Shown here piece after piece: positions 1 through 64,000 of a stretch of DNA of 64,000 bases. A model generated the notes under the pieces. It was not told the origin of the DNA. It searched no databases and was given only the letters and a program-made list of their open reading frames with translations. The DNA is from Empedobacter stercoris. GTDB lineage: Bacteria; Bacteroidota; Bacteroidia; Flavobacteriales; Weeksellaceae. Made by a program: the position numbers and the translations under genes. The stretch spans positions 1 to 64,000 of the forward strand of contig NZ_JACXZC010000006.1 of assembly GCF_020281205.1 (NCBI RefSeq), in the 5' to 3' direction. How positions within the stretch are numbered: the stretch's first letter is position 1; each line of letters begins with the position of its first letter.

Positions 1-317
1 CCTTCTGAGTTCCATGCGTGGTAACTAATCTCATAGTCTTTCGGCAAATCCTCTTCACTTTCTATACAAATCCAACCATTATTGTTTTCGATTCCTTGAA
101 GTGATTTAGGTCTAAAAACTCTTATCGATAAACCAAATTCAGAATCATAAGTGTCCATCCATTCAAAATCTAAGCAATCTAAAAGGCTACCTCTTGAATC
201 AATTAAATATTTTTGATGAATAAATCCATTATTTTGTAATGCTTGTTCTTTCGCTTCTTCTGGTAATTGTATCCAAAATCTTTTGTAAGCATTTTTTATT
301 GCAGCTAATTTTTTCAT
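1..317 (-). CDS. Hypothetical element protein, partial (C-terminus outside window)
   Basis: Reading leftwards from an ATG at 315-317, the frame stays open to the window edge, giving about 105 residues that begin MKKLAAIKNAYKRFW. The protein is acidic and aromatic-rich and I recognise no domain. Its start codon overlaps the stop of the preceding small gene by one base (TAATG), the close packing typical of phage or conjugative-element early regions. It is probably co-transcribed with the two genes upstream. The function is unknown. The coding call rests on codon continuity and the overlap junction. Confidence 0.7.
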   Translation of the reverse strand, partial: MKKLAAIKNAYKRFWIQLPEEAKEQALQNNGFIHQKYLIDSRGSLLDCLDFEWMDTYDSEFGLSIRVFRPKSLQGIENNNGWICIESEEDLPKDYEISYHAWNSE

Positions 318-517
318 TATTTTTCAATTAAAAATTCTTTTATTTTATGGAATGCTACTTTTCTAAGGAAAGCGTGCATATCTTTTCGTTCTTGGGTGTC
401 TGATGTCAATTCGATGACATAACCATATATGAAACTTGTTACTTCCGATACTTCGTCAATGGATGTGCAATCGTCAATAATCAAAATTACTCTGGCTTGT
501 TCTACTAATGTTAACAT
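317..517 (-). CDS. Hypothetical small element protein (66 aa)
   Basis: This is a short ORF whose start lies inside the 3' end of the gene at 511-810 (7-base overlap) and whose stop overlaps the next ATG by one base. The N-terminal half is hydrophobic (VILIIDD) but too short and charged to be a clear membrane segment. I recognise no domain. The overlaps on both sides argue that it is a translated member of the minus-strand operon rather than chance. Confidence 0.55.
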   Translation of the reverse strand: MLTLVEQARVILIIDDCTSIDEVSEVTSFIYGYVIELTSDTQERKDMHAFLRKVAFHKIKEFLIEK

Positions 518-810
518 GCGATGTCAGTTTGTGGTTCTTCTTTTTCTAATCCGAGATCGCCATACAAAATTTCGTGGTCCACTGATTCGAACACATAAAT
601 CAAATTGGCTTCTAAATATTTTCGGAATAATTCCATATCCAATTTTTTGTTCATCAGGATAGGACCATCGTAACAATCAAACTCTTTTAGGTAGATGAAA
701 AACGGAAAGTTTTCACGTATCACCATCTTTCTTATGTTGTTACAATCAATAGATTCCTGTTTGAAATCCTTTGATTGTGCTAATCTTAAATTAATTGTGG
801 CTCTTTTCAT
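511..810 (-). CDS. Hypothetical element protein (99 aa)
   Basis: A 99-residue basic-then-acidic protein starting MKRATINLRLAQSKDF. I do not recognise a family. It is the first gene of a three-gene minus-strand run (810 to 1) and lies just downstream of the repeat-rich gap at 811-1112, so its promoter should lie in that gap. The acidic C-terminus (LGLEKEEPQTDIAC) overlaps the next gene. It is probably an accessory gene of the integrated element. Confidence 0.6.
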   Translation of the reverse strand: MKRATINLRLAQSKDFKQESIDCNNIRKMVIRENFPFFIYLKEFDCYDGPILMNKKLDMELFRKYLEANLIYVFESVDHEILYGDLGLEKEEPQTDIAC

Positions 811-870
811 GTCTATTTTTTGTGAAAATGTCTAAAAATTGTTTCTATTAAGTGAAAAAATAAAATCGTT

Positions 871-1058
871 TTCCAACAATCCTACAAAATTGATTTACAA
901 TATGTTAATTGCTTAATTGGTTGTTTTTGTGTTGGAAAGTGTTGGAAAACAAAAACAATTTCCAACGTGTTCCAACAAATCCACAGCTTTTCCAACACTA
1001 TTTTTATATTTAATTTATTTAAAATCAATATTTTACTCTCTGTTGGAAATGTTGGAAA
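871..1058. repeat. Cluster of eight GTTGGAA repeats (iteron-like)
   Basis: The gap of about 300 bases between the primase gene and the next gene holds eight copies of GTTGGAA(A) or its complement. Forward copies start at 931, 941, 1042 and 1051. Reverse copies are at 871-877, 959-966, 970-976 and 989-996. Neighbouring copies in a pair are 9-11 bases apart, one helical turn. The arrangement resembles replication-origin iterons or a multi-site operator. The position directly after a primase gene favours an origin, but this is inference. Confidence 0.6.
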
Positions 1059-1112
1059 AAAAATGTGTCATTTGAGAAATTATTGACGCAATTTTTTAGT
1101 TTAATTTCTTTG

Positions 1113-4100
1113 TTAGAATGGTAAATCATCTTCTACTTCTTTATTTGTTGTGTCAGAATTCGCCGAAACTTCTTTATTATTTACAAATAAGTCTGGGGTC
1201 ACAGGGGTTGGCATCGCTTTCGAACGTTCTTGTATATCCACAGCATAGGAAATTGTATTTCTATCTTCTGGTTTCAGCTTCTCCATATCAAAACTCAATG
1301 CAGATGTATTGGCACCTTCTGAGAAACGAACCGAATCGTGTGCACCGATAAATGCATTATCATCTTTCATTGCTTTGCGTAATTCTGATTTGTTTGGAGC
1401 GGTTTGATCAAATGTGCGGTACCAATCTTGTTGAATTCTTCCGTATACAAATGAGAAGTTGAAATAAATCGTAGAACCGTCTAATTTAAAATCTAAACCA
1501 TGCTTTAAATAAGCTGGCGTAGACATGCGTAAACATGATGCGAACAATTGCCAGAATTTCTGAATTACAGATTCGTTTTCTATTCTTCTGCGTTGTGCGG
1601 TAACCATTGCGTCAAAATGAGCTAACATTTCGTCGCGTGTAAAAGGAAAATGTATTTCGTTGTGGAAAATCTCGTACATGGCAGCAATAACAGCATGATT
1701 AGTCGCGATACGTTCTGGTAATCCTTTGAATGATTTTCTTTTGGCTAATGTTGACTTATATTCTCTGAATTCGCGTGTAAAACGTTCTTCAACCAGGTGA
1801 CGTTTCAAGATGATGTCGACCATGAAATGTGATACACCTTTTTTGATCATATCGTCTAACTTGTTGAAGTTTTGTTTGGCTTGTTCATCAAATGAATTTA
1901 CCACCATTTCTTCCCAAAGCATACGAATGATAAGCGGTTCTTCAGTTGGACAATCATTTGATGTAACTAATGGAGCTGAAAGAATTGGAACTTCGTCAGA
2001 AGAAACGCGCGAATCTAATGTTCCGAATTTATATCCGTTCAAATCCCAAAGTCCTTTCAACATTTCGTTTGTTTCAAGATCACCATTACGATATTCTGAT
2101 AAGTGGGTAATAACATTCGCAAATTGAGCGAACTCACGAATTTGTGCTTTACCTGTAGATTTTTTAGATGAAAGGGAAATTACAGATTGAATGTCACCAA
2201 AAAATGAACGTAAACCTTGTGATAATTGATCCTTTCCAGAAGAACCAGGACCGAATAAAAATAACAAAGGAAATGCGCTGATTTCTGATTTCACAATATC
2301 ATGAAAAGCAGCTGCGAATAAAAATAGAATTCCTGTAATCGCATGATCGCGGTGAACTTTTCGTAATTGTGCTAAATATTCGCCCAAAGTAAAATCTCCC
2401 GATTTCACGATAAAACGTTTTTGTGAAATGTAACGAGTAGGATTGTTTCTATAAATCCCATTCGCTGATGGTACATAGAATGTTGTATCGTTGAAATGAA
2501 ATACGCCATTATCGTCCATTTTAACACGTCCAGTTCCTGGAATAGTCACTTCGTTATTCCAAACAAAAAAACCTTCTGGATTCCATCCCAAAACATCTAC
2601 AGCACGACCCGTACCCATAGAATCGAAAAGGAAATCCTTTAAGTTTTCTAAATGATTTGTACGACCTTTAAAACGGTAGTTTCCTTGGTTTTCAATCGTT
2701 TTGGTAAATACACCTGTGTTTTGCATAGCATCTGCAGGCGCATCGAAAATACGTTCTACACCTTTTTTGTTACGAATACGAAATAGTTTCTTTGGATATT
2801 TATCATCATTCATGTGTTGAATGATTTCAATTTCGAAATTAGAAATCGATTTGAACGTATCTAATTCGTCATTGCGTTCGACTAACATCCAAATTTCATT
2901 TTCATGTTGAAAGAAATTGTATTCGCGAATCATTGATTTGTATTTCGAAATGTCAACATCTTGCAACTTTACTGGTAAATCGTACTCAGAAAGATTGATA
3001 TTTTTGCGTTCTATTTTCTCAGAATCTAAATCTTTGATGATTTCTTTTAGAACTGTTTTCGAAAGTTTAGAAGCTTTCTGTAACATTTCTGAATAGATTT
3101 CACGAAAGGTTTTATCTTCGATAGTAGAAAGAACACGCGAACATTTTTTAACGCCTTCTGCTTTTTCGATTGGTGTATCGCCAGTAATCCAATTTTCCAT
3201 TAAAAATGAAAAACCATTTTGGATATAGTCGTTATCACGTAAATGTTGATCTAACTTTTCATCTTTATTTAAAATAGTTTTGCGAATAAAATCATCAGGA
3301 TCTAACTTGTTAGGAAGTAAACATACTTCGACATTAAAACCTTGTGCAAACAATTTTGGTACATTTCGAAGAATAGCATTTGTACCAGCTTCATCGCCAT
3401 CGAAACAAACAATTGCTTTGTGTGCAAATCGTTTTACTTTCTTGATTTGACCTTCTGCCAATTCTTTTCCGTAAGGAGAAACAGCGTTTGGAATTCCATT
3501 TTCTTGCCATGCAATTACATCATTATAGCCCTCTACAAACCAAACGGTATTGGTTTTTGCAATAGATTTTAAAGCAAAATTAAGTCCGTATAGTTGAGAA
3601 CTTTTGTTGTAGAACTCTGTGTTCGCAGGATTCATCCATTTTGTTTCGTCACCATCTTTTAAAGATCGTGATGCAAAACCAATCATTTCGCCACGTTCGT
3701 CTAAAATAGGGTAGGTAAGACGTTCCCAAATTTTATCGTTGTTCTTTTCGTTGATTAAATTTAGTTCGCGTCCTGGTTCTACCAAACCTTTAGGAGAAAG
3801 TAAATTGTACAAAAATTTTCCACCTGGTGCATAACCAATTCCCCAATGTTGAATTTGTTCTTCTGTATAACCACGTTTTGCGATTTCTAACCACGCAGCA
3901 TGATCTTTTGGTAATAAATGTAATTGTTCTTCGAATTGTTTTTGAGTAGCTTTTAGAATAGGACGCAAATCGTCCATTTTCTTTTTCTTTTCTTCGTATT
4001 GTTGAGCCGATGCAGAATCTTCGTATTGCACGTCCATTACATAGAATTTCGCCAATTCGCGTACAGCTTCTGGATATGTGAAGTTGTTTTTCTGCATTAA

Positions 4101-4316
4101 ATACGTAAATACATTTCCACTGATATCGGCAGATTTATCAAAGAACATTTGTTTGGTTGGCGAAACAATACAAGAAGGTGTCTTTTCTTGTTTGAATGGA
4201 GATAAACATGTCCAGTTAGCACCTTGTTTACTCATTTTATTATCACGTGAAAATACTTCTACAATATCGGTTTTAGAAAGTAAATCGTTGATAAATTCTT
4301 CTTTGATTAGTGACAT
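1113..4316 (-). CDS. Element-borne primase-helicase fusion with SSB-like C-terminal tail
   Basis: A 1067-residue protein. The N-terminus follows the DnaG zinc-finger pattern (EKTPSC around residues 44-49), but the second Cys pair is gone (FFDKSADISGN at 58-68), so zinc binding is doubtful. A TOPRIM core follows with VEGYND (261-266), DGDEAG (306-311) and DPDD (339-342), as in primases. The C-terminal half has a P-loop, GPGSSGKD at 689-696, in a plasmid/phage helicase-like region. It ends in EVEDDLPF, matching SSB tails. It should prime and unwind the element's own DNA. It is the last gene of a run with the micro-ORF at 4321-4422, 4 bases upstream. The primase call is firm and the helicase role is inferred. 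Confidence 0.88.
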   Translation of the reverse strand: MSLIKEEFINDLLSKTDIVEVFSRDNKMSKQGANWTCLSPFKQEKTPSCIVSPTKQMFFDKSADISGNVFTYLMQKNNFTYPEAVRELAKFYVMDVQYEDSASAQQYEEKKKKMDDLRPILKATQKQFEEQLHLLPKDHAAWLEIAKRGYTEEQIQHWGIGYAPGGKFLYNLLSPKGLVEPGRELNLINEKNNDKIWERLTYPILDERGEMIGFASRSLKDGDETKWMNPANTEFYNKSSQLYGLNFALKSIAKTNTVWFVEGYNDVIAWQENGIPNAVSPYGKELAEGQIKKVKRFAHKAIVCFDGDEAGTNAILRNVPKLFAQGFNVEVCLLPNKLDPDDFIRKTILNKDEKLDQHLRDNDYIQNGFSFLMENWITGDTPIEKAEGVKKCSRVLSTIEDKTFREIYSEMLQKASKLSKTVLKEIIKDLDSEKIERKNINLSEYDLPVKLQDVDISKYKSMIREYNFFQHENEIWMLVERNDELDTFKSISNFEIEIIQHMNDDKYPKKLFRIRNKKGVERIFDAPADAMQNTGVFTKTIENQGNYRFKGRTNHLENLKDFLFDSMGTGRAVDVLGWNPEGFFVWNNEVTIPGTGRVKMDDNGVFHFNDTTFYVPSANGIYRNNPTRYISQKRFIVKSGDFTLGEYLAQLRKVHRDHAITGILFLFAAAFHDIVKSEISAFPLLFLFGPGSSGKDQLSQGLRSFFGDIQSVISLSSKKSTGKAQIREFAQFANVITHLSEYRNGDLETNEMLKGLWDLNGYKFGTLDSRVSSDEVPILSAPLVTSNDCPTEEPLIIRMLWEEMVVNSFDEQAKQNFNKLDDMIKKGVSHFMVDIILKRHLVEERFTREFREYKSTLAKRKSFKGLPERIATNHAVIAAMYEIFHNEIHFPFTRDEMLAHFDAMVTAQRRRIENESVIQKFWQLFASCLRMSTPAYLKHGLDFKLDGSTIYFNFSFVYGRIQQDWYRTFDQTAPNKSELRKAMKDDNAFIGAHDSVRFSEGANTSALSFDMEKLKPEDRNTISYAVDIQERSKAMPTPVTPDLFVNNKEVSANSDTTNKEVEDDLPF

Positions 4317-4320
4317 AGTT

Positions 4321-4422
4321 TTAGCGGATTTTAAAGAAATAAATAAGAATGATAATTAATAGGATTGCTGACAATCCTATTAATTTAAAAGTTCGGTAAT
4401 CGTTGTTGTCGTAGTTGTGCAT
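4321..4422 (-). CDS. Micro-ORF, 33-residue single-pass membrane peptide
   Basis: ATG at 4420-4422, stop at 4321-4323. The product begins MHNYDNNDYRTFKLIG and continues with an uninterrupted hydrophobic stretch of about 15 residues (LSAILLIIILIYFF), then KIR. It fits exactly between its neighbours: 10 bases after the stop of the 188-residue gene and 4 bases before the primase start. A polar head, one transmembrane helix and a short basic tail suggest a small inner-membrane peptide. The function is unknown. Confidence 0.55.
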   Translation of the reverse strand: MHNYDNNDYRTFKLIGLSAILLIIILIYFFKIR

Positions 4423-4432
4423 GGTGGTTAAT

Positions 4433-4999
4433 TTATCTTTCCCAACAAATGAAATTATCTTTCCAATAAAAGAAAAAGGTTATACCATCTTGTATATCTT
4501 TTACAACATCTTTCCATATTTTTTCATCGTTAAAGAAATATTGCCAATCAGGATGTGTGATAATCTTTAATTTTAATAAAGATTCTTCAGTTGGTAATAC
4601 AGTATCTTTTTCAGAATAATCCTTAGGATTAAAATTATTTGCTGCATTAATAATTTTAACCACATCTTCATCATTAAAATCAATTAGACTAAGTGATTTT
4701 GTAACCTTATAACTTTTATTTAGTTTTTCAGATAATGTTGTATAAAATTCTACCTCTCTTAATTCAACAGGTCTACAAGCATCTTCGTTTTCATCTAAAA
4801 ATTCAATATCCAAATTATACATTTGAGAATACAAATTTGATTTTATATTAGTGTCGTTGTAGTTTTTGTCCCAATTAGAATAATTTTCTTCTAAATAGTC
4901 TGGCCAATTTCCTACTAACCATCCCTTATCATCTATCCATTCCGAAAAAGCATTGTATAATTCTTCACCCCATGCTTGTTCAATTTGTTCTGTAGTCAT
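4433..4999 (-). CDS. Hypothetical acidic element protein (188 aa)
   Basis: A 188-residue, strongly acidic protein rich in Trp, Tyr and Asp (start MTTEQIEQAWGEELYNAF). I recognise no domain. Its length and acidity fit a DNA-mimic or accessory phage protein, but that is speculation. It lies in the same-strand block between the LPF-tailed 110-residue gene and the primase and is probably co-transcribed with both. Confidence 0.65.
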   Translation of the reverse strand: MTTEQIEQAWGEELYNAFSEWIDDKGWLVGNWPDYLEENYSNWDKNYNDTNIKSNLYSQMYNLDIEFLDENEDACRPVELREVEFYTTLSEKLNKSYKVTKSLSLIDFNDEDVVKIINAANNFNPKDYSEKDTVLPTEESLLKLKIITHPDWQYFFNDEKIWKDVVKDIQDGITFFFYWKDNFICWER

Positions 5000-5023
5000 T
5001 TTTTTATTGTTTTTGAATTGTTA

Positions 5024-5356
5024 TTAAAAAGGTAATTTCATCGGTTTTGGGTCTGTTGGTAATAATTTTCCTAATGATACTCTTATCCCATTTTCTTCTG
5101 AATAAAATATATTAATTTGCTTCTTTGATATTTGATTCCTTTTCAGGGTTATATCGTATAAATTAATAATATTAGTACCTTCTTTTTGATTCCCCTCACA
5201 CGATAATTCTATATTGTCTAAGTATCCTTTTGAACCATTAAAGATTATAGAAATTTTATTTCCAGTTAGTCTATAAAAAAAACCAACAATAGTTCTAACA
5301 AAATCACCTTCCATTATTTGAATTCCTGATGTTTTAATAATTAATCTTTCTTTCAT
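5024..5356 (-). CDS. Hypothetical element protein ending in LPF (110 aa)
   Basis: A 110-residue beta-rich protein, just downstream of ssb in transcription order (11-base gap). I do not recognise a family. It ends PKPMKLPF. The terminal LPF matches the last three residues of the neighbouring SSB and primase, though the acidic residues before it are missing here. Its position and tail suggest a role with SSB in element replication, which is inference. Confidence 0.6.
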   Translation of the reverse strand: MKERLIIKTSGIQIMEGDFVRTIVGFFYRLTGNKISIIFNGSKGYLDNIELSCEGNQKEGTNIINLYDITLKRNQISKKQINIFYSEENGIRVSLGKLLPTDPKPMKLPF

Positions 5357-5367
5357 TATTAAAAAAT

Positions 5368-5766
5368 TTAAAAAGGTAAATCGTCTTCTGCGTTATCACT
5401 TGGAGGAACATCATCAGGAGCGGGTGGAGTTGCTGTAGAAGATTTACGTTCTAAAAAGTCTATTTTATTGACACGCATTTCTAAAACTGGTTCTGCTTTT
5501 CCTTCTTTTATGTATGCCGATGCAAAGGCTTCTCCTTCTACATAAATACGATCTCCTTTCTTGATGTATTTAGCTAATTCTTGAGTTTTTGTGTAGCGTG
5601 TACATCGAATCCAAGTAGTATGTTCTTGTTTTTCGCCCTGTGCGTTTTTCCACGTTTTTGTAACAGCTACAGAAAACTGAATTGATAATTGATCTTTTCC
5701 TTCGAAGAAATGTAATTTTGGATCGTTTCCTACATTTCCGATAATTTGAAATTTATTGATTGCCAT
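5368..5766 (-). CDS. ssb: Single-stranded DNA-binding protein
   Basis: 132 residues, a standard bacterial SSB. The OB fold starts MAINKFQIIGNVGNDPKLHF, includes the TTWIRCTRYTKTQELAKYIKKGD core, then a Pro/Asp-rich linker and an acidic tip NAEDDLPF that recruits partner proteins. It coats single-stranded DNA during replication. The location inside the mobile block beside a primase marks it as the element's own SSB rather than the housekeeping copy. It shares the terminal DDLPF with the primase at 1113. Confidence 0.93.
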   Translation of the reverse strand: MAINKFQIIGNVGNDPKLHFFEGKDQLSIQFSVAVTKTWKNAQGEKQEHTTWIRCTRYTKTQELAKYIKKGDRIYVEGEAFASAYIKEGKAEPVLEMRVNKIDFLERKSSTATPPAPDDVPPSDNAEDDLPF

Positions 5767-5768
5767 AA

Positions 5769-6065
5769 TTATGATATGTATAAAATTGGAGTACCTTTTT
5801 TGAATATGATTTTTTCATCAGAAACATCTTCATTTTCATAATGACTAATAGGTTCTACACCTTCTCCGGATGGATTTATAAAATCTTCTTCTGTTTCATA
5901 AAAATCATTCATGTAATAGGCATGAATTTCACATTCTTCATTATCTATATGATGTAAAACAGCTTTTGATTCTAATTGTTCATCAGGATAAGTATTCAAT
6001 AACTTTTTTATTTCTTTCCAAGTCAAACCAATTTCAGTTGACTTGATTAACTTTAATCCTTCCAT
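5769..6065 (-). CDS. Hypothetical acidic element protein (98 aa)
   Basis: 98 residues, very acidic in the middle (HHIDNEECEIHAYYMNDFYETEEDF), no recognised domain. It lies 2 bases upstream of ssb, so the two are almost certainly translated from one message. The next gene upstream (59 residues) ends 14 bases before it. It could be a phage-type accessory protein. No function is assigned. Confidence 0.6.
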   Translation of the reverse strand: MEGLKLIKSTEIGLTWKEIKKLLNTYPDEQLESKAVLHHIDNEECEIHAYYMNDFYETEEDFINPSGEGVEPISHYENEDVSDEKIIFKKGTPILYIS

Positions 6066-6079
6066 ATTTTTGTTTTTAA

Positions 6080-6259
6080 TTATTTAGGTACTCCGTACGC
6101 GATTATTTTTTTCTTATTATCCATTGCGAATAATGGATAGTGATATGATTTTTTTTGACGTGCATATTTCTCTGCTGAGTTAGCATCGGTAAATATTTTA
6201 GTTCTACCGTCTTTTACTCTATCTGTTATTTCTTTGTCATTCTCTGTGAAGAATCTCAT
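6080..6259 (-). CDS. Small hypothetical element protein (59 aa)
   Basis: ATG at 6257-6259, stop at 6080-6082, giving a 59-residue basic protein starting MRFFTENDKEITDRVKDG and ending IIAYGVPK. Its ATG shares one base with the stop of the ORF at 6259-6414 (TAATG), a coupling junction used repeatedly in this block. It has the length and composition of small phage proteins. Function unknown. Confidence 0.6.
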   Translation of the reverse strand: MRFFTENDKEITDRVKDGRTKIFTDANSAEKYARQKKSYHYPLFAMDNKKKIIAYGVPK

Positions 6260-6414
6260 TACTGTCTAATATTTGGGTTTTTGTTAATATTTTGTTTAGG
6301 TTTAGTCAAAAAAATATCGCTCCAAATATGTTTTATTTGAAAAGTTTGACCACATTTTCTACAACGGTAAACTTCATAGTCGATATCATATGCTATTATA
6401 TCAAATATTGGCAT
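6259..6414 (-). CDS. Small hypothetical protein with a CxxC knuckle (51 aa)
   Basis: ATG at 6412-6414, stop at 6259-6261. The 51-residue product starts MPIFDIIAYDIDYEVY and carries RCRKCGQTF, a zinc-knuckle-like CxxC half-site (Cys18 and Cys21), with a basic tail. One CxxC could bind zinc as a dimer. It overlaps the downstream gene by one base and the upstream ORF by 14 bases, consistent with translational coupling. Confidence 0.5.
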   Translation of the reverse strand: MPIFDIIAYDIDYEVYRCRKCGQTFQIKHIWSDIFLTKPKQNINKNPNIRQ

Positions 6415-6487
6415 CTTCTGAATTATAATAATCTACCCATTTCATTAACCAAGCATCTATAGCTTGAAATTGTGTGTTTGTTTTCAT
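6401..6487 (-). CDS. Possible micro-ORF (28 aa)
   Basis: ATG at 6485-6487, stop TGA at 6401-6403. The product is a 28-residue peptide starting MKTNTQFQAIDAWLMKW. The start overlaps the stop of the 71-residue gene (ATGA at 6484-6487) and the end overlaps the next ORF by 14 bases. The only support is this overlap pattern, so the call is weak. Confidence 0.35.
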   Translation of the reverse strand: MKTNTQFQAIDAWLMKWVDYYNSEDANI

Positions 6488-6699
6488 GATGCCTTTTTTT
6501 GTTTTAAATCATTATGAACTGGATGAACACGATCAACTATTTCACGCATTATTAATTCTTTAGAATTTTCAAGAAATTCAAATCTTTCTAAAACTTTACG
6601 TGTAGATTGCTCTACGTTAAATTTCTGTGTTCTTTGTAGAATTTCTAACACATTCCATGCGCTTGAAAGTTCTTGTGTTGTGATTTTTTCTAAACTCAT
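6484..6699 (-). CDS. Hypothetical helical element protein (71 aa)
   Basis: 71 residues, predicted mostly helical and charged (VLEILQRTQKFNVEQSTRKVLERFEFLENSKELIMREIVDR written in part), with a basic end. No recognised family. It follows the LuxR-type gene by 51 bases and begins the run of small overlapping ORFs that leads to ssb. It may be a regulator or structural accessory of the element. Unknown. Confidence 0.6.
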   Translation of the reverse strand: MSLEKITTQELSSAWNVLEILQRTQKFNVEQSTRKVLERFEFLENSKELIMREIVDRVHPVHNDLKQKKAS

Positions 6700-6750
6700 T
6701 TTTGTTGAATTTTTCGTTAAACTTCTTTTTTATATGTTGTTAATTGCCTC

Positions 6751-7374
6751 TTAATTGGTGTGTATAATATTGTATTGAAAAGCGAAAATTGTCAATTCTT
6801 GTTTGGTCGAAATTTCAAGCTTTTCATATAATACACGTTTCTTTAGGTGGAGAGTTCCCAAAGCTATATTTAGTTCCATTGCAATGACATCGTTCGTCAT
6901 ATCGGTAACTAATAGCTTTATCAATTGAACTTCATCTATGGTAATAGGTTGATGATGTATTTTTATATTTTTACAAACTAATCCAGCAGATTTGCAATTA
7001 GTTCTTATTGGGCATTCCCAATATTCACCTTTTTGTACTCGACCAGATGCAGTGATGTCTGCATTAAAGTCTAAGCCACCATATCTGCATTTTGTAAATT
7101 GTTCTACTTGCATTTGTTCGTTATTTGGATGCCAGTCCATAAGTGCCAAATGAGCGTCAATATCTTTATACATTTCATCTTTCAACATTTGATATATAGT
7201 TGAATCTATTTTTGAGAATGGTAACATTTTACCATTTTGAATAAATGTTAGAGTTTCACCTGTTGTGAAAAACTCTATTTCGGAATTAATCATTCCTGGA
7301 TAAAAGTTTTGTTTAATCATAGCGGATTGTCTAAATTTTGTTTTTATGTCTAAATAATGGTTGAGTAAAGACAA
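6751..7374 (-). CDS. LuxR-type helix-turn-helix transcriptional regulator
   Basis: 207 residues. The C-terminal 65 residues match the LuxR/GerE DNA-binding fold: ITIDEVQLIKLLVTDMTN, then the helix-turn-helix around VIAMELNIALGTLHLKKRVL and a final helix. The N-terminal 140 residues are not a response-regulator receiver and I do not recognise them; two Cys (CPIRTNCKSAGLVC region) could form a metal site. It lies 5 bases downstream of the 77-residue gene in the same operon. It probably controls element genes. Confidence 0.7.
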   Translation of the reverse strand: MSLLNHYLDIKTKFRQSAMIKQNFYPGMINSEIEFFTTGETLTFIQNGKMLPFSKIDSTIYQMLKDEMYKDIDAHLALMDWHPNNEQMQVEQFTKCRYGGLDFNADITASGRVQKGEYWECPIRTNCKSAGLVCKNIKIHHQPITIDEVQLIKLLVTDMTNDVIAMELNIALGTLHLKKRVLYEKLEISTKQELTIFAFQYNIIHTN

Positions 7375-7379
7375 AAAAA

Positions 7380-7613
7380 TTATTCAGCTTCTAAAAGCTG
7401 TTTATTCTTCTTGTATAATGTTTGATTTTCTTTTGCCAGTTTGATCAAACATTCTAACATTTTATTGTCTGTCGTTTCTCCAGTTTTTACACGCCATACT
7501 TTTTGTTTGTTTGCATCGGTATATTTTATCTTCATACGTTTACAAACTTCCTTTCGATATCTTGTGGGTAAAAAACGAAATAATTCGTCTAATTGTTCTT
7601 TATGCAAATACAT
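7380..7613 (-). CDS. Hypothetical small basic protein, first gene of the leftward element operon
   Basis: 77 residues, basic N-terminal half (LPTRYRKEVCKRMKIKYT) and a heptad-like C-terminus (LAKENQTLYKKNKQLLEAE) that could form a short coiled coil. It is divergent from the XRE repressor-like gene at 7748, with the two operator palindromes between them. In this position a phage would carry a Cro- or Cox-like protein, but no HTH is clear. Confidence 0.6.
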   Translation of the reverse strand: MYLHKEQLDELFRFLPTRYRKEVCKRMKIKYTDANKQKVWRVKTGETTDNKMLECLIKLAKENQTLYKKNKQLLEAE

Positions 7614-7671
7614 AATATTAATGTCTATTTTTTGTTTAGATTTGTATTGTTTTGTTATGTTTTGTTATACA

Positions 7672-7722
7672 AATGTAAACAATTATTTACATTATAAAAC
7701 AAAATGTAAAAATATATTTACA
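7672..7722. promoter_or_regulatory. Two operator palindromes TGTAAA-N6-TTTACA
   Basis: Two copies of TGTAAA, six bases, TTTACA lie in the divergent gap: 7674-7691 (arms extend to AATGTAAA/TTTACATT at 7672-7693) and 7705-7722. Their starts are 31 bases apart, about three helical turns. They sit between the leftward element operon and the rightward XRE gene, where a lysogeny-type repressor would act. The XRE product is the natural candidate to bind them. Confidence 0.7.
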
Positions 7723-7747
7723 ATTAAGAATCAATCTAAATAATTTT

Positions 7748-8101
7748 ATGAATGTTTTTAAAGAAAAATTAGAATACCAAAGGCTAAAAAATGGTATTAG
7801 TAAAGAAGAGTTGGCAGATAAAGTAGGTATAACTCGCCAAACGTTGTACAACTATTTAGCTGGACGAAATCCGAACTGGGAATTTTTACAAAATATTCAA
7901 AATGTATTTGAAGATATATCTATGGATTATTGGATAAATGATTCTATATCGATGTATGATGATCATGTAAAATTTTCGAATAAGGCAAATGTTGTAAATG
8001 AAAATATTGATAATTATACTCAGGAAGTTAAATTTTCTATCATCAACAGAAAACTCGATACAATTTTAAGAATTATAACTGACCAAAAGGTCGATAAATA
8101 A
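7748..8101 (+). CDS. XRE-family transcriptional regulator (element repressor-like)
   Basis: 117 residues. The N-terminal 60 residues are a Cro/CI-type helix-turn-helix: RLKNGISKEELADKVGITRQ (roughly 12-31) followed by TLYNYLAGRNPNWEFL. The remainder is a charged C-terminal tail with no recognised domain. It is transcribed away from the leftward operon across two palindromic operators, so autoregulation and control of the element's early genes are likely. The nearest next gene is across the attachment junction. Confidence 0.82.
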   Translation: MNVFKEKLEYQRLKNGISKEELADKVGITRQTLYNYLAGRNPNWEFLQNIQNVFEDISMDYWINDSISMYDDHVKFSNKANVVNENIDNYTQEVKFSIINRKLDTILRIITDQKVDK

Positions 8102-8386
8102 AGGTTTGTAGCTTATTATTTTCGTTCTTTTATCGTTAAAATTCATATCATAATAAACGATTTTTTGACCGAATTTAATAAATATAAATATTTTAAGAAC
8201 ATAAATAAAAAAAAAGGGACTTTTCCGTTCCTATTTCGTATTTAAACAACATAAATTTAGTATTAATTGAGGCTATTTCCTGTCCAGTAGAATTGCTACA
8301 TCTTTTTGTAAATGCATATTTTGTAACGAATTTGGAACGAAAAATTTGTAAATTACTTATAGTTAATTAATTATAATGTAATTAAA

Positions 8387-8406
8387 AATCCCTGTGGGTC
8401 TACTGA
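8387..8406 (+). other. Candidate attachment-site junction (tRNA 3'-end-like)
   Basis: The sequence AATCCCTGTGGGTCTACTGA reads like the 3' end of a tRNA gene: T-stem CCCTG, acceptor TGGGTCT, discriminator A. No 5' tRNA body precedes it. It is followed after 4 bases by a perfect terminator hairpin. Such a tRNA 3' remnant is expected at the distal end of an element integrated into a tRNA gene. The intact tRNA and integrase would then lie left of this window. The rest of 8102-8481 is AT-rich and shows nothing else. Confidence 0.4.
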
Positions 8407-8409
8407 TTT

Positions 8410-8441
8410 AAGCTTCAATATACGTATTGAAGCTTTTTTTT
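8410..8441 (+). terminator. Rho-independent terminator
   Basis: Stem AAGCTTCAATA (8410-8420), loop TACG, stem TATTGAAGCTT (8425-8435), followed by a T-run. It may be the native terminator of the invaded tRNA gene. Confidence 0.85.
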
Positions 8442-8481
8442 ATGGATAAAATTTACTATATTTATAATAATTGATTTATAA

Positions 8482-9024
8482 ATGACTTTAGAAAACATAA
8501 TTTTAGAAGCTAAAAAAGGAAAACGAAACGCTCAGAATGCTGTGATTGAGGTTTTGTGGAACAAAGTTTATTATTATGTTTATAGTAAGATTAGAAACGA
8601 GGAAGAAGCAGAAGACATCGCGATAGAAACGTTTACTAAGGTTTTCAGTAAATTGAAATTATATAACGAAGATTTTGACTTTAAGACTTGGGTGATTTCT
8701 ATTGCTCATAATACGATGATTGATCATATTAGAAAATCTCCTAAACTTAATATTTCAATTGATGATGAAACGAATCTACTCGAGATTTTAGAAGATCATC
8801 CATCTCCTGAAGAACATCTGATACAGAAACAAGATAATGATACGCTAATAAAGGCCATTGCAAAGCTGAGAGAACCGTATCAGAAAATTATCGAATTGAG
8901 ATACATCGAAGATAAAACCTATAAAGAGATTGCGGAGGAACTTAATTTAACCTTACCAAATGTTAAAGTTCGATTATTAAGAGCCAAACAATTGTTAACA
9001 GAGGTGATGCAAAATAATATTTAG
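8482..9024 (+). CDS. ECF-type RNA polymerase sigma factor
   Basis: 180 residues, the usual length for an ECF sigma-70. Region 2 includes YSKIRNEEEAEDIAIETFT and the following TWVISIAHNTMIDHIRK. Region 4 has LRYIEDKTYKEIAEELNLTL, then PNVKVRLLRAKQLL, the -35-binding helix-turn-helix. No anti-sigma gene is adjacent; the next gene is an NlpC/P60 lipoprotein 51 bases on. Its regulon cannot be told from the sequence. Confidence 0.9.
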   Translation: MTLENIILEAKKGKRNAQNAVIEVLWNKVYYYVYSKIRNEEEAEDIAIETFTKVFSKLKLYNEDFDFKTWVISIAHNTMIDHIRKSPKLNISIDDETNLLEILEDHPSPEEHLIQKQDNDTLIKAIAKLREPYQKIIELRYIEDKTYKEIAEELNLTLPNVKVRLLRAKQLLTEVMQNNI

Positions 9025-9075
9025 TACATTTATTCGTTGAAAAGTTGTTGAAGTAAAATAGAAAAGAATATAGAA

Positions 9076-9633
9076 ATGAAGAAGCATATATACCTTACAA
9101 CAATCCTAATGATAAGTTTGTTTTTAACATCTTGTGGAAGTAGCAAAGTAACTTCTTACAAAAAAACAGGTGCTAAAAAAGTATATTCTTCAACTAAAAA
9201 ATCAGAAACTTCAGAAGTTTTTCGTTCTGTAAATGCAGATGATAGCGCTCCTCGTGACATTAATAAAATTCTAAAAACAGCCAAGTCTTATTTAGGTACA
9301 CCTTATAAATATGGAGGAATTACTCGATCTGGTTTCGATTGTTCGGGATTAGTTTATGTAAGTTTTAAGGAAATGAAATTAGAATTACCGCGTCGTTCGA
9401 GTGATCAAGCTGAGTATGGAAAAGAAATTAACATTAAAAATGTTAAAATAGGTGATCTGATTTTCTTTAATACTTCTGGAAATTCTATTTCTCATGTGGG
9501 TATCGTAGAGCGTATTAATAACGATGGAGCAATCTATTTTGTACATTCTTCGACTTCAAAAGGTGTTATTATCTCTTCCCTTGATGAAAATTATTGGAAA
9601 ACAAGATTTGTAAAAGCGGTTAGACTTTTATAA
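9076..9633 (+). CDS. NlpC/P60 family cell-wall peptidase, lipoprotein
   Basis: 185 residues with a lipoprotein signal (LFLTSC, lipidated Cys20). The NlpC/P60 domain covers about 65-185: YLGTPYKYGG, FDCSGLVY with catalytic Cys89, SHVGIV with His140, and VHSS with His157. These enzymes cut gamma-D-Glu-diamino acid links in peptidoglycan stem peptides in the periplasm. It is followed 8 bases later by an outer-membrane barrel gene and is probably co-transcribed with it. Confidence 0.92.
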   Translation: MKKHIYLTTILMISLFLTSCGSSKVTSYKKTGAKKVYSSTKKSETSEVFRSVNADDSAPRDINKILKTAKSYLGTPYKYGGITRSGFDCSGLVYVSFKEMKLELPRRSSDQAEYGKEINIKNVKIGDLIFFNTSGNSISHVGIVERINNDGAIYFVHSSTSKGVIISSLDENYWKTRFVKAVRLL

Positions 9634-9641
9634 CTTGAAGT

Positions 9642-11468
9642 GTGTTTAATAAAAAAAATATATCATTAACATTTTTTGGATTTCTATTTTTCAGTTTATC
9701 CATGGTTGTGAATGCACAAGATGACAGTATTAAAATTGATACCGTTAGGATAGAAAATAAATCTCATTCTAAATTCAGAAAACTTTACGAAACATTATTG
9801 TTCAAGAAAAAACCAACAAGATTTCCTATTCAATACAATAATGCTGCTGAAAACGAAAAGTATCAAGGGAAGGTAATTCGAAACATATATTACAAGACAC
9901 AAGATCCTTTTGGTTACTCTTTACAAGATACGACTAGAGTACCTACAAAATGGATAGAAAGAGCTGGAAATACATTACACGGGAAAACAAAACACTTTGT
10001 GTTGCGCCAAAACATGTTAGTTAAACCAGGCGAACGTTATGATTCATTAAAAGTAGCAGAGTCAGAACGTCTAATTCGTGCAAATCGTTCTATTCGTCGT
10101 GTCGAAATCAAAGAAGAAGCTGTTGGAACAGATTCGGTTGATTTATATGTTAATTCGATAGATTCGTGGAGTATGTTTATTACAGGTTCCGTTTCAAGTT
10201 CAAAAGCAGGATTAAGAGTTCGTGAACGAAATTTTCTGGGGGTAGGACATGTATTTGATAATCGTTATCGTCACAATTATAAAACAGGAAATTCGCTTTA
10301 TCAATTCAATTATACAGTGCCTAATATTGCACAAACTCGAATTATTGGTAATGTACGTTATTTTAAGAATGAAGATGATCATTATTCCAAATCGGTGAGT
10401 TTTGTACGTCCTTTTTATTCTCCTTTGGCGCATTATGCAGGAGGAGTTTCTGTGGGGCAAATTTATTTTAAAGATTCGTTAGATTTTGATAAACCAGTTT
10501 TAGAAAACAATCCATTTAAGTATAATTTTCAAGATTATTGGTTAGCGAGGGCTTTTCGAATAGATGATGGTCATTCCGAAAATATCACTAACCTTATTGT
10601 TTCTGGTCGATTTTATGATCGTAATTATACGGAAATGCCTACAGAAGAAAATGATCCGGTTCATTTTTTTTCTGATCAAACCAATTATTTAGTAGGTTTA
10701 GGAATTTCATCTAAACGATACATCAAAACAAAATATATTTTTAATTATGATATCGAAGAAGATATTGCAATTGGTAAAACTTTAGGAATAATAGGCGGAA
10801 TTCAGAATATTCGCCAAACAACTCGTTATTATTTAGGAGGGAAAGCTTCTGCGGGAGGTTTCTTGAATACCGGATTCTGGGGTTTTGGTGTTGAATTTGG
10901 AGGCTTTTTTAACAAAGGAAAATTTGAACAAAAAACCTTGTCAGTGGAAATGCAATATATGGCAAGGTTAATCAATTGGGGAGATTGGAAATTCAGGAAC
11001 TTCGTAAAGGCGAATTATTTATTGGGACATAATCGGATGGATTCACCCGCAGATCAACTCTCTCTTCATGAACATGATTATCTTGGAATGGCTGGTTTTA
11101 AATCGGATAGAGATTTAACGGGGCAACAAAAATTGATGATAGAATATCAATTACAATCGTATTTACCATACGAATTTTTAGGATTTCGTATTTCACCTTA
11201 TTTCAATGCTATGTTTGCAGCGATAGGGGATAGCAAAAAATTTATTTTGAATAATAACCCGATTTATTCGCGTTTTAGTATAGGTGTAATGTTGACAAAT
11301 GATTATTTTGTATTTAACAATATTCGATTTTCATTGTCGTATTATCCGTCAATTCCAGGACAAGGTAATAACTTAATCAAAACTAATTTATTAGATAATA
11401 GAGATTATCAAATGATGGATTTTGATTTCTCAAAACCTAATTATATTCGTTGGAATAGATGGGATTAA
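9642..11468 (+). CDS. Outer-membrane beta-barrel protein (BamA/Omp85-related)
   Basis: 608 residues from a GTG start at 9642. A signal peptide (ending VVNAQ) is followed by a POTRA-like region (residues about 85-165, with LVKPGERYDSLKVAESERLIRA-type spacing) and a C-terminal barrel of alternating aromatic strands ending in NRWD. The layout is that of short Omp85-superfamily members in Bacteroidota. The substrate is unknown. It is the last gene before a strong bidirectional terminator. Confidence 0.7.
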   Translation: MFNKKNISLTFFGFLFFSLSMVVNAQDDSIKIDTVRIENKSHSKFRKLYETLLFKKKPTRFPIQYNNAAENEKYQGKVIRNIYYKTQDPFGYSLQDTTRVPTKWIERAGNTLHGKTKHFVLRQNMLVKPGERYDSLKVAESERLIRANRSIRRVEIKEEAVGTDSVDLYVNSIDSWSMFITGSVSSSKAGLRVRERNFLGVGHVFDNRYRHNYKTGNSLYQFNYTVPNIAQTRIIGNVRYFKNEDDHYSKSVSFVRPFYSPLAHYAGGVSVGQIYFKDSLDFDKPVLENNPFKYNFQDYWLARAFRIDDGHSENITNLIVSGRFYDRNYTEMPTEENDPVHFFSDQTNYLVGLGISSKRYIKTKYIFNYDIEEDIAIGKTLGIIGGIQNIRQTTRYYLGGKASAGGFLNTGFWGFGVEFGGFFNKGKFEQKTLSVEMQYMARLINWGDWKFRNFVKANYLLGHNRMDSPADQLSLHEHDYLGMAGFKSDRDLTGQQKLMIEYQLQSYLPYEFLGFRISPYFNAMFAAIGDSKKFILNNNPIYSRFSIGVMLTNDYFVFNNIRFSLSYYPSIPGQGNNLIKTNLLDNRDYQMMDFDFSKPNYIRWNRWD

Positions 11469-11473
11469 AATAC

Positions 11474-11503
11474 AAATAGCTTGAAGAAATCTTCAAGCTA
11501 TTT
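11474..11503. terminator. Bidirectional terminator hairpin
   Basis: Perfect 13-base stem AAATAGCTTGAAG (11474-11486) and its complement (11491-11503) with loop AAAT, between convergent genes. Confidence 0.85.
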
Positions 11504-11523
11504 ATATTGAATAGTTGTATTTT

Positions 11524-12708
11524 TTATTTCACTTGTCTTGATACTATCCACGAAACTAAACTTCCTAAACCTAATACCGTTATAATAACAGCAATAAAGT
11601 TTTCTACAGAAAATAGAAAAGGAAAAGGAACGGTTGCGGATGCCATTACCAATCCAAAATTAATTTGTAACAATCCAATTACCGAAGCAATTAATAAACC
11701 TGTTGTCATCGCAATAAAAGTAATGATAAATCCAGTTTGAAAGAAGATATTACGAATGTTTTTTCGTGATAGACCAAAACTATACATGGTTTGTATTTCT
11801 TTCTTTTTATCTAAAATCAAGATGATAATTGTTCCTGCCAAATTAAAACACGCAATGATAATGACTAAAGTAAAAATCAGGTAACTAATCAAGTTTTCCA
11901 TATTCATCACTTTCAAGAAAGCTGAATCTAAATCTTGTCTGGTTTCAATTTTATAATTATCGCCTAATGCTTTTTGAAGTTGATTCTTCACTTCATTAAA
12001 CGACTTTTTGCCAGTTGTTTTAACTTCAATCGAATAACATTGGTCTTGATTCAAGAGTAATAATTCTTGCGCTAATCCAAGTGTTGTAAAAATATGTTTA
12101 TCATATTGTTCATTCAACATAAAGACACCAACACTATACGCATCTTTACTCGTAAAAGCGTCACTTTCTTGTTTGATTAAACCAGTTCCTGCCTTTGGCA
12201 TCATCAAATCTGCTGGCGTTATCGGATCGATATAAAGTTGCAAACGTTCTGCAATTCCATTCGAAACAATAAAATTATCCGCTCGTGTATAATCTAAATA
12301 TTGTCCACCATAAATTACCGTATCCAAACGGGTAACTTTGGTAAAGTTTTCGTCTACACCTTTTAAGTAGGCAATATCTTGCTTTCCTTTGTAATTAATG
12401 TAGACTTTTTCTTCGATGATTTTCGAAAAAGCTTTAACCTCTTTTTGTTGTTTCAATTGATCCACAACAAAAGTTAAACTGTCTAATACTTTTCCTTTCG
12501 AAGGAGAGATTTTAATTTCAGGATTTACATTGCTATAATATTTTAAATTCATTTTTTCTAAACCCGAAAAAACGGATAAAATGATAAACAAAGCAGCTGT
12601 AGCAACCAAAATAGCACCAACAGCAATCGATGTAATAATGTTTACAGCATTTGTATTCGTTTTCGAAAAAATGTAGCGTTTTGCAATGTAAAGCGAAATG
12701 TTTCTCAT
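11524..12708 (-). CDS. LolC/LolE-type ABC transporter permease (FtsX family)
   Basis: 394 residues. One N-terminal membrane helix (VNIITSIAVGAILVATAALF region), a large periplasmic domain, then three C-terminal helices, the MacB/FtsX topology used by lipoprotein-releasing permeases. It starts LYIAKRYIF, typical of LolC/E. No ATPase gene is adjacent. Its ATG shares one base with the rbfA stop (12708), so translation is probably coupled. Lipoprotein release is the likely role. Confidence 0.85.
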   Translation of the reverse strand: MRNISLYIAKRYIFSKTNTNAVNIITSIAVGAILVATAALFIILSVFSGLEKMNLKYYSNVNPEIKISPSKGKVLDSLTFVVDQLKQQKEVKAFSKIIEEKVYINYKGKQDIAYLKGVDENFTKVTRLDTVIYGGQYLDYTRADNFIVSNGIAERLQLYIDPITPADLMMPKAGTGLIKQESDAFTSKDAYSVGVFMLNEQYDKHIFTTLGLAQELLLLNQDQCYSIEVKTTGKKSFNEVKNQLQKALGDNYKIETRQDLDSAFLKVMNMENLISYLIFTLVIIIACFNLAGTIIILILDKKKEIQTMYSFGLSRKNIRNIFFQTGFIITFIAMTTGLLIASVIGLLQINFGLVMASATVPFPFLFSVENFIAVIITVLGLGSLVSWIVSRQVK

Positions 12709-13067
12709 TATAAGATCGGATTATTTCCTTCTCCTCTTAACGCTTTGTCGATTTTATCCATTTCGTCTAACGAATTGTCTAAAATAAAAATTAATTCAGG
12801 TGTAATACGCATTTGTTTAGAAGCACTTTTTGATAAAATTCCTCTAAAAAACGGTGTATTTACTTTTATTTCCTTGAAAATTTCATCTTTTTGAGTGTTA
12901 GGGAAAATACTAACATAGATTTTAGAAACGCCTAAATCTGGTGTTACTTTTACTTCTGTAACACTAATCAAATTTCCTGGGAATTCCTTTACAGCCCATT
13001 TTCTAAAAGCTTCTGCTAATTCTTCTTGAAATAATTTACTTACTTTTTGTTGTCTATTGCTATCCAA
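12708..13067 (-). CDS. rbfA: 30S ribosome-binding factor A
   Basis: 119 residues, the normal RbfA length. The start MDSNRQQKVSKLFQEELAEA and the KH-like core (VTEVKVTPDLGVSKIYVSIF) are characteristic, ending in the LDEMDKIDKAL helix. It assists 16S rRNA 5'-end maturation and late 30S assembly. It is the upstream member of a two-gene operon with the LolC/E-type permease, with a one-base overlap. Confidence 0.92.
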   Translation of the reverse strand: MDSNRQQKVSKLFQEELAEAFRKWAVKEFPGNLISVTEVKVTPDLGVSKIYVSIFPNTQKDEIFKEIKVNTPFFRGILSKSASKQMRITPELIFILDNSLDEMDKIDKALRGEGNNPIL

Positions 13068-13148
13068 TTCGATTCGTTTTTATAAGACTGTAAAATTACT
13101 GCATTTTTTTGTGATTAAAAACATTGATGAATTGAATTAAGTTCTTTG

Positions 13149-13156
13149 TAAATTTG
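13149..13156 (+). promoter_or_regulatory. -7 promoter element TAAATTTG
   Basis: A match to the Bacteroidota -7 element TAnnTTTG, with a TTG 22 bases upstream (13124-13126). It lies 5 bases before the haemoglobin ATG, implying a very short leader. Confidence 0.5.
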
Positions 13157-13161
13157 TTTTA

Positions 13162-13560
13162 ATGAAAAAAGATATCGAAACTTCAGAAGATGTTGCTTTA
13201 TTGGTAAATACGTTTTACGATAAAGTGCAAAAAGATGATGTCATTGGTTACTTTTTTTCGGAAGTTGCTAAGGTAAATTGGGACGAACATTTACCGCATA
13301 TGATTCAGTTTTGGGAAACTGTTTTGTTGGGAAAAGCAACTTTTGAAGGTTGGCCAATGCGAACACATTTGGTTTTGAGTCAGAAAGAAAAATTAAAACC
13401 ACATCATTTCGAACGTTGGATGGAATTGTGGTTTGGAATAATTGACGAAAATTTTGAAGGAGAGATAGCAAATGAAGCTAAAAATAGAGCGAAAATAATG
13501 CGCGATTTGATTCTTTTCAAAATTGACCAAATGGAACAAAAACAAGGTTTTATTCAATAA
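13162..13560 (+). CDS. Group III truncated haemoglobin
   Basis: 132 residues, the 2-on-2 globin length. Conserved features are LVNTFYDKVQKDDVIGYFF near the N-terminus, HMIQFWETVLLG in the CD/E region, and LKPHHFERWMELW where the proximal His of helix F lies. Group III globins bind haem in the cytoplasm and are linked to oxygen or NO handling, though this one's role is not shown. It is a single-gene unit ended by a strong hairpin. Confidence 0.88.
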   Translation: MKKDIETSEDVALLVNTFYDKVQKDDVIGYFFSEVAKVNWDEHLPHMIQFWETVLLGKATFEGWPMRTHLVLSQKEKLKPHHFERWMELWFGIIDENFEGEIANEAKNRAKIMRDLILFKIDQMEQKQGFIQ

Positions 13561-13592
13561 AAAAATGCAACTCTTAAAAGTTGCATTTTTTT
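13561..13592. terminator. Bidirectional terminator hairpin
   Basis: Stem AAAAATGCAACT (13561-13572), loop CTTAAA, complementary stem (13579-13590), then T residues. It separates convergent genes. Confidence 0.85.
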
Positions 13593-13617
13593 ATGTTTGA
13601 TCATGCTGATCGAAAAA

Positions 13618-14991
13618 CTATTTTGCAATCATGATTAATTTCTTGTTCACAAATTCTAAAATTCCAGCTTTAGAAAGTTCACGTCCATATCCCGAATGTT
13701 TTACTCCTCCAAAAGGTAAATCTGGACTCGATGAAACTTGTTTATTCACGTAAACCATACCCGAATCTATTCTACGTGCAATTTTCTCTGCATTTGGGAC
13801 ATTTTCGGTGTAAATAGATGCCCCCAATCCATAAGTTGTGTCATTCGCAATTTTAAGTGCTTCTTCCACATTTTTTACTTTCCAAATACAAACTACAGGA
13901 CCAAAAACTTCTTCGTCATAAGCTTTCATTCCAGGTTTTAAATTGGTTAAAATCGTTGGTTCTAAAAAGAAACCATCACGATCGATACGTTTTCCTCCAG
14001 CAACAATTGTTGCACCTTTATTTGCTGAATCATTGATCTGATCCAATAATTTTTCTAAGGCATTTTCTGAACTGACAGGTCCCATATTAGTATCTGCTTG
14101 TGTCGGATCGCCAACTTTCATTCCATTTACATGAGCTGTAATTCGTTTTAAATATTCGTCGTAAATACCTTCTTGTACAATAATTCGTTTCGAAGAAGTA
14201 CACGCTTGTCCAGCATTACGCAAACGTCCATTAATTGTTCCGTTCATTACTTTTTCGATATCGGCATCATCTAAAACAATCATTGGATCAGAACCACCAA
14301 GTTCTAAAACCGAAGGTTTTACATTTTTACCTGCAATACTTGCAACTTCTGCACCTGCTGCTTCTGAACCAGTTAAAGAAACACCAACTATTTTTGGGTT
14401 ATTGATAATTGCATCAGTATCTTTTCCTGACATCAATAAGTTTTTGTACAAACCTTTTGGTGCACCAGCTGCTGTAAACATTTCTTCGAATGCAATTCCA
14501 CATTGCGGAATATTAGAAGCTGTTTTCAAAACAACCGTGTTACCAGCCATGATATGTGGACCTGCAAAACGTGCTATTTGAGAAAAAGGAAAATTCCAAG
14601 GCATAACACCTAACAAAACACCAATAGGTTCTGAAACCACATAGGCATCACCTTTTTCTGTTTGTAAAGGAACATTTGCTAAAAATTCTTCTGCATTATC
14701 TGCATAATAATCGATAATATTTGCGCTATACTCAATTTCGATTTCACTTTCATGCAATGGTTTACCCATTTCAGTTGTAATTAAAGCTGCTAATCGTGAT
14801 TTTTGTTTACGCATTTCGTTTGCAACACGTTTCATTACAGCTTTTCGATCTTCAAAAGATTCGAATCGCCATGTTTGATATAATTCGTTTGCGTCGTCTA
14901 TATATTGATTGATTTCTTCGCTTGTGTAGGCTTGAAATTCTTTTTCGATTTTACCTGTAGCAGGATTTAGTGTTCTGATTGAACTTGCCAT
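13618..14991 (-). CDS. NAD(P)-dependent aldehyde dehydrogenase (succinate-semialdehyde dehydrogenase-like)
   Basis: 457 residues, the ALDH superfamily length. Key parts are PWNFPFSQ (131-138), LELGGSDP with general base Glu230, GQACTSSKR with nucleophile Cys264, and EEVFGPVVC in the C-terminal part. Overall it resembles GabD/YneI-type succinate-semialdehyde dehydrogenases, oxidising an aldehyde to the acid in the cytoplasm. Substrate choice cannot be fixed from sequence. Transcribed alone; 14992-15233 is AT-rich with nothing further seen. Confidence 0.88.
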   Translation of the reverse strand: MASSIRTLNPATGKIEKEFQAYTSEEINQYIDDANELYQTWRFESFEDRKAVMKRVANEMRKQKSRLAALITTEMGKPLHESEIEIEYSANIIDYYADNAEEFLANVPLQTEKGDAYVVSEPIGVLLGVMPWNFPFSQIARFAGPHIMAGNTVVLKTASNIPQCGIAFEEMFTAAGAPKGLYKNLLMSGKDTDAIINNPKIVGVSLTGSEAAGAEVASIAGKNVKPSVLELGGSDPMIVLDDADIEKVMNGTINGRLRNAGQACTSSKRIIVQEGIYDEYLKRITAHVNGMKVGDPTQADTNMGPVSSENALEKLLDQINDSANKGATIVAGGKRIDRDGFFLEPTILTNLKPGMKAYDEEVFGPVVCIWKVKNVEEALKIANDTTYGLGASIYTENVPNAEKIARRIDSGMVYVNKQVSSSPDLPFGGVKHSGYGRELSKAGILEFVNKKLIMIAK

Positions 14992-15228
14992 TTCACTCTT
15001 TATTTAATCTATACAAAGTTGTAGCAATTCTCGTTCCTAACAAAACTTTTAGGATAAATAAAACTGATAGTTTATCGAATAAAATGTAATTGAGTTGATT
15101 GCAAGGAATGATGAATAAGTATTTTTTAGTTTATTGAAAATAGAATATTTCAAAAGTATTTCAAGATTTCAAATACTAAGATGGTCACCATAAGCTTGAA
15201 AGAATTATTAATTGTAATTAATATAAAC

Positions 15229-15255
15229 AAAAAAAGCTGAAAACGATTTCAGCTT
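15229..15255 (-). terminator. dnaB terminator
   Basis: Perfect 9-base stem AAGCTGAAA/TTTCAGCTT (15234-15242 and 15247-15255), with a T-run on the minus strand after it. Confidence 0.85.
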
Positions 15256-15287
15256 AAGATATATCTTATTTAAATTGATTTTATGTA

Positions 15288-16847
15288 TTAAAATGGTAAA
15301 TTATCGTCGTCATTGTTCATCGAGCTGGTAAACTCACTTCCAAAATCTCCAAAGGCATCTGAAGGATCAATAGCAGATAAATTCATAGCACTTCCCATTT
15401 CTTGCGAACCATCATTCATTGAACTTTGAATTTCGAAATCGCTACCATAAGAAGTTTCTAAATCAGTAAATTTAGCTTGTTCATTAATGAAGCGTAAACG
15501 TACATTTTCTAACGCACCATTACGGTGTTTCGCAATGATAAATTCAGCTTGTCCAGCACAAGGTTCACTCTCGTCATCCCAATATTCGAGTTTATAATAT
15601 TCGGGACGATAAATAAACGAAACGATATCGGCATCTTGTTCAATAGCTCCAGATTCACGTAAATCTGAAAGTAAAGGTCGTTTACTTCCTCCACGTGTTT
15701 CTACCGAACGCGATAATTGCGAAAGTGCAATAACAGGAATACTTAATTCTTTTGCAATCGCTTTTAATGAGCGCGAAATCATCGAAATTTCTTGTTCACG
15801 ATTTCCGTTTGCTTTTCCACCGGCCGTCATTAATTGCAAGTAGTCAATTAAAATCATTTTTACGCCATGCTGAGAAACCAAACGACGTGCTTTTGCTCTT
15901 AAATCGAAAATCGAAAGGGCGGGAGTATCATCGATATATAAAGGTGCATTTTCAAGACCCTTTACTTTTGTATATAATTGTTTCCACTCGTGGTCAGCCA
16001 ATTTTGCTTTACGCAATTTTTCACCTGAAATCCCTGTTTCACCTGAAATCATACGTGTAATCAATTGAACAGAAGACATCTCTAAAGAGAAAACGGCAAC
16101 TGGAATATTTTTATCAACCGTCATATTTTTCGCCATCGAAAGGATAAAGGCAGTCTTACCCATACCTGGACGAGCGGCTAAAATAATCAAATCGGATTCT
16201 TGCCAGCCAGAAGTAATTTTATCAATTTCTGTAAATCCAGAAGATAAACCAGACATTCCTTCTTTTGTAGACTGGGCCTTAATTTTATCAATTGCTTCAG
16301 TTACCAAATCTTTGGCTTCTGAATAACTACGTTTGATACCACCTTCTGTAATTTCGAATAATTTCGATTCTGAATAATCTAATAAATCGAAAACATCTGC
16401 TGTATCGTCGTATGATTTTTCAATCACTTGGCTCGAAATTTCAATTAACCGACGTAAAATATATTTTTCTTGAATCACACGTGCGTAATATTCGACGTGT
16501 GCAGAAGAAGAAACTTTTTGTGTTAATTGGATTAAATAATAATCACCTCCAATACGATCTAATTTGCCATCTTTTTTTAATTCATTCGAAACCGTTAACA
16601 AATCAATCGGTTCAGAATCGTTAAATAATTTTTGAATGACAGCATAAATCGCTTGATGCTCGGGACGATAAAAAACTTGTGGTGTAAGGATGTCGATTAC
16701 CTCATCCAGCCCTTTTTTATCAATCATCATCGCACCAAGTACAGCTTGCTCTAAATCAACAGCTTGTGGAGGAAGTTTACCTTTCTCTAAACCAATGATA
16801 TTGTGCTTGTTGGCTGGTATTTCAGGATTATAATTTGCTTGTTCCAT
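15288..16847 (-). CDS. dnaB: Replicative DNA helicase DnaB
   Basis: 519 residues. The N-terminal domain (PPQAVDLEQAVLGAMM) is followed by the RecA-like motor: Walker A RPGMGKT at 226-232, Walker B LIDYLQLM and the DnaB motif GNREQEISMISRSLKAIAKE. It unwinds DNA at the fork. Unusually, the tail is a disordered Ser/Asp-rich segment ending DDDNLPF, close to SSB tips. No neighbouring replication genes; accA lies upstream across a hairpin. Confidence 0.96.
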   Translation of the reverse strand: MEQANYNPEIPANKHNIIGLEKGKLPPQAVDLEQAVLGAMMIDKKGLDEVIDILTPQVFYRPEHQAIYAVIQKLFNDSEPIDLLTVSNELKKDGKLDRIGGDYYLIQLTQKVSSSAHVEYYARVIQEKYILRRLIEISSQVIEKSYDDTADVFDLLDYSESKLFEITEGGIKRSYSEAKDLVTEAIDKIKAQSTKEGMSGLSSGFTEIDKITSGWQESDLIILAARPGMGKTAFILSMAKNMTVDKNIPVAVFSLEMSSVQLITRMISGETGISGEKLRKAKLADHEWKQLYTKVKGLENAPLYIDDTPALSIFDLRAKARRLVSQHGVKMILIDYLQLMTAGGKANGNREQEISMISRSLKAIAKELSIPVIALSQLSRSVETRGGSKRPLLSDLRESGAIEQDADIVSFIYRPEYYKLEYWDDESEPCAGQAEFIIAKHRNGALENVRLRFINEQAKFTDLETSYGSDFEIQSSMNDGSQEMGSAMNLSAIDPSDAFGDFGSEFTSSMNNDDDNLPF

Positions 16848-16869
16848 AAGAGGCTCAAAATTAAAGAAA

Positions 16870-16903
16870 AAAACGAGATATAACTAATTTTATATCTCGT
16901 TTT
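16870..16903 (-). terminator. accA terminator
   Basis: 13-base stem AAAACGAGATATA (16870-16882) with its complement (16891-16903), followed by T residues on the minus strand. Confidence 0.8.
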
Positions 16904-16943
16904 AAATTTGTATATTCTACAATACATGTTGTTGTAAAATGTA

Positions 16944-17897
16944 TTATCCTGAAAATTCTCCGAACTTGATATAACGCTCTTGACGTTGCGTTTGTAGTTC
17001 TTTTGGAGATAATTTTTTCAATTCATTGTACGTTTCCAAAACTTTATTTTTAAGATTTGTATACGCAACTTCTGGCTTGTAATGAGCACCACCAAGAGGT
17101 TCTTGTATGATGTCTTCAATTAATCCTAATTCTAACATATCAGGTCCAGTTAATTTCATTTGAGAAGCAGCTTGTTCTTTGTAATCCCAACTTCTCCACA
17201 AAATAGTCGAACAGTTTTCTGGTGAAATTACAGAGTACCACGTGTTTTCCATCATGAAAACTTTATTTCCTACACCAATTCCTAAAGCTCCACCAGAAGC
17301 TCCTTCACCAATTACAACTGTAATTACAGGAACAGTAAGTTTTAACATTTCGTAGATGTTTTTAGCAATTGCCTCTCCTTGTCCACGTTCTTCAGCTTCT
17401 AAACCTGGATATGCACCTGGAGTATCGACTAAAGTAAGAACAGGAATATTAAACTTTTCTGCTAATTTCATTAAACGTAATGCTTTGCGGTAACCATCTG
17501 GATTCGACATTCCGAAACGACGATATTGTCTTTCTTTGGTGTTTTTACCTTTTTGTTGACCAATAATCATGAAAGTTTGACCATTGATTTTTCCCATACC
17601 ACCAACCATAGCTTTATCATCAGCAAATGTTCTGTCTCCGTGAATTTCGATAAATGTATTATCTGTAATCGCGTAAGCGTAGTCTAAAGTATAAGGGCGA
17701 GAAGGATGACGAGACAATTGTACACGTTGCCATGGTGTTAAATTACCATAGATTTCCTTCTTTTTATTTTCAATTGCAATCTCAATTTCAACGCAAGCTT
17801 GTTTGATGTTAACACCGCTTCCTTCGCCGACGATTTGACAGCTTAATAACTGTTCTTCTAAATCTTTGATAGGTTGTTCAAATTCTAAATATTCCAT
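16944..17897 (-). CDS. accA: Acetyl-CoA carboxylase carboxyltransferase subunit alpha
   Basis: 317 residues, standard AccA length. Conserved carboxyltransferase features include [50 protein letters not shown] and [14 protein letters not shown]. With AccD it transfers the carboxyl group from biotin to acetyl-CoA to make malonyl-CoA, the first committed step of fatty-acid synthesis. Its own promoter is visible upstream and a terminator follows it. Confidence 0.96.
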
Positions 17898-17920
17898 ACA
17901 AAAGTGTTTGTTCAGTTCAA

Positions 17921-17947
17921 CAAATATAGAAAAGGTTTTTTAGCCAA
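17921..17947 (-). promoter_or_regulatory. accA promoter (TTG-N16-TATATTTG)
   Basis: On the minus strand, -7 element TATATTTG (17921-17928) with TTG 16 bases upstream (17945-17947), matching the Bacteroidota sigma consensus. Confidence 0.55.
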
Positions 17948-18006
17948 TTATAAATAAATGTAGAATGTTTTTGATATTTTTTACAATTCATTCAATTTCA
18001 AAAGAT

Positions 18007-18037
18007 AAAAGCGTCTACAAGATGAGTGGACGCTTTT
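18007..18037 (-). terminator. Thiolase gene terminator
   Basis: Stem AAAAGCGTC (18007-18015) and GACGCTTTT (18029-18037) downstream of the thiolase stop. Confidence 0.7.
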
Positions 18038-18055
18038 AGTTTGGTATATTGAATT

Positions 18056-19234
18056 TTACATTTTTTCGATAATCATGGCTGAAGCTCCACCGCCACCATT
18101 ACAGATAGCTGCTCCACCAATTTTACCTCCGTTTTGTTCTAAAACGTTTAATAAGGTAACTAAAATACGAGATCCAGAGTTTCCAAGTGGATGACCAATA
18201 GAAACAGCACCTCCATTAACATTGACTTTAGAAGCGTCTAAGTTTAAAATTTTAGTATTAGCGATTCCAACGACTGAAAAAGCTTCGTTAAATTCCCAAA
18301 AATCAACATCAGTTGCAGACATATTTGCTTTTTTCAATAACTTCTCAACCGCTTTCGCTGGTGCAGTCGTAAATTTTGAAGGTTCTTGAGAAGCGTCAGC
18401 GTAAGCAATTACTTTAGCTAAAGGTTTTATTCCTAATTCATTTGCTTTGTCTAAAGACATTAAAACTAAAGCAGAAGCTCCATCATTAATCGTTGACGCA
18501 TTGGCCGCAGTTACAGTACCTTCTTTAGAAAAAACAGCACGTAAACCTGGAACTTTGTCAAAGTTTACATTTTTATACTCTTCATCTTCTTTAAAAATAA
18601 CTGGCTCTCCTTTGCGTTGAGGAATTTCTACAGGAACAACTTCATTGTCAAATTTACCCGCAGCCCAAGCAGCAGCCGATTTTTTATAAGAATTAATGGC
18701 AAATTCGTCTTGTTCTTCACGAGAAATATTAAATTCAGTTGCACAAGTATCTCCAAAAAGACCCATCATTTCTTTGCTATAATAATCTTGTAGTCCATCA
18801 TTTACAATGCCATCTAATAAAACGGTATTTCCGTATTTATTACCTGTTCTTGCATTTGGTGAATAAAAAGGAACCATCGACATGTTTTCCATTCCTCCAG
18901 CGACTACAATCTCTGCATCACCCAAACGAATTGCTTGTGTTGCAAACATAACAGCTTTCATTCCTGAAGCACATACTTTATTTACGGTTGTTGCAGGAAT
19001 TGTATTTGGTAAACCTGCTTTTATCATGGCTTGTTTAGCAGGAGCTTGTCCTTCTCCAGCTTGCAAAACATTCCCCATGTATACTTCATCAACCAAAGAA
19101 CCATCAAGGTTAATTTTATTTAAAGCGCCTTTAATCGCTGTTGCACCTAAATCTGTAGCAGGAACATTTGATAAACTTCCTAAAAAAGATCCCATTGCTG
19201 TACGAACAGCTGAAACTATTACGACTTCTTTCAT
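18056..19234 (-). CDS. Acetyl-CoA C-acetyltransferase (thiolase)
   Basis: 392 residues. All thiolase signatures are present: nucleophile Cys88 in NKVCASGMKAV, GGMENMS, GHPLGNSG with the catalytic His, and CNGGGGASA with the second Cys near the C-terminus. It interconverts two acetyl-CoA with acetoacetyl-CoA, or cleaves 3-ketoacyl-CoA; biosynthetic versus degradative use cannot be told apart here. Transcribed alone. Confidence 0.93.
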   Translation of the reverse strand: MKEVVIVSAVRTAMGSFLGSLSNVPATDLGATAIKGALNKINLDGSLVDEVYMGNVLQAGEGQAPAKQAMIKAGLPNTIPATTVNKVCASGMKAVMFATQAIRLGDAEIVVAGGMENMSMVPFYSPNARTGNKYGNTVLLDGIVNDGLQDYYSKEMMGLFGDTCATEFNISREEQDEFAINSYKKSAAAWAAGKFDNEVVPVEIPQRKGEPVIFKEDEEYKNVNFDKVPGLRAVFSKEGTVTAANASTINDGASALVLMSLDKANELGIKPLAKVIAYADASQEPSKFTTAPAKAVEKLLKKANMSATDVDFWEFNEAFSVVGIANTKILNLDASKVNVNGGAVSIGHPLGNSGSRILVTLLNVLEQNGGKIGGAAICNGGGGASAMIIEKM

Positions 19235-19305
19235 TTAATTGTGATTTGTTGTTTTTATTATAATAACTTATATAATGCAAGATATAAAAATTATAGTAGT
19301 ATTAA

Positions 19306-19338
19306 TTTGATTTACTCTTTAAAGATTTTCTAAATTTG
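19306..19338 (+). promoter_or_regulatory. M28 peptidase promoter (TTTG-N21-TAAATTTG)
   Basis: TTTG at 19306-19309 and TAAATTTG at 19331-19338, a strong match to the Bacteroidota promoter; the leader is about 75 bases. Confidence 0.6.
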
Positions 19339-19419
19339 TTAACGAGTTACTATAGATAGTTGTTGTTTTTTATTAAAATGATAATTGAGTTTGTGTTGAA
19401 TGTTTTTTTTTAAAAGAAT

Positions 19420-20733
19420 ATGAATCAAATGATGATGAAAAAAATAATACTTTTTGGATTGATTTCTTGTTTTACAGTTGCGATAGCTAAAGCTCAATCG
19501 TTTGACCAAAACTATTTTAAAACAGTTTTAGATTCACTTACTTCAAAATCTTTTGCTGGACGTGGTTATATAGAAGATGGAATGAGGAATGCGGGTATTT
19601 ATATACAAAACGAATTTCAAAAAAATGGACTAAAATCATTTTCTTCGGATTATCATCAAACATTCACTTTTCCGATTAATGTAATTAAAGATGCAAAGTT
19701 GAAAATAAATGGAAAAGAGTTAAAATATGGGATTGATTTTATTGTGAAACCAAGCTCTAAGTCAATATCTAAAGTTGATTTACCCTTTTATATATTTGAT
19801 ACAGTTGCATATATCGCATCTTTTCAATCTAAAGAAAAGACAAGAAGTTTTATTATAAAGGATAATCAAAATCAAAAAGAGAAACACATTATTTTGCCTC
19901 CATTACAAACAAAAGTTGATTCTATTCAGCAATATTACAAACAATGGGCGAATATTTATGAAAAAGATAACAACCAACATCGGGCTATTTTTAGATTTAC
20001 TTCGGATAAACTAACTGCAAGTCTAAGTCAAAGAAGATCTTCGGTTTCAGAATTTATTATTTCGGATAATTACTTTACAAAAAACTTAAAAATAAACGAT
20101 TTTTTTATTGAATCAGAATTGAATAATTCTTTCGAGGCAAATAATATAATTGGGTATATAGAAGGAAAGAACAACGATAGTGTAGTTGTAATTTCTGCGC
20201 ACTATGATCATTTAGGAAAAGTGGGGTCTACAATTTTTCCAGGAGCAAGTGATAATGCAAGTGGAACTGCAATGATGATGACGTTAATGAAGTATTATTC
20301 ACAACATCAACCCAAATATAAAACCGTTTTTATGGCTTTTGCAGGCGAAGAAGCAGGTATTTTAGGTGCAGATTATTATGTTAATCATCCATTATTTTCT
20401 TTGAACCGAATCAAGTTTTTAATTAATTTGGATATTATGGGAGCTGGCGAGCAGGGGGTTCAAGTGGTGAATGGTAAGATATTTTTGAAGGAGTTTCAAC
20501 AATTAGTAAAAATAAATTCCAAAAATAATTATCTTAGAGAAATAAAAACAAGAGGAGAGGCATGTAATTCTGATCATTGCTCGTTTTATATGAAAGGTGT
20601 TCCGTCTTTTTTTATTTATACATTAGGAGGAAAAGGTTTTTATCATGATCCTTATGATACACCCGAAAATTTAGATTTAAGTTATTCTGAAAAAGTCTAT
20701 AATTTACTGAGAGATTTTATAGAACAGCTATAA
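19420..20733 (+). CDS. Secreted M28-family zinc aminopeptidase
   Basis: 437 residues with a signal peptide (cleavage near KAQS). The M28 metal-site motifs appear in order: SAHYDHLGK, GASDNASG, FAGEEAG and NSDHCSFY. A long N-terminal region of about 230 residues precedes them. It hydrolyses N-terminal residues or small peptides outside the inner membrane. It stands alone; the hairpin after it may end transcription. Confidence 0.9.
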   Translation: MNQMMMKKIILFGLISCFTVAIAKAQSFDQNYFKTVLDSLTSKSFAGRGYIEDGMRNAGIYIQNEFQKNGLKSFSSDYHQTFTFPINVIKDAKLKINGKELKYGIDFIVKPSSKSISKVDLPFYIFDTVAYIASFQSKEKTRSFIIKDNQNQKEKHIILPPLQTKVDSIQQYYKQWANIYEKDNNQHRAIFRFTSDKLTASLSQRRSSVSEFIISDNYFTKNLKINDFFIESELNNSFEANNIIGYIEGKNNDSVVVISAHYDHLGKVGSTIFPGASDNASGTAMMMTLMKYYSQHQPKYKTVFMAFAGEEAGILGADYYVNHPLFSLNRIKFLINLDIMGAGEQGVQVVNGKIFLKEFQQLVKINSKNNYLREIKTRGEACNSDHCSFYMKGVPSFFIYTLGGKGFYHDPYDTPENLDLSYSEKVYNLLRDFIEQL

Positions 20734-20738
20734 AAAAA

Positions 20739-20763
20739 TAATCCGTTCTATAAGAACGGATTA
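20739..20763. terminator. Hairpin after M28 gene
   Basis: Perfect 11-base stem TAATCCGTTCT/AGAACGGATTA with loop ATA. The T-run is on the minus-strand side, so plus-strand termination is uncertain. Confidence 0.5.
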
Positions 20764-21190
20764 CTAACCAACCTAAACTACTATAAAAAACTCTAAAAAG
20801 TAAAAAAGAGTGCGAGTAATTTCAAACTTCATAAATCCATTTCCTTATACTCGTTTGTCCTCTTTGTTTTACTATCTATGAATAAATTATTTGACACTGC
20901 AAATGTCCTACTTTTATGTGTTATTTGAAAAAATAGTTAAAGTTTTTATTTATACTATATATAGATAAAAACTATACTAATTATTTGTAATTGATTATAT
21001 GTTTTTAAAGTAAATAGTTAGCTTTTATTAATACACTGTAAGAGAAAAATTAAAAAGCTTTATTTTAACGATAGCTTAACTATTTAATCACATTACAATG
21101 AAGAAATAATACGAATTAGAATCTTTGTGTTAATTTTGATTTCATTTTAACAGCCTAATAAAGGTAAATAAATTTTAATCAAAAAACAGA
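20764..21190. other. Long AT-rich gap with a weak inverted repeat
   Basis: No ORF is supported here. The only structure seen is a long-range stem CGAGTA (20812-20817) with TACTCG near 20865, possibly extended by AAGAG/CTCTT, and a -7 element TAATTTTG at 21131-21138 for the next gene. Confidence 0.3.
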
Positions 21191-21763
21191 ATGAGACTAT
21201 TTTTATTCATCTTAACCTTTAACTTATTCTTATCAGTTGATGCGCAAATTATTAATCCAGATCAAATACGAACGACGATTTATGATACTATTTTGCAGGA
21301 TATCCAAAAACAAAGTTTGGCTTTTCCGAATAAAATAATTGTAATTGATCCAACAATTAATAAATTCCAAGACTTAAAAATGGATGAATTTGGTTTGCAA
21401 TTAGATGGGGCGAAGTACGATCAAAATTTATCTTTTTGTACTAAATTATCTCCCTATAAATGTGTCACAAAATTTGAAATAGATCACTATACAATTACAA
21501 ATGTTTATAAGAATGAATCGGATGCTTTGTACCCAGATTTTTATGGAATTTACGCACCGATTGATTCATGGTATAATTTGGTTTATTATGCTGCAGTAGC
21601 ACATTTTGAGAAAGATAGGAAGTTTCAGTTTAATGTCTTAATCCCAGTTCGAAATGTACAAATGAAGAATAAAATCATGCATGATAAAATGTTCTTTTAT
21701 AACTTTTTATTTGATGAAAGTTTTAAGATATTAAAATTTGAAAAATTATTCTTAAAATCTTAA
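21191..21763 (+). CDS. Hypothetical secreted protein (190 aa)
   Basis: 190 residues with a clear signal peptide (LFLFILTFNLFLSVDAQ). The mature part is mixed alpha/beta with no domain I recognise. A TAATTTTG -7 element lies about 50 bases upstream. Followed 49 bases later by another unknown gene. It is probably a lineage-specific periplasmic or outer-surface protein. No function assigned. Confidence 0.65.
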   Translation: MRLFLFILTFNLFLSVDAQIINPDQIRTTIYDTILQDIQKQSLAFPNKIIVIDPTINKFQDLKMDEFGLQLDGAKYDQNLSFCTKLSPYKCVTKFEIDHYTITNVYKNESDALYPDFYGIYAPIDSWYNLVYYAAVAHFEKDRKFQFNVLIPVRNVQMKNKIMHDKMFFYNFLFDESFKILKFEKLFLKS

Positions 21764-21812
21764 AATTCAAGAAAAAAAAATGTAAATTAGCTGTACTTTA
21801 ATTTTCTATTTC

Positions 21813-22328
21813 ATGTTAAATGTTAGTGCTTATATAGACGAACTTTTACAGCTTTCAAAAGGTAGTTTACGAATTTGCCGAATGAATTGGTGGCTTTTGA
21901 AATATGAAGATGAATTTGAAAAAGCGATTGACGAAACAAGTTGTAAAAAGTGGCAAAGATGGTTTTACAATGGCGAACATCCTTATCCATGTGTTTGTCC
22001 GAAAAGAGAAAAGTTATGTGCTTTTATAGATTTGTATCGTGAATTAGATCGGTTAACACAAGTACAACGATTAGAGAATTTTTTTCAAGATTATTTTCAG
22101 AAGTTTGAATTAATTAAAGACTCTACAGAGTTATTGAAAAATTGGATGAATGAGATTAGACCGACGATTTCTTCTATTTATTTGTTGTTGGATAAAAATG
22201 ACAATTTAAAAATTAGATTTTACAATTCTGATCCAATTTTAGAAGTGAATATCAATAAAAGTGATTATAAATACACCTTGTTGTGTTTGGATATATTTAA
22301 CTACAATATGTACGTAAAAGGTATGTAA
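21813..22328 (+). CDS. Hypothetical cytoplasmic protein (171 aa)
   Basis: 171 residues, no signal peptide. It is Trp- and Cys-rich in the first third (MNWWLLKYEDEF, CKKWQRWFY, CVCPKREKLC), so a metal site is possible. I do not recognise a family. It ends at a strong hairpin shared with the convergent oxygenase gene. Confidence 0.6.
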   Translation: MLNVSAYIDELLQLSKGSLRICRMNWWLLKYEDEFEKAIDETSCKKWQRWFYNGEHPYPCVCPKREKLCAFIDLYRELDRLTQVQRLENFFQDYFQKFELIKDSTELLKNWMNEIRPTISSIYLLLDKNDNLKIRFYNSDPILEVNINKSDYKYTLLCLDIFNYNMYVKGM

Positions 22329-22332
22329 AAAG

Positions 22333-22361
22333 AAAGAGAGTTGAAAAAATCAACTCTCTTT
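22333..22361. terminator. Bidirectional terminator hairpin
   Basis: 12-base stem AAAGAGAGTTGA (22333-22344) and complement (22350-22361), then T residues. Confidence 0.85.
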
Positions 22362-22387
22362 TTTTGAAATAATAGATTAAATATGGT

Positions 22388-23341
22388 TTATTTAATTAAA
22401 CCAATTTCTTTTAAACGCTGAGTTAAAAAATCTCCAGCAGTAATATCTTCAAATTGTTTTGGATTTTCCTCTGTTATACAATTATCTAAAACAGATAAAT
22501 CCATATCAGAAACTGGATGCATAAAGAAAGGTATAGAAAAACGAGATGTTCCCCATAGTTCTTTCTCAGGATTCACCACTTGATGAATAGTAGATTTTAA
22601 TCTGTTGTTTGTATGACGAGATAACATATCACCAACATTAATAACTAATTCGTCGTCAGCGGCAATTGCGTCAACCCAAGTTCCGTCGTGACGTTGAACT
22701 TGTAATCCACGACCTTGAGCGCCCATTAATAACGTAATCAAGTTGATGTCACCGTGAGCGCCTGCACGAACAGCATCCTTAGGTTCTTCTGTGATAGGAG
22801 GATAGTGAATTGCTCTTAGAATAGAATTTCCGTTTTTTACTTTATCATCAAAATAAAACTCATCTAAATCTAAGAATAAGGCCAAAGCACGCAATACGTA
22901 AACTCCAGTTTTTTCTAATTGTAGGTATGTTTCTTCTCCATAAGTATTAAAACCAGGAACTTCATTTACCTTCACGTTTTCTGGATAATTGTATTTCGCT
23001 TTATCTTCTTCAGTTAAATACTGTCCAAAATGCCAAAATTCTTTCAAATCACCAACAGTTCTACCTTTAGCATGTTCGTTTCCGAAAGCCGTATAACCAC
23101 GTTGACCACCAATGCCTTTTACGATATAACTTTGTTTAGTTTCTGTAGGTAAAGCGTAAAATTCGCGAACGCTTTTATATAAATTTTCAACTAATTCGTC
23201 AGATAAAAAATGTCCTTTCAAAGCAACGAATCCTATTTCTTCATATGCTTGACCAATTTCGTTGACAAATTTTTGTTTTCTTGCAGGATCATCAGATAAA
23301 AAGTCTGCTAAATTAACCGATGGAATTCCGTTTTGTGACAT
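22388..23341 (-). CDS. 2-oxoglutarate/Fe(II)-dependent oxygenase, isopenicillin N synthase family
   Basis: 317 residues. The N-terminal part (IPSVNLADFLSDD, YEEIGFVALKGH) is the DIOX_N fold. The Fe ligands appear as AGAHGDINLITLL (His-x-Asp) and STIHQVV (His), followed by the co-substrate-binding RFSIPFF (Arg-x-Ser). It is a soluble enzyme whose substrate cannot be inferred; beta-lactam synthesis is not implied. A -7 element TACATTTG is at 23371-23378 on the minus strand. Confidence 0.88.
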   Translation of the reverse strand: MSQNGIPSVNLADFLSDDPARKQKFVNEIGQAYEEIGFVALKGHFLSDELVENLYKSVREFYALPTETKQSYIVKGIGGQRGYTAFGNEHAKGRTVGDLKEFWHFGQYLTEEDKAKYNYPENVKVNEVPGFNTYGEETYLQLEKTGVYVLRALALFLDLDEFYFDDKVKNGNSILRAIHYPPITEEPKDAVRAGAHGDINLITLLMGAQGRGLQVQRHDGTWVDAIAADDELVINVGDMLSRHTNNRLKSTIHQVVNPEKELWGTSRFSIPFFMHPVSDMDLSVLDNCITEENPKQFEDITAGDFLTQRLKEIGLIK

Positions 23342-23370
23342 TTATATTTTCTTTTATAAAATTTCTTTTG

Positions 23371-23378
23371 CAAATGTA
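23371..23378 (-). promoter_or_regulatory. -7 element of the oxygenase gene
   Basis: TACATTTG on the minus strand matches TAnnTTTG, about 30 bases before the start codon. The rest of 23379-23629 is AT-rich with nothing supported. Confidence 0.5.
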
Positions 23379-23629
23379 GGACAAAGATTTGTTTTGTGAA
23401 TAATATTGTTAATAACTTTTTTGTGTAAGTATTGTATTGATGGGGAATTAGATAGTTATTCGTTTTTTATTTTATTAAACAATTGTAAATCAGTTATTAT
23501 AAAGACTATTGGTGTGATTTTATTTCTTTAAGAATATATCAATTATATATATCGTGTTTTAAATTGTAATAAATATAATTGATTACATTGATTTGATGTT
23601 TTGATTATTTTAGTTAAATATAAAATATA

Positions 23630-24056
23630 ATGAAACTACTATTTATACTATTGCTATTTAGCTCTGTTTTATTTGGACAAGAAATAGAAAAGCTGTAATG
23701 TTAATTTACCCTGGATGTGAAAAATATGAGAAGAAAGGTGTACAGAAATTAGCAGACTGCTTTAGTAAATATTTTAATAAACAACTATTGTTTGAAGTAG
23801 AACAGGTTTTAAAAAGTAATGATTTAACAATTAATGAAATAAATGTTAATACAAAGGTTAAATTCAAAATAAGTAAAGAAGGCGAGTTTCAAGATTTAGA
23901 AATAATTGGAACTGATTCAGAGAAGTTTCTTCTTACAAAGCTTTTGTAAATTATGTTGTAAAATTGAAAAAAGATAATAAGAAAATAATTCCTGCTCTTA
24001 CTGAAAGAGGAGAAGCAGCAAGCTTGAATTTTAATATACCATTTAAAAATTATTAA
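23630..24056 (+). pseudogene. Frameshifted small secreted TonB-C-like protein
   Basis: Three pieces in different frames join into one small exported protein. Piece 1 starts at 23630 with a signal peptide (MKLLFILLLFSSVLFGQ) and stops at 23695-23697. Piece 2 (about 23683-23949) carries VMLIYPGCEKYEKKG and a beta-rich core. Piece 3 (about 23935-24056) reads AFVNYVVKLKKDNKKI and ends NFNIPFKNY. PGCE and the final IPF-type strand resemble flavobacterial TonB-C-related proteins. Two frameshifts make it very probably non-functional. Confidence 0.7.
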
Positions 24057-24076
24057 TCAATATGTGTTTTTTTTAG

Positions 24077-24118
24077 TTTAATTATTGCTTGATCTTATTT
24101 AATTATTGCTTGATCTTA
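24077..24118. repeat. Tandem 21-base duplication
   Basis: Two exact head-to-tail copies of a 21-base unit beginning TTTAATTATTGC (24077-24097 and 24098-24118), right after the pseudogene. Confidence 0.9.
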
Positions 24119-24160
24119 TTTAAACCTAAACCTAATTTCATCACGAGTAGATATCATTAG

Positions 24161-24168
24161 TATATTTG
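24161..24168 (+). promoter_or_regulatory. hemF -7 promoter element
   Basis: TATATTTG matches TAnnTTTG, 11 bases before the hemF ATG, so the transcript has almost no leader. Confidence 0.55.
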
Positions 24169-24179
24169 CAAAAATAATT

Positions 24180-25085
24180 ATGATGAAAGATCAATTTTTC
24201 CAATATATACAAGATCTTCAAAAGAAGATTATTGCTCAGTTAGAAGCAGTAGATGGTAAAGCAAAATTTATAAAAGACGAATGGCATCGCGAAGAAGGAG
24301 GTGGAGGTCTTTCTTGTGTTTTAACTGACGGAGCTGTTTTTGAGAAAGCTGGTGTTAATATCTCGAAAGTTTATGGAGAATTACCAGAAACAATGCAAAA
24401 AGCGCTAAATGTTTCATCAGGTAAATTTTTTGCTTGTGGATTGAGTTTGGTTATTCATCCAACAAGTCCACATATTCCAACAACACATGCTAATTGGAGA
24501 TATTTCGAAATGTATGATCAAGATGGAAATGTTGTAGATCAATGGTTTGGCGGAGGTCAAGATTTGACACCTTATTATTTAGATGAAAATGATGTTATTC
24601 ATTGGCATTCGGTTTGTAAAAAAAGTTGTGATGCACATAATGATTTATTTTATCCTAAATATAAACAAGAATGTGATAAATACTTTTGGAATACGCATCG
24701 CGAAGAAGCAAGAGGAGTGGGTGGTTTGTTTTTTGACTACTTAAAACCAACCGAAGAAATGCCTGTTGAAAAATGGTATGATTTTGTGACGGAAGTCGGA
24801 AATTCTTTTTTAGAAGCTTATTTGCCAATTGTTGAAAAACATAAGTATGACGAATATACTGCCGCTCAAAAAGAGTGGCAAGAAATAAGGAGAGGTCGTT
24901 ATGTTGAATTTAATTTAATTCATGACAGAGGTACTTTGTTTGGCTTAAAAACAAATGGTAGAATTGAATCTATTTTAATGAGTTTACCGAAACACGTACA
25001 ATGGCATTATAATCATCAGCCTGAAACAGATTCACCAGAAGCTAAATTACTTGATGTATTAATGCATCCAAAAGAATGGATTTAA
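24180..25085 (+). CDS. hemF: Oxygen-dependent coproporphyrinogen III oxidase
   Basis: 301 residues, typical HemF length. Signatures include EEGGGGLSCVLTDG, NWRYFEMYD, WFGGGQDLTPYYL and FNLIHDRGTLFGLKTNGR. It decarboxylates coproporphyrinogen III to protoporphyrinogen IX using O2 in haem synthesis, consistent with an aerobic lifestyle. It has its own promoter and ends at a strong hairpin shared with rtcB. Confidence 0.96.
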   Translation: MMKDQFFQYIQDLQKKIIAQLEAVDGKAKFIKDEWHREEGGGGLSCVLTDGAVFEKAGVNISKVYGELPETMQKALNVSSGKFFACGLSLVIHPTSPHIPTTHANWRYFEMYDQDGNVVDQWFGGGQDLTPYYLDENDVIHWHSVCKKSCDAHNDLFYPKYKQECDKYFWNTHREEARGVGGLFFDYLKPTEEMPVEKWYDFVTEVGNSFLEAYLPIVEKHKYDEYTAAQKEWQEIRRGRYVEFNLIHDRGTLFGLKTNGRIESILMSLPKHVQWHYNHQPETDSPEAKLLDVLMHPKEWI

Positions 25086-25100
25086 TCTTTTAGACTATAC

Positions 25101-25130
25101 AAAGCCTGAACAAATTTGTTCAGGCTTTTC
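25101..25130. terminator. Bidirectional terminator, hemF/rtcB
   Basis: Palindrome AAGCCTGAAC-AAATTT-GTTCAGGCTT (25102-25127) followed by T residues, between convergent genes. Confidence 0.88.
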
Positions 25131-25132
25131 AT

Positions 25133-26575
25133 TTAATCTTCTCTTGAGCCGTCATCAGCCATTCGGACCATTTTTGGTGTAAATATCGCCACAACATCAA
25201 CTAAATCTTGTTGAGCAGCCATTACTTCGTGAATATCTTTGTATGCCATTGGGGCTTCGTCTTTTCCACCGCCAATTAATGTAATTCCAAAATCGTTTAA
25301 ATAATCATTTATCTTGTGTTGAGACAATGATTTTATCGCTTGTGTTCTGCTCATTTGTCGACCAGCTCCATGCGAAGCCGAATGAATCGAATTTTCTTCA
25401 CCTTTTCCTCGAACCAAAAATCCTGGCGCAGTCATCGAACCTGGAATAATTCCCATCACATCTTTAGCAGCTGGTGTAGCACCTTTTCGATGCACAATTA
25501 CTTCTTCATCATTGTGAATTTCTTTCCAAGCAAAATTATGATGATTTTCTACTTTCGCTAAAACTTCAGCACCAATTGATTTTGCGATTTTTTGATGAAT
25601 AATTTCGTGACAAGCCGAAGCATATTCACCCGCTAAATTCATCGAAATCCAGTATTCTTGACCTTCTGCAGAATCCAAATCCAAATAAGCTAAATTTTGT
25701 GCTTTATACGGAAGTTTACAAATTTCTTTAGCGATTTTAGTGTAATATCCAGCAATAGTAGCACCGAAGCCTCTCGATCCAGAATGTGTTAATAAAGCTA
25801 AATACGAATCTTTTTTGATGTTTAATTTCTCATCATCTTCTTTGAAATCGATCAAACCAAATTCTACAAAGTGGTTTCCACCACCAGAAGAACCTAATTG
25901 CGACCACGCTTTGTCTTTTAAATTCTGAATAAAAGTATTCGTTTCAAATTTTGTGTCATCCAAAACCTGATGTTCTGCTTTGTATTGACCATGAAATCCA
26001 TGGCCTGCACCAAATTTTGTGTTTTTTATCAACGTTTCTTTTAACGAATCGTGATGTTCAAAATAATGAGAAGCTGGTAAATCATAAATTGATAAAGCCA
26101 TTCTACAACCAATATCAACACCGACACCATAAGGAATAATCGCATTTTTTGTCGCTAAAACACCACCAATTGGTAAACCGTATCCTTGATGCGCATCTGG
26201 CATCAAAGCACCTGCAACAGTTACAGGTAATTTCATGGCCACTTTCATTTGTTCTAATGCACCATCTTCAATATTTTCTGCACCATAAATGTTGAAATCG
26301 TTAGGATTTTCTTTCAATTCAATTAAGTTTTCATCTTGTTTTGGCGAATGAATTCCATCAATAAAACCTTTTGCCAATGTTTTAAAAACTTTATCTTCTA
26401 AGAAATCTTGTGGCGAAGATAAAACTTGCACATATTTATCAAGCATTTCTGCTTTTGTGTAACCATTTCTTTTTTTGTTGATTTTTAAGGCGATTCCTAA
26501 TATTTCATTTTCAGGATAACCCAAGGCAATCAAATCATTTCCGTTAATTGGTTTATTATCTATTTTTTGTGACAT
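25133..26575 (-). CDS. rtcB: RNA-splicing/repair ligase RtcB
   Basis: 480 residues. The metal and guanylate site is intact: MPDAHQGYG (125-133), GVDIGCR with Asp154 and Cys157, GGGNHFVEFG with His235, HSGSRG with His264, HRKGATPA, and SASHGAGRQMSR with His402 as the predicted GMP-accepting residue. It joins RNA 2',3'-cyclic phosphate or 3'-phosphate ends to 5'-OH ends using GTP and Mn. It is 39 bases downstream of a slipin gene on the same strand. In bacteria RtcB usually serves RNA repair. No rtcA or archease is visible. Confidence 0.96.
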   Translation of the reverse strand: MSQKIDNKPINGNDLIALGYPENEILGIALKINKKRNGYTKAEMLDKYVQVLSSPQDFLEDKVFKTLAKGFIDGIHSPKQDENLIELKENPNDFNIYGAENIEDGALEQMKVAMKLPVTVAGALMPDAHQGYGLPIGGVLATKNAIIPYGVGVDIGCRMALSIYDLPASHYFEHHDSLKETLIKNTKFGAGHGFHGQYKAEHQVLDDTKFETNTFIQNLKDKAWSQLGSSGGGNHFVEFGLIDFKEDDEKLNIKKDSYLALLTHSGSRGFGATIAGYYTKIAKEICKLPYKAQNLAYLDLDSAEGQEYWISMNLAGEYASACHEIIHQKIAKSIGAEVLAKVENHHNFAWKEIHNDEEVIVHRKGATPAAKDVMGIIPGSMTAPGFLVRGKGEENSIHSASHGAGRQMSRTQAIKSLSQHKINDYLNDFGITLIGGGKDEAPMAYKDIHEVMAAQQDLVDVVAIFTPKMVRMADDGSRED

Positions 26576-26614
26576 TTTAATCTAAATTTAAACGTTTTTT
26601 TTATGTTTCGAATA

Positions 26615-27706
26615 CTATTTCGAGAACATAGTTTTTAATTCATTTAATACATTTGATCCACCAGAAATTGAGATTTCTCCAACTTTATCAGCTATTTTTT
26701 CAATGTATTCCATTTCTTTTAATTTCCATAAAGTTTCATTTTCTTCCATTAATTTTGCTGTGTTTAACAAGCTTCTTGTCGAAGCAGTTTCTTCACGGCG
26801 TGTAATCGAATTGGCTTGTGCTGTTTTTTCGGCAATCAAAACGCGGTTCATAATTTCTCTTATTTCTCCTGGAAGAATAATATCTTTCATCCCTGCGTTG
26901 ATTAATTTTAGACCAATTTTTTCAAATTGAGTTTCATATTTTTGAATAATATAATTCGTTACCGAATTTTTATCCGACATCAAATCATCAAAATTCATAT
27001 TGCCAATAAATTCTCTCAATCCCAATTGAATCGCTTGATAAATCATTTTCTCGAAATCCTTGTTCGATTGAAAAGCGTTTATCAAATCTGTGATTTGGTA
27101 GTCTACCATAAAATTGATTCGCAATTGTGCTTTATCTTTTGTCAAAATTTCTTGTCCAGAAATTTCAATTGTTTGCGGACGCATATCATAAGAAACCATC
27201 GAAATTTTGACTTCGTTGTTATAAAATTTATAATCGCCAGCTTTAAAAACCGAGTCAAATTCATTGTCTTTAAACAAAATTCCTTCATGATAAGTTGGAA
27301 TTGAAATAATACGAATCGCACCAGCTTTTCTTAAAATATCAATTTCTCTTTTTGTTAAATTCTTAATTTCGTCAGTAGAATTCAAATCAAATTTTACAGC
27401 TTTTAATTGAGTTGAATTTTTCCAAATCATCACATTTTTATTGTAAAACGAATCATAGATTTGATTGTTTTTGTAAATAATCAATACCTCATTATGCAAC
27501 ACTTCTATAAAATCTACCATTTCTTTCAATATTTCATTTTCCATAAACATTGCCTGGTATTTTTCATCAATTATTTCGTTGATGTTTAGTTTTTCGATGT
27601 TTTTATTGAAGAAAATCCAATAATTTCCTCTTGTGTAAATTTTTTCTACTTCTTTATTTTTGATATAGATTCCAATTTCTTGGTTGTTAATTGCTAATTT
27701 TTTCAT
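26615..27706 (-). CDS. Slipin/SPFH-domain protein of the rtcB operon
   Basis: 363 residues. The SPFH/band-7 region covers about 145-310 (GAIRIISIPTYHEGILFKD; QEILTKDKAQLRINFMVDYQI given in part; ILIAEKTAQANSITRREETA in the C-terminal helix, which reads RVLIAEK). There is no N-terminal membrane helix, unlike canonical slipins, so it may be soluble or peripherally bound. It precedes rtcB and is probably co-transcribed. SPFH partners of RtcB occur in other bacterial RNA-repair clusters. The role is inferred from context. Confidence 0.85.
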   Translation of the reverse strand: MKKLAINNQEIGIYIKNKEVEKIYTRGNYWIFFNKNIEKLNINEIIDEKYQAMFMENEILKEMVDFIEVLHNEVLIIYKNNQIYDSFYNKNVMIWKNSTQLKAVKFDLNSTDEIKNLTKREIDILRKAGAIRIISIPTYHEGILFKDNEFDSVFKAGDYKFYNNEVKISMVSYDMRPQTIEISGQEILTKDKAQLRINFMVDYQITDLINAFQSNKDFEKMIYQAIQLGLREFIGNMNFDDLMSDKNSVTNYIIQKYETQFEKIGLKLINAGMKDIILPGEIREIMNRVLIAEKTAQANSITRREETASTRSLLNTAKLMEENETLWKLKEMEYIEKIADKVGEISISGGSNVLNELKTMFSK

Positions 27707-27743
27707 TTTATTATTTTTATAGGTTTTTATTATTTTTTCAAAC

Positions 27744-27859
27744 CGTCATTTCGAGTGAAATTGTGAAACAATTTTGTATCGAGAAAAAGGATTGAATAAT
27801 TCTCTATTCTCGATATAATTTTCTTTTTCTTTCGAAACGAAAACCACTCGAACTGACGA
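27744..27859. repeat. Inverted pair of REP-like sequences
   Basis: CGTCATTTCGAGTG at about 27745-27758 faces CACTCGAACTGACG at about 27845-27859, and inside them TATCGAGAA faces TTCTCGATA. This BIME-like imperfect palindrome resembles flavobacterial REP elements. It fills most of the gap between the slipin gene and the insertion sequence. Confidence 0.7.
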
Positions 27860-27878
27860 ATTATTGTCATTCTGATTT

Positions 27879-28856
27879 CTATGACAAAACCAAGTTATTT
27901 TTATAAATATTTTGATTTTTAATTAGTGCATAAATCCGATGAATAATTTTATTTCTAACAGCATTTAAAACAGACATTTTATTTTTCCCTCCTTCTACCT
28001 TTCGATGATAATAAATAGCCAAGTCATTGTCTAAACGAATAGCACTCATTGCAGCTAAATGCAATAGTTTCTTCAAATCTTTATCAGCCATTGATGAAAC
28101 TTTCGGTTTTCGCCTTATGGAAGTTCCAGATTGAAAATCAAATGGAGCTATTCCAGCATAGCAAGCCATTTGTCTTGGCGTATTTATGGTTGTAAAACCA
28201 TCCGTTTTAATCAACATATTAAATGCTAAAACTTTTCCTACACCAGGAATTGATTGTATTCTTTTATAATGGTTATAAAGCTGTTCATCATTACAAATTA
28301 ATTGATAGATTCTATCTTCGATCTCATTAATTTGTTTAGTTAATACATCGATTAGCTTAGTGTTTAAACGTAAAACAGCTTTGTCAACAATTGATTTTAA
28401 AAATAATTCATCTTTTGCTTGAGCTAGTAATCCAGCTCTTATTTTAACGCGATGTTTTCTTTCAGCATTCAATAATTTAATTTTTTCAATCACTTGAGAA
28501 TTAGGTTTCCACTCTTGAAGATCCATATGGTTTTTCAGTAAAAATACAGCAATGCGTTCACTGTCAATTTTATCATTTTTACCTCTAACGAGCCCCATAC
28601 TTTTTTTCAAATGCAAAGGATTAATCACATAAACAGTAAAAGAATAGTTGACTAAAACGCTGTAAAGAATAGCGTTAAATCGACCTGTATTCTCCATTCC
28701 AATCAGAATTTCTTGTTTTTTATCAAACTGTTTGAAAAAATCTTTTATTGCTTTTTCAGTATTAGAAATGTTCTCAAAACGATTCTCTTTATTTACTTGA
28801 ATACAGATGTCTAAAGTTAATTTACTCACATCAATTCCGATAACAATTTTTTCCAT
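27879..28856 (-). CDS. IS110-family transposase (DEDD/RuvC-like)
   Basis: 325 residues. The N-terminal DEDD domain starts IVIGIDVSKLTLDICIQ and includes IGMENTGRFN and KNDKIDSERIA. The C-terminal Transposase_20 domain has SIPGVGKVLAFNMLIKT, MACYAGIAPFDFQSGTS and LKKLLHLAAMSAIR, where the conserved Ser lies. The enzyme recombines DNA guided by a bridge RNA in well-studied relatives. The ORF looks complete, so the element may be active. Confidence 0.95.
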   Translation of the reverse strand: MEKIVIGIDVSKLTLDICIQVNKENRFENISNTEKAIKDFFKQFDKKQEILIGMENTGRFNAILYSVLVNYSFTVYVINPLHLKKSMGLVRGKNDKIDSERIAVFLLKNHMDLQEWKPNSQVIEKIKLLNAERKHRVKIRAGLLAQAKDELFLKSIVDKAVLRLNTKLIDVLTKQINEIEDRIYQLICNDEQLYNHYKRIQSIPGVGKVLAFNMLIKTDGFTTINTPRQMACYAGIAPFDFQSGTSIRRKPKVSSMADKDLKKLLHLAAMSAIRLDNDLAIYYHRKVEGGKNKMSVLNAVRNKIIHRIYALIKNQNIYKNNLVLS

Positions 28857-28861
28857 AAATT

Positions 28862-29040
28862 TGAATTTAATGAGAAGAGAAACTTATCAATAACTCGATT
28901 CCTTACTAATGGGTTTTAAGCCCGAATTTCTATTTGAGAATTTGATAAGAAAGAGTTGAGTCTTAATCAGAATATGAGATTATATAGCTCTGAGCCTGTC
29001 ATAGTTTACTCAAACTCTATTCTCTTCTTTTTTTATTACA
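28862..29040 (-). ncRNA. Candidate bridge RNA of the IS110 element
   Basis: The roughly 200 non-coding bases upstream of the transposase ATG contain pairing segments on the same strand, for example AGAAGAGAATAGAG near 29030 facing CTCTTCTC near 28870. In IS110-group elements this region encodes the RNA that specifies donor and target. No loop-to-target pairing was worked out here, so this is a positional call. Confidence 0.45.
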
Positions 29041-29349
29041 ATTTAAGATTTTCAAATCTAAAGGAGCTTATCGAAGAATCTGGTCTTTTTTACTAATTAA
29101 AAAAGCTAAATCATTTTCCTTTTTTAAAACGGAATTTGAAGTTTGAGCAGCTTGTTTTGATGTCTTATTTTTAAACTTGTTTCAAATCATTTTGACTTGA
29201 TGTTTTGTTTAAAAACTTTAAAATCAATCATCAACTAAAGTTTCAAATTCAGGTTTTAAGCAAGTTTTTGATCTTATTTCAAATTCATTTCTACGAAATA
29301 AATTCTCTATTCGAAAAGAAAACTTTTTAGCTTTTTTGTTTTCAATGTT

Positions 29350-29570
29350 GCCCTTTCGGGCGATGAACAGATTTAAAGTCTGTATGAATTGCTCTACCCA
29401 CTGAGCTATTTCAGTTTCCTGAAAGTAGGATTCGAACCTACGACCCATCCACTGGAGATTTTAATTATTCAGAATAGAAGTGATGAAACATTTTCTACTA
29501 CAATGCTATACTGAAACATTTGTCAAGGAACAATTAAAATCATTTGGTTGTTAAACCTTTGACAAAGTTG
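29350..29570 (-). ncRNA. Structured RNA with circularly permuted tRNA-like module (bacterial Y RNA-like)
   Basis: Minus-strand order 5' to 3': hairpin I (29519-29566, arms CCTTTGACAAA/TTTGTCAAGG written in plus sense); hairpin II (29468-29515); then the module. Its parts are a variable loop GGGTC (29442-29446), T-arm GTAGG-TTCGAAT-CCTAC (29425-29441), an acceptor-like stem TTTCAG closed by GAAA to CTGAAA (29409-29424), TA, and D-arm GCTC-AGTGGGTA-GAGC (29391-29406). An anticodon-like stem is formed by the two flanks (ATTCAT with GTGGAT). A GCCC-GAAA-GGGC hairpin (29350-29361) follows. The acceptor is sealed, so it cannot be aminoacylated. This matches the tRNA mimicry of YrlA-type Y RNAs. The ends are estimates. 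Confidence 0.72.
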
Positions 29571-29579
29571 GAGTAGAAG

Positions 29580-29598
29580 TACGCACGAGAATTGCGTA
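29580..29598. promoter_or_regulatory. Operator 1, TACGCAC-N5-TTGCGTA
   Basis: A 19-base inverted repeat with 7-base arms (one mismatch), about 10 bases upstream of the inferred start of the non-coding RNA. Same geometry as the site at 29691. Confidence 0.65.
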
Positions 29599-29690
29599 AT
29601 AAAATATTTTTTCAAAATAATTTGTAAATAATGATAAATAGAGGGTTTTATATTGAAAATATTTTGAATAAAAGTTGAAATAAAAATTTC

Positions 29691-29709
29691 TACGCAAATA
29701 GATTGCGTA
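29691..29709. promoter_or_regulatory. Operator 2, TACGCAA-N5-TTGCGTA
   Basis: A perfect 7-base-arm inverted repeat, 111 bases from operator 1 and 41 bases before the WYL gene start. Its TTGCG overlaps a likely -33 region, with TAGTATTG (29727-29734) as a near-consensus -7. Autoregulation by the WYL protein is the simplest reading. Confidence 0.65.
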
Positions 29710-29750
29710 CTTTGATTTGAAATTTGTAGTATTGAACAAAGAAATCAACC

Positions 29751-30770
29751 ATGGCAACTAATAAAATTGCATTAATACGCTACCAAACGATTGATAAATG
29801 TTTGCAAAATCATTATAGAAAGTGGACTTTAGATGATTTGATTGAAAAAGTTTCGGAAGCTTTATACGAATATGAAGGAATAACGTCTGGAGTTTCGAAA
29901 CGAACGATACAAGGTGACTTACAAGTGATGCGTAGTGATAAATTGGGCTATAACGCGCCAATTGTTGTTAGAGAAAAAAAGTTTTATGAATATGAAGATC
30001 GAGAGTATTCGATTCATAATTCACCAGTTTCGTCTGCAGATTTGGATAAAATGAAAGAAGTGATTTCGGTGATGAAACAATTGAATGGTTTTAATTATTT
30101 TGATGATATGAATGAGATTATTACGCGTCTCGAAAATAATTTATCCAAGCAAACTCATCAACAACCAAATTATATTCAGTTCGAAGAAAATCCTTTATTA
30201 AAAGGTTTAGAACATTTGAATCGGTTGTATCAAGCAATTGTCAAGAAACAACCTTTGTTGATTTCGTATCAATCGTTCAAAGCAAAAATTCAAGAACCAA
30301 AACAACAAGTTTATTATCCGTATTTGTTAAAAGAATATCGCAATCGTTGGTTTTTATTGGCTAAATCGAGAAAAGACATGAAGTTGTATACTTTGGCTTT
30401 GGATAGGATTGTTGAGTTTTATGAATTGGCCAATGAGCCGTTTATTGATGAGTTAGAAATTGATTTTGATACGTATTATAATAATGTGATTGGTGTGACA
30501 AAAAACGTGAAAGAAAGGGAGCAACGAGTTATTTTTCGGGTTAATAAAAAATTGGCGCCTTATGTCGTGACAAAACCTATTCATGCATCGCAAAAAACAT
30601 TGGAGATTACAGATGAAGGAACGTTGTTTTCGATAGAAGTGGTGCATAATTTTGAGTTAGAACGAGAAATTTTAGGCTTTGGTGAAGAAATTGAAATTCT
30701 TGCTCCGAGATTAGTAAAAAAGAGAATTAAAACTCGATTAGATAAAGCGTATAATCAATACAAAAAATAA
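29751..30770 (+). CDS. WYL-domain transcriptional regulator
   Basis: 339 residues. The N-terminus is a winged-HTH (YQTIDKCLQNHYRKWTLDDL; SGVSKRTIQGDLQVM). The middle WYL domain includes LEHLNRLYQAIVKKQPLLIS, VYYPYLLKEYRNRWFLLAKS and LALDRI, followed by a C-terminal WCX-like part ending RLDKAYNQYKK. WYL proteins often sense nucleic acids or nucleotides. It is divergent from the ncRNA-slipin-rtcB direction and flanked by the paired palindromes, so it probably controls the repair locus. Confidence 0.88.
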   Translation: MATNKIALIRYQTIDKCLQNHYRKWTLDDLIEKVSEALYEYEGITSGVSKRTIQGDLQVMRSDKLGYNAPIVVREKKFYEYEDREYSIHNSPVSSADLDKMKEVISVMKQLNGFNYFDDMNEIITRLENNLSKQTHQQPNYIQFEENPLLKGLEHLNRLYQAIVKKQPLLISYQSFKAKIQEPKQQVYYPYLLKEYRNRWFLLAKSRKDMKLYTLALDRIVEFYELANEPFIDELEIDFDTYYNNVIGVTKNVKEREQRVIFRVNKKLAPYVVTKPIHASQKTLEITDEGTLFSIEVVHNFELEREILGFGEEIEILAPRLVKKRIKTRLDKAYNQYKK

Positions 30771-30799
30771 AAGCTGTCTCAGATAAGACAGCTTTTTAT
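30771..30799. terminator. Bidirectional terminator hairpin
   Basis: Stem AAGCTGTCT (30771-30779) and AGACAGCTT (30786-30794), then T residues. Confidence 0.85.
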
Positions 30800-30817
30800 A
30801 TGTAATAATGTGTAAAA

Positions 30818-31159
30818 TTAATCGCCCATCAATCCTCCAACTAAAGAGTTGACAAAAGCTAAAATAATTCCGAATAATAAGGCGTACCAAAATCCGTCAA
30901 CATGAAAACTATCTCCCATAATTGCGCTCGCTAACAATATAATTATAGCCGTAATTACAAATGAGAATAATCCTAATGTTAAGATTGTTATAGGTAAGCT
31001 AATAAATTGTAGCAAAGGTTTTATAAAAGCATTTAAAAGACCTATAACAATTGCAACAATTATTGCAGATCCGTATCCTTTGATACTTACTCCAGGTAAA
31101 ATGTTAGCAAGTCCAAAGACAACTAATGCTGATACCAAAAGATTAATAATAAAGCCCAT
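30818..31159 (-). CDS. Four-helix membrane protein, PF04020 'phage holin' family
   Basis: 113 residues with four transmembrane stretches: FIINLLVSALVVFGLANIL, AIIVAIVIGLLNAFIKPLL, ITILTLGLFSFVITAIIIL and FWYALLFGIILAFVNSLV. The NAFIKPLLQFISLPITILTLG motif region is characteristic of the YvlD/PF04020 family (quoted in part). Despite the family name these are chromosomal membrane proteins of unknown role. It stands alone between two terminators. Confidence 0.85.
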   Translation of the reverse strand: MGFIINLLVSALVVFGLANILPGVSIKGYGSAIIVAIVIGLLNAFIKPLLQFISLPITILTLGLFSFVITAIIILLASAIMGDSFHVDGFWYALLFGIILAFVNSLVGGLMGD

Positions 31160-31243
31160 AAATTTATTTTTTTTAGATTAATATGTTAGTTTAAAATCAA
31201 AAGACTTGCCAAATTGTTAAAAAAATTAATAAAAAATACAAAA

Positions 31244-31267
31244 AAAGCTCAGAACGTGCTGAGCTTT
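31244..31267 (-). terminator. glyS terminator
   Basis: Stem AAAGCTCAG (31244-31252) and CTGAGCTTT (31259-31267), T-run on the minus strand. Confidence 0.85.
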
Positions 31268-31289
31268 AGTATTATTGTATTGAAAAATG

Positions 31290-32825
31290 TTATAATTTTT
31301 CGAAAAGATATTTCATGTTAACTTCTTTATCAATAATTTGTGCTAAATCATCAACAGAAACACGTTTTTGTTCCATTGTATCACGGAAACGTAATGTAAC
31401 AGAATTATCGTTTAATGAATCATGATCAACAGTGATACAGAAAGGTGTACCAATTGCATCCATACGACGGTAACGTTTTCCAATAGAATCTTTTTCTTCG
31501 TAAATTACATTGTAATCTAAACGTAATTTTTTCACGATTTGTTCTGCAAATTCTGGTAAACCATCTTTCTTAACTAATGGTAAAATAGCCGCTTTGATTG
31601 GTGCTAAAGCTGGTGGTAAAGCTAAAACTGTACGTTCTGATCCATCTTCTAATATTTCTTCTTTTAAAGAGTTTGAGAAAACTGCTAAGAACATACGATC
31701 CAAACCAACAGAAGTTTCTACAACATAAGGTGTGTACGATTCATTTGTTTCGTTATCGAAATATTGAATTTTTTTACCTGAATGTTGTTCGTGCGCTTTC
31801 AAATCGAAATCTGTTCGCGAGTGAATTCCTTCTAATTCTTTGAATCCGAATGGGAATTTGAACTCAATATCAGCAGCAGCGTTTGCGTAATGCGCTAATT
31901 TTTCGTGGTCGTGGAAACGGTAATTATCATTTCCTAATCCTAAAGTTTGGTGCCATTTTAAGCGAGTTTCTTTCCATTTTTCGTACCAATCTAATTCTGT
32001 TCCTGGTTTTACGAAAAATTGCATTTCCATTTGTTCAAACTCACGCTGACGGAAAATAAACTGACGTGCAACAATCTCATTACGGAAAGCTTTACCAATT
32101 TGAGCAATTCCGAAAGGTAATTTCATACGTCCAGATTTTTGTACGTTCAAGTAATTTAAGAAAATACCTTGAGCTGTTTCTGGGCGTAAATATAAATCCA
32201 TTGCTTGATCTGCTGTAGCTCCTAATTTTGTACCGAACATCAAGTTGAATTGACGTACTTCTGTCCAATTTTTAGAACCTGTTACAGGATCAGCAATTTC
32301 TAATTCTTCAATCAAAGCTTTTACATCGTCCAAATCTTCGTTTTCCAAAGATTTACCCATGCGTGCTAAAATAGTGTTGATTTGATTTTGGTATTCTACA
32401 ACACGAGGATTTGTCGCAACAAATTGATCTTTATCAAAAGCATCACCGAAACGTTTTGCAGCTTTAGCTACTTCTTTTTCGATTTTACCTTCGATTTTAG
32501 CACAATGATCTTCAATTAAAACATCGGCACGGTAACGTTTTTTAGAGTCTTTGTTATCAATCAAAGGATCATTAAACGCATCAACGTGACCTGAAGCTTT
32601 CCAAGTAGTAGGATGCATAAAAATAGCAGAATCAATGCCGACAATGTTTTCGTGCATTTGTACCATTGCTTTCCACCAATATTGTTTGATGTTATTTTTT
32701 AGCTCAGCTCCGTTTTGACCATAATCGTAAACGGCTGATAATCCATCATAAATCTCACTCGATTGAAAAATGAAACCATATTCTTTCGCATGAGAAACTA
32801 CTTTCTTGAAAATATCTTCTGACAT
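31290..32825 (-). CDS. glyS: Glycine--tRNA ligase (single-chain type)
   Basis: 511 residues. Class II features are present: YRADVLIEDHC, LYLRPETAQGIFLNYLN (in the motif 2 approach), FRQREFEQMEMQFFV, and motif 3 VVETSVGLDRMFLAV, with a C-terminal anticodon-binding domain (LPPALAPIKAAILPL). It charges tRNA-Gly as a homodimer, unlike the alpha-beta GlyQS type. Transcribed alone. Confidence 0.96.
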   Translation of the reverse strand: MSEDIFKKVVSHAKEYGFIFQSSEIYDGLSAVYDYGQNGAELKNNIKQYWWKAMVQMHENIVGIDSAIFMHPTTWKASGHVDAFNDPLIDNKDSKKRYRADVLIEDHCAKIEGKIEKEVAKAAKRFGDAFDKDQFVATNPRVVEYQNQINTILARMGKSLENEDLDDVKALIEELEIADPVTGSKNWTEVRQFNLMFGTKLGATADQAMDLYLRPETAQGIFLNYLNVQKSGRMKLPFGIAQIGKAFRNEIVARQFIFRQREFEQMEMQFFVKPGTELDWYEKWKETRLKWHQTLGLGNDNYRFHDHEKLAHYANAAADIEFKFPFGFKELEGIHSRTDFDLKAHEQHSGKKIQYFDNETNESYTPYVVETSVGLDRMFLAVFSNSLKEEILEDGSERTVLALPPALAPIKAAILPLVKKDGLPEFAEQIVKKLRLDYNVIYEEKDSIGKRYRRMDAIGTPFCITVDHDSLNDNSVTLRFRDTMEQKRVSVDDLAQIIDKEVNMKYLFEKL

Positions 32826-33024
32826 AATTAATTGTGTGTTCTTATTTAAAGTGCAATTTTAGTGAATTTTGATGAGTTTTTAGGTATGAATTGATAAAAT
32901 CAAATAGAGAAAGGTTATTATTAAGAAATTTATGTAAGAAAAGTTGTATGGTTAAGAAGGAAACTCTATAAATAAATCAGAAAATGATATAAATTTTCTA
33001 TTCTCTGTATTTCAAAATTTTGTT

Positions 33025-33032
33025 TATTTTTG
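33025..33032 (+). promoter_or_regulatory. -7 element before the metal-linked operon
   Basis: TATTTTTG matches TAnnTTTG, ending 6 bases before the ATG at 33039. It excludes a TTG start at 33030. Confidence 0.5.
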
Positions 33033-33038
33033 TTCGAC

Positions 33039-33491
33039 ATGAAAATGCAACATTACATAAAATACGTTTTGTCAATAATTTTGATTTTTTCAAATCTTAG
33101 TTATGCATTTTCTATGCATTTTTGTCAAGGAGAGATGGAGCAAGTGAAGTTGAATCATCTTGATAATAATTCGTGCGAGATGGAAATGACAACTTCATGT
33201 TGTCCTCCGAAATCAGAATCAAATCACTGTGAGATTCCACAAGGAGAAACAGAAGAAGATGATGATTGTTGCAAGGATATTTCATATTCGGATAAATTTG
33301 TAGAAAAACAAACAGTTAAAATTCAGAAGCTTTTTCCGATAAGTTTTATTGCTTCAGAAATTCTTCAAATTAAAATTTCGATTCAGAATGAAGAGGTTAA
33401 CAATCAGTCAAGTTTTCTTGATTTTTATGTTGCATCAAATGCGCCTCCATATTATATACTCAATTCTCAATTAACGTTTTACGAAGGCTAA
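33039..33491 (+). CDS. HYC_CC_PP-like exported Cys/His-rich protein
   Basis: About 150 residues from the ATG at 33039. A hydrophobic signal (YVLSIILIFSNLSYAFS) precedes MHFCQGEMEQV, then a metal-binding-like stretch with CEMEMTTSCCPPKSESNHCE and DDDCCKD. The H-x-C, CCPP pattern fits the flavobacterial HYC_CC_PP family, usually beside heavy-metal TonB receptors. It probably binds a metal such as copper in the envelope. First gene of a three-gene run with the TonB receptor and HMA protein. Confidence 0.75.
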   Translation: MKMQHYIKYVLSIILIFSNLSYAFSMHFCQGEMEQVKLNHLDNNSCEMEMTTSCCPPKSESNHCEIPQGETEEDDDCCKDISYSDKFVEKQTVKIQKLFPISFIASEILQIKISIQNEEVNNQSSFLDFYVASNAPPYYILNSQLTFYEG

Positions 33492-33620
33492 TAACCGTTT
33501 TATTTCGATTAAAAACTAATCAGAAAGCAATACGTTATTACTTGAATATTAAAGTACTTGATTAAATCAAAATCAGCAAGTACATAATAATAAATAGGCA
33601 TTTAGCCTTAAATCGTAAAA

Positions 33621-35867
33621 ATGAAAAAAATATTCACTTCAGTATTAATACTAAGTGTTGCGTTAACTTACGCACAATCTACTTTAAAAGGAAAAATAAC
33701 AGATCAAAATCAGCAAGCAATTGTTGGAGCAGAAGTATTCTGGGAATCGACAGATATTGCTGTACTCACAGATGAAAACGGAAATTTTGAGATCGAGAAT
33801 TATCAACCAACATCAGTTTTAGGAGTTTTTTATGAGAATGAAACAACTACTTTCAAAGAGTTAAAAGACGAGTTTATAACTATTACAATCAATGTAAAAA
33901 ATCATTTTGGCGATACGTCTTTAAATGAAGTTGTGTTACGAGATACAAGTAGTTCACTTAAAAAATCGAAGTTTGCAACCAATATGACGACAATGTCAAG
34001 CAAAGAATTGTTGAAAGCCGCTTGTTGTAATTTGGCCGAATCTTTCGAAACAAATCCTTCCATTGATGTCAATTTTTCGGATGCGGTAACAGGAAATAAA
34101 CAAATCAAAATGTTGGGATTAACATCACCGTATATTTTGATTGCGGAAGAAAATATTCCAAATGTTCGTGGAGCATCACAAGCTTTCGGACTTGGATTTA
34201 CACCTGGAACTTGGGTAGAAAGTATTCAGGTTACAAAAGGTGCGGGAACGGTGATTAATGGGTACGAAAGTATTTCTGGGCAGATTAATACAGAATTAAT
34301 AAAACCTGCTGACGATATTCCATTGTTTGTCAATTTGTATGGTTCATCAGATTCTCGTTTCGAAGGGAATGTACATTTAAATAAAAAATTAAATGATAAA
34401 TGGAGTTCTTCATTGTTTTTGCATGGAAACGCACGTTTATCTAAAAATGATATGAACGATGATGGATTTTTAGACAATCCACTTGGTCATCAAGTAAATG
34501 TGATGAATCGTTGGCAGTATCAAAACTTAGAAAAAGGTTGGGTTGGATTCTTTTCTGCACGATATCTGAATGATCAAAAGCAAGCTGGACAGTTAGATTT
34601 TGATAAAAAACGCGACAAGTTGACAACTAATTATTGGGGATCAGAAATCAATACAAATCGTGTTGATGTTTCATCAAAAATAGGATATGTTTTTCCAGAA
34701 ATGCCTTATCAAAGTATGGGATTGCAAACAGCGTTTAGTTACCATAAACAAGATTCTTATTTTGGACTGAATCAATATGATATCGAACAACAGAGCTTTT
34801 ATGCTAATTATATTTTTAGTTCGATTATTAGCAATACCAAAAATAAATTCTCTACAGGAGCGAGTTTTACGTACGATAAATTCAAAGAATTTGTAGCGCT
34901 TCCGACAGATGCGAATTATGATCGAATTGATAATTCAGCAGGAGCATTCTTCGAATATACCTTTGATAATATGAAGAATTTCAATATGATTGTAGGGCTT
35001 CGTGCAGATTATCACAATCGAATGGGTTTCTTTTTGACGCCACGTTTGCATACACGCTATACACCTGCAAAAGGAACAACCATAAAAGCTTCTGTTGGTC
35101 GAGGAAAACGCATGAATAATATTTTTGCAGAAAATCAAAATTTGTTTGCTTCATCAAGACAATTTAATATTATTGGAGATGGAGGAGAGATCTATGGTTT
35201 AGATCCAGAAATAGCTTGGAATTATGGTTTTTCTGTAACGCAAGAGTTTAAATTATTTGGAAAAAACGCAGATATTACAGCAGATTTTTATCGAACAGAT
35301 TTCGAAAATCAAATTGTAACCGATATTGATTATTCAGCTCGTCAGGTTCGTTTTTATAATTTAGAAGGCGATTCGTATGCAAATTCTTTTCAGTTTGATT
35401 TTAATTATAATCCATTTACACATTTCAAAATAAGAGCATCATACAAATATTATGATATCGCAACGGATTATGAAAAAGGTAAATTAGGACGTCCTTTGCA
35501 AGCAAAACATCGTTTCTTTACGAATTTAGAATATGAAACGCATGAAAAAAATGGAAAAAATTGGCGTTTTGATATTACTTATAATTGGATAGGAAAACAA
35601 CGTTTACCAAATACATTGGACAATTTGCCAGAAAATCAATTGAACGAGTATTCGAATCCATTCGGAACAATGAATTTTCAGATTACAAGAGTTTTTTCAA
35701 AACGATTTGAAGTGTATGTAGGAGGGGAAAATGTAACAAATTATCAACAAAAACGTGTCATTTTAGGAGCTGATAATCCTTTTGGTTCAAATTTCGATAG
35801 TTCGATAGTTTATGCACCAGTTTTTGGACAAATGTATTACGCTGGATTAAGATTTAATTTAAAATAA
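33621..35867 (+). CDS. TonB-dependent outer-membrane receptor (metal-linked)
   Basis: 748 residues. Signal peptide (SVALTYAQ), a carboxypeptidase-like Ig domain (TLKGKITDQNQQAIVGAEVF), a plug (about 115-230) with KQIKMLGLTSPYILIAEENI-type RGG region and VTKGAGTVINGYESISGQIN, then a 22-strand barrel ending YYAGLRFNLK. The plug has an unusual vicinal pair, KAACCNLAESF. The neighbours are a Cys-rich exported protein and an HMA protein, so the cargo is probably a metal or metal chelate. Confidence 0.88.
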   Translation: MKKIFTSVLILSVALTYAQSTLKGKITDQNQQAIVGAEVFWESTDIAVLTDENGNFEIENYQPTSVLGVFYENETTTFKELKDEFITITINVKNHFGDTSLNEVVLRDTSSSLKKSKFATNMTTMSSKELLKAACCNLAESFETNPSIDVNFSDAVTGNKQIKMLGLTSPYILIAEENIPNVRGASQAFGLGFTPGTWVESIQVTKGAGTVINGYESISGQINTELIKPADDIPLFVNLYGSSDSRFEGNVHLNKKLNDKWSSSLFLHGNARLSKNDMNDDGFLDNPLGHQVNVMNRWQYQNLEKGWVGFFSARYLNDQKQAGQLDFDKKRDKLTTNYWGSEINTNRVDVSSKIGYVFPEMPYQSMGLQTAFSYHKQDSYFGLNQYDIEQQSFYANYIFSSIISNTKNKFSTGASFTYDKFKEFVALPTDANYDRIDNSAGAFFEYTFDNMKNFNMIVGLRADYHNRMGFFLTPRLHTRYTPAKGTTIKASVGRGKRMNNIFAENQNLFASSRQFNIIGDGGEIYGLDPEIAWNYGFSVTQEFKLFGKNADITADFYRTDFENQIVTDIDYSARQVRFYNLEGDSYANSFQFDFNYNPFTHFKIRASYKYYDIATDYEKGKLGRPLQAKHRFFTNLEYETHEKNGKNWRFDITYNWIGKQRLPNTLDNLPENQLNEYSNPFGTMNFQITRVFSKRFEVYVGGENVTNYQQKRVILGADNPFGSNFDSSIVYAPVFGQMYYAGLRFNLK

Positions 35868-35890
35868 AAATCATTAAAAATTATATAAAA

Positions 35891-36292
35891 ATGAAAAAAT
35901 TATTAGCATTTGCTTTGGTTGCGACTTTAGGAATTAGCGCACAAGCACAAAATAAAAATGCAAAGCATGATTTACATGTAAAAGGAAATTGTGGTCAATG
36001 TAAAGAACGTATAGAGAAAGCGGCTTATGCAGTGAAAGGTGTTAAAATAGCCACTTGGGACGAAGATACACATAACTTGCATATTGTTCTGAATGAGACA
36101 AAAAATAAGGTTGATGCGGTAGAAAATGCAGTAGTTGCAGTTGGGCATGATACGAATGAGAAACGTGCAGATGATAAGGTTTACGAAAATTTACACTCTT
36201 GTTGTTTATACGAACGCGAGGAGGCTGAAGGAGAGCATTACACCGAAGCTAATCCTAAAAAAGATGAGGATCATTCAAAACATCAACATTAA
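35891..36292 (+). CDS. Exported heavy-metal-associated (HMA) domain protein
   Basis: 133 residues with a signal peptide (LGISAQAQ). The HMA fold has HVKGNCGQCKERIEKAAYAV with CxxC at Cys34 and Cys37, followed by a second Cys pair HSCCLYE and a His/Glu-rich tail ending DHSKHQH. It should bind copper-like ions in the periplasm. It is 23 bases after the TonB receptor gene and probably completes that operon, which ends at a strong hairpin. Confidence 0.87.
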   Translation: MKKLLAFALVATLGISAQAQNKNAKHDLHVKGNCGQCKERIEKAAYAVKGVKIATWDEDTHNLHIVLNETKNKVDAVENAVVAVGHDTNEKRADDKVYENLHSCCLYEREEAEGEHYTEANPKKDEDHSKHQH

Positions 36293-36316
36293 TTTTATTT
36301 TTATGGAATATGAAAA

Positions 36317-36346
36317 AAAGACATCAATTTTGATGTCTTTTTTTTG
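36317..36346 (+). terminator. Terminator after HMA gene
   Basis: Stem AAAGACATCAA (36317-36327) and TTGATGTCTTT (36330-36340), followed by a T-run. Confidence 0.88.
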
Positions 36347-36395
36347 TTTTCAGCAATTAAGTTAATTTCTTAAAGTTTAATTAATATTAACACTT

Positions 36396-36403
36396 TATCT
36401 TTG
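36396..36403 (+). promoter_or_regulatory. -7 element TATCTTTG
   Basis: An exact TAnnTTTG match about 50 bases before the MnmA-C-like gene. Confidence 0.55.
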
Positions 36404-36454
36404 CAGTCCTTCTCTTTTTTTTAAGAGATTTTAACAATAAAATCACAACAAGTC

Positions 36455-36979
36455 ATGATCGGACAGATTGTAGAAATACCATACGAATCGTTAGTTTATC
36501 AGAAAGAAAAGCCTGTTTTTTTATCGAAAGAGGAAGAACTTTTTTGGAGAGTTGAACAAAGGCGATATTCACTTTTTGATGGATTTATTGTTGGTGAACA
36601 TAATGGAGTAGAAGGATTTGAAATTGGTCAACGAAAAGGTTTGAATGTAAGTGGAAAAAAATTGCCTGTCTATGTGATTGGAATTGATGAACATGAAAAT
36701 AGGCTTTTTGTAGGTCAAGGAAAAGATCATCCCGGATTATTTTGTGATGTATTCCTTTTTACTGATCAAAATATTAATTGGTTAACGCAATCAATTGACG
36801 AAGAAGAAATAGATGTTGAAGTTACTTCATCTATTTTGAGAGAAAAGAAAGAAGCAAAGTTTTATCAATTTGGTGAGAAATATTTTTTGGAATTTAATAT
36901 TCAAATTCCATTAATCTTGAAAAATTATACAATAGAACTTTCTTGTAACAAAACAAACTTTATAAAATTAAATAAATAA
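36455..36979 (+). CDS. Orphan MnmA (TrmU) C-terminal-like domain protein
   Basis: 174 residues. The segment HNGVEGFEIGQRKGLNVSGK (about 50-69) then LPVYVIGIDEHENRLFVGQGKDHPGLF matches the central and C-terminal part of MnmA, the tRNA 2-thiouridylase. The catalytic N-terminal PP-loop domain (SGGVDSS) and its Cys residues are absent, and the sequence upstream is non-coding. Probably not a thiolase itself; it may bind RNA or persist as a free-standing module. It is followed 11 bases later by a nuclease gene. Confidence 0.75.
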   Translation: MIGQIVEIPYESLVYQKEKPVFLSKEEELFWRVEQRRYSLFDGFIVGEHNGVEGFEIGQRKGLNVSGKKLPVYVIGIDEHENRLFVGQGKDHPGLFCDVFLFTDQNINWLTQSIDEEEIDVEVTSSILREKKEAKFYQFGEKYFLEFNIQIPLILKNYTIELSCNKTNFIKLNK

Positions 36980-36990
36980 TTACTTTAAAA

Positions 36991-38772
36991 ATGAAATTGA
37001 AATTTACTTTTTTATCATTTGCTTTAGCATTATTTGCACAAGCACAAAAAGCTCCAGCATATTACTCGAGCGTCAATTTTGATAAGACGAAGAATGAAAT
37101 GAAAGGAGATCTTGCAAAATTGATTTCTGATACTCATAAAAAAGTCATTTCGTATAGTGAACTTAAAACATTGTTAGGAAAAAGTGATGTTGATCCAGAA
37201 AATCCTTCAAATTTACTTTTGATATATGGTTCTCAATCTTCAGGGACACATCAAAGAAGTAGATCTAAAAGTGGATCTTGGAATAGAGAGCATGTTTATG
37301 CAAAATCTAAGGGTACTCCAAATTTAGGAACTTCAGGACCTGGAGCAGATGGTCATCATTTGCGCCCTGCAGATGTTTCATTAAATAGTACAAGAGGTAG
37401 TTTGTTTTTTGATGATGGAGTAGGAGCAATGGCGATGAAAACTAACCGTGGAGGTTGGTATCCAGGAGACGAATGGAAAGGAGATGTAGCTCGTATTCTG
37501 ATGTATATGTATGCAAGATATAATTCGAGAGCTTTACCTCTTAATATTACATTTGGGCCAAGTACATATTCTTCAGATTTTCCTGATATTTTATTAAAAT
37601 GGAATGTAGAAGATCCTGTATCTCAATTTGAGATTCAAAGAAATAATGTTGTTGCAAATGTACAAGGAAATAGAAACCCTTTTATTGATAATCCTTATTT
37701 GGCGACAGTTATTTGGGGTGGACCTGACGCGCAAAATACTTGGCCAGAATCTTTCGGAGGAGAAGGCGGAGGTGAGCCAGATACAGAAAAACCTACGGTT
37801 CCTACAAATTTAGCGTCTACAAATGTAACTTCTTCAAGTGTATCTTTAACTTGGACAGCTTCTACAGATAATGTTGGTGTGAATCGTTATGATGTTTACA
37901 TGAACAACGAATACAATTCAACAGTTAACTATAACAATGCTACAATTTCTGGTTTAAAAGCTTCTTCTACGTATTCTTTTTATGTTGTTGCAAAAGATTA
38001 TGCAGGAAATAAATCTGATAACAGTATTGCAATAGAAGTGACAACTCAAGAAACTAACACAGGAGGGGGGTCTGGAGAAGGAACAACTTGTGGAACAGAA
38101 GACTTTGAGAATATTCCATCAACAGGAGGTACACCACCTGCATCATCTTACACTGATAGAACTTGGTCTAATAATGGAATTGTGTGGAGTGCTACTAATG
38201 CAAGAACAGATAGACAAGTTTATATCGATGGAGATAGTAACAAAGCAATTTGTATAAAAAAAGGAACTTTAACATCTTCTACTATTTCTGGAGGAATAGG
38301 TTCTTTATCCGTTAAAACGTATTTACCATTTTCAGATTCTGAAGGTTTTTATACGTTAAAAATTAACGGAGAAGTAAAAGGACAAATTCCTTATTCTAAA
38401 AAAGCCAAAACGACTACAATCGAAAACATCAATGTTGAAGGAGATGTTGTCATCGAATTGGTTGATGAAACAACAAATAACCGTGTTTCTTTTGATAACT
38501 TGTCTTGGACTTGTTACGAAAAATTAGCAACGGATGATGTGAATATGAATTCAGCGAAATTAGTTATATATCCTAATCCGGTTAAAAATCATGAGTTTAT
38601 TATCAATGGAGTTGAGAAGAACGAAACGATTCAGATTTATAATCTTAATGGACAATTAGTTCAAACCATTCAACACGTAACTAATAATTCAAAAGTTAAA
38701 TTGAATAATTTACCTAAAGGAATTTACATCGTGAAAACAAAAAATCAATCCAATAAAATTATTATTAATTAA
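36991..38772 (+). CDS. Secreted endonuclease I with fibronectin III and T9SS tail
   Basis: 593 residues. Signal peptide (ALFAQAQKA), endonuclease I domain (about 20-250) with SGSWNREHVYAKS and GADGHHLRPADVSLNSTRG (His-metal finger), a fibronectin type III domain (about 268-352, PTVPTNLASTNVTSSSVSLT), a carbohydrate- or surface-type beta domain, and a type IX secretion sorting domain starting LVIYPNPVKNHEFII and ending NKIIIN. It probably degrades extracellular DNA. Follows the orphan MnmA-like gene closely. Confidence 0.9.
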   Translation: MKLKFTFLSFALALFAQAQKAPAYYSSVNFDKTKNEMKGDLAKLISDTHKKVISYSELKTLLGKSDVDPENPSNLLLIYGSQSSGTHQRSRSKSGSWNREHVYAKSKGTPNLGTSGPGADGHHLRPADVSLNSTRGSLFFDDGVGAMAMKTNRGGWYPGDEWKGDVARILMYMYARYNSRALPLNITFGPSTYSSDFPDILLKWNVEDPVSQFEIQRNNVVANVQGNRNPFIDNPYLATVIWGGPDAQNTWPESFGGEGGGEPDTEKPTVPTNLASTNVTSSSVSLTWTASTDNVGVNRYDVYMNNEYNSTVNYNNATISGLKASSTYSFYVVAKDYAGNKSDNSIAIEVTTQETNTGGGSGEGTTCGTEDFENIPSTGGTPPASSYTDRTWSNNGIVWSATNARTDRQVYIDGDSNKAICIKKGTLTSSTISGGIGSLSVKTYLPFSDSEGFYTLKINGEVKGQIPYSKKAKTTTIENINVEGDVVIELVDETTNNRVSFDNLSWTCYEKLATDDVNMNSAKLVIYPNPVKNHEFIINGVEKNETIQIYNLNGQLVQTIQHVTNNSKVKLNNLPKGIYIVKTKNQSNKIIIN

Positions 38773-38791
38773 TAATAGTAGCTATTGAATC

Positions 38792-38830
38792 AAATAAAAT
38801 AACCAGCTCAATGAGCTGGTTATTTTATTT
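38792..38830. terminator. Bidirectional terminator hairpin
   Basis: An 18-base stem (38792-38809 with 38813-38830), core AACCAGCTC/GAGCTGGTT, between convergent secreted-enzyme genes. Confidence 0.88.
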
Positions 38831-38846
38831 GATATATACTAAGAAA

Positions 38847-41456
38847 TTAGTTTTTAATTAATTTTTTTGTAACTGTTCCTTGATCAGTTTTGAATTTCAA
38901 AATATAAACACCTTTAGGTAAGTTGTTTGTTTCAACACTTCCTTTTTGTCCATCGAATTTAACAGTTTTTGTTGAAACCACTTTACCGGTCATATCTACG
39001 ATATCTACTTTGATGTCATTTTTGATTGATTTATCCATTATGTAAACCATATCTTTTGCAGGATTCGGATACATTTGTAATGATGATTCTTTTAAGTCAC
39101 TTGTAGATAAATCACAATTTAATACATCTGCAGGAGGCATGTCAAACGCTTCTGTACCGTCAATTCTACTGAATACACTCCCTTGGCTTGCACTATATCC
39201 TAAACCACGATTAGCAAAAGCTTCCCATATTTCACATTTGTTAGCGCCTTCGTATAGTTGTTCATCAGCCATAAGGATAGCATCACGACCGTCTACAAAA
39301 CCTGGAGAACATGTTTGTAATTTAAGACCTGTCATGACTAATTGTAAAGCCATGTTGTTACCTGCTTTACCATTATATAGGTCAGGAGAGAAGCCATATT
39401 TGTCGATTAATTTCCAATTCATATCCCAAATCATAGATGCCCAAACATATCCTGTTCTATGTGGTGAATCGTTATTGCCATATGATTTTAAGAAGCTGTA
39501 TTTTGCAGGGTTAACCGTCATATCAGTTGAATATGGAGTAGGACGAATTCCGTTTCCATCAACAGATTGACTGGTAGCAAATGTTCCAATACCTCTTTTA
39601 GTTGAGCCAGTATCACCTGGTAATTGAGTTAACATTAAGGCAAAGAAATCAGACCAACCTTCACCCATTTGTTCAAGATTACCTAAACAGTTAGAATTTG
39701 TTATTGGGCCAGTTAAACGGTTAGAAACACCGTGTCCGTATTCGTGTGCAATGATACCATTATCAAAACTTCCGTCAGCGTAAGGAATGTCTTTGTGTTG
39801 TAGACTTGCATTAACAGTTGTTCCGTTTATTAGTTCATTTTTTATTTTGTCTCCATTAATTCTTGTCAATCCAACAACAGGAATTGTAATAGAAGAATCG
39901 TTTCCTGTGATTGTAAAGTTTCCTCCAATATTATTGATTATGATAAGTGCTTTTGCACCTGCATTTTGTGCATTTTTAGCTTTTGTAACATAATTACAAC
40001 TTCCTCCTTTGTAGACAACAGCAATTTTGTCAGCAATTTCAGCAGTATTTATTATGGTGCCACAACCATCAAATTCGTTTCCTTCTGTTTCGCTTTTACG
40101 TAATAAAGCTAAGTCTTTAGTTAGGGCTGTAGTAGGTAATTCAGCACCAAATGGCGAAAAGAAAACACTATATTTTCCTGCAATTGTTGAAGGAGAATTG
40201 ATTGTTAAAGGATCTGTATCTGCATTTGCTGGAGGATTCCACAAATACATTGCCATACGAGGTGATTTACCATCAGCAGGAGTAGCAAAAGTTGCATTGT
40301 TTAAAACACCTTCATTAAATCGTGTTTGAGCTAATGCTACTACATCATCATTTCCTGTTGCTCCTTTTCCATAATTATCTTTTTGGAAATTTCCGTTTAC
40401 TTCAGTAAAACCATAGTTGTAAAGAATGTCATGCATCATATTATTCATATAGAATAAATTAGTTGTAGCTGCTTGCCAGTTTTTAAAAGGATTTAAACTG
40501 AAATCTACAGGGAAATCAAAATTTAAAGATTCTCCTGCATCTGCGTAATCATTGTTGTTAATTGTAACTGTATTTGCTATAGAATTGAACGTATTATATG
40601 CAGTTGAATTATGATCTCGTACAGCTCGTACATTATTCCCTTCGGTTCTTGTTTTGATTGTTCCATCCGCTACATTATGCCAACCATTTGGAGATGCAGT
40701 GGTGTTAGATATAGATAAATTAACAATTGAACGATCACCTCTGTTAGGCGCTTCTATTGGTAATTTGTAGATATTATACTGAGCAGATGCTACATTATTA
40801 CCATCGTCATATAACCAATCCCAATCTGCTTTATTAAAGTGTGCTAAATTTTCGTTATGAAAGGCTCCATGATCAAAACTACAGCTTAACGTTGTATTGT
40901 GTTTATCTATGATTTTGCCATTTTTAGCATCAACAACAACATGTATGACATCGTTCTGTTTTTCGTTAAATAATCGATAAGATAATGTATAACTTAAAAT
41001 AGCTTCTTTCTGATCATTGATAAAATAAACCAATTCAGAAGTGTCATCTTTTGTAAAATGAACACCAAATTCATCTGAAGATTCGTTCGTAATAAGTTTT
41101 AAACCTTCCGATTGTGCAATGTTCTGAAGTACTTGTTGAGATGTAAGTGTTGGAGTAACAGCTGCAGATTTTAATTGAGAATTAAAATTTTCAGAAGCTA
41201 AAGCAGAAACAACCTGATTATTTTTTACTAAATAAGTTGTATAACTGTTATAAACAGGAATCCCTTGGAAAGTTCGTTGGGTAAATACTCTTTGAGTTTG
41301 ATCTTTTTCGTCATTAATCGTTTGTACAAATTTGTACTCGACATTGTTACCCGATCTCTGCAATTGGTAATTATCAATTAATTGTTCAGCATTCTGAGCT
41401 TGAGCAGTCATTGATAACAAAAATGCAGAGAAGATAAGAGTAAAATTTTTCTTCAT
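38847..41456 (-). CDS. Secreted M36-family metallopeptidase (fungalysin type) with T9SS tail
   Basis: 869 residues. Signal peptide (LLSMTAQAQ), an FTP/PepSY propeptide region to about 190, M36 catalytic domain with zinc motif IIAHEYGHGVSN and the later GEGWSDFFALML Glu ligand, and an inserted PA domain (IAVVYKGGSCNYVTKAKNAQ). The C-terminus is a sorting domain, LQMYPNPAKDMVYI to KKLIKN. It is a probable extracellular gelatinase/elastase-like enzyme. Transcribed alone. Confidence 0.92.
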   Translation of the reverse strand: MKKNFTLIFSAFLLSMTAQAQNAEQLIDNYQLQRSGNNVEYKFVQTINDEKDQTQRVFTQRTFQGIPVYNSYTTYLVKNNQVVSALASENFNSQLKSAAVTPTLTSQQVLQNIAQSEGLKLITNESSDEFGVHFTKDDTSELVYFINDQKEAILSYTLSYRLFNEKQNDVIHVVVDAKNGKIIDKHNTTLSCSFDHGAFHNENLAHFNKADWDWLYDDGNNVASAQYNIYKLPIEAPNRGDRSIVNLSISNTTASPNGWHNVADGTIKTRTEGNNVRAVRDHNSTAYNTFNSIANTVTINNNDYADAGESLNFDFPVDFSLNPFKNWQAATTNLFYMNNMMHDILYNYGFTEVNGNFQKDNYGKGATGNDDVVALAQTRFNEGVLNNATFATPADGKSPRMAMYLWNPPANADTDPLTINSPSTIAGKYSVFFSPFGAELPTTALTKDLALLRKSETEGNEFDGCGTIINTAEIADKIAVVYKGGSCNYVTKAKNAQNAGAKALIIINNIGGNFTITGNDSSITIPVVGLTRINGDKIKNELINGTTVNASLQHKDIPYADGSFDNGIIAHEYGHGVSNRLTGPITNSNCLGNLEQMGEGWSDFFALMLTQLPGDTGSTKRGIGTFATSQSVDGNGIRPTPYSTDMTVNPAKYSFLKSYGNNDSPHRTGYVWASMIWDMNWKLIDKYGFSPDLYNGKAGNNMALQLVMTGLKLQTCSPGFVDGRDAILMADEQLYEGANKCEIWEAFANRGLGYSASQGSVFSRIDGTEAFDMPPADVLNCDLSTSDLKESSLQMYPNPAKDMVYIMDKSIKNDIKVDIVDMTGKVVSTKTVKFDGQKGSVETNNLPKGVYILKFKTDQGTVTKKLIKN

Positions 41457-41554
41457 TTGTATAGTGTTATTAATTTCAATAAAGTTATATTATTTTTTAA
41501 TTAATAACGAAATAATATAAAAAATAAATGAAGAATATAGTATAAACATAAAAA

Positions 41555-41583
41555 AAGCACCCATATATTGTCTGGATGCTTTA
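41555..41583 (-). terminator. dnaJ terminator (imperfect)
   Basis: Interrupted stem AAAGCA-C-CC/GG-A-TGCTT with the T-run on the minus strand. Confidence 0.6.
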
Positions 41584-41603
41584 TAAAATTCAATATTTAT
41601 TAA

Positions 41604-42725
41604 TTACTGAAACATATCTTTTACACGTTCAAAAAATGATTTCTCATTCTTAGAAGGCTCTGGTGAGAAATGATCGTCATCTCTCATTTTTTCAAAATAC
41701 GCTTCTTGATCCTTTGATAAATGAGTTGGTGTCCAAATGTTAACATGAACAAATAAATCACCTTTTCCATAACCGTTAAGATCAGGTAAACCTTGACCTT
41801 TTAAGCGTAATACTTTACCAGATTGAGTTCCTTTATCAATTTTGATTTTTACCTTTCCATTAACTGTTGGAATTTCTTTTGAAGCTCCTAAAACAGCGTC
41901 AGGAATAGAAACATACAAATCAAAATGTAAGTTGTTTCCATCACGTTTTAATGTGTCGTGTTCTTCTTCTTCGATAACAACTAATAAATCCCCAGGTACA
42001 CCATCAAAAGGCGCATCGTTACCTTTTCCACGAACTTGCAATTGAATTCCTTCTCTTGCTCCTGCTGGGATTTTCAGGTCAATTGTTTCCTCAACTTTGA
42101 TTAAACCTTGATTATTTGCTCCTGAAGGAATTTTATCCGCAACTTTTCCAACACCTTGACAAGTAGAACAAGTTGTAGCAGTCTGCATTTGTCCTAAAAA
42201 TGTGTTCGTAACGCGAACCTGTTGTCCCGAACCACCACAAGATGGACATGTTTTAGATGTAACACCTTCAGCTTGTTTGAAACGTTTAACTTTTACTTTT
42301 TTCTCGCAACCGTTTACCATTTCTTCTAAGTTCAATTTTACGCGAATACGCAAATCAGAACCTTTCATTCGACGTGGACCTCGAGATTGACCTCCAAATC
42401 CGCCACCGAATCCACCACCTCCAAAGATATCGCCGAAATGAGAGAAAATATCTTCCATGTTCATTCCGCCTCCGCCGAATCCTCCGCCAGCAGCTCCGCC
42501 CATTCCAGCATGTCCGAATTGGTCGTAACGTGCACGTTTTTGGTCGTCACTTAAAATTTCGTAAGCTTCTGCAGCTTCTTTAAATTTTTCTTCTGCCTCT
42601 TTGTCACCAGGATTTTTGTCAGGGTGATATTTGATGGCAAGTTTACGATAGGCTTTTTTGATAACATCAGCATTTGCCGATTTATCTACGCCTAATATTT
42701 CGTAATAATCTCTTTTTGATGACAT
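41604..42725 (-). CDS. dnaJ: Chaperone protein DnaJ
   Basis: 373 residues. J domain with HPDKNPGD, Gly/Phe-rich linker (about 75-115), four zinc-binding repeats though the first is shortened to [16 protein letters not shown] ([16 protein letters not shown] are seen and the first CxxCxGxG is lost), then the substrate-binding C-terminal domain. It stimulates DnaK ATPase. It is 14 bases downstream of grpE, a standard heat-shock pair. Confidence 0.95.
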
Positions 42726-42739
42726 GTTCTTAATCTAAA

Positions 42740-43351
42740 TTACAATCCAACAACAACTTTTGCGTAGCGAACTACAACATCATTTAATAAATAACCCGTT
42801 TCTACAATATCTACAATTTTACCTTTCAACTCTTCTGTTGGAGCAGGTATTTGTGTGATAGCTTCATGTAAATCAGTATTAAAATCGTCTCCAGGATTTA
42901 CTTCCATTTGTTTCAATCCTTTTCCACGTAAGGTTTCGATTAATTTATTATTGATTAATTCAACACCTTGATGTAAGCTGTCGTCTCCAGATTTTTCAAT
43001 TTGAGTTAATGCGCGACCGAAATCATCTAAAACAGGTAACAAAGATGTAATCACTTCTTTATTTGCTGTTTTGAAAATATCCATACGCTCACGCGATGTA
43101 CGTTTTTTGTAATTATCAAACTCAGCAAATAAACGCAAATATTGGTCTTTCTCCTTTGCTAATTGTTCTTTAATAATTTCTAATTCTGACTTTCCAGAAG
43201 TTTCTTCTTGTGGCTGTTCTACAGTGTTTTCCGTCTCTTGAACGTTCTCTTGAATGTTTTCATTCTCTAATTCTTCGTGTATATTTTGGTCAGACATATT
43301 CTTATTCGTTTTTTTGTTTCTGATAGAATCAAATAGTTTGCCAATGCTCAT
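42740..43351 (-). CDS. grpE: Nucleotide exchange factor GrpE
   Basis: 203 residues. A long acidic N-terminus (NIHEELENENIQENVQE), then the coiled coil (YLRLFAEFDNYKKRTSRERMD, written partly) and the beta domain ending VVVRYAKVVVGL. It releases ADP from DnaK. A shorter start at the second Met (MSDQNIHEE) is possible, because the first 18 residues are basic and unlike most GrpE. Operon with dnaJ. Confidence 0.93.
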   Translation of the reverse strand: MSIGKLFDSIRNKKTNKNMSDQNIHEELENENIQENVQETENTVEQPQEETSGKSELEIIKEQLAKEKDQYLRLFAEFDNYKKRTSRERMDIFKTANKEVITSLLPVLDDFGRALTQIEKSGDDSLHQGVELINNKLIETLRGKGLKQMEVNPGDDFNTDLHEAITQIPAPTEELKGKIVDIVETGYLLNDVVVRYAKVVVGL

Positions 43352-43385
43352 AGTGTGTCGTTTTGTCAGATTTCAAGTAAAAAAA

Positions 43386-43413
43386 GAAGCACTTCTGTCG
43401 TGAGAAGTGCTTC
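43386..43413 (-). terminator. Terminator upstream of grpE
   Basis: 11-base stem GAAGCACTTCT (43386-43396) and complement (43403-43413), T-run on the minus strand, ending the lipoprotein/TonB receptor unit. Confidence 0.88.
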
Positions 43414-43458
43414 GGTAAATGTATGAAGTTTTTTTTGAATTGAATTTTGATATTATTT

Positions 43459-43830
43459 TTAATAATGTCTTTTTCCTGTATAATATATATGATAATTCTT
43501 TGGGATTATTTTTAAACCCAGTTTTTTATCATTTTTTCTAATTTCAGAAAGTTGCGCATTTTTATTATATATGATAAATAAACTAACGTTATCAATTAGA
43601 ATAATATCTAAAATATCAAGATGATCGACAATTTCGTGTTTTTTATGTTCAATTTTATTAGTGATATCTATATAATTAGGATAAACTGTAGTAAGTCCAC
43701 TTTTTGTATACCATTCTATCTTGTAATTTTCACTCTCAATAGTTTTAAGTATTAAAGTTTTATCTTCATGGAGATTACTACATCCGAAGAATAAACTGAA
43801 AATGGTAATAATAAGGGATTTAGGTTTCAA
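43459..43830 (-). CDS. Hypothetical lipoprotein (123 aa)
   Basis: 123 residues with a lipoprotein signal, ITIFSLFFGCSN (lipidated Cys about 17). The mature part is beta-rich and unrecognised. It is 11 bases downstream of a TonB-dependent receptor gene and probably in its operon, as an accessory surface or periplasmic lipoprotein. No function assigned. Confidence 0.65.
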   Translation of the reverse strand: MKPKSLIITIFSLFFGCSNLHEDKTLILKTIESENYKIEWYTKSGLTTVYPNYIDITNKIEHKKHEIVDHLDILDIILIDNVSLFIIYNKNAQLSEIRKNDKKLGLKIIPKNYHIYYTGKRHY

Positions 43831-43841
43831 TAAATATATTT

Positions 43842-46280
43842 TTAAAACTTAAAATTAATCTTACCATTAAAGAAACGTCCTGTCAAATAATTTGGCATGG
43901 TATAAACTCGGTTAGAATTCACATCGCGAATCCACGAATTACTGATTTCATTTTTAATGTCAAATACATTGAAAACATCTACACCAATCGAAATTTCTTT
44001 GAAATTACTCCAAAACGTACCGCTTGATGGTTTTAAGTCTTTTTGATTGATAATTTCTTTTACAAAACCAATGTCCACGCGTTTGTAATCTGTCAACGTT
44101 GTTTGGTATTGGTAAGGATCTGCAAATTGAGGAGCTCCGTTCGGTAAACCAGATGCATAAATCAAATTAACATTTACCTTGAAAGATGGTAAAAACTCCA
44201 TGTAATCTTGGAAAAATGCAGATAATTTGAATCGAGGATCTGTTGGTAATGGAATATTTCCTTTGTCATCTATATTTTGATAAGCACGCGCGTATGAAGC
44301 CGAGAACCATGAATCGACTCCTGGAACAAACTGTCCAAATAAACGCATATCAACTCCGTAAGCATAACCTTTTGAGTTATTGTCTGCAGTATAACGAATT
44401 CTTACATTGTCCACATAATACGGATTCAAATCATTTAAGATTTTATAATAAACCTCAGATGTTAACTTGAACGGACGATTCATCCACTTGAATTCGTAAT
44501 CGTTTCCAAGAATAAAATGTATAGATTGTTGTGATTTTACTTTGTCATTTAAACTTCCATCTAAACGACGAATTTCGCGATAGAAGGGAGGTTGATAATA
44601 AATACCTGTCGAAAAACGGAACAACATATCTTTTTCCCAATTTGGTTTAATCGCAATTTGTGCGCGAGGCGAAACCGTTGTTTCTTCGTTAAAATCCCAA
44701 TAAGCTGCTCGAACACCCGCATTGAACAATACTTTTGCATCGTTCCACATGAATTTGCTCGTGTATTGTGTGTAACCAGAAAAACGATTGGTTTTTAAAT
44801 TATTTTTTGAATTGACATAATAACTTAAATTTAATCCTTGATTAGGGTTCGGATTCACAACATATCCCGTAGAATCTATTGCTTGCCATTCACCTAATAA
44901 ATCGCGAATGTCTTCTTGTTGAAATTTTGCTCCCCATTCAATATTATTGTTTCCATTGATTTTATATTTTCCCTTGTGTTGAATTCCCGCCACCAACGCA
45001 TCAAAATTATTTCGTGCATGGTCAATTTGAGAACCAACATCATTGGTTGAGGTTGCTTTACCATCGGCATCAACTTCTGAAATAAAATAAGAACCTTGAA
45101 TATCAAAATACTCTCTTTCTTTCGAATGGTATGCAAAAACATCTAAACCTAAGTCTAATTTAGAATTCGGTTGATAGGTAAACGATAAACTTCCCGTTTC
45201 AGTTGCAAATTTGTCGTCTTCTTTTCCGTTGTAATAAACGGTTAATAACAATGGATTATCTACAGCATTGATATATGTTTCACGTTTTGTAGGAAACATT
45301 TCGTAACGCGAACGTGACATGGTTCCTAAAAATGCAACATTCCATTTGTCATTTAATTTATAATTGATATTTGCTTGTACATCGTAATATTCAGGGTTGA
45401 AATTGGTGTCACCTTTTAAGGTGTTTAAAATTAAATTTCTATTCTGATAGCGTGCACCAACAATAGCCGAAAGTTTTTTGTCTTTAGAAGCTCCACCTAA
45501 TGTCAAACTTCCACCCATTAAACTTGCTTCTAATTGTCCTTCAAATTTTTTAGGACGTTTGTAGGTTATATCTAAAACTGATGACATTTTGTCGCCATAT
45601 TTAGCTTCCCATCCACCAGCGGAAAAGTTGATGAATTCTGTCATTGACGGATTTACAAAGCCTAATCCTTCTTGTTCACCAGCGCGAATAAGTTGAGGTT
45701 TATACACTTCTATTCCGTTAATGTAAATTAAGTTTTCGTCATAATTTCCGCCTCGAACCATGTACTGCGAACTCAATTCGGTATTCGAGTTAACGAATGG
45801 CAACGTTTTTAATAAATCAGCAACTCCGCCCGTCAAACTTGGTCCTTGTTGCATTTGTGCCGCACTTAAAACGGTGCTTTGCAAAGGTTTGTTTGTATTG
45901 GATTGAAATGAAATTGTTGCTTCGCCTAATTGAATCGCATTAGTTTCATCGGGTACTAATTGAACAAATATTTCTTTTCTATTTTTATCCTTTATCGTAA
46001 AAGTTTGTGTAAAAGAATGATAACCATTGTTGTTGAATGTTACAATAATCGATTCATTTGACGGAATATCAATTTTAAAATTACCATTTTGATCTGTAAA
46101 ATAAGATTGATCATTTACGATAATTTCGGCTTCGCTAATCGGTATTCTATTTTCGTCGACAACTTTACCATTAATTTGTGCTGTTTGCGCAAATAAAATT
46201 CCACCCAAAAGCGATAAACTTATGGTACTAAGAAATCTTTTTGAATGTTGTAGAGTACGTTGCTGTGTTGTTTTTTTCAT
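43842..46280 (-). CDS. TonB-dependent outer-membrane receptor
   Basis: 812 residues. Signal peptide (GGILFAQTAQ), carboxypeptidase-like domain (INGKVVDENRIPISEAEIIV), plug (about 125-235, SQYMVRGGNYDENLIYINGI) and a barrel ending LTGRFFNGKINFKF. There is no substrate clue. It overlaps the end of the M23 peptidase gene by 53 bases, and the first 16 residues, rich in Gln/Thr, lie in that overlap; an alternative start was not preferred because the signal peptide would be shortened. Confidence 0.9.
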   Translation of the reverse strand: MKKTTQQRTLQHSKRFLSTISLSLLGGILFAQTAQINGKVVDENRIPISEAEIIVNDQSYFTDQNGNFKIDIPSNESIIVTFNNNGYHSFTQTFTIKDKNRKEIFVQLVPDETNAIQLGEATISFQSNTNKPLQSTVLSAAQMQQGPSLTGGVADLLKTLPFVNSNTELSSQYMVRGGNYDENLIYINGIEVYKPQLIRAGEQEGLGFVNPSMTEFINFSAGGWEAKYGDKMSSVLDITYKRPKKFEGQLEASLMGGSLTLGGASKDKKLSAIVGARYQNRNLILNTLKGDTNFNPEYYDVQANINYKLNDKWNVAFLGTMSRSRYEMFPTKRETYINAVDNPLLLTVYYNGKEDDKFATETGSLSFTYQPNSKLDLGLDVFAYHSKEREYFDIQGSYFISEVDADGKATSTNDVGSQIDHARNNFDALVAGIQHKGKYKINGNNNIEWGAKFQQEDIRDLLGEWQAIDSTGYVVNPNPNQGLNLSYYVNSKNNLKTNRFSGYTQYTSKFMWNDAKVLFNAGVRAAYWDFNEETTVSPRAQIAIKPNWEKDMLFRFSTGIYYQPPFYREIRRLDGSLNDKVKSQQSIHFILGNDYEFKWMNRPFKLTSEVYYKILNDLNPYYVDNVRIRYTADNNSKGYAYGVDMRLFGQFVPGVDSWFSASYARAYQNIDDKGNIPLPTDPRFKLSAFFQDYMEFLPSFKVNVNLIYASGLPNGAPQFADPYQYQTTLTDYKRVDIGFVKEIINQKDLKPSSGTFWSNFKEISIGVDVFNVFDIKNEISNSWIRDVNSNRVYTMPNYLTGRFFNGKINFKF

Positions 46281-47919
46281 CTTTCACGTTTAATTCTAAT
46301 TGATGGTCGCCAACCGAAATTTGTTCTTTATTCAAATTAATTGTTAATCGTTTAATTTTATGATCATATTCGGCCAATACCCATTTTCCATCTATATAAG
46401 CCTTGTAGTCTTTTATTCCAGATTGTGTATCATTTATTGTAAAGCGAATAATACCATTTGCTTGAGTAAATTGACTACCTGATTTGATATTTAACGGAGT
46501 AATTGTCGGTTTAGTATTATCGATTAAAATAGAAAAAACACCAAAATCTTTTGGATTTGCAACCAGCTTTCCGTTTTTAAGTGTTGTCGTTAAATAATCT
46601 TTTTTCCAAACTCCTCTTTTTTGATACTCACGAACAATGACAGCTTTGTCTAATTGTGCAGTTGGAATCTCAGCTGTTGGTTCAATTACAAGCGTATAAG
46701 TTTGATGAATTGGCATATAATAATCGCCAACCCAATGTTTCCCATTCGAGAATTTGTAGCTTAAATCAAAATCTTCGTAGAATATATTTTTTGGAAAAAA
46801 GATTTCGATTCCTTGATTTTTGAAATGATTTTCTTTGTTCCATAACATTGGATTTGTTTCAGGAGTTTTTACACTTTCTACAAACGATTTTCCATTGACT
46901 ATAAATGATTGCGAAGATAAATTACCTGCATAATCAGACACATCAATTTTTACTTTATACGATTTTCCATCTTCAAGTTCTAAAATTCCGTTATTTTTCA
47001 AATTAGAATACATTCGCACAGGATTTCCATCTTTCACAAATCCTTGATACACCCAGCTATTATTTTTTTGAATATCGGCATAGTCACACGTACTGTTTAT
47101 AGCTCGGGCTTCATCAAACGAAAAACGATTTGATGTAAACGTGTAAATTGGTTCATCATTTACATAAATATTGATTTGATGTACACCGTTATTGTTTTCT
47201 GCGCCATTGTGCTTGTCGTAAGCTTTTACACCAAATCCAATCGTTCCTGAAGCTGAAATAGTTCCACCATTTGCTACAGCGATACGATTATTTTTTTGAT
47301 TCACTTCACCATTAATTGGGTAAGCGTATACTCCTAAAATAGAAGGTTTTTTTGTGTCTGGAATATCAAAACCAAAATAAAAGGGGTTGATTGGTTCTTC
47401 CGTCTTTGTATCACGAATTTCGAAGTGTAAATGCGGACCGCCAGAACTACCAGAGTTTCCTGAAAGAGCAATCAAATCTCCTGCTTTTACAGGAATTTCA
47501 TTTGGTTTTGGATGTAATTCAATTTTAAAGGTTTCTTTCGCATATTGTTGTTTACGCACATAAGCTTGTAATTCTGGTGTAAATTCTCTCAAATGTGCAT
47601 AAACAGAAGTGTATCCATTTGGATGATCGATATAAAGTGCATTTCCGTAGCCTGTTGGCGAAACATTGATACGAGAAATATAACCGTCTCCAATTGCGTT
47701 TACTTTTAAACCTTCTCGTTGTTGTGTTTTTATATCAAGTCCAGCATGAAAATGATTGCTACGAAGCTCTCCGAAATTACCTGATAAATAATTGGTGATT
47801 TCTAATGGATTCTGAAATATATTTTTGGGATAACTGTCTGCCTTCGGTTGTTCTGCTCGTTGTCCAAAAACAGTAGAACATAGTAATAGGTTTAGTAAAA
47901 TTGGTTTAATCACGTTCAT
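46228..47919 (-). CDS. M23-family (LytM) metallopeptidase
   Basis: 563 residues with a signal peptide. The LytM domain (about 35-190) has SNHFHAGLDIKT (His and Asp zinc ligands) and GPHLHFEIRDT (HxH), which together form the active site of peptidoglycan endopeptidases. The C-terminal 370 residues are beta-sandwich-like, ending STTFKKIS. It acts on the cell wall or as an activator. It is the first gene of a unit with the TonB receptor and a lipoprotein. Confidence 0.92.
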   Translation of the reverse strand: MNVIKPILLNLLLCSTVFGQRAEQPKADSYPKNIFQNPLEITNYLSGNFGELRSNHFHAGLDIKTQQREGLKVNAIGDGYISRINVSPTGYGNALYIDHPNGYTSVYAHLREFTPELQAYVRKQQYAKETFKIELHPKPNEIPVKAGDLIALSGNSGSSGGPHLHFEIRDTKTEEPINPFYFGFDIPDTKKPSILGVYAYPINGEVNQKNNRIAVANGGTISASGTIGFGVKAYDKHNGAENNNGVHQINIYVNDEPIYTFTSNRFSFDEARAINSTCDYADIQKNNSWVYQGFVKDGNPVRMYSNLKNNGILELEDGKSYKVKIDVSDYAGNLSSQSFIVNGKSFVESVKTPETNPMLWNKENHFKNQGIEIFFPKNIFYEDFDLSYKFSNGKHWVGDYYMPIHQTYTLVIEPTAEIPTAQLDKAVIVREYQKRGVWKKDYLTTTLKNGKLVANPKDFGVFSILIDNTKPTITPLNIKSGSQFTQANGIIRFTINDTQSGIKDYKAYIDGKWVLAEYDHKIKRLTINLNKEQISVGDHQLELNVKDEKNNTATYSTTFKKIS

Positions 47920-48218
47920 TTTTTCTATTCAATAATTAACAAATTAGTTAAATGTAAACTAATTCTTCTACAAACATCATTAATCTTTAGAATTTTTAAA
48001 AATTATTTAGAGATAATTTTTTCTAAAATTAAGTTTTAAATGTTGTAAATTGTAAAAGTGAATAGGATTAATTAAAAAAATAAGTATGATTTGTATTTTT
48101 TATTTTTCGTTATTAGAAGTTTACTGTAAGTGTGGATAAAAACAGATAGATAAAGCAGAATAAGAGAGTAAATATCTATTTGTCAAATGAATAAAAAAAA
48201 ACTGATAATATTTAGGTT

Positions 48219-48254
48219 TTTGTATTGATTAGATGTAAAAAAATACTATTTTTG
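48219..48254 (+). promoter_or_regulatory. zapA-operon promoter
   Basis: TATTTTTG (48247-48254) with TTG at 48225-48227, 19 bases apart, fits the Bacteroidota consensus. Within 47920-48288 nothing else is supported. Confidence 0.55.
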
Positions 48255-48288
48255 CAATAGAAGCTAGGATAATAGAAATTCTCAGGAG

Positions 48289-48633
48289 ATGGAAAAAATG
48301 GTAAAATTTAATGAACTTGAAAACAAGGTTTTAAGTGTTTTAGGCCAACTTGGGAATTATAAAGATATATTGAAAGACGCAGAAAACTCGATTCAAGAAT
48401 TGGAAAAATTACAAAATGAAATCAATTCTTTGAAAGAGGATAATGCCAGATTAAAAAATAAATTGAGAGATTCGCAAGCGAATAACTTAAATTTAAATGA
48501 AGAAGTAAAACGATTAAAAGTCGTTAATGCAATGAGCGGAAATCAGGAGTATAAAAAAATGATGAAGCAAAGAATGAACAAGTTAATCAAAGAAGTCGAT
48601 ACGTGCATCGCTCAAATTAAAACTAATAATTAA
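48289..48633 (+). CDS. Coiled-coil protein upstream of zapA
   Basis: 114 residues, almost entirely coiled coil (ILKDAENSIQELEKLQNEIN; LKEDNARLKNKLRDSQANN), with a basic end. It lies 9 bases before zapA, so a role with ZapA at the division site, similar to the ZapB type, is attractive. I recognise no named family. Confidence 0.65.
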   Translation: MEKMVKFNELENKVLSVLGQLGNYKDILKDAENSIQELEKLQNEINSLKEDNARLKNKLRDSQANNLNLNEEVKRLKVVNAMSGNQEYKKMMKQRMNKLIKEVDTCIAQIKTNN

Positions 48634-48642
48634 TAAAAAAGA

Positions 48643-48933
48643 ATGTCAACTCAACGAATTGAGATAAAAATTGCTTCACGTCATTATCCCATGACGATTA
48701 ATTCTGATGAAGAAGAAATGTTACTTTCTTGTGCAGAAGAAATAAATAGTATTTTGAAACAATTTGAACAAAAGTACGCTGTTTCTGACAAACAAGACGC
48801 ACTTGCAATGGTGACAATTCAATTAGCTTTACGCGAAGCAAAACTGAAAAAGCAAGTGAAAGATAATGAAGAAATGACAACAGAGCGCATTTCGAAGTTA
48901 TTAGAATTGATTGATCAGTCAATCGTAAAATAA
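48643..48933 (+). CDS. zapA: Cell division protein ZapA
   Basis: 96 residues, the usual ZapA length. IEIKIASRHYPMTINSDEEEMLLSCAEEIN (quoted in parts) is the N-terminal fold, then a C-terminal coiled coil with QDALAMVTIQLALREAKLKK. It cross-links FtsZ filaments. It is followed directly by the candidate 6S RNA, a synteny known from other bacteria. Confidence 0.88.
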   Translation: MSTQRIEIKIASRHYPMTINSDEEEMLLSCAEEINSILKQFEQKYAVSDKQDALAMVTIQLALREAKLKKQVKDNEEMTTERISKLLELIDQSIVK

Positions 48934-48978
48934 AAAGAGAAGTTCTGACAGTTATAAAACTGTCCAATAAACAATATT

Positions 48979-49166
48979 CCTACATTAGTTCTAGCTATTT
49001 TGGTTAACTCAACACTAGTTTTGTTACCGAGTGAACACCGTTCGGAAAGCGGGCCGCAACCTTTATAGGTTCATTTATTTGACAGCGGATACTTGACTAA
49101 CGGACTAACTCAAATCCTGTTTACAGGAGTTAACTCAAAACATACTTTACTAATGTAGGTTTTTTT
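48979..49166 (+). ncRNA. ssrS: Probable 6S RNA (6S-Flavo type)
   Basis: CCTACATTAG (48979-48988) pairs perfectly with CTAATGTAGG (49150-49159), enclosing about 160 bases, and a T-run ends it. Inner segments GTTAACTC and GAGTTAAC also pair, giving a long rod with a central bulge, as in 6S RNA. It sits between zapA and rny. 6S RNA binds RNA polymerase holoenzyme in stationary phase. The family assignment rests on shape and synteny. Confidence 0.7.
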
Positions 49167-49188
49167 ATATATAAACATTACATAAACT

Positions 49189-50760
49189 ATGGAACCAATG
49201 ACAATAATTATTGCAATTGTTACATTAATCATAGGTGCGGCGGTAGGATATTTCTTATCAAAAAAATCAGTTGATAAGCAAAATCAAGAACTGATTGATG
49301 AAGCTACTCGCAAAGCACAAAATTTGATTAGTGATGCTGAAAAAGATGGAGAAGCGATTAAAAAAGAGAAAATTTTTCAAGCAAAAGAAAAATTTTTAGA
49401 ATTAAAATCTAAACATGAAGAAGTTGTTAATCAACGCGAAAGAAAAGTAGCTGATGCTGAGCTTAAAGTAAAAGAACGTGAAGAGAGAATCAAAACGGAC
49501 TTAGCAGATATTCAGAAACAAAAAGATCAGATTAAATCTGAGAAAGGAAATATACAATCACGCACTGAAAAGCTTAACATTAAGCAAAAGGAAGTGGATA
49601 CTATGCACAAAAAACAAGTAGAAATCCTTGAAAAAATATCAAATTATTCTGCTGATGAAGCTCGTGCTGAATTGATTGAAGTTTTGAAAGATGAAGCGAG
49701 AACAAAAGCTCAAGCGCATATTCAAGAAATTATGGAAGATGCTGAGTTAGATGCTAAAAATCAGGCACGTAAGATTGTTATTTCTTCTATTCAACGTATC
49801 GGAACGGAACAAGCAATAGAAAATGCAGTGTCTGTATTTAATATAGAATCTGACGAAATCAAAGGACGTATTATTGGTCGTGAAGGTCGTAACATTCGTG
49901 CAATAGAAGCTGCAACAGGAGTTGAGGTAATTGTAGACGATACACCAGAAGCGATTATCCTTTCTTGTTTTGATCCTGTTCGACGTGAAATAGCTCGTTT
50001 ATCTTTGCACCGTTTAGTAACCGATGGTCGTATTCATCCAGCTCGTATCGAAGAAGTTGTTGCAAAAACAACTAAACAAATTGAGGATGAAATCATCGAA
50101 GTTGGTAAGAAAACGATCCTTGATTTAGGAATTCATGGTTTACATAAAGATTTGGTTCGTATCGTTGGGCGCATGAAATATCGTTCTTCTTACGGTCAAA
50201 ACTTGTTACAACACTCTCGTGAGGTTGCAAATTTAGCAGGAACGTTAGCTGCAGAATTAGGGTTAAATCCTAAATTAGCGAAACGTGCAGGTTTGTTACA
50301 TGATATTGGTAAAGTACCGGAGCAAGAATCAGAATTGCCACACGCTATTTTGGGGATGCAATGGGCAGAGAAATATGGTGAACATCCAGATGTAATTAAT
50401 GCGATTGGAGCACACCACGACGAAATTGAAATGACATCATTGCTTTCGCCAATTGTACAAGTTGCGGATAGTATCTCTGGAGCTCGCCCAGGTGCGCGTC
50501 GTCAAGTTGTAGAGTCGTACATGCAACGTTTAAAAGATTTAGAAGCGACTGCACTTAATTTTGACGGAGTTGAAAAAGCATATGCTATACAAGCCGGGCG
50601 TGAATTGCGTGTAATTGTAGAAAGTGATAAAGTTGATGATACAAAAGCTGCTGAATTATCTTTCTTAATTTCAGATAAAATTCAAAACGAAATGACTTAT
50701 CCAGGTCAAGTTCGTGTAACTGTAATTCGTGAAACTCGTGCAGTGAATATTGCCAGATAA
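49189..50760 (+). CDS. rny: Ribonuclease Y
   Basis: 523 residues. N-terminal membrane helix ([18 protein letters not shown]), long coiled coil (about 30-170), KH domain ([15 protein letters not shown]) and HD domain ([25 protein letters not shown]) with the metal-binding His-Asp. It is a membrane-anchored endoribonuclease initiating mRNA decay. It has its own terminator. Confidence 0.96.
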
Positions 50761-50785
50761 AATTTAGAATTTAATTATATTCTTT

Positions 50786-50820
50786 TAGGCAAGTCTACTT
50801 CAAGGCTTGCCTATTTTTTT
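50786..50820 (+). terminator. rny terminator
   Basis: Stem TAGGCAAG and CTTGCCTA (50786-50793 and 50806-50813) followed by T7. Confidence 0.85.
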
Positions 50821-51072
50821 GCTGAATTATAGAAAAATAATTAGCAATTTAGTTGTAGTTTCGATAAAAATTATTAAATTATAACGAATAAAAACGTAAA
50901 ATCAACTAACTGTAAATCAATTAATTAACAACTTGTTGATAATCTTTTTAATTTTTAAGATCACAAAATTTTTAATTGTAAAATCTTATCTTAATTTTGA
51001 AAAAATCAATGAGTAACTGAAACGAAAATGTAACCCTATTGAGGTTCAAATTTCTAAAAAAGATTAAACGAC

Positions 51073-51080
51073 TAACTTTG
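51073..51080 (+). promoter_or_regulatory. nrdB -7 promoter element
   Basis: TAACTTTG matches TAnnTTTG, 65 bases before the nrdB ATG. Between the rny terminator and here (50821-51072) is AT-rich sequence with a short inverted repeat AACAA-C-TTGTT near 50928, and no clear NrdR box. Confidence 0.55.
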
Positions 51081-51145
51081 TTTTTTTTTAATGAAATAAA
51101 TCGTTTTTTACTGAAGTTTATTAATCTAAAAAAAGTCTAAAAACT

Positions 51146-52105
51146 ATGTCTATTTTTGATAAAAGGGTAAACTATAAACCGTTTGAGTATCCTGAAATTT
51201 TAACATTCACTGAGGCAATCCAAAAAGCATATTGGGTGCATGGAGAAGTTGATTTTACTTCGGATATCCAAGATTATCACGCCAACTTAGATGATGTGAA
51301 ACGTGAAATTCACAAACGTTCTATCTTATCTATTGCACAAGTTGAAGTAACGGTAAAAGGTTTTTGGGGAGATTTATACCATTATTTTCCAAAACCAGAA
51401 TTAAATGGGTTAGGCGCTACTTTTGCAGAATGTGAATTCAGACATAGTGAAGCATATTCTCGTATTTTGGAAGTAAATGGATATTTGGATGAGTTTAATG
51501 TTGCATTACAAAATCCTATTTTCAAAAGTTATAATACGTTCGTTGGCGAAATTATGCGAGACGAAAGTAAATCAATCGTAGAGAAATTATTATTCTTTGC
51601 ATTGGTTATCGAAGATAGTTCACTATTCTCGAAATTTGCAAATATCTTAGCGTTTACACGTTTTGATGGTTTAATGAAAAATACAGCAAATATTATTGCT
51701 TGGACATCTACAGATGAACAAATTCATGCAAATGCTGGTATTTATTTGATTAATAAAATTCGTGAAGAAGGTTTGTTACCAGAAGAATTAGATCAAAACT
51801 GGGTAGAAACTGCAGTTCGTGGTTATATTGATCAAGAAGAAATGATGTTAGATTGGATTTTCGAAAAAGGAGAATTCGGTTATTACTCAAAAACAGATTT
51901 ATTAAATTACATGAAATATCGTATAGACGAAGCTGTTGCGAAAATTGGTTACAAAAAAATATATCATATTTCACAAGAACAATACAAACCAATGGCTTGG
52001 TTCGAAGAAGAAGTTTTTGCAAGTAGTTTAGACGATTTCTTTGCAAAACGACCTGTAGATTATACAAAACACGATAAGAGTATATCAGCAGAGGATTTAT
52101 TTTAA
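51146..52105 (+). CDS. nrdB: Ribonucleotide reductase small subunit (class I, tyrosyl-radical type)
   Basis: 319 residues. Metal ligands are in order: an N-terminal Asp in the VDFTSDIQDY region, ECEFRHSEAY with Glu97 and His100, LVIEDSSLFSKF, and TDEQIHANAG. The radical Tyr equivalent (Tyr104, H-x3-Y) is kept. No N-terminal ATP-cone is fused, as occurs in some Bacteroidota NrdB. With NrdA it makes dNDPs. nrdA starts 74 bases downstream. Confidence 0.93.
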   Translation: MSIFDKRVNYKPFEYPEILTFTEAIQKAYWVHGEVDFTSDIQDYHANLDDVKREIHKRSILSIAQVEVTVKGFWGDLYHYFPKPELNGLGATFAECEFRHSEAYSRILEVNGYLDEFNVALQNPIFKSYNTFVGEIMRDESKSIVEKLLFFALVIEDSSLFSKFANILAFTRFDGLMKNTANIIAWTSTDEQIHANAGIYLINKIREEGLLPEELDQNWVETAVRGYIDQEEMMLDWIFEKGEFGYYSKTDLLNYMKYRIDEAVAKIGYKKIYHISQEQYKPMAWFEEEVFASSLDDFFAKRPVDYTKHDKSISAEDLF

Positions 52106-52179
52106 CCAAAAGAATCATTCATCAAAACACAACTATAAATAAAATTATTTCATATAATATCATAATAAAATCTAAAACT

Positions 52180-53880
52180 ATGGATAATCCGATACCGCAC
52201 GACGACCTTCAAAATATATTTTCTGACGGAGAAGCACCAAAATTATGGTGGAAAAACTCCGAATCTGAACAGATTTTGAATAGAGGTTATTTGTTGAAAG
52301 GCGAAACAGTCGAAGGAGCAATAGATCGTATTACAGCAGCAGCTGCGAAACGTTTATACAAACCTGAACTTCAAGAGTCTTTTAAAGAAATGATTGAAAG
52401 AGGTTGGATGAGTTTATCATCTCCAATTTGGGCAAATATGGGAACGGAGCGTGGTTTACCAATTTCTTGTTTCAATGTTCATATTCCTGATAGTATCGAA
52501 GGTATTACGCATAAATTAGGTGAAGTAATCATGCAAACAAAGATCGGTGGTGGAACTTCTGGTTATTTCGGAGAATTACGCGAGCGGGGTGCAGCAATCA
52601 CAGATAACGGAAAGAGTAGTGGTGCAGTTTCATTTATGGAATTGTTCAATTCTGCAATGAACGTTGTTTCGCAAGGTTCTACACGTCGTGGTGCATTTGC
52701 AGCTTATTTGGATATCGATCATGATGATATTGAAGAATTCTTAAAAATTAAATCGATAGGGAGTCCTATTCAGAATTTATTTTATGGTGTTTGTGTGCCA
52801 GATTATTGGATGCAAGAAATGATTGATGGAGATGTTGAAAAACGTCAAATTTGGGCGAAAGTTTTAGAATCTCGTCAAGAAAAAGGATTACCTTATCTTT
52901 TCTTTACAGATAACGTTAATAAAAATAAACCGCAGGTTTACAAAGATTTAGGAATGTCAATTAATGCGTCTAATCTTTGCTCAGAAATTATGTTGCCTTC
53001 TTCTGTGGACGAATCATTTATTTGCTGTTTATCTTCTATGAACTTAGAGTTATACGACGAATGGAAAGATACAGAAGCGGTTCGTTTAGCCATCTTTTTC
53101 TTAGATGCTGTATTGCAAGAATTCATCGAAAAAACAGAAGGAAATTATTATTTAGCTTCAGCGAATCGATTTGCAAAACGTCACAGAGCTTTAGGTTTAG
53201 GTGTGTTAGGATGGCATTCTTATTTACAACGCAATATGATTCCTTTCGAAGGAATGGAGGCAAAATTGCGTACTACAGAAATATTCAAACATATACAATC
53301 AAAAGCTGATAAAGCTTCAGAAGAATTAGCACGTATTTATGGAGAACCAGAAGTATTGAAAGGTTATGGACGTCGTAATACAACGACATGTGCAATTGCA
53401 CCAACAACTTCTTCTTCTGCAATTTTAGGACAAACATCTCCAGGAATTGAACCGTTTGCGTCTAATTATTACAAAGCTGGTTTATCGAAAGGGAACTTTA
53501 TGCGTAAAAATAAATATTTAACAAAATTATTACGCGAAAAAGGAATCGATAACGAAGATATTTGGCGTGAAATCATGCTAAATGGAGGTTCGGTACAGCA
53601 TTTAGATCAATTGACAAAAGAGGAAAAAGATGTATTCAAAACATTCAAAGAAATTTCTCAATTAGAAATTGTTCAGCAAGCAGCAATTCGCCAAAAATAC
53701 ATCGATCAATCGCAATCCTTAAATCTTAACATTCCGCCAGATTTACCTGTAAAAGAAGTCAACCGTTTAATGATTGAAGCTTGGCAATTAGGCGTAAAAA
53801 CATTGTATTATCAACGCTCTCAATCTGTTTCAAAAGAATTAGTAGCCAACTTAGTTTCTTGTTCTTCTTGCGAGGCTTAA
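52180..53880 (+). CDS. nrdA: Ribonucleotide reductase large subunit, ATP-cone-less
   Basis: 566 residues, short for NrdA because the N-terminal ATP-cone is missing. The catalytic set is visible: PISCFNVHIPD (first redox Cys), SNLCSEIMLP (thiyl-radical Cys with Glu), ICCLSSMNLELYD (partner Cys), and the C-terminal SCSSCEA shuttle. It reduces ribonucleotides. With no cone in NrdB either, overall dATP shut-off must be absent or use another mechanism. Confidence 0.93.
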   Translation: MDNPIPHDDLQNIFSDGEAPKLWWKNSESEQILNRGYLLKGETVEGAIDRITAAAAKRLYKPELQESFKEMIERGWMSLSSPIWANMGTERGLPISCFNVHIPDSIEGITHKLGEVIMQTKIGGGTSGYFGELRERGAAITDNGKSSGAVSFMELFNSAMNVVSQGSTRRGAFAAYLDIDHDDIEEFLKIKSIGSPIQNLFYGVCVPDYWMQEMIDGDVEKRQIWAKVLESRQEKGLPYLFFTDNVNKNKPQVYKDLGMSINASNLCSEIMLPSSVDESFICCLSSMNLELYDEWKDTEAVRLAIFFLDAVLQEFIEKTEGNYYLASANRFAKRHRALGLGVLGWHSYLQRNMIPFEGMEAKLRTTEIFKHIQSKADKASEELARIYGEPEVLKGYGRRNTTTCAIAPTTSSSAILGQTSPGIEPFASNYYKAGLSKGNFMRKNKYLTKLLREKGIDNEDIWREIMLNGGSVQHLDQLTKEEKDVFKTFKEISQLEIVQQAAIRQKYIDQSQSLNLNIPPDLPVKEVNRLMIEAWQLGVKTLYYQRSQSVSKELVANLVSCSSCEA

Positions 53881-53907
53881 TAAATAAAATAGTAAAATAG
53901 AATACAT

Positions 53908-53934
53908 AAATCCGCTCAAAGAGCGGATTTTTTT
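53908..53934 (+). terminator. nrdA terminator
   Basis: Stem AAATCCGCTC, loop AAA, GAGCGGATTT, then T residues. Confidence 0.88.
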
Positions 53935-53994
53935 AGTTTATTTAATCAAAAAGTTGAGTTAAAATGAAATTTTATGAGGATTGATTTATTTTAT

Positions 53995-54012
53995 TATCGT
54001 AATATTACGATA
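53995..54012. promoter_or_regulatory. ArsR operator 1, perfect 18-base palindrome
   Basis: TATCGTAATATTACGATA, 12 bases before the arsR ATG, is a perfect palindrome. Confidence 0.8.
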
Positions 54013-54024
54013 CGAAATTAATCT

Positions 54025-54354
54025 ATGGGAACTACAAAATCAGAAATATTTACAGACGAACAAAATAGATTAGCACTCATGTTCAAAGTATTTGGAAATC
54101 CGGCACGTATTGCTATTTTACAATACATTATCAATCAGAAAGCGTGTATTTGCAATGATTTGGTTGATGAATTAGGCTTGGCACAAGCAACGATTTCTCA
54201 GCATTTAAAGGAGCTTAAAACACTTGGAATTATTCAAGGAACTATCGAAGGAAAGTCTGTTTGCTATTGTATCGATGAAAAAGTTTGGAATGATGTTCAA
54301 AACGATTTGAATGCATTTTTTAAACAAGATGTTCACATTAAACAATGCTGTTAA
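54025..54354 (+). CDS. arsR: ArsR-family arsenic-responsive repressor
   Basis: 109 residues. Winged HTH with LVDELGLAQATISQHLKELK (about 46-65). The As(III) site is CIC (Cys41 and Cys43) in the helix before recognition, the position used by E. coli-type ArsR; a second CxC (80, 82) and terminal CysCys (108-109) may add ligands. It heads an arsenic operon, with matching operators both before it and after it. Confidence 0.93.
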   Translation: MGTTKSEIFTDEQNRLALMFKVFGNPARIAILQYIINQKACICNDLVDELGLAQATISQHLKELKTLGIIQGTIEGKSVCYCIDEKVWNDVQNDLNAFFKQDVHIKQCC

Positions 54355-54375
54355 GACTTTTTTATATTAATTATC

Positions 54376-54391
54376 ATCGTAATATTACGAT
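54376..54391. promoter_or_regulatory. ArsR operator 2 (internal)
   Basis: ATCGTAATATTACGAT, the same palindrome core as operator 1, lies 57 bases before the DUF6428 gene, suggesting an internal regulated promoter. Confidence 0.78.
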
Positions 54392-54447
54392 AATGGTAAA
54401 AGTAAATGAATATTAATCATAACAAGTCAAATTATAAATAATAAGCT

Positions 54448-54912
54448 ATGACACTTGAACAAATTAAAGAAATTCTACCAACATTAGAGAATGTTGAATT
54501 TCAATTAGAAAATGGGACTTTTGTTCCCGAACACTTTCACGTAACAGAAGTTGGTCAAATTACAAAAAACTTTATCGATTGTGGCGGAACCATTCGTAAC
54601 GAAAAAGTAGTTAACTTTCAGTTATGGAATGCAGATGATTACGAACATCGTCTAAAACCAGGTAAACTGTTAAACATCATCAAACTATCCGAGGAAAAAC
54701 TTGGGATCGAAGATGCTGAAATTGAAGTAGAGTATCAAGCCGAAACGATTGGAAAATTTGATTTAGATTTTAACGGAAAATCTTTTGTTTTAAAAAACAA
54801 AACAACGGCATGTTTAGCCGAAGATGCGTGTGGAATTCCTAGCCAAAAACAAAAAGTGAATTTGTCGGAACTAAACAATACTTGTTGTACACCTAATTCG
54901 GGTTGTTGCTAA
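54448..54912 (+). CDS. DUF6428-like protein with Cys-rich tail
   Basis: 154 residues. The body (about 1-120) is typical of the family found in ars operons of Bacteroidota. The tail carries Cys122, Cys128, then NNTCCTPNSGCC with Cys146, 147, 153 and 154. The CC-x5-CC tail is well suited to bind As(III). Soluble and without signal peptide. Function unknown, likely arsenic binding or delivery. Confidence 0.75.
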   Translation: MTLEQIKEILPTLENVEFQLENGTFVPEHFHVTEVGQITKNFIDCGGTIRNEKVVNFQLWNADDYEHRLKPGKLLNIIKLSEEKLGIEDAEIEVEYQAETIGKFDLDFNGKSFVLKNKTTACLAEDACGIPSQKQKVNLSELNNTCCTPNSGCC

Positions 54913-54944
54913 GAATGTAAAATAAATCAATAAAAATCAACGAA

Positions 54945-56015
54945 ATGGAGGGTATTTTTGATGTTATAGTTATTGGTGGCGGTCAAAGTGCATTGGCGTG
55001 TGGCTATTATCTACGACGTGCAAAATTGAATTATCTTATTTTAGATAAACAAAATACTCCTGGAGGCGCTTGGCTTCATGCTTGGGATAGTTTAACGCTT
55101 TTTTCTCCAGCAGATTACAGCTCGTTGCCTGGATGGATAATGCCAAAAACAGAACATAAATTTCCACCGAAACAACAGGTTATAGATTATTTAGAACAGT
55201 ACGAAAAGCATTATCAACTTCATATCAAACGGAATAGTGAAGTTATTGAAATTAAAAAAGTTGATGGTATTTTTTACGTTCATACGCGCCAAAGTTTCTT
55301 TAAAACCAAAGCTGTTATTTCTGCAACTGGAACGTGGGGGAATCCTTTTATTCCCCATACAAAAGGAATAGAAAAATACAAGGGAATTCAAATTCATTCT
55401 AGTAACTATAAAAATCCAGAGAAATTTAACGGCTTAAAAACCCTAGTTGTTGGAGAAGGTAATTCAGGTGCTCAAATTGTCGCTGAAGTTTCAAAAATTA
55501 CATCAGTAAAATGGGCAACAAAAAAAGCTCCTGATTTTTTACCAGATGAAGTAGATGGATATTATCTTTTTAAAGTAGCTAATGCAAAATATAAAGCAGA
55601 ATTAGAGGGCAAAGTTTTTGACGCTTCACAGTACAGTTTAGGTAGTATTGTAATGGTTCCACCTGTAAAAGAAGCTCGTGAAAGAGGAGCTTTAATTTCC
55701 AATGGCTCATTCCTCGAATTATACGAAAAAGGAGTGATTTGGAATGATGGCAATCAAGAAGAATTTGATGCTATTATTTGGTGCACAGGCTTTGGTTACG
55801 ATACTTCTTTCCTAAAATCCTTAGTAAAAACAGATGAGAAAGGAGCGGCTAAAACCAATGAAACCAAATCTTTAGAAGTTGAAGGCTTGTGGTTTGTTGG
55901 GTATGGGAATTGGTCGGGTTACGCTTCCGCAACGTTAATAGGTGTGAACAGGACTGCAAAACAAACAGTTATAGAAATTGAAGATTTTTTGTCTAAGCAT
56001 TTTGAAATCAATTAG
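54945..56015 (+). CDS. Flavin-containing monooxygenase (ArsO-like)
   Basis: 356 residues. FAD motif VIGGGQSALACGYYLRRA near the N-terminus, NADPH-type motif VVGEGNSGAQIVAEV in the middle, and FMO-like GTWGNPFIP and IWCTGFGYDTSFL. Related enzymes in ars operons are called ArsO. The reaction is not proved by sequence. It lies between the DUF6428 gene and the arsenate reductase-like gene and is co-transcribed. Confidence 0.82.
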   Translation: MEGIFDVIVIGGGQSALACGYYLRRAKLNYLILDKQNTPGGAWLHAWDSLTLFSPADYSSLPGWIMPKTEHKFPPKQQVIDYLEQYEKHYQLHIKRNSEVIEIKKVDGIFYVHTRQSFFKTKAVISATGTWGNPFIPHTKGIEKYKGIQIHSSNYKNPEKFNGLKTLVVGEGNSGAQIVAEVSKITSVKWATKKAPDFLPDEVDGYYLFKVANAKYKAELEGKVFDASQYSLGSIVMVPPVKEARERGALISNGSFLELYEKGVIWNDGNQEEFDAIIWCTGFGYDTSFLKSLVKTDEKGAAKTNETKSLEVEGLWFVGYGNWSGYASATLIGVNRTAKQTVIEIEDFLSKHFEIN

Positions 56016-56019
56016 AAAT

Positions 56020-56631
56020 ATGTACCCAGCGATAAAAAAAACAGTAGAAAGTTTTCATTTATTAAAAATTAACGAAGACCGAAAAATTCTACTAGAGCCA
56101 TTGATAGATTTTATTCAAAATAAAATAAATGAAAAACAGCAAATAAATCTTAATTTCATTTGCACCCACAATTCGCGTAGAAGTCATTTTGCACAAATTT
56201 GGGCTCAAGTTGCAGCCGCACATTTTAATATATCCAATGTAAATTGTTATTCGGGTGGTACAGAAGAAACGGCTTTATTTCCAAAAATCGCAGAAACATT
56301 AAGTCAGCAAGGTTTTCAAATTCTAAAAATAGCGGAAAGTAACAATCCAATTTATGCTATTAAGTTTGGCGAAAATGCGCTGCCTATTATTGGTTTTTCT
56401 AAAAAGTATGATAGTCCTTACAATCCAGTTTCAAAATTTGCAGCCATTCTGACTTGTTCACAAGCAGACGAAGGATGCCCTTTTATAGCAGGTGCAGAAA
56501 GAAGAATTCCGATAACTTTTGAAGACCCTAAAATTGCAGATAACACTCCAGAACAAGATAAAGTTTACACAGAACGAAGTTGGCAAATCGCCACAGAAAT
56601 GTTTTATGTCTTTTCAAAAATCAATAAATAA
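56020..56631 (+). CDS. Arsenate reductase-like protein (LMW phosphatase fold)
   Basis: 203 residues from the ATG at 56020, 4 bases after the monooxygenase stop. The phosphatase P-loop is [14 protein letters not shown], the pattern of thioredoxin-linked ArsC, followed by further Cys ([12 protein letters not shown]) that could shuttle disulfides. It should reduce As(V) to As(III) for export by the next gene, 2 bases downstream. Confidence 0.87.
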
Positions 56632-56633
56632 AA

Positions 56634-57665
56634 ATGCAACCAAAATTAAAATTCTTAGACCGATACCTTACTCTCTGGATATTCCTTGCAATGGCATTAG
56701 GAATTGGTTTAGGCGTTATTTTTCCGAATAGTTCAAATTTTACCAATGCTTTATCCGTAGGCACAACAAATATTCCGTTAGCAATTGGACTTATTTTAAT
56801 GATGTATCCGCCTTTAGCAAAAGTCGATTATTCTTTGCTTCCAACTGCATTTAAGGACAAAAAAGTGATTGGGATATCCTTGTTACTCAATTGGATTATT
56901 GGGCCAATCTTGATGTTTGTTTTGGCAATTATTTTCTTACAAAACGAACCTGATTATATGATTGGTTTAATTCTGATAGGATTAGCAAGATGTATCGCAA
57001 TGGTTATTGTTTGGAGTGATCTGGCCAAAGCAAATAGAGAATACACAGCGATGTTGGTAGCATTAAACTCTATTTTTCAAGTATTATCGTACAGTTTTTT
57101 CGTATGGCTTTTTATCAATGTGTTACCAAACAAATTAGGATTAGCCACCTTTAATGTCAGCGTTTCTATGAAAGACGTTACAGAAAGTGTTGTCATATAT
57201 TTAGGAATTCCATTTTTAGCAGGCTTTTTAAGTCGCTATTTTTTAATGAAATTTAAAGGTAAAGAATGGTATCATCACAAATTTATTCCTGCTATTTCTC
57301 CAATAACATTATATGCATTATTATTTACAATTGTATTAATGTTTAGTTTAAAAGGAGATCAAATTTTAGAATTACCAATGGATGTTTTAAAAATTGCAAT
57401 ACCTTTAATTATCTACTTTGTATTGATGTTTTTTGTGAGTTTCTTTCTTAATAAATCTGTAAAGATTCCTTATGATAAAAACGCATCTATCGCATTTACA
57501 GCCACTGGTAATAATTTCGAGTTAGCTATTGCTGTTTCTATTGCTGTTTTTGGACTTCATTCTCCTCAAGCATTTGTTGGTGTTATTGGTCCTTTGGTAG
57601 AAGTTCCTGTTTTGATTCTATTGGTAAAAGCAAGTTTATGGTTGAAAAAGAAATATTATCCATAA
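56634..57665 (+). CDS. arsB: Arsenite efflux permease Acr3
   Basis: 343 residues, ten membrane helices. Conserved Acr3 features: [16 protein letters not shown] at the start, [17 protein letters not shown] with the essential Cys, and [20 protein letters not shown] late. It exports As(III) by H+ antiport. Last gene of the ars operon, ended by a strong hairpin. Acr3 rather than true ArsB by sequence; the gene symbol follows common practice. Confidence 0.95.
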
Positions 57666-57666
57666 A

Positions 57667-57697
57667 AAAAGACACGAAATTTAATTTCGTGTCTTTT
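57667..57697. terminator. Bidirectional terminator hairpin
   Basis: 14-base stem AAAAGACACGAAAT and its complement around TTA. Confidence 0.88.
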
Positions 57698-57702
57698 AAG
57701 TT

Positions 57703-58284
57703 TTATCCGTGAATTGCTTCTTTATTTCCATAAGATTGAATCAATTTTCCTTCGAAATCCAACCATTCTTTCCAACGTTTATCTACATCAACATCGGTTG
57801 ATAATTTTCGTGCAAAATTTAAGAAAGTGGTGTAATGATTAGCTTCCGAAACCATCAAATCGTAATAAAATGTAGCTAATTCTTCGTCGTTAATATTTTG
57901 AGATAATACTCTAAAACGTTCACAACTTCTGGCTTCAATCATCGCTGCAAATAACAAACGATCGACAAATGCCATGTTACGAGAACCATCTTTTTTACAA
58001 AATTTCATCAATTGTCCTACATAATCATCTTTTCGTTCGCGACCTAATGTATAACCACGACGTTCGATAATTTCTACAACCATTTTGAAATGTTGCATTT
58101 CTTCGATTGCAATATCAGACATTTCTTGAATAAATTCATCATGTTCAGAATTGTAAGCAATCATGGTAATCGCATTTGTGGCTGCTTTTTGCTCGCACCA
58201 CGCATGATCCGTTAAGATTTCTTCTAAATTTCTTTCCGCAATATCAGCCCAACGTGGGTCTGTTAAAAGTTTTAATCCAAGCAT
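57703..58284 (-). CDS. miaE: tRNA-(ms2io6A)-hydroxylase
   Basis: 193 residues, MiaE length. Di-iron carboxylate ligands lie in AIEEMQHFKMVVE, EARSCERFRVL and SEANHYTTFLNFA (E-x2-H pairs). It hydroxylates the isopentenyl group of ms2i6A at tRNA position 37 using O2. It stands alone with its own start at 58284. Confidence 0.92.
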   Translation of the reverse strand: MLGLKLLTDPRWADIAERNLEEILTDHAWCEQKAATNAITMIAYNSEHDEFIQEMSDIAIEEMQHFKMVVEIIERRGYTLGRERKDDYVGQLMKFCKKDGSRNMAFVDRLLFAAMIEARSCERFRVLSQNINDEELATFYYDLMVSEANHYTTFLNFARKLSTDVDVDKRWKEWLDFEGKLIQSYGNKEAIHG

Positions 58285-58383
58285 TTTCGAAAAATTAAAC
58301 TACAAAAATACAAATTATAATTAGGATAAAAGAACCGAAACTTTTAACCAAAATAATTAGATTGAGTTAAAATAATCAGTTGA

Positions 58384-58785
58384 TTAAACGATTTTTTTCT
58401 CAATCATTTCGATCATTACATCAGAAGCATGTTTAAAAGTAGGTGCTTGTTCTGTCAAACTTGCAGCATTTTTTTTGTTTACTTTAAAGATGATATCTTT
58501 TTCAGTGGTGAACAATAATGCATTCGTGAATGGATTTTTGATGTACGAGCTCAAAATTAAAAACGTTTGTTCGATGCTGTGATATTGTTCCACTTCTTCC
58601 CTTTTGTAACGAAACGTAAAAGCAAAATTATACGTATTGTCTTCCAAAAGATGTAATCGCACAAAAATGTTCTTCAAATCAGTGTCTCCAATGGTTTTGG
58701 CCATCGTAAGTTTAGCAAAAGTTCCTTGGTTGATACTTGATTTCACCTCTTCGTAAAATTCTGTAAATACAGCTTGATAAGACAT
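58384..58785 (-). CDS. Small conserved Bacteroidota domain protein (133 aa)
   Basis: 133 residues. LKNIFVRLHLLEDNTYNFAF and TFRYKREEVEQYHS, then NALLFTTEKDIIFKVNKKNA, recall the N-terminal domain that precedes a SAM-dependent methyltransferase domain in Bacteroides proteins, from memory. Here it stands alone with no methyltransferase domain next to it. Soluble. It may be a truncated gene or a free-standing RNA-binding module. Function unknown. Confidence 0.6.
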   Translation of the reverse strand: MSYQAVFTEFYEEVKSSINQGTFAKLTMAKTIGDTDLKNIFVRLHLLEDNTYNFAFTFRYKREEVEQYHSIEQTFLILSSYIKNPFTNALLFTTEKDIIFKVNKKNAASLTEQAPTFKHASDVMIEMIEKKIV

Positions 58786-58877
58786 TTTTTATATAATTTT
58801 TTGAAGGACAAATTTACATTAAAATATATCAAATCGTTGACGGATTAATTAATATTCCAAATCAGCATCAGAAAGCT

Positions 58878-58885
58878 TAATTTTG
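58878..58885 (+). promoter_or_regulatory. -7 element of the glycosyltransferase gene
   Basis: TAATTTTG matches TAnnTTTG, 4 bases before the ATG at 58890. Confidence 0.45.
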
Positions 58886-58889
58886 TTGG

Positions 58890-60131
58890 ATGAAAAAACT
58901 TTTAATCATTGGTCAAGTTTGGCCAGAGCCAACTTCTTCTGCGGCTGGAACTCGAATGATTCAGTTAATAGATTGTTTTCTAAAAACAGAAGTTGAAATT
59001 ACATTTGCTTGCGCTGCTTCAAAATCAGATTTTAGTTTTGATTTGATTTCGAAAGGAATTAAAGAAGTTGAAATACAATTAAATGATGAAAGTTTTGATG
59101 ATTTTGTGCGAGAACTTTCTCCAGAAATTGTTGTCTTTGATCGCTTTATGATCGAGGAGCAATATGGTTGGCGTGTCGCTAAAGAATGTCCAAATGCTTT
59201 GAAAATATTGGATACAGAAGATCTACATTTTCTTCGAAATGCGAGACAGGAAGCAATTAAAAAAGGTGTTGAATTTACATCTGAATTATTATTTTCCGAT
59301 TTAGCAAAGCGAGAAATAGCTTCAATTTTACGTTGTGATCTATCCTTGATTATATCAAAAAAAGAGCTTGAGATTCTTCAAAATCAATTTAAAATTGATC
59401 ATACTGTATTGTACTATCTTCCATTTTTAGAAGAAGAAATTACTGAGTCAAAAGTTAGTTTGTGGAAGAATTTTGAGCAGAGAACAAATTTTATGTTCAT
59501 CGGAAATTTTATTCACGAACCGAATTATAATTGTGTGCAAACCTTAAAAAAAGAGATTTGGCCTATATTAAGAAAGAAACTTCCAAAAGCCGAATTGCAC
59601 ATTTACGGCGCTTATGTGTCGCAAAAAGTTTTGCAATTGCATAATCCGAAAGAACGATTTTTTATAAAAGGACGTGCAGAAAATGCGCAAGATACAATGT
59701 CTACTTACAAAGTTTTGTTAGCGCCGATTAATTTTGGAGCAGGTGTAAAGGGGAAATTTGTGGATGCAATGCAAACGGGAACACCTTCTGTTACGACAAC
59801 AATTGGAGCAGAAGCAATGAAAGGAGATTTTGCTTGGAATGGTTATGTGGTAGATGATGTAGAATCTTTTGTGGAAAAAGCAACGTTGCTTTACACGAAT
59901 GAAAATGAATGGACAACTGCACAACAAAATGGAAAGCTAATTCTGAACGAAAATTACAATAAGAATAAGTTTGAAGCTGATTTTTCAAATAAAATCAAAT
60001 CTATAGAAGCTAATCTAATCTCGCATCGAAATCAGAATTTTATGGGACAGATTTTACAACATCACAACAATCAAAGTACAAAATACATGTCGCTTTGGAT
60101 AGAGCAGAAAAATAAAAATAGTTTGAAATAA
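58890..60131 (+). CDS. GT4-type glycosyltransferase
   Basis: 413 residues. N-terminal Rossmann region (IIGQVWPEPTSSAAGTRMIQ), then the C-terminal nucleotide-sugar domain with FMFIGNFIHEPNYNCVQTLK, ELHIYGAYVSQK and FGAGVKGKFVDAMQTGTPSV with E after (TTIGAEAM). It transfers a sugar to an unidentified acceptor, cytoplasmic. Transcribed alone before the purL leader. Confidence 0.85.
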   Translation: MKKLLIIGQVWPEPTSSAAGTRMIQLIDCFLKTEVEITFACAASKSDFSFDLISKGIKEVEIQLNDESFDDFVRELSPEIVVFDRFMIEEQYGWRVAKECPNALKILDTEDLHFLRNARQEAIKKGVEFTSELLFSDLAKREIASILRCDLSLIISKKELEILQNQFKIDHTVLYYLPFLEEEITESKVSLWKNFEQRTNFMFIGNFIHEPNYNCVQTLKKEIWPILRKKLPKAELHIYGAYVSQKVLQLHNPKERFFIKGRAENAQDTMSTYKVLLAPINFGAGVKGKFVDAMQTGTPSVTTTIGAEAMKGDFAWNGYVVDDVESFVEKATLLYTNENEWTTAQQNGKLILNENYNKNKFEADFSNKIKSIEANLISHRNQNFMGQILQHHNNQSTKYMSLWIEQKNKNSLK

Positions 60132-60310
60132 ATTAAAGAAGTTTCAAGAATAATTATTGACATCTGATTGATAATCATTGTTAATTTTTAATGAAAATAT
60201 TTAACAAATAAATTAAACAAAATATTGTTGATTTAGATTTGATTTTACTAATTAAAATGTTTAATTTTGCAATTCACTTTTAAAGGTGATTTAGTTTTTA
60301 AAGTTTACAA

Positions 60311-60388
60311 CATTTGTATAGCTCATAATAAGGTTGAGCGTCTCTACGGCAGACCATAAATACTTGCCACTACAAATGAATTTTTTTT
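60311..60388 (+). promoter_or_regulatory. Purine (guanine-type) riboswitch upstream of purL
   Basis: P1 CATTTG/CAAATG (60311-60316, 60373-60378); J1/2 TATA; P2 GCTCA/TGAGC with L2 TAATAAGGT; J2/3 GTCTCTAC (60340-60347); P3 GGCAG/TTGCC with L3 containing CCATAAA; J3/1 ACTA (60369-60372). L2 GG and L3 CC allow the kissing loops. The C in ACTA is the position that selects guanine. J1/2 is two bases shorter than usual. P1 is followed at 60381-60388 by eight T, so P1 itself may end transcription. 60132-60310 shows nothing else. Confidence 0.8.
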
Positions 60389-60395
60389 CTATAAA

Positions 60396-60500
60396 ATGAG
60401 TCTTGAACCACTCAATGTAGAAAATAGTTTGTTTGTTGATGTAGATGATACAAATGGTTTAAACAAAATAAACCAAATAGTACAGCAAACAATACAATGA
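60396..60500 (+). CDS. Leader ORF of purL (34 aa)
   Basis: ATG at 60396, stop TGA at 60498-60500, which overlaps the purL ATG (ATGA at 60497-60500). The product starts MSLEPLNVENSLFVDVDDTN and has no recognised domain. It may set up translational coupling for purL after the riboswitch. Conservation is not known. Confidence 0.45.
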   Translation: MSLEPLNVENSLFVDVDDTNGLNKINQIVQQTIQ

Positions 60501-63500
60501 ACCAAAGACTTTTCATTCAGAAGAAATCGAATTTTGACGTTATCAGTCAGAAGACTACAATAGAACTTAGAAACCTTGTACCTAATATTGTGTGCAAGGT
60601 TTTTGTTATTTATGATCTTTTTAATATACAAGAAAGCCAGTTGCAAGAGGTTCAAAACAAAGTGTTTGTCGATCCTGTGACAGATGTTGTTTTCAAGTAT
60701 GTGGAAGATGCAATTATTGAAAACATTCCTCACACTAAAAACTATTTTGCAACCGAATTTTTACCGGGTCAATACAATCAACGTGATGATTCTTCGGAAC
60801 AATGTTTGGTTTTGATGAATGTTGATAATGTAACCGTAAAATCTGGTTTATTATATGTGTTCAACGAAGATTTGTCTGCGGAGGATTTGAAGAAAGTAAA
60901 AGATTACTTAATCAATCCAATAGAATCGCGTGAGAAAGATCTTTCTAAAATGGAAATACCTGCGAATCCAGAAGCAACAGAAGTTCCAATTATAGAAGGT
61001 TTTATTTCTGCTGACGAAAATAAATTACAAGATATTTACAACCAGTTTGGATTATCATTAGAGATGGATGATTTAGTTTTTATTCGAGACTATTTCAAAT
61101 CTATTGATCGTAATCCAACTGAAACTGAATTAAAAGTTTTAGATACTTATTGGTCTGATCATTGTCGTCATACCACTTTCGAGACAGAAATTACAGATGT
61201 TGAATTTAATTCTAAATTTAACGAAACGCTACAAAAAACATTCAATTATTACCAACAAGTTCGTCAAGAATTGGGAACAACTAAACCAATTCGTTTGATG
61301 GATTTAGCAACTGTTATGGGGAAATATCTTTCTCGTACAGGAGTGGTTAAAAATATTGATGTTTCAGAAGAAATCAATGCATGTTCTATCGTTGTACCAA
61401 TTGATGTAGAAGGTGTTGAGGAAGAATGGTTATTACAATTTAAAAACGAAACACATAATCACCCAACAGAAGTTGAGCCTTTTGGAGGAGCTTCTACATG
61501 TGTTGGAGGTGCAATTCGCGACCCTTTGAGTGGACGTTCTTACGTTTTCCAAGCCATGCGTATTACAGGAGCTGCAAATCCTTTAGAAAAAATTGAAGAT
61601 ACATTACCAGGTAAATTACCACAACGTAAAATCTCGAAAGAAGCAGCAAATGGGTATAGTTCGTATGGAAATCAAATTGGTTTAGCGACAACTTTTGTGA
61701 AAGAAATTTATGACGAAGGATACAAAGCAAAACGCATGGAAGTTGGTTTTGTAGCTGGAGCTGTAAAAAAAGAATATGTTCGTCGTGAAGAACCAGTTGC
61801 AGGAGACCGAATTATTTTATTAGGTGGAGCAACAGGGCGTGATGGAGTAGGTGGAGCTTCAGGTTCATCTAAAACACATGATGGTTTAAAATTAGACGAT
61901 TTATCGGCAGAAGTTCAAAAAGGAAATGCAATCGTTGAGCGTAAAATTCAACGTTTATTCCGTAATCCAGAAGTTTTAGCATTAATCAAAAAATGTAACG
62001 ATTTCGGAGCAGGAGGTGTTTCTGTTGCAATTGGTGAAATTGCACGCGGAATTAATGTTGACTTAGATTTAGTTCCATTAAAATATGCTGGATTAAACGG
62101 AACAGAATTAGCGATTTCTGAATCTCAGGAACGTATGGCTGTTGCGGTAGAAGCAAAAGATGTAGACACATTTATTGCATTAGCAAAAGAAGAAAACCTT
62201 GATGCGACTTGCGTTGCAGAGGTAACGGGAGATGATAAAATGACTTTAGTTTGGAAAGGAACTAAGATTGTTGAATTAGACCGTCAATTTTTAGATACAA
62301 ACGGTGTTCGTAAACAAGCTAAAATAGAAGTTACGGACGAAGAATATACAAATCCTTTTGAGAATAAAGCATTCAGTAAAGAAGCTTTTATTGCTATGAT
62401 GCAAGAGTTAAATCACGCATCGCAAAAAGGTATGGTAGAAATGTTTGACAATAATGTTGGACGTTCTACTATTTTGAATGCTTTTGGTGGAAAAACAATG
62501 GATACACCAGAAGATGTTTCAGTACAAAAATTTCCGACAGATGGATTTACAAATGCAGTTTCAATTGCTTCATTTGGTTACAATCCGATTGTTTCTCGTT
62601 GGTCAAATTATCACGGAGCCTATTTTGCGGTAATTGATTCGATGACGAAAATTGTTGCAGCAGGAGGAAATTACGCTGATATCCGTTTAACTTTTCAAGA
62701 GTATTTTGAGAAATTACGTGACGAAGCTACGCGTTGGGGAAAACCATTTGCAGCTTTGTTAGGAACGATAGAAGCACAAAAACAATTTGGAATTCCTGCA
62801 ATTGGAGGTAAAGATTCGATGTCTGGATCTTACCAAGATATTGATGTGCCACCAACATTGATTTCGTTTGCAGTAGCACCTTCTAAGGCTGAAAAAATTG
62901 TACAAGGAACGTTAGCTGAAAAGAATTCTAAACTTTCAGTTTTTATTCCAACTTTAACAGCTGAATATTTAATTGACGAAGCAAATACCAAAGCTATTTT
63001 TGATTTTATCGGATCAATTAATGCTGATGTAAAATCAATGATGACGGTTAAATTTGGTGGTATCGCCGAAACTGTAGCGAATATGGCTTTTGGTAATGAA
63101 ATTGGATTTGAAATTAACACTGATTTAGATTTAGCAAAATATTATCCAGCATCAATTGTTATAGAACATTCAGAAGAATTAAACATTCCTGCTGAAATTG
63201 CTCAAAATTATCATGTTTTAGGTCAGACAAATGATTCAGCTTCATTCCAATTTAATGGAGAAGAAATTAACTTGAAAGAGTTGAAACAACAGTGGAAAGA
63301 AACATTCAATTCATTGTTTCCATATAAATCATCTTCTGAAACGCTTGTAGAAGAAAAAGATTTGAAAGCTGAACAAATTTGTTTTGCTTTCGCTGATCAT
63401 AAAGTAGAAAATCCGAAAGTTTTTATTCCAATTTTTCCAGGAACAAATTCAGAATATGATTCAGCAAAAGCGTTTCGTAGAGAAGGAGCGATTGTTTCGA

Positions 63501-64000
63501 CTTTACCTTTCCGTAATTTAACACAACAAGATGTTGAAGAATCGGTAGATGCTTTTGTGAAAGAAATTAATCAAGCCAATATTTTCTTTATACCAGGAGG
63601 TTTCTCAGCTGCTGATGAGCCAGACGGATCAGGGAAATTTATAGCAACGGTTTTACGTAATGAGAAAATAAAAAATGCAATTCACAATCTATTAGAGCGC
63701 GATGGATTGGTTTTAGGAATTTGTAATGGTTTTCAAGCATTGATAAAATCGGGATTATTGCCTTATGGTAAAATTCAAGATTTGGAAGAAAATACGCCAA
63801 CATTAACGTTTAACGAAATTGGTCGACATATCACACAATTGGCAAAAATTAGAGTAAATAAATCGCATTCACCTTGGTTAAAAGGAATGGAAGGTCAAGA
63901 ATATTGGATTCCGTTTTCACATGGAGAAGGTCGTTTTGTTGCCAATGAGGAGGAGTTAGAAAAGTTAATTGACAAAGGACAAATCGCTACTCAGTTTGTA
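60497..64000 (+). CDS. purL: Phosphoribosylformylglycinamidine synthase, partial (C-terminal end outside window)
   Basis: 1168 codons open to the window edge. The start at 60497 is chosen because it fits the N-terminal domain (MNQRLFIQKKSNFDVIS). FGAMS signatures include DHCRHTTFETEI, ETHNHPTEVEPFGGAST, and DPLSGRSYVFQ. The C-terminal glutaminase domain has PGGFSAADEPDGSGKF and nucleophile GICNGFQ. The long single-chain form uses Gln and ATP to make FGAM in purine synthesis. It is controlled by the guanine-type riboswitch upstream, and the missing end is about 50-60 residues. Confidence 0.95.
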   Translation, partial: MNQRLFIQKKSNFDVISQKTTIELRNLVPNIVCKVFVIYDLFNIQESQLQEVQNKVFVDPVTDVVFKYVEDAIIENIPHTKNYFATEFLPGQYNQRDDSSEQCLVLMNVDNVTVKSGLLYVFNEDLSAEDLKKVKDYLINPIESREKDLSKMEIPANPEATEVPIIEGFISADENKLQDIYNQFGLSLEMDDLVFIRDYFKSIDRNPTETELKVLDTYWSDHCRHTTFETEITDVEFNSKFNETLQKTFNYYQQVRQELGTTKPIRLMDLATVMGKYLSRTGVVKNIDVSEEINACSIVVPIDVEGVEEEWLLQFKNETHNHPTEVEPFGGASTCVGGAIRDPLSGRSYVFQAMRITGAANPLEKIEDTLPGKLPQRKISKEAANGYSSYGNQIGLATTFVKEIYDEGYKAKRMEVGFVAGAVKKEYVRREEPVAGDRIILLGGATGRDGVGGASGSSKTHDGLKLDDLSAEVQKGNAIVERKIQRLFRNPEVLALIKKCNDFGAGGVSVAIGEIARGINVDLDLVPLKYAGLNGTELAISESQERMAVAVEAKDVDTFIALAKEENLDATCVAEVTGDDKMTLVWKGTKIVELDRQFLDTNGVRKQAKIEVTDEEYTNPFENKAFSKEAFIAMMQELNHASQKGMVEMFDNNVGRSTILNAFGGKTMDTPEDVSVQKFPTDGFTNAVSIASFGYNPIVSRWSNYHGAYFAVIDSMTKIVAAGGNYADIRLTFQEYFEKLRDEATRWGKPFAALLGTIEAQKQFGIPAIGGKDSMSGSYQDIDVPPTLISFAVAPSKAEKIVQGTLAEKNSKLSVFIPTLTAEYLIDEANTKAIFDFIGSINADVKSMMTVKFGGIAETVANMAFGNEIGFEINTDLDLAKYYPASIVIEHSEELNIPAEIAQNYHVLGQTNDSASFQFNGEEINLKELKQQWKETFNSLFPYKSSSETLVEEKDLKAEQICFAFADHKVENPKVFIPIFPGTNSEYDSAKAFRREGAIVSTLPFRNLTQQDVEESVDAFVKEINQANIFFIPGGFSAADEPDGSGKFIATVLRNEKIKNAIHNLLERDGLVLGICNGFQALIKSGLLPYGKIQDLEENTPTLTFNEIGRHITQLAKIRVNKSHSPWLKGMEGQEYWIPFSHGEGRFVANEEELEKLIDKGQIATQFV

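What the first reader, a model, noticed from the sequence alone, without database searches (positions are those of the whole stretch)
29373..29464. Circularly permuted tRNA-like module with a GAAA-sealed acceptor stem
The strand order is variable loop, T-arm, acceptor 3' strand, GAAA, acceptor 5' strand, TA, D-arm, with the two flanks pairing as an anticodon-like stem. T- and D-arms are fully canonical (GTAGG-TTCGAAT-CCTAC; GCTC-AGTGGGTA-GAGC). The 6-base acceptor-like stem closed by a GNRA loop means no free 3' CCA end can form. It is a tRNA shape that cannot be charged, as in YrlA effector domains.
Basis: partly seen in the sequence, partly recalled or inferred. Interest (0 to 1): 0.8.

Follow-up and report, generated by a model that had tools for sequence, protein, structure and literature searches.

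The report
Sealed, permuted tRNA-mimic repair-operon RNA
Upstream of RNA-repair genes, these bacteria encode a small RNA that copies the tRNA fold with its pieces in rotated order and its amino-acid end sealed shut, and relatives add swappable anticodon loops, so it may be a decoy or sensor for enzymes that cut tRNAs.

Summary
On the minus strand, 29452-29384, lies a circularly permuted tRNA-like fold: T arm, acceptor stem sealed by GAAA, UA, D arm, and a 5-bp anticodon-type stem made by the flanks. Among 14 copies from 13 congeneric genomes, 98.5% of pair cells pair and 13 of 19 pairs show two-sided changes (0/500 shuffles). It resembles the Rfam YrlA Y-RNA (41.8 bits; cut-off 69). It is not a Ro60 Y RNA: the genome has no Ro60 (TROVE) gene, and the Ro-side stem motif found in 19/21 Bacteroidota Ro60 loci occurs in 0/121 loci of this type.

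Its constant partner is a slipin-like SPFH protein. A module lies 0.3-0.9 kb upstream, same strand, in 77 of 78 named Bacteroidota slipin loci; RtcB, RlaP, RNA ligases or tRNA arrays are often near. In many relatives a second module carries a complete anticodon arm exactly one base after the D arm (47 found, 1.5 expected; U33 in 46/47). Its stem is nearly fixed; the anticodon is hypervariable.

Most likely it is an unchargeable tRNA decoy, bait or sensor in a Ro60-independent tRNA-damage operon. The structure is well supported. The function is inferred; nothing here shows expression.

The parts
29384..29452 (-). Circularly permuted tRNA-like module (model R1 match; flank stem, variable loop, T arm, sealed acceptor, UA, D arm, A26, flank stem)
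   Evidence: R1 92.5 bits (the model contains this sequence); covariation; YrlA CM match 29472-29360, 41.8 bits
29425..29441 (-). T arm GUAGG-UUCGAAU-CCUAC
   Evidence: 100% of cells paired in 14 homologues, 3 of 5 pairs with two-sided changes
29409..29424 (-). Acceptor-like stem UUUCAG/CUGAAA closed by GAAA; no free 3' end
   Evidence: 98.6% paired; relatives extend it to 7 bp with other loops such as UUCG, UGAG, CAAAA
29391..29406 (-). D arm GCUC-AGUGGGUA-GAGC
   Evidence: 100% paired, 3 of 4 pairs with two-sided changes, including UAUC/GAUA in G061
29447..29451 (-). Anticodon-type flank stem, 5' strand UGGAU
   Evidence: pairs with 29389-29385; 4 of 5 pairs covary
29385..29389 (-). Anticodon-type flank stem, 3' strand AUUCA
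29367..29383 (-). Anticodon-arm-like hairpin ACAGA-CUUUAAA-UCUGU directly after the module (loop CUUUUAA in several congeners)
   Evidence: same hairpin or covarying versions in relatives, Y32 and U33 kept in most
29350..29361 (-). GCCC-GAAA-GGGC hairpin
   Evidence: kept in most of the genus
29453..29577 (-). Conserved leader upstream of the module, probably promoter or operator and 5' part of the RNA
   Evidence: alignment of 13 genomes; role not determined
29099..29337 (-). Conserved ~240-nt downstream region closed by AAAAAAGCUAAA (29337-29326) with UUUAGCUUUUUU (29110-29099), ending in a U run: possible 3' domain or terminator
   Evidence: helix kept through changes, e.g. AAAGCUGAAA/UUUCAGCUUU in G083 and G044 (read by eye)
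26615..27706 (-). Slipin-like SPFH/Band_7 protein, the constant partner of the RNA
   Evidence: Pfam PF01145 5.4e-22; an R1 module upstream in 77 of 78 testable named loci
25133..26575 (-). RtcB RNA ligase
   Evidence: Pfam PF01139 3.8e-84
29751..30770 (+). Divergent WYL/WCX transcriptional regulator, probable regulator of the operon
   Evidence: Pfam PF13280, PF25583; same position in congeners
27879..28856 (-). IS110-family transposase inserted between the RNA and slipin in this strain
   Evidence: Pfam; not between RNA and slipin in the congeners with an unbroken locus

Best explanation
It is a small structured RNA, or leader RNA, of a tRNA-damage and RNA-repair operon that works without Ro60. 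Its core is a tRNA fold encoded in circularly permuted order, so the two RNA ends leave at the anticodon stem (or, in the second module of many relatives, at the variable loop) and the acceptor end is closed by a short, often GNRA, loop. It can look like a tRNA to enzymes that read the elbow (T and D loops) and, in relatives, the anticodon arm, but it has no 3' end to charge. Most likely it is a decoy, bait or sensor for enzymes that damage tRNA, above all anticodon nucleases. The slipin-like SPFH protein would scaffold the RNP, and RtcB, RlaP and other ligases would repair what is cut. Shown here: the fold, the permutation, the anticodon arms in relatives with hypervariable anticodons, the constant slipin partner, the repair-gene setting and the nearby selective tRNA arrays. 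Inferred: transcription, absence of charging, nuclease binding, slipin binding.
For: Fold and covariation. Slipin link: R1 module on the same strand upstream in 77 of 78 testable named loci and at the Weeksellaceae slipin loci searched. No Ro60 in this genome. The real modules among the best hits of a 345-genome phylum scan lie beside either slipin or TROVE. Anticodon arms: 47 of 185 distinct modules have a 5-bp/7-nt hairpin exactly 1 nt after the D arm against 1.45 expected (maximum 6 in 1000 shuffles), U33 in 46/47, Y32 in 47/47, purine 37 in 44/47; 99.3% of the arm's cells pair and all five pairs show two-sided changes. Anticodon entropy is 1.6-1.8 bits on a nearly fixed CUACR/YGUAG stem, with 11 anticodons among 26 modules. 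Setting: RtcB, two RlaP, Rnl2-type and RLIG1-type ligases, and arrays of 3-18 same-strand tRNA genes upstream in 24 of 80 loci, none downstream. Arrays are rich in Leu(UAG), His, Asp, Pro, Phe, Asn, Arg, Tyr, Gln; of 137 tRNAs none is Gly or Thr, one Ala, one Val. Published context: the Salmonella rsr-yrlBA-rtcBA operon is induced by damaged tRNAs, and its authors suggested YrlA could competitively inhibit an anticodon nuclease (PMC7790460); RlaP is predicted to restore nucleotides lost after RloC-type cleavage (PMC7824862).
Against: No expression, probing or binding data. The window's own copy has one module and no closed anticodon arm on the D arm; its separate anticodon-like hairpin has loop CUUUAAA, and a 6-nt loop in the sister strain G113. 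In Salmonella, YrlA fragments were not detected when tRNAs were cut (PMC7790460), against its being a cleaved bait there. The fixed position upstream of slipin fits a cis-acting leader equally well.
Confidence: 0.5

Rival explanations
1. Cis-acting leader: the tRNA-mimic is the 5' part of the slipin-RtcB mRNA and senses tRNA-cutting or tRNA-modifying enzymes, switching readthrough into the operon.
For: Always on the same strand, 0.3-0.9 kb upstream of slipin; a conserved long-range helix ending in a U run lies between RNA and slipin.
Against: In Ro60 loci the related RNAs are not placed as slipin leaders and mostly follow the Ro60 gene; two or three modules in a row and added anticodon arms are more than a simple switch needs.
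Confidence: 0.22
2. Y-RNA-type scaffold: the tRNA-like domain docks on PNPase or another nuclease, as in the RYPER complex, and slipin replaces Ro60 as its ring-shaped partner.
For: Same permuted domain as YrlA; slipin and Ro60 are alternative neighbours of the module; SPFH proteins form rings or cages and the slipin model fits stomatin, HflK/C and vault protein.
Against: The Ro-side stem motif is gone (0/121) and a scaffold does not explain hypervariable anticodon arms. No RNA-binding evidence for slipin.
Confidence: 0.18
3. A circularly permuted pre-tRNA gene: RtcB joins the ends, RNase P and RNase Z open the acceptor loop, and a working tRNA results, as in some algae and archaea.
For: RtcB is in the operon; in Aquimarina and Dokdonia a late module keeps ACCA at the acceptor junction and a CAU anticodon arm.
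Against: Acceptor loops are mostly 3-7 nt, GNRA most often, without discriminator or CCA; the window copy lacks an anticodon loop at the junction; unusual anticodons such as UCA and AUA occur; this genome has 68 ordinary tRNA hits.
Confidence: 0.05
4. A decayed tandem tRNA pair whose junction mimics a permuted tRNA by chance.
For: The YrlA model does hit ordinary tandem tRNA junctions.
Against: No flanking tRNA halves; strong covariation across 13 genomes; fixed position before slipin in 77 of 78 loci. Tandem duplication may still be the origin.
Confidence: 0.02

Closest known systems
YrlA bacterial Y RNA (Rfam RF02553), Ro60/Rsr partner
   Same: Circularly permuted tRNA-like domain with T arm, sealed acceptor-like stem and D arm; RNA-repair (rtcB) operon context
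   Different: 41.8 bits against cut-off 69; no Ro60 in the genome; Ro-stem motif absent; slipin partner; many relatives add complete anticodon arms and tandem modules
Salmonella rsr-yrlBA-rtcBA operon
   Same: tRNA-mimic RNA in an operon with RtcB (PMC7790460)
   Different: Here WYL instead of RtcR, slipin instead of Rsr, RlaP or ATP-type ligases in relatives
Circularly permuted tRNA genes of algae and archaea
   Same: 3' half encoded before 5' half; tandem-duplication origin plausible (PMC3978253)
   Different: Junction is a short sealed hairpin; opened at the anticodon stem or variable loop; no evidence of maturation to a tRNA
Anabaena TrcR regulon (trn tRNA operon, rtcB, slipin)
   Same: A tRNA array, rtcB and a slipin gene respond to one regulator (PMC10272220)
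   Different: Genes are scattered there; no tRNA-mimic RNA in the passages read here

Membership tests
YrlA / bacterial Y RNA | Permuted tRNA-like effector domain (T arm, acceptor-like hairpin, D arm) | tested here: met
   Full-length YrlA CM alignment; covariation
YrlA / bacterial Y RNA | Score at or above the Rfam gathering cut-off | tested here: not met
   41.8 against 69 bits
YrlA / bacterial Y RNA | Ro60 (TROVE) protein in the genome or next to the RNA | tested here: not met
   PF05731 search of the own genome: none
YrlA / bacterial Y RNA | Ro-side stem motif GYGYYGU...UACUUCG shared by Bacteroidota Ro60 loci | tested here: not met
   19/21 TROVE loci, 0/121 slipin regions
YrlA / bacterial Y RNA | Binding to Ro60 and PNPase; TruB and Dus modification | not testable with these tools
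   needs bench work
Ordinary tRNA (RF00005) | Cloverleaf in normal order with free 3' end | tested here: not met
   16 bits against cut-off 29; ARAGORN call spurious
Circularly permuted tRNA gene | Matures into a functional tRNA through a circular intermediate | not testable with these tools
   acceptor loops mostly 3-7 nt without CCA argue against
RtcB RNA-repair operon | RtcB gene in the same gene run, with repair-associated genes | tested here: met
   RtcB; RlaP between slipin and RtcB in most congeners

The most novel reading that the evidence does not exclude
A widespread Ro60-independent RNA-repair system makes chains of sealed, circularly permuted tRNA mimics whose anticodons are swapped quickly on a fixed scaffold, as decoys or tripwires matched to whichever anticodon nucleases a lineage meets, with spare tRNA arrays encoded alongside.
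Probability: 0.4. Interest if true: 0.95.

Novelty: new variant of a known kind. Interest (0 to 1): 0.85.

Why it matters
In the literature that could be read, tRNA-mimic Y RNAs are described with Ro60. Here the same permuted domain has a different protein partner across Bacteroidota, and its relatives carry anticodon arms that descriptions of YrlA do not mention. A decoy with a variable anticodon would be a new kind of answer to tRNA-cutting toxins and defence nucleases, and it gives a direct test of what tRNA mimics do in RNA-repair operons, a question left open for YrlA.

Tried and rejected
Ordinary tRNA or tandem tRNA junction: rejected. Other Rfam families: only YrlA is significant in 29200-29800. 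Ro60 in the own genome: none. Slipin in viral contigs and phage records: none. A conserved small ORF in the 240 nt after the RNA was considered; the reading frame is not kept in G073, G083, G044 and G099 (read by eye), so I treat it as RNA. Vault-protein kinship of slipin: the full-length model aligns with major vault protein (residues 2-286, 186 aligned, 3.5 A, Z 11.3), but the N-terminal 130 residues alone give only weak matches (best Foldseek E 0.14, Z at most 2.8) and sequence profiles find stomatin, not vault protein; left as a lead. No PADLOC defence system beyond generic WYL matches and a weak Cas3c-model match to the WYL protein. Library searches for slipin with RtcB or RtcR, decoy tRNAs and permuted tRNAs found no description of this element; the primary YrlA paper and the 2016 RNA-repair survey are not held, so prior mention of slipin in such operons cannot be excluded.

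Full report
WHAT IS THERE. From 29452 down to 29384 the RNA reads: UGGAU (flank stem), GGGUC (variable loop), GUAGG-UUCGAAU-CCUAC (T arm), UUUCAG-GAAA-CUGAAA (acceptor sealed by a GNRA loop), UA, GCUC-AGUGGGUA-GAGC (D arm), A, AUUCA (flank stem). The spacings are those of a tRNA: 5-nt variable loop, two bases 8-9, one base 26. No ordinary tRNA overlaps.

STRUCTURE TEST. DNA similarity found the element in 13 of 14 congeneric genomes. Fourteen hand-cut modules (two genomes carry two; G121, whose D arm differs, was left out) were aligned by sequence only. 98.5% of cells form standard pairs, 13 of 19 pairs have two-sided changes, no shuffle of 500 is as good, and sliding the partners collapses the signal. 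RNAalifold predicts the same structure unaided. The most distant congener, G061, has changed D, T, acceptor and flank stems that still pair.

NEIGHBOURHOOD. On the minus strand the order is RNA, IS110 transposase, slipin-like Band_7 protein, RtcB; a WYL/WCX regulator diverges. In most congeners two RlaP nucleotidyltransferases sit between slipin and RtcB. The one congener without slipin, G021, also lacks the RNA. Named records place the group in Empedobacter and its close relatives.

TWO PARTNER CLASSES. A covariance model of the module (R1) was run over 345 Bacteroidota genomes. Some high hits are tandem tRNA junctions. The real modules examined lie beside a slipin orthologue or beside TROVE/Ro60. 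One genome of the same order, G252, has one of each, at separate loci. The Ro60-linked RNAs carry GYGYYGU...UACUUCG, in 19 of 21 loci; none of 121 slipin-linked regions does. The own genome has no TROVE gene at all. In the public genome collection, 77 of 78 named slipin loci with enough upstream sequence carry an R1 match on the same strand about 0.3-0.9 kb before slipin (two further loci are at contig ends, and L168 has only a degenerate T arm).

ANTICODON ARMS. Many relatives have a second module. After its D arm and one base comes a 5-bp, 7-nt hairpin: 47 of 185 distinct modules against 1.45 expected, 46 with U33, all with a pyrimidine at 32, 44 with a purine at 37, and few at other offsets or loop sizes. 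On an alignment of 29 such modules all five pairs of this arm covary. These are complete tRNA folds opened at the variable loop and sealed at the acceptor. Twenty-six share a CUACR/YGUAG stem yet show 11 anticodons (UUU, ACG, UUG, AGG, AUA, UCA, AAG, GUC, CAU, CAG, UCG); positions 34-36 carry 1.6-1.8 bits of entropy, position 33 carries 0.24, the stem almost none. A further anticodon-like hairpin often follows; in Myroides-type loci its stem AUUGC/GCAAU holds loops CUUUUAA, CUCAAAA, CUUAAAA or CUGUCAC. In the window this hairpin is ACAGA-CUUUAAA-UCUGU at 29383-29367. Among the Ro60-linked modules parsed, a closed hairpin at that offset appeared once, in L136, and its loop lacks U33. Hairpins were counted by a script of mine with hand-set score limits, and modules were pre-selected for recognisable T and D arms.

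tRNA ARRAYS AND REPAIR GENES. In 24 of 80 loci 3-18 tRNA genes lie upstream on the same strand, and none lies downstream. Of 137 array tRNAs none is Gly or Thr, one is Ala and one Val; Leu(UAG), His, Asp, Pro(UGG), Phe, Asn, Arg, Tyr and Gln dominate. Sampled neighbours include Rnl2-type and RLIG1-type ligases, a metallophosphatase and RNase H-like proteins.

WIDER SPREAD. In Citrobacter, RtcR, a sequence resembling a sigma-54 promoter, a reduced module (T arm, sealed acceptor, weak D arm), slipin and a nucleotidyltransferase follow one another. A similar slipin locus covers at least 80% of the query in 1621 of 5426 E. coli genomes. In Photobacterium two tRNA-like units in normal order precede slipin.

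MECHANISM. YrlA is described as a stem that holds Rsr plus a domain resembling the D, T and acceptor arms, modified by DusA and TruB and docking PNPase (PMC8394870). The present RNA keeps the domain and lacks the Ro-side motif. Sealed acceptors exclude charging by inference. Variable anticodons on a fixed scaffold, selective tRNA arrays and RNA-repair enzymes point to anticodon nucleases as the selective force. The Salmonella authors raised competitive inhibition of an anticodon nuclease for YrlA (PMC7790460). I give decoy, bait or sensor 0.5, cis leader 0.22, scaffold 0.18, permuted pre-tRNA 0.05. ORIGIN: Aquimarina and Dokdonia modules with ACCA at the acceptor junction and a CAU anticodon look like a tandem tRNA duplication that lost its outer halves, the model proposed for permuted tRNAs (PMC3978253).

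LIMITS. No expression data; E-values from the home-made model are rough; closely related species recur among the loci, so counts are not independent events; the slipin fold result says SPFH/stomatin and only hints at vault protein; the primary YrlA literature could not be read.

Noticed in passing
window 29099-29337 (-): Conserved ~240-nt region between the RNA and slipin, closed by a long-range helix that changes in step among congeners and ends in a U run; possible 3' domain, terminator or attenuator.
   Followed up: partly
window 27879-28856: IS110-family insertion between the RNA and slipin in this strain; may uncouple slipin-rtcB from the operon promoter. An IS110 fragment also lies at the broken contig end of G104 (L066).
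   Followed up: no
L155, L165, L171, L173, L174, L187, L193, L207, L227 and others: Arrays of 3-18 tRNA genes upstream of the mimic and slipin, depleted of Gly, Ala, Thr and Val.
   Followed up: partly
L207, L212, L215, L227: Last module keeps 7-bp acceptors, in three of four ACCA at the junction with a CAU anticodon: looks like a recent permuted copy of a tRNA-Met.
   Followed up: partly
L230 4380-4570; L234 4300-4500: Reduced version (T arm, sealed acceptor, weak D arm) upstream of slipin and RlaP-like genes in Citrobacter and about 30% of E. coli genomes, behind a sequence resembling a sigma-54 promoter.
   Followed up: partly
L232 4665-4806: Photobacterium: two tRNA-like units in normal order before slipin, one with an anticodon loop lacking U33.
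   Followed up: no
G121 (L060, L153): Empedobacter brevis copy has a changed D arm followed by a CUAGA-AUUCGGC-UCUAG hairpin, anticodon-arm-like.
   Followed up: no
window 26615-27706: Slipin model has three five-strand repeats, the last within the SPFH domain, and aligns lengthwise with major vault protein; vault TEP1 carries the TROVE domain, so the pairing is suggestive but unproven.
   Followed up: partly
window 60294-60392 (+): Purine riboswitch, 53.4 bits.
   Followed up: no
Rfam RF02553: Below its cut-off the YrlA model hits ordinary tandem tRNA junctions, and it rings in 13 of 14 control genomes, a pitfall for sub-threshold searches.
   Followed up: yes
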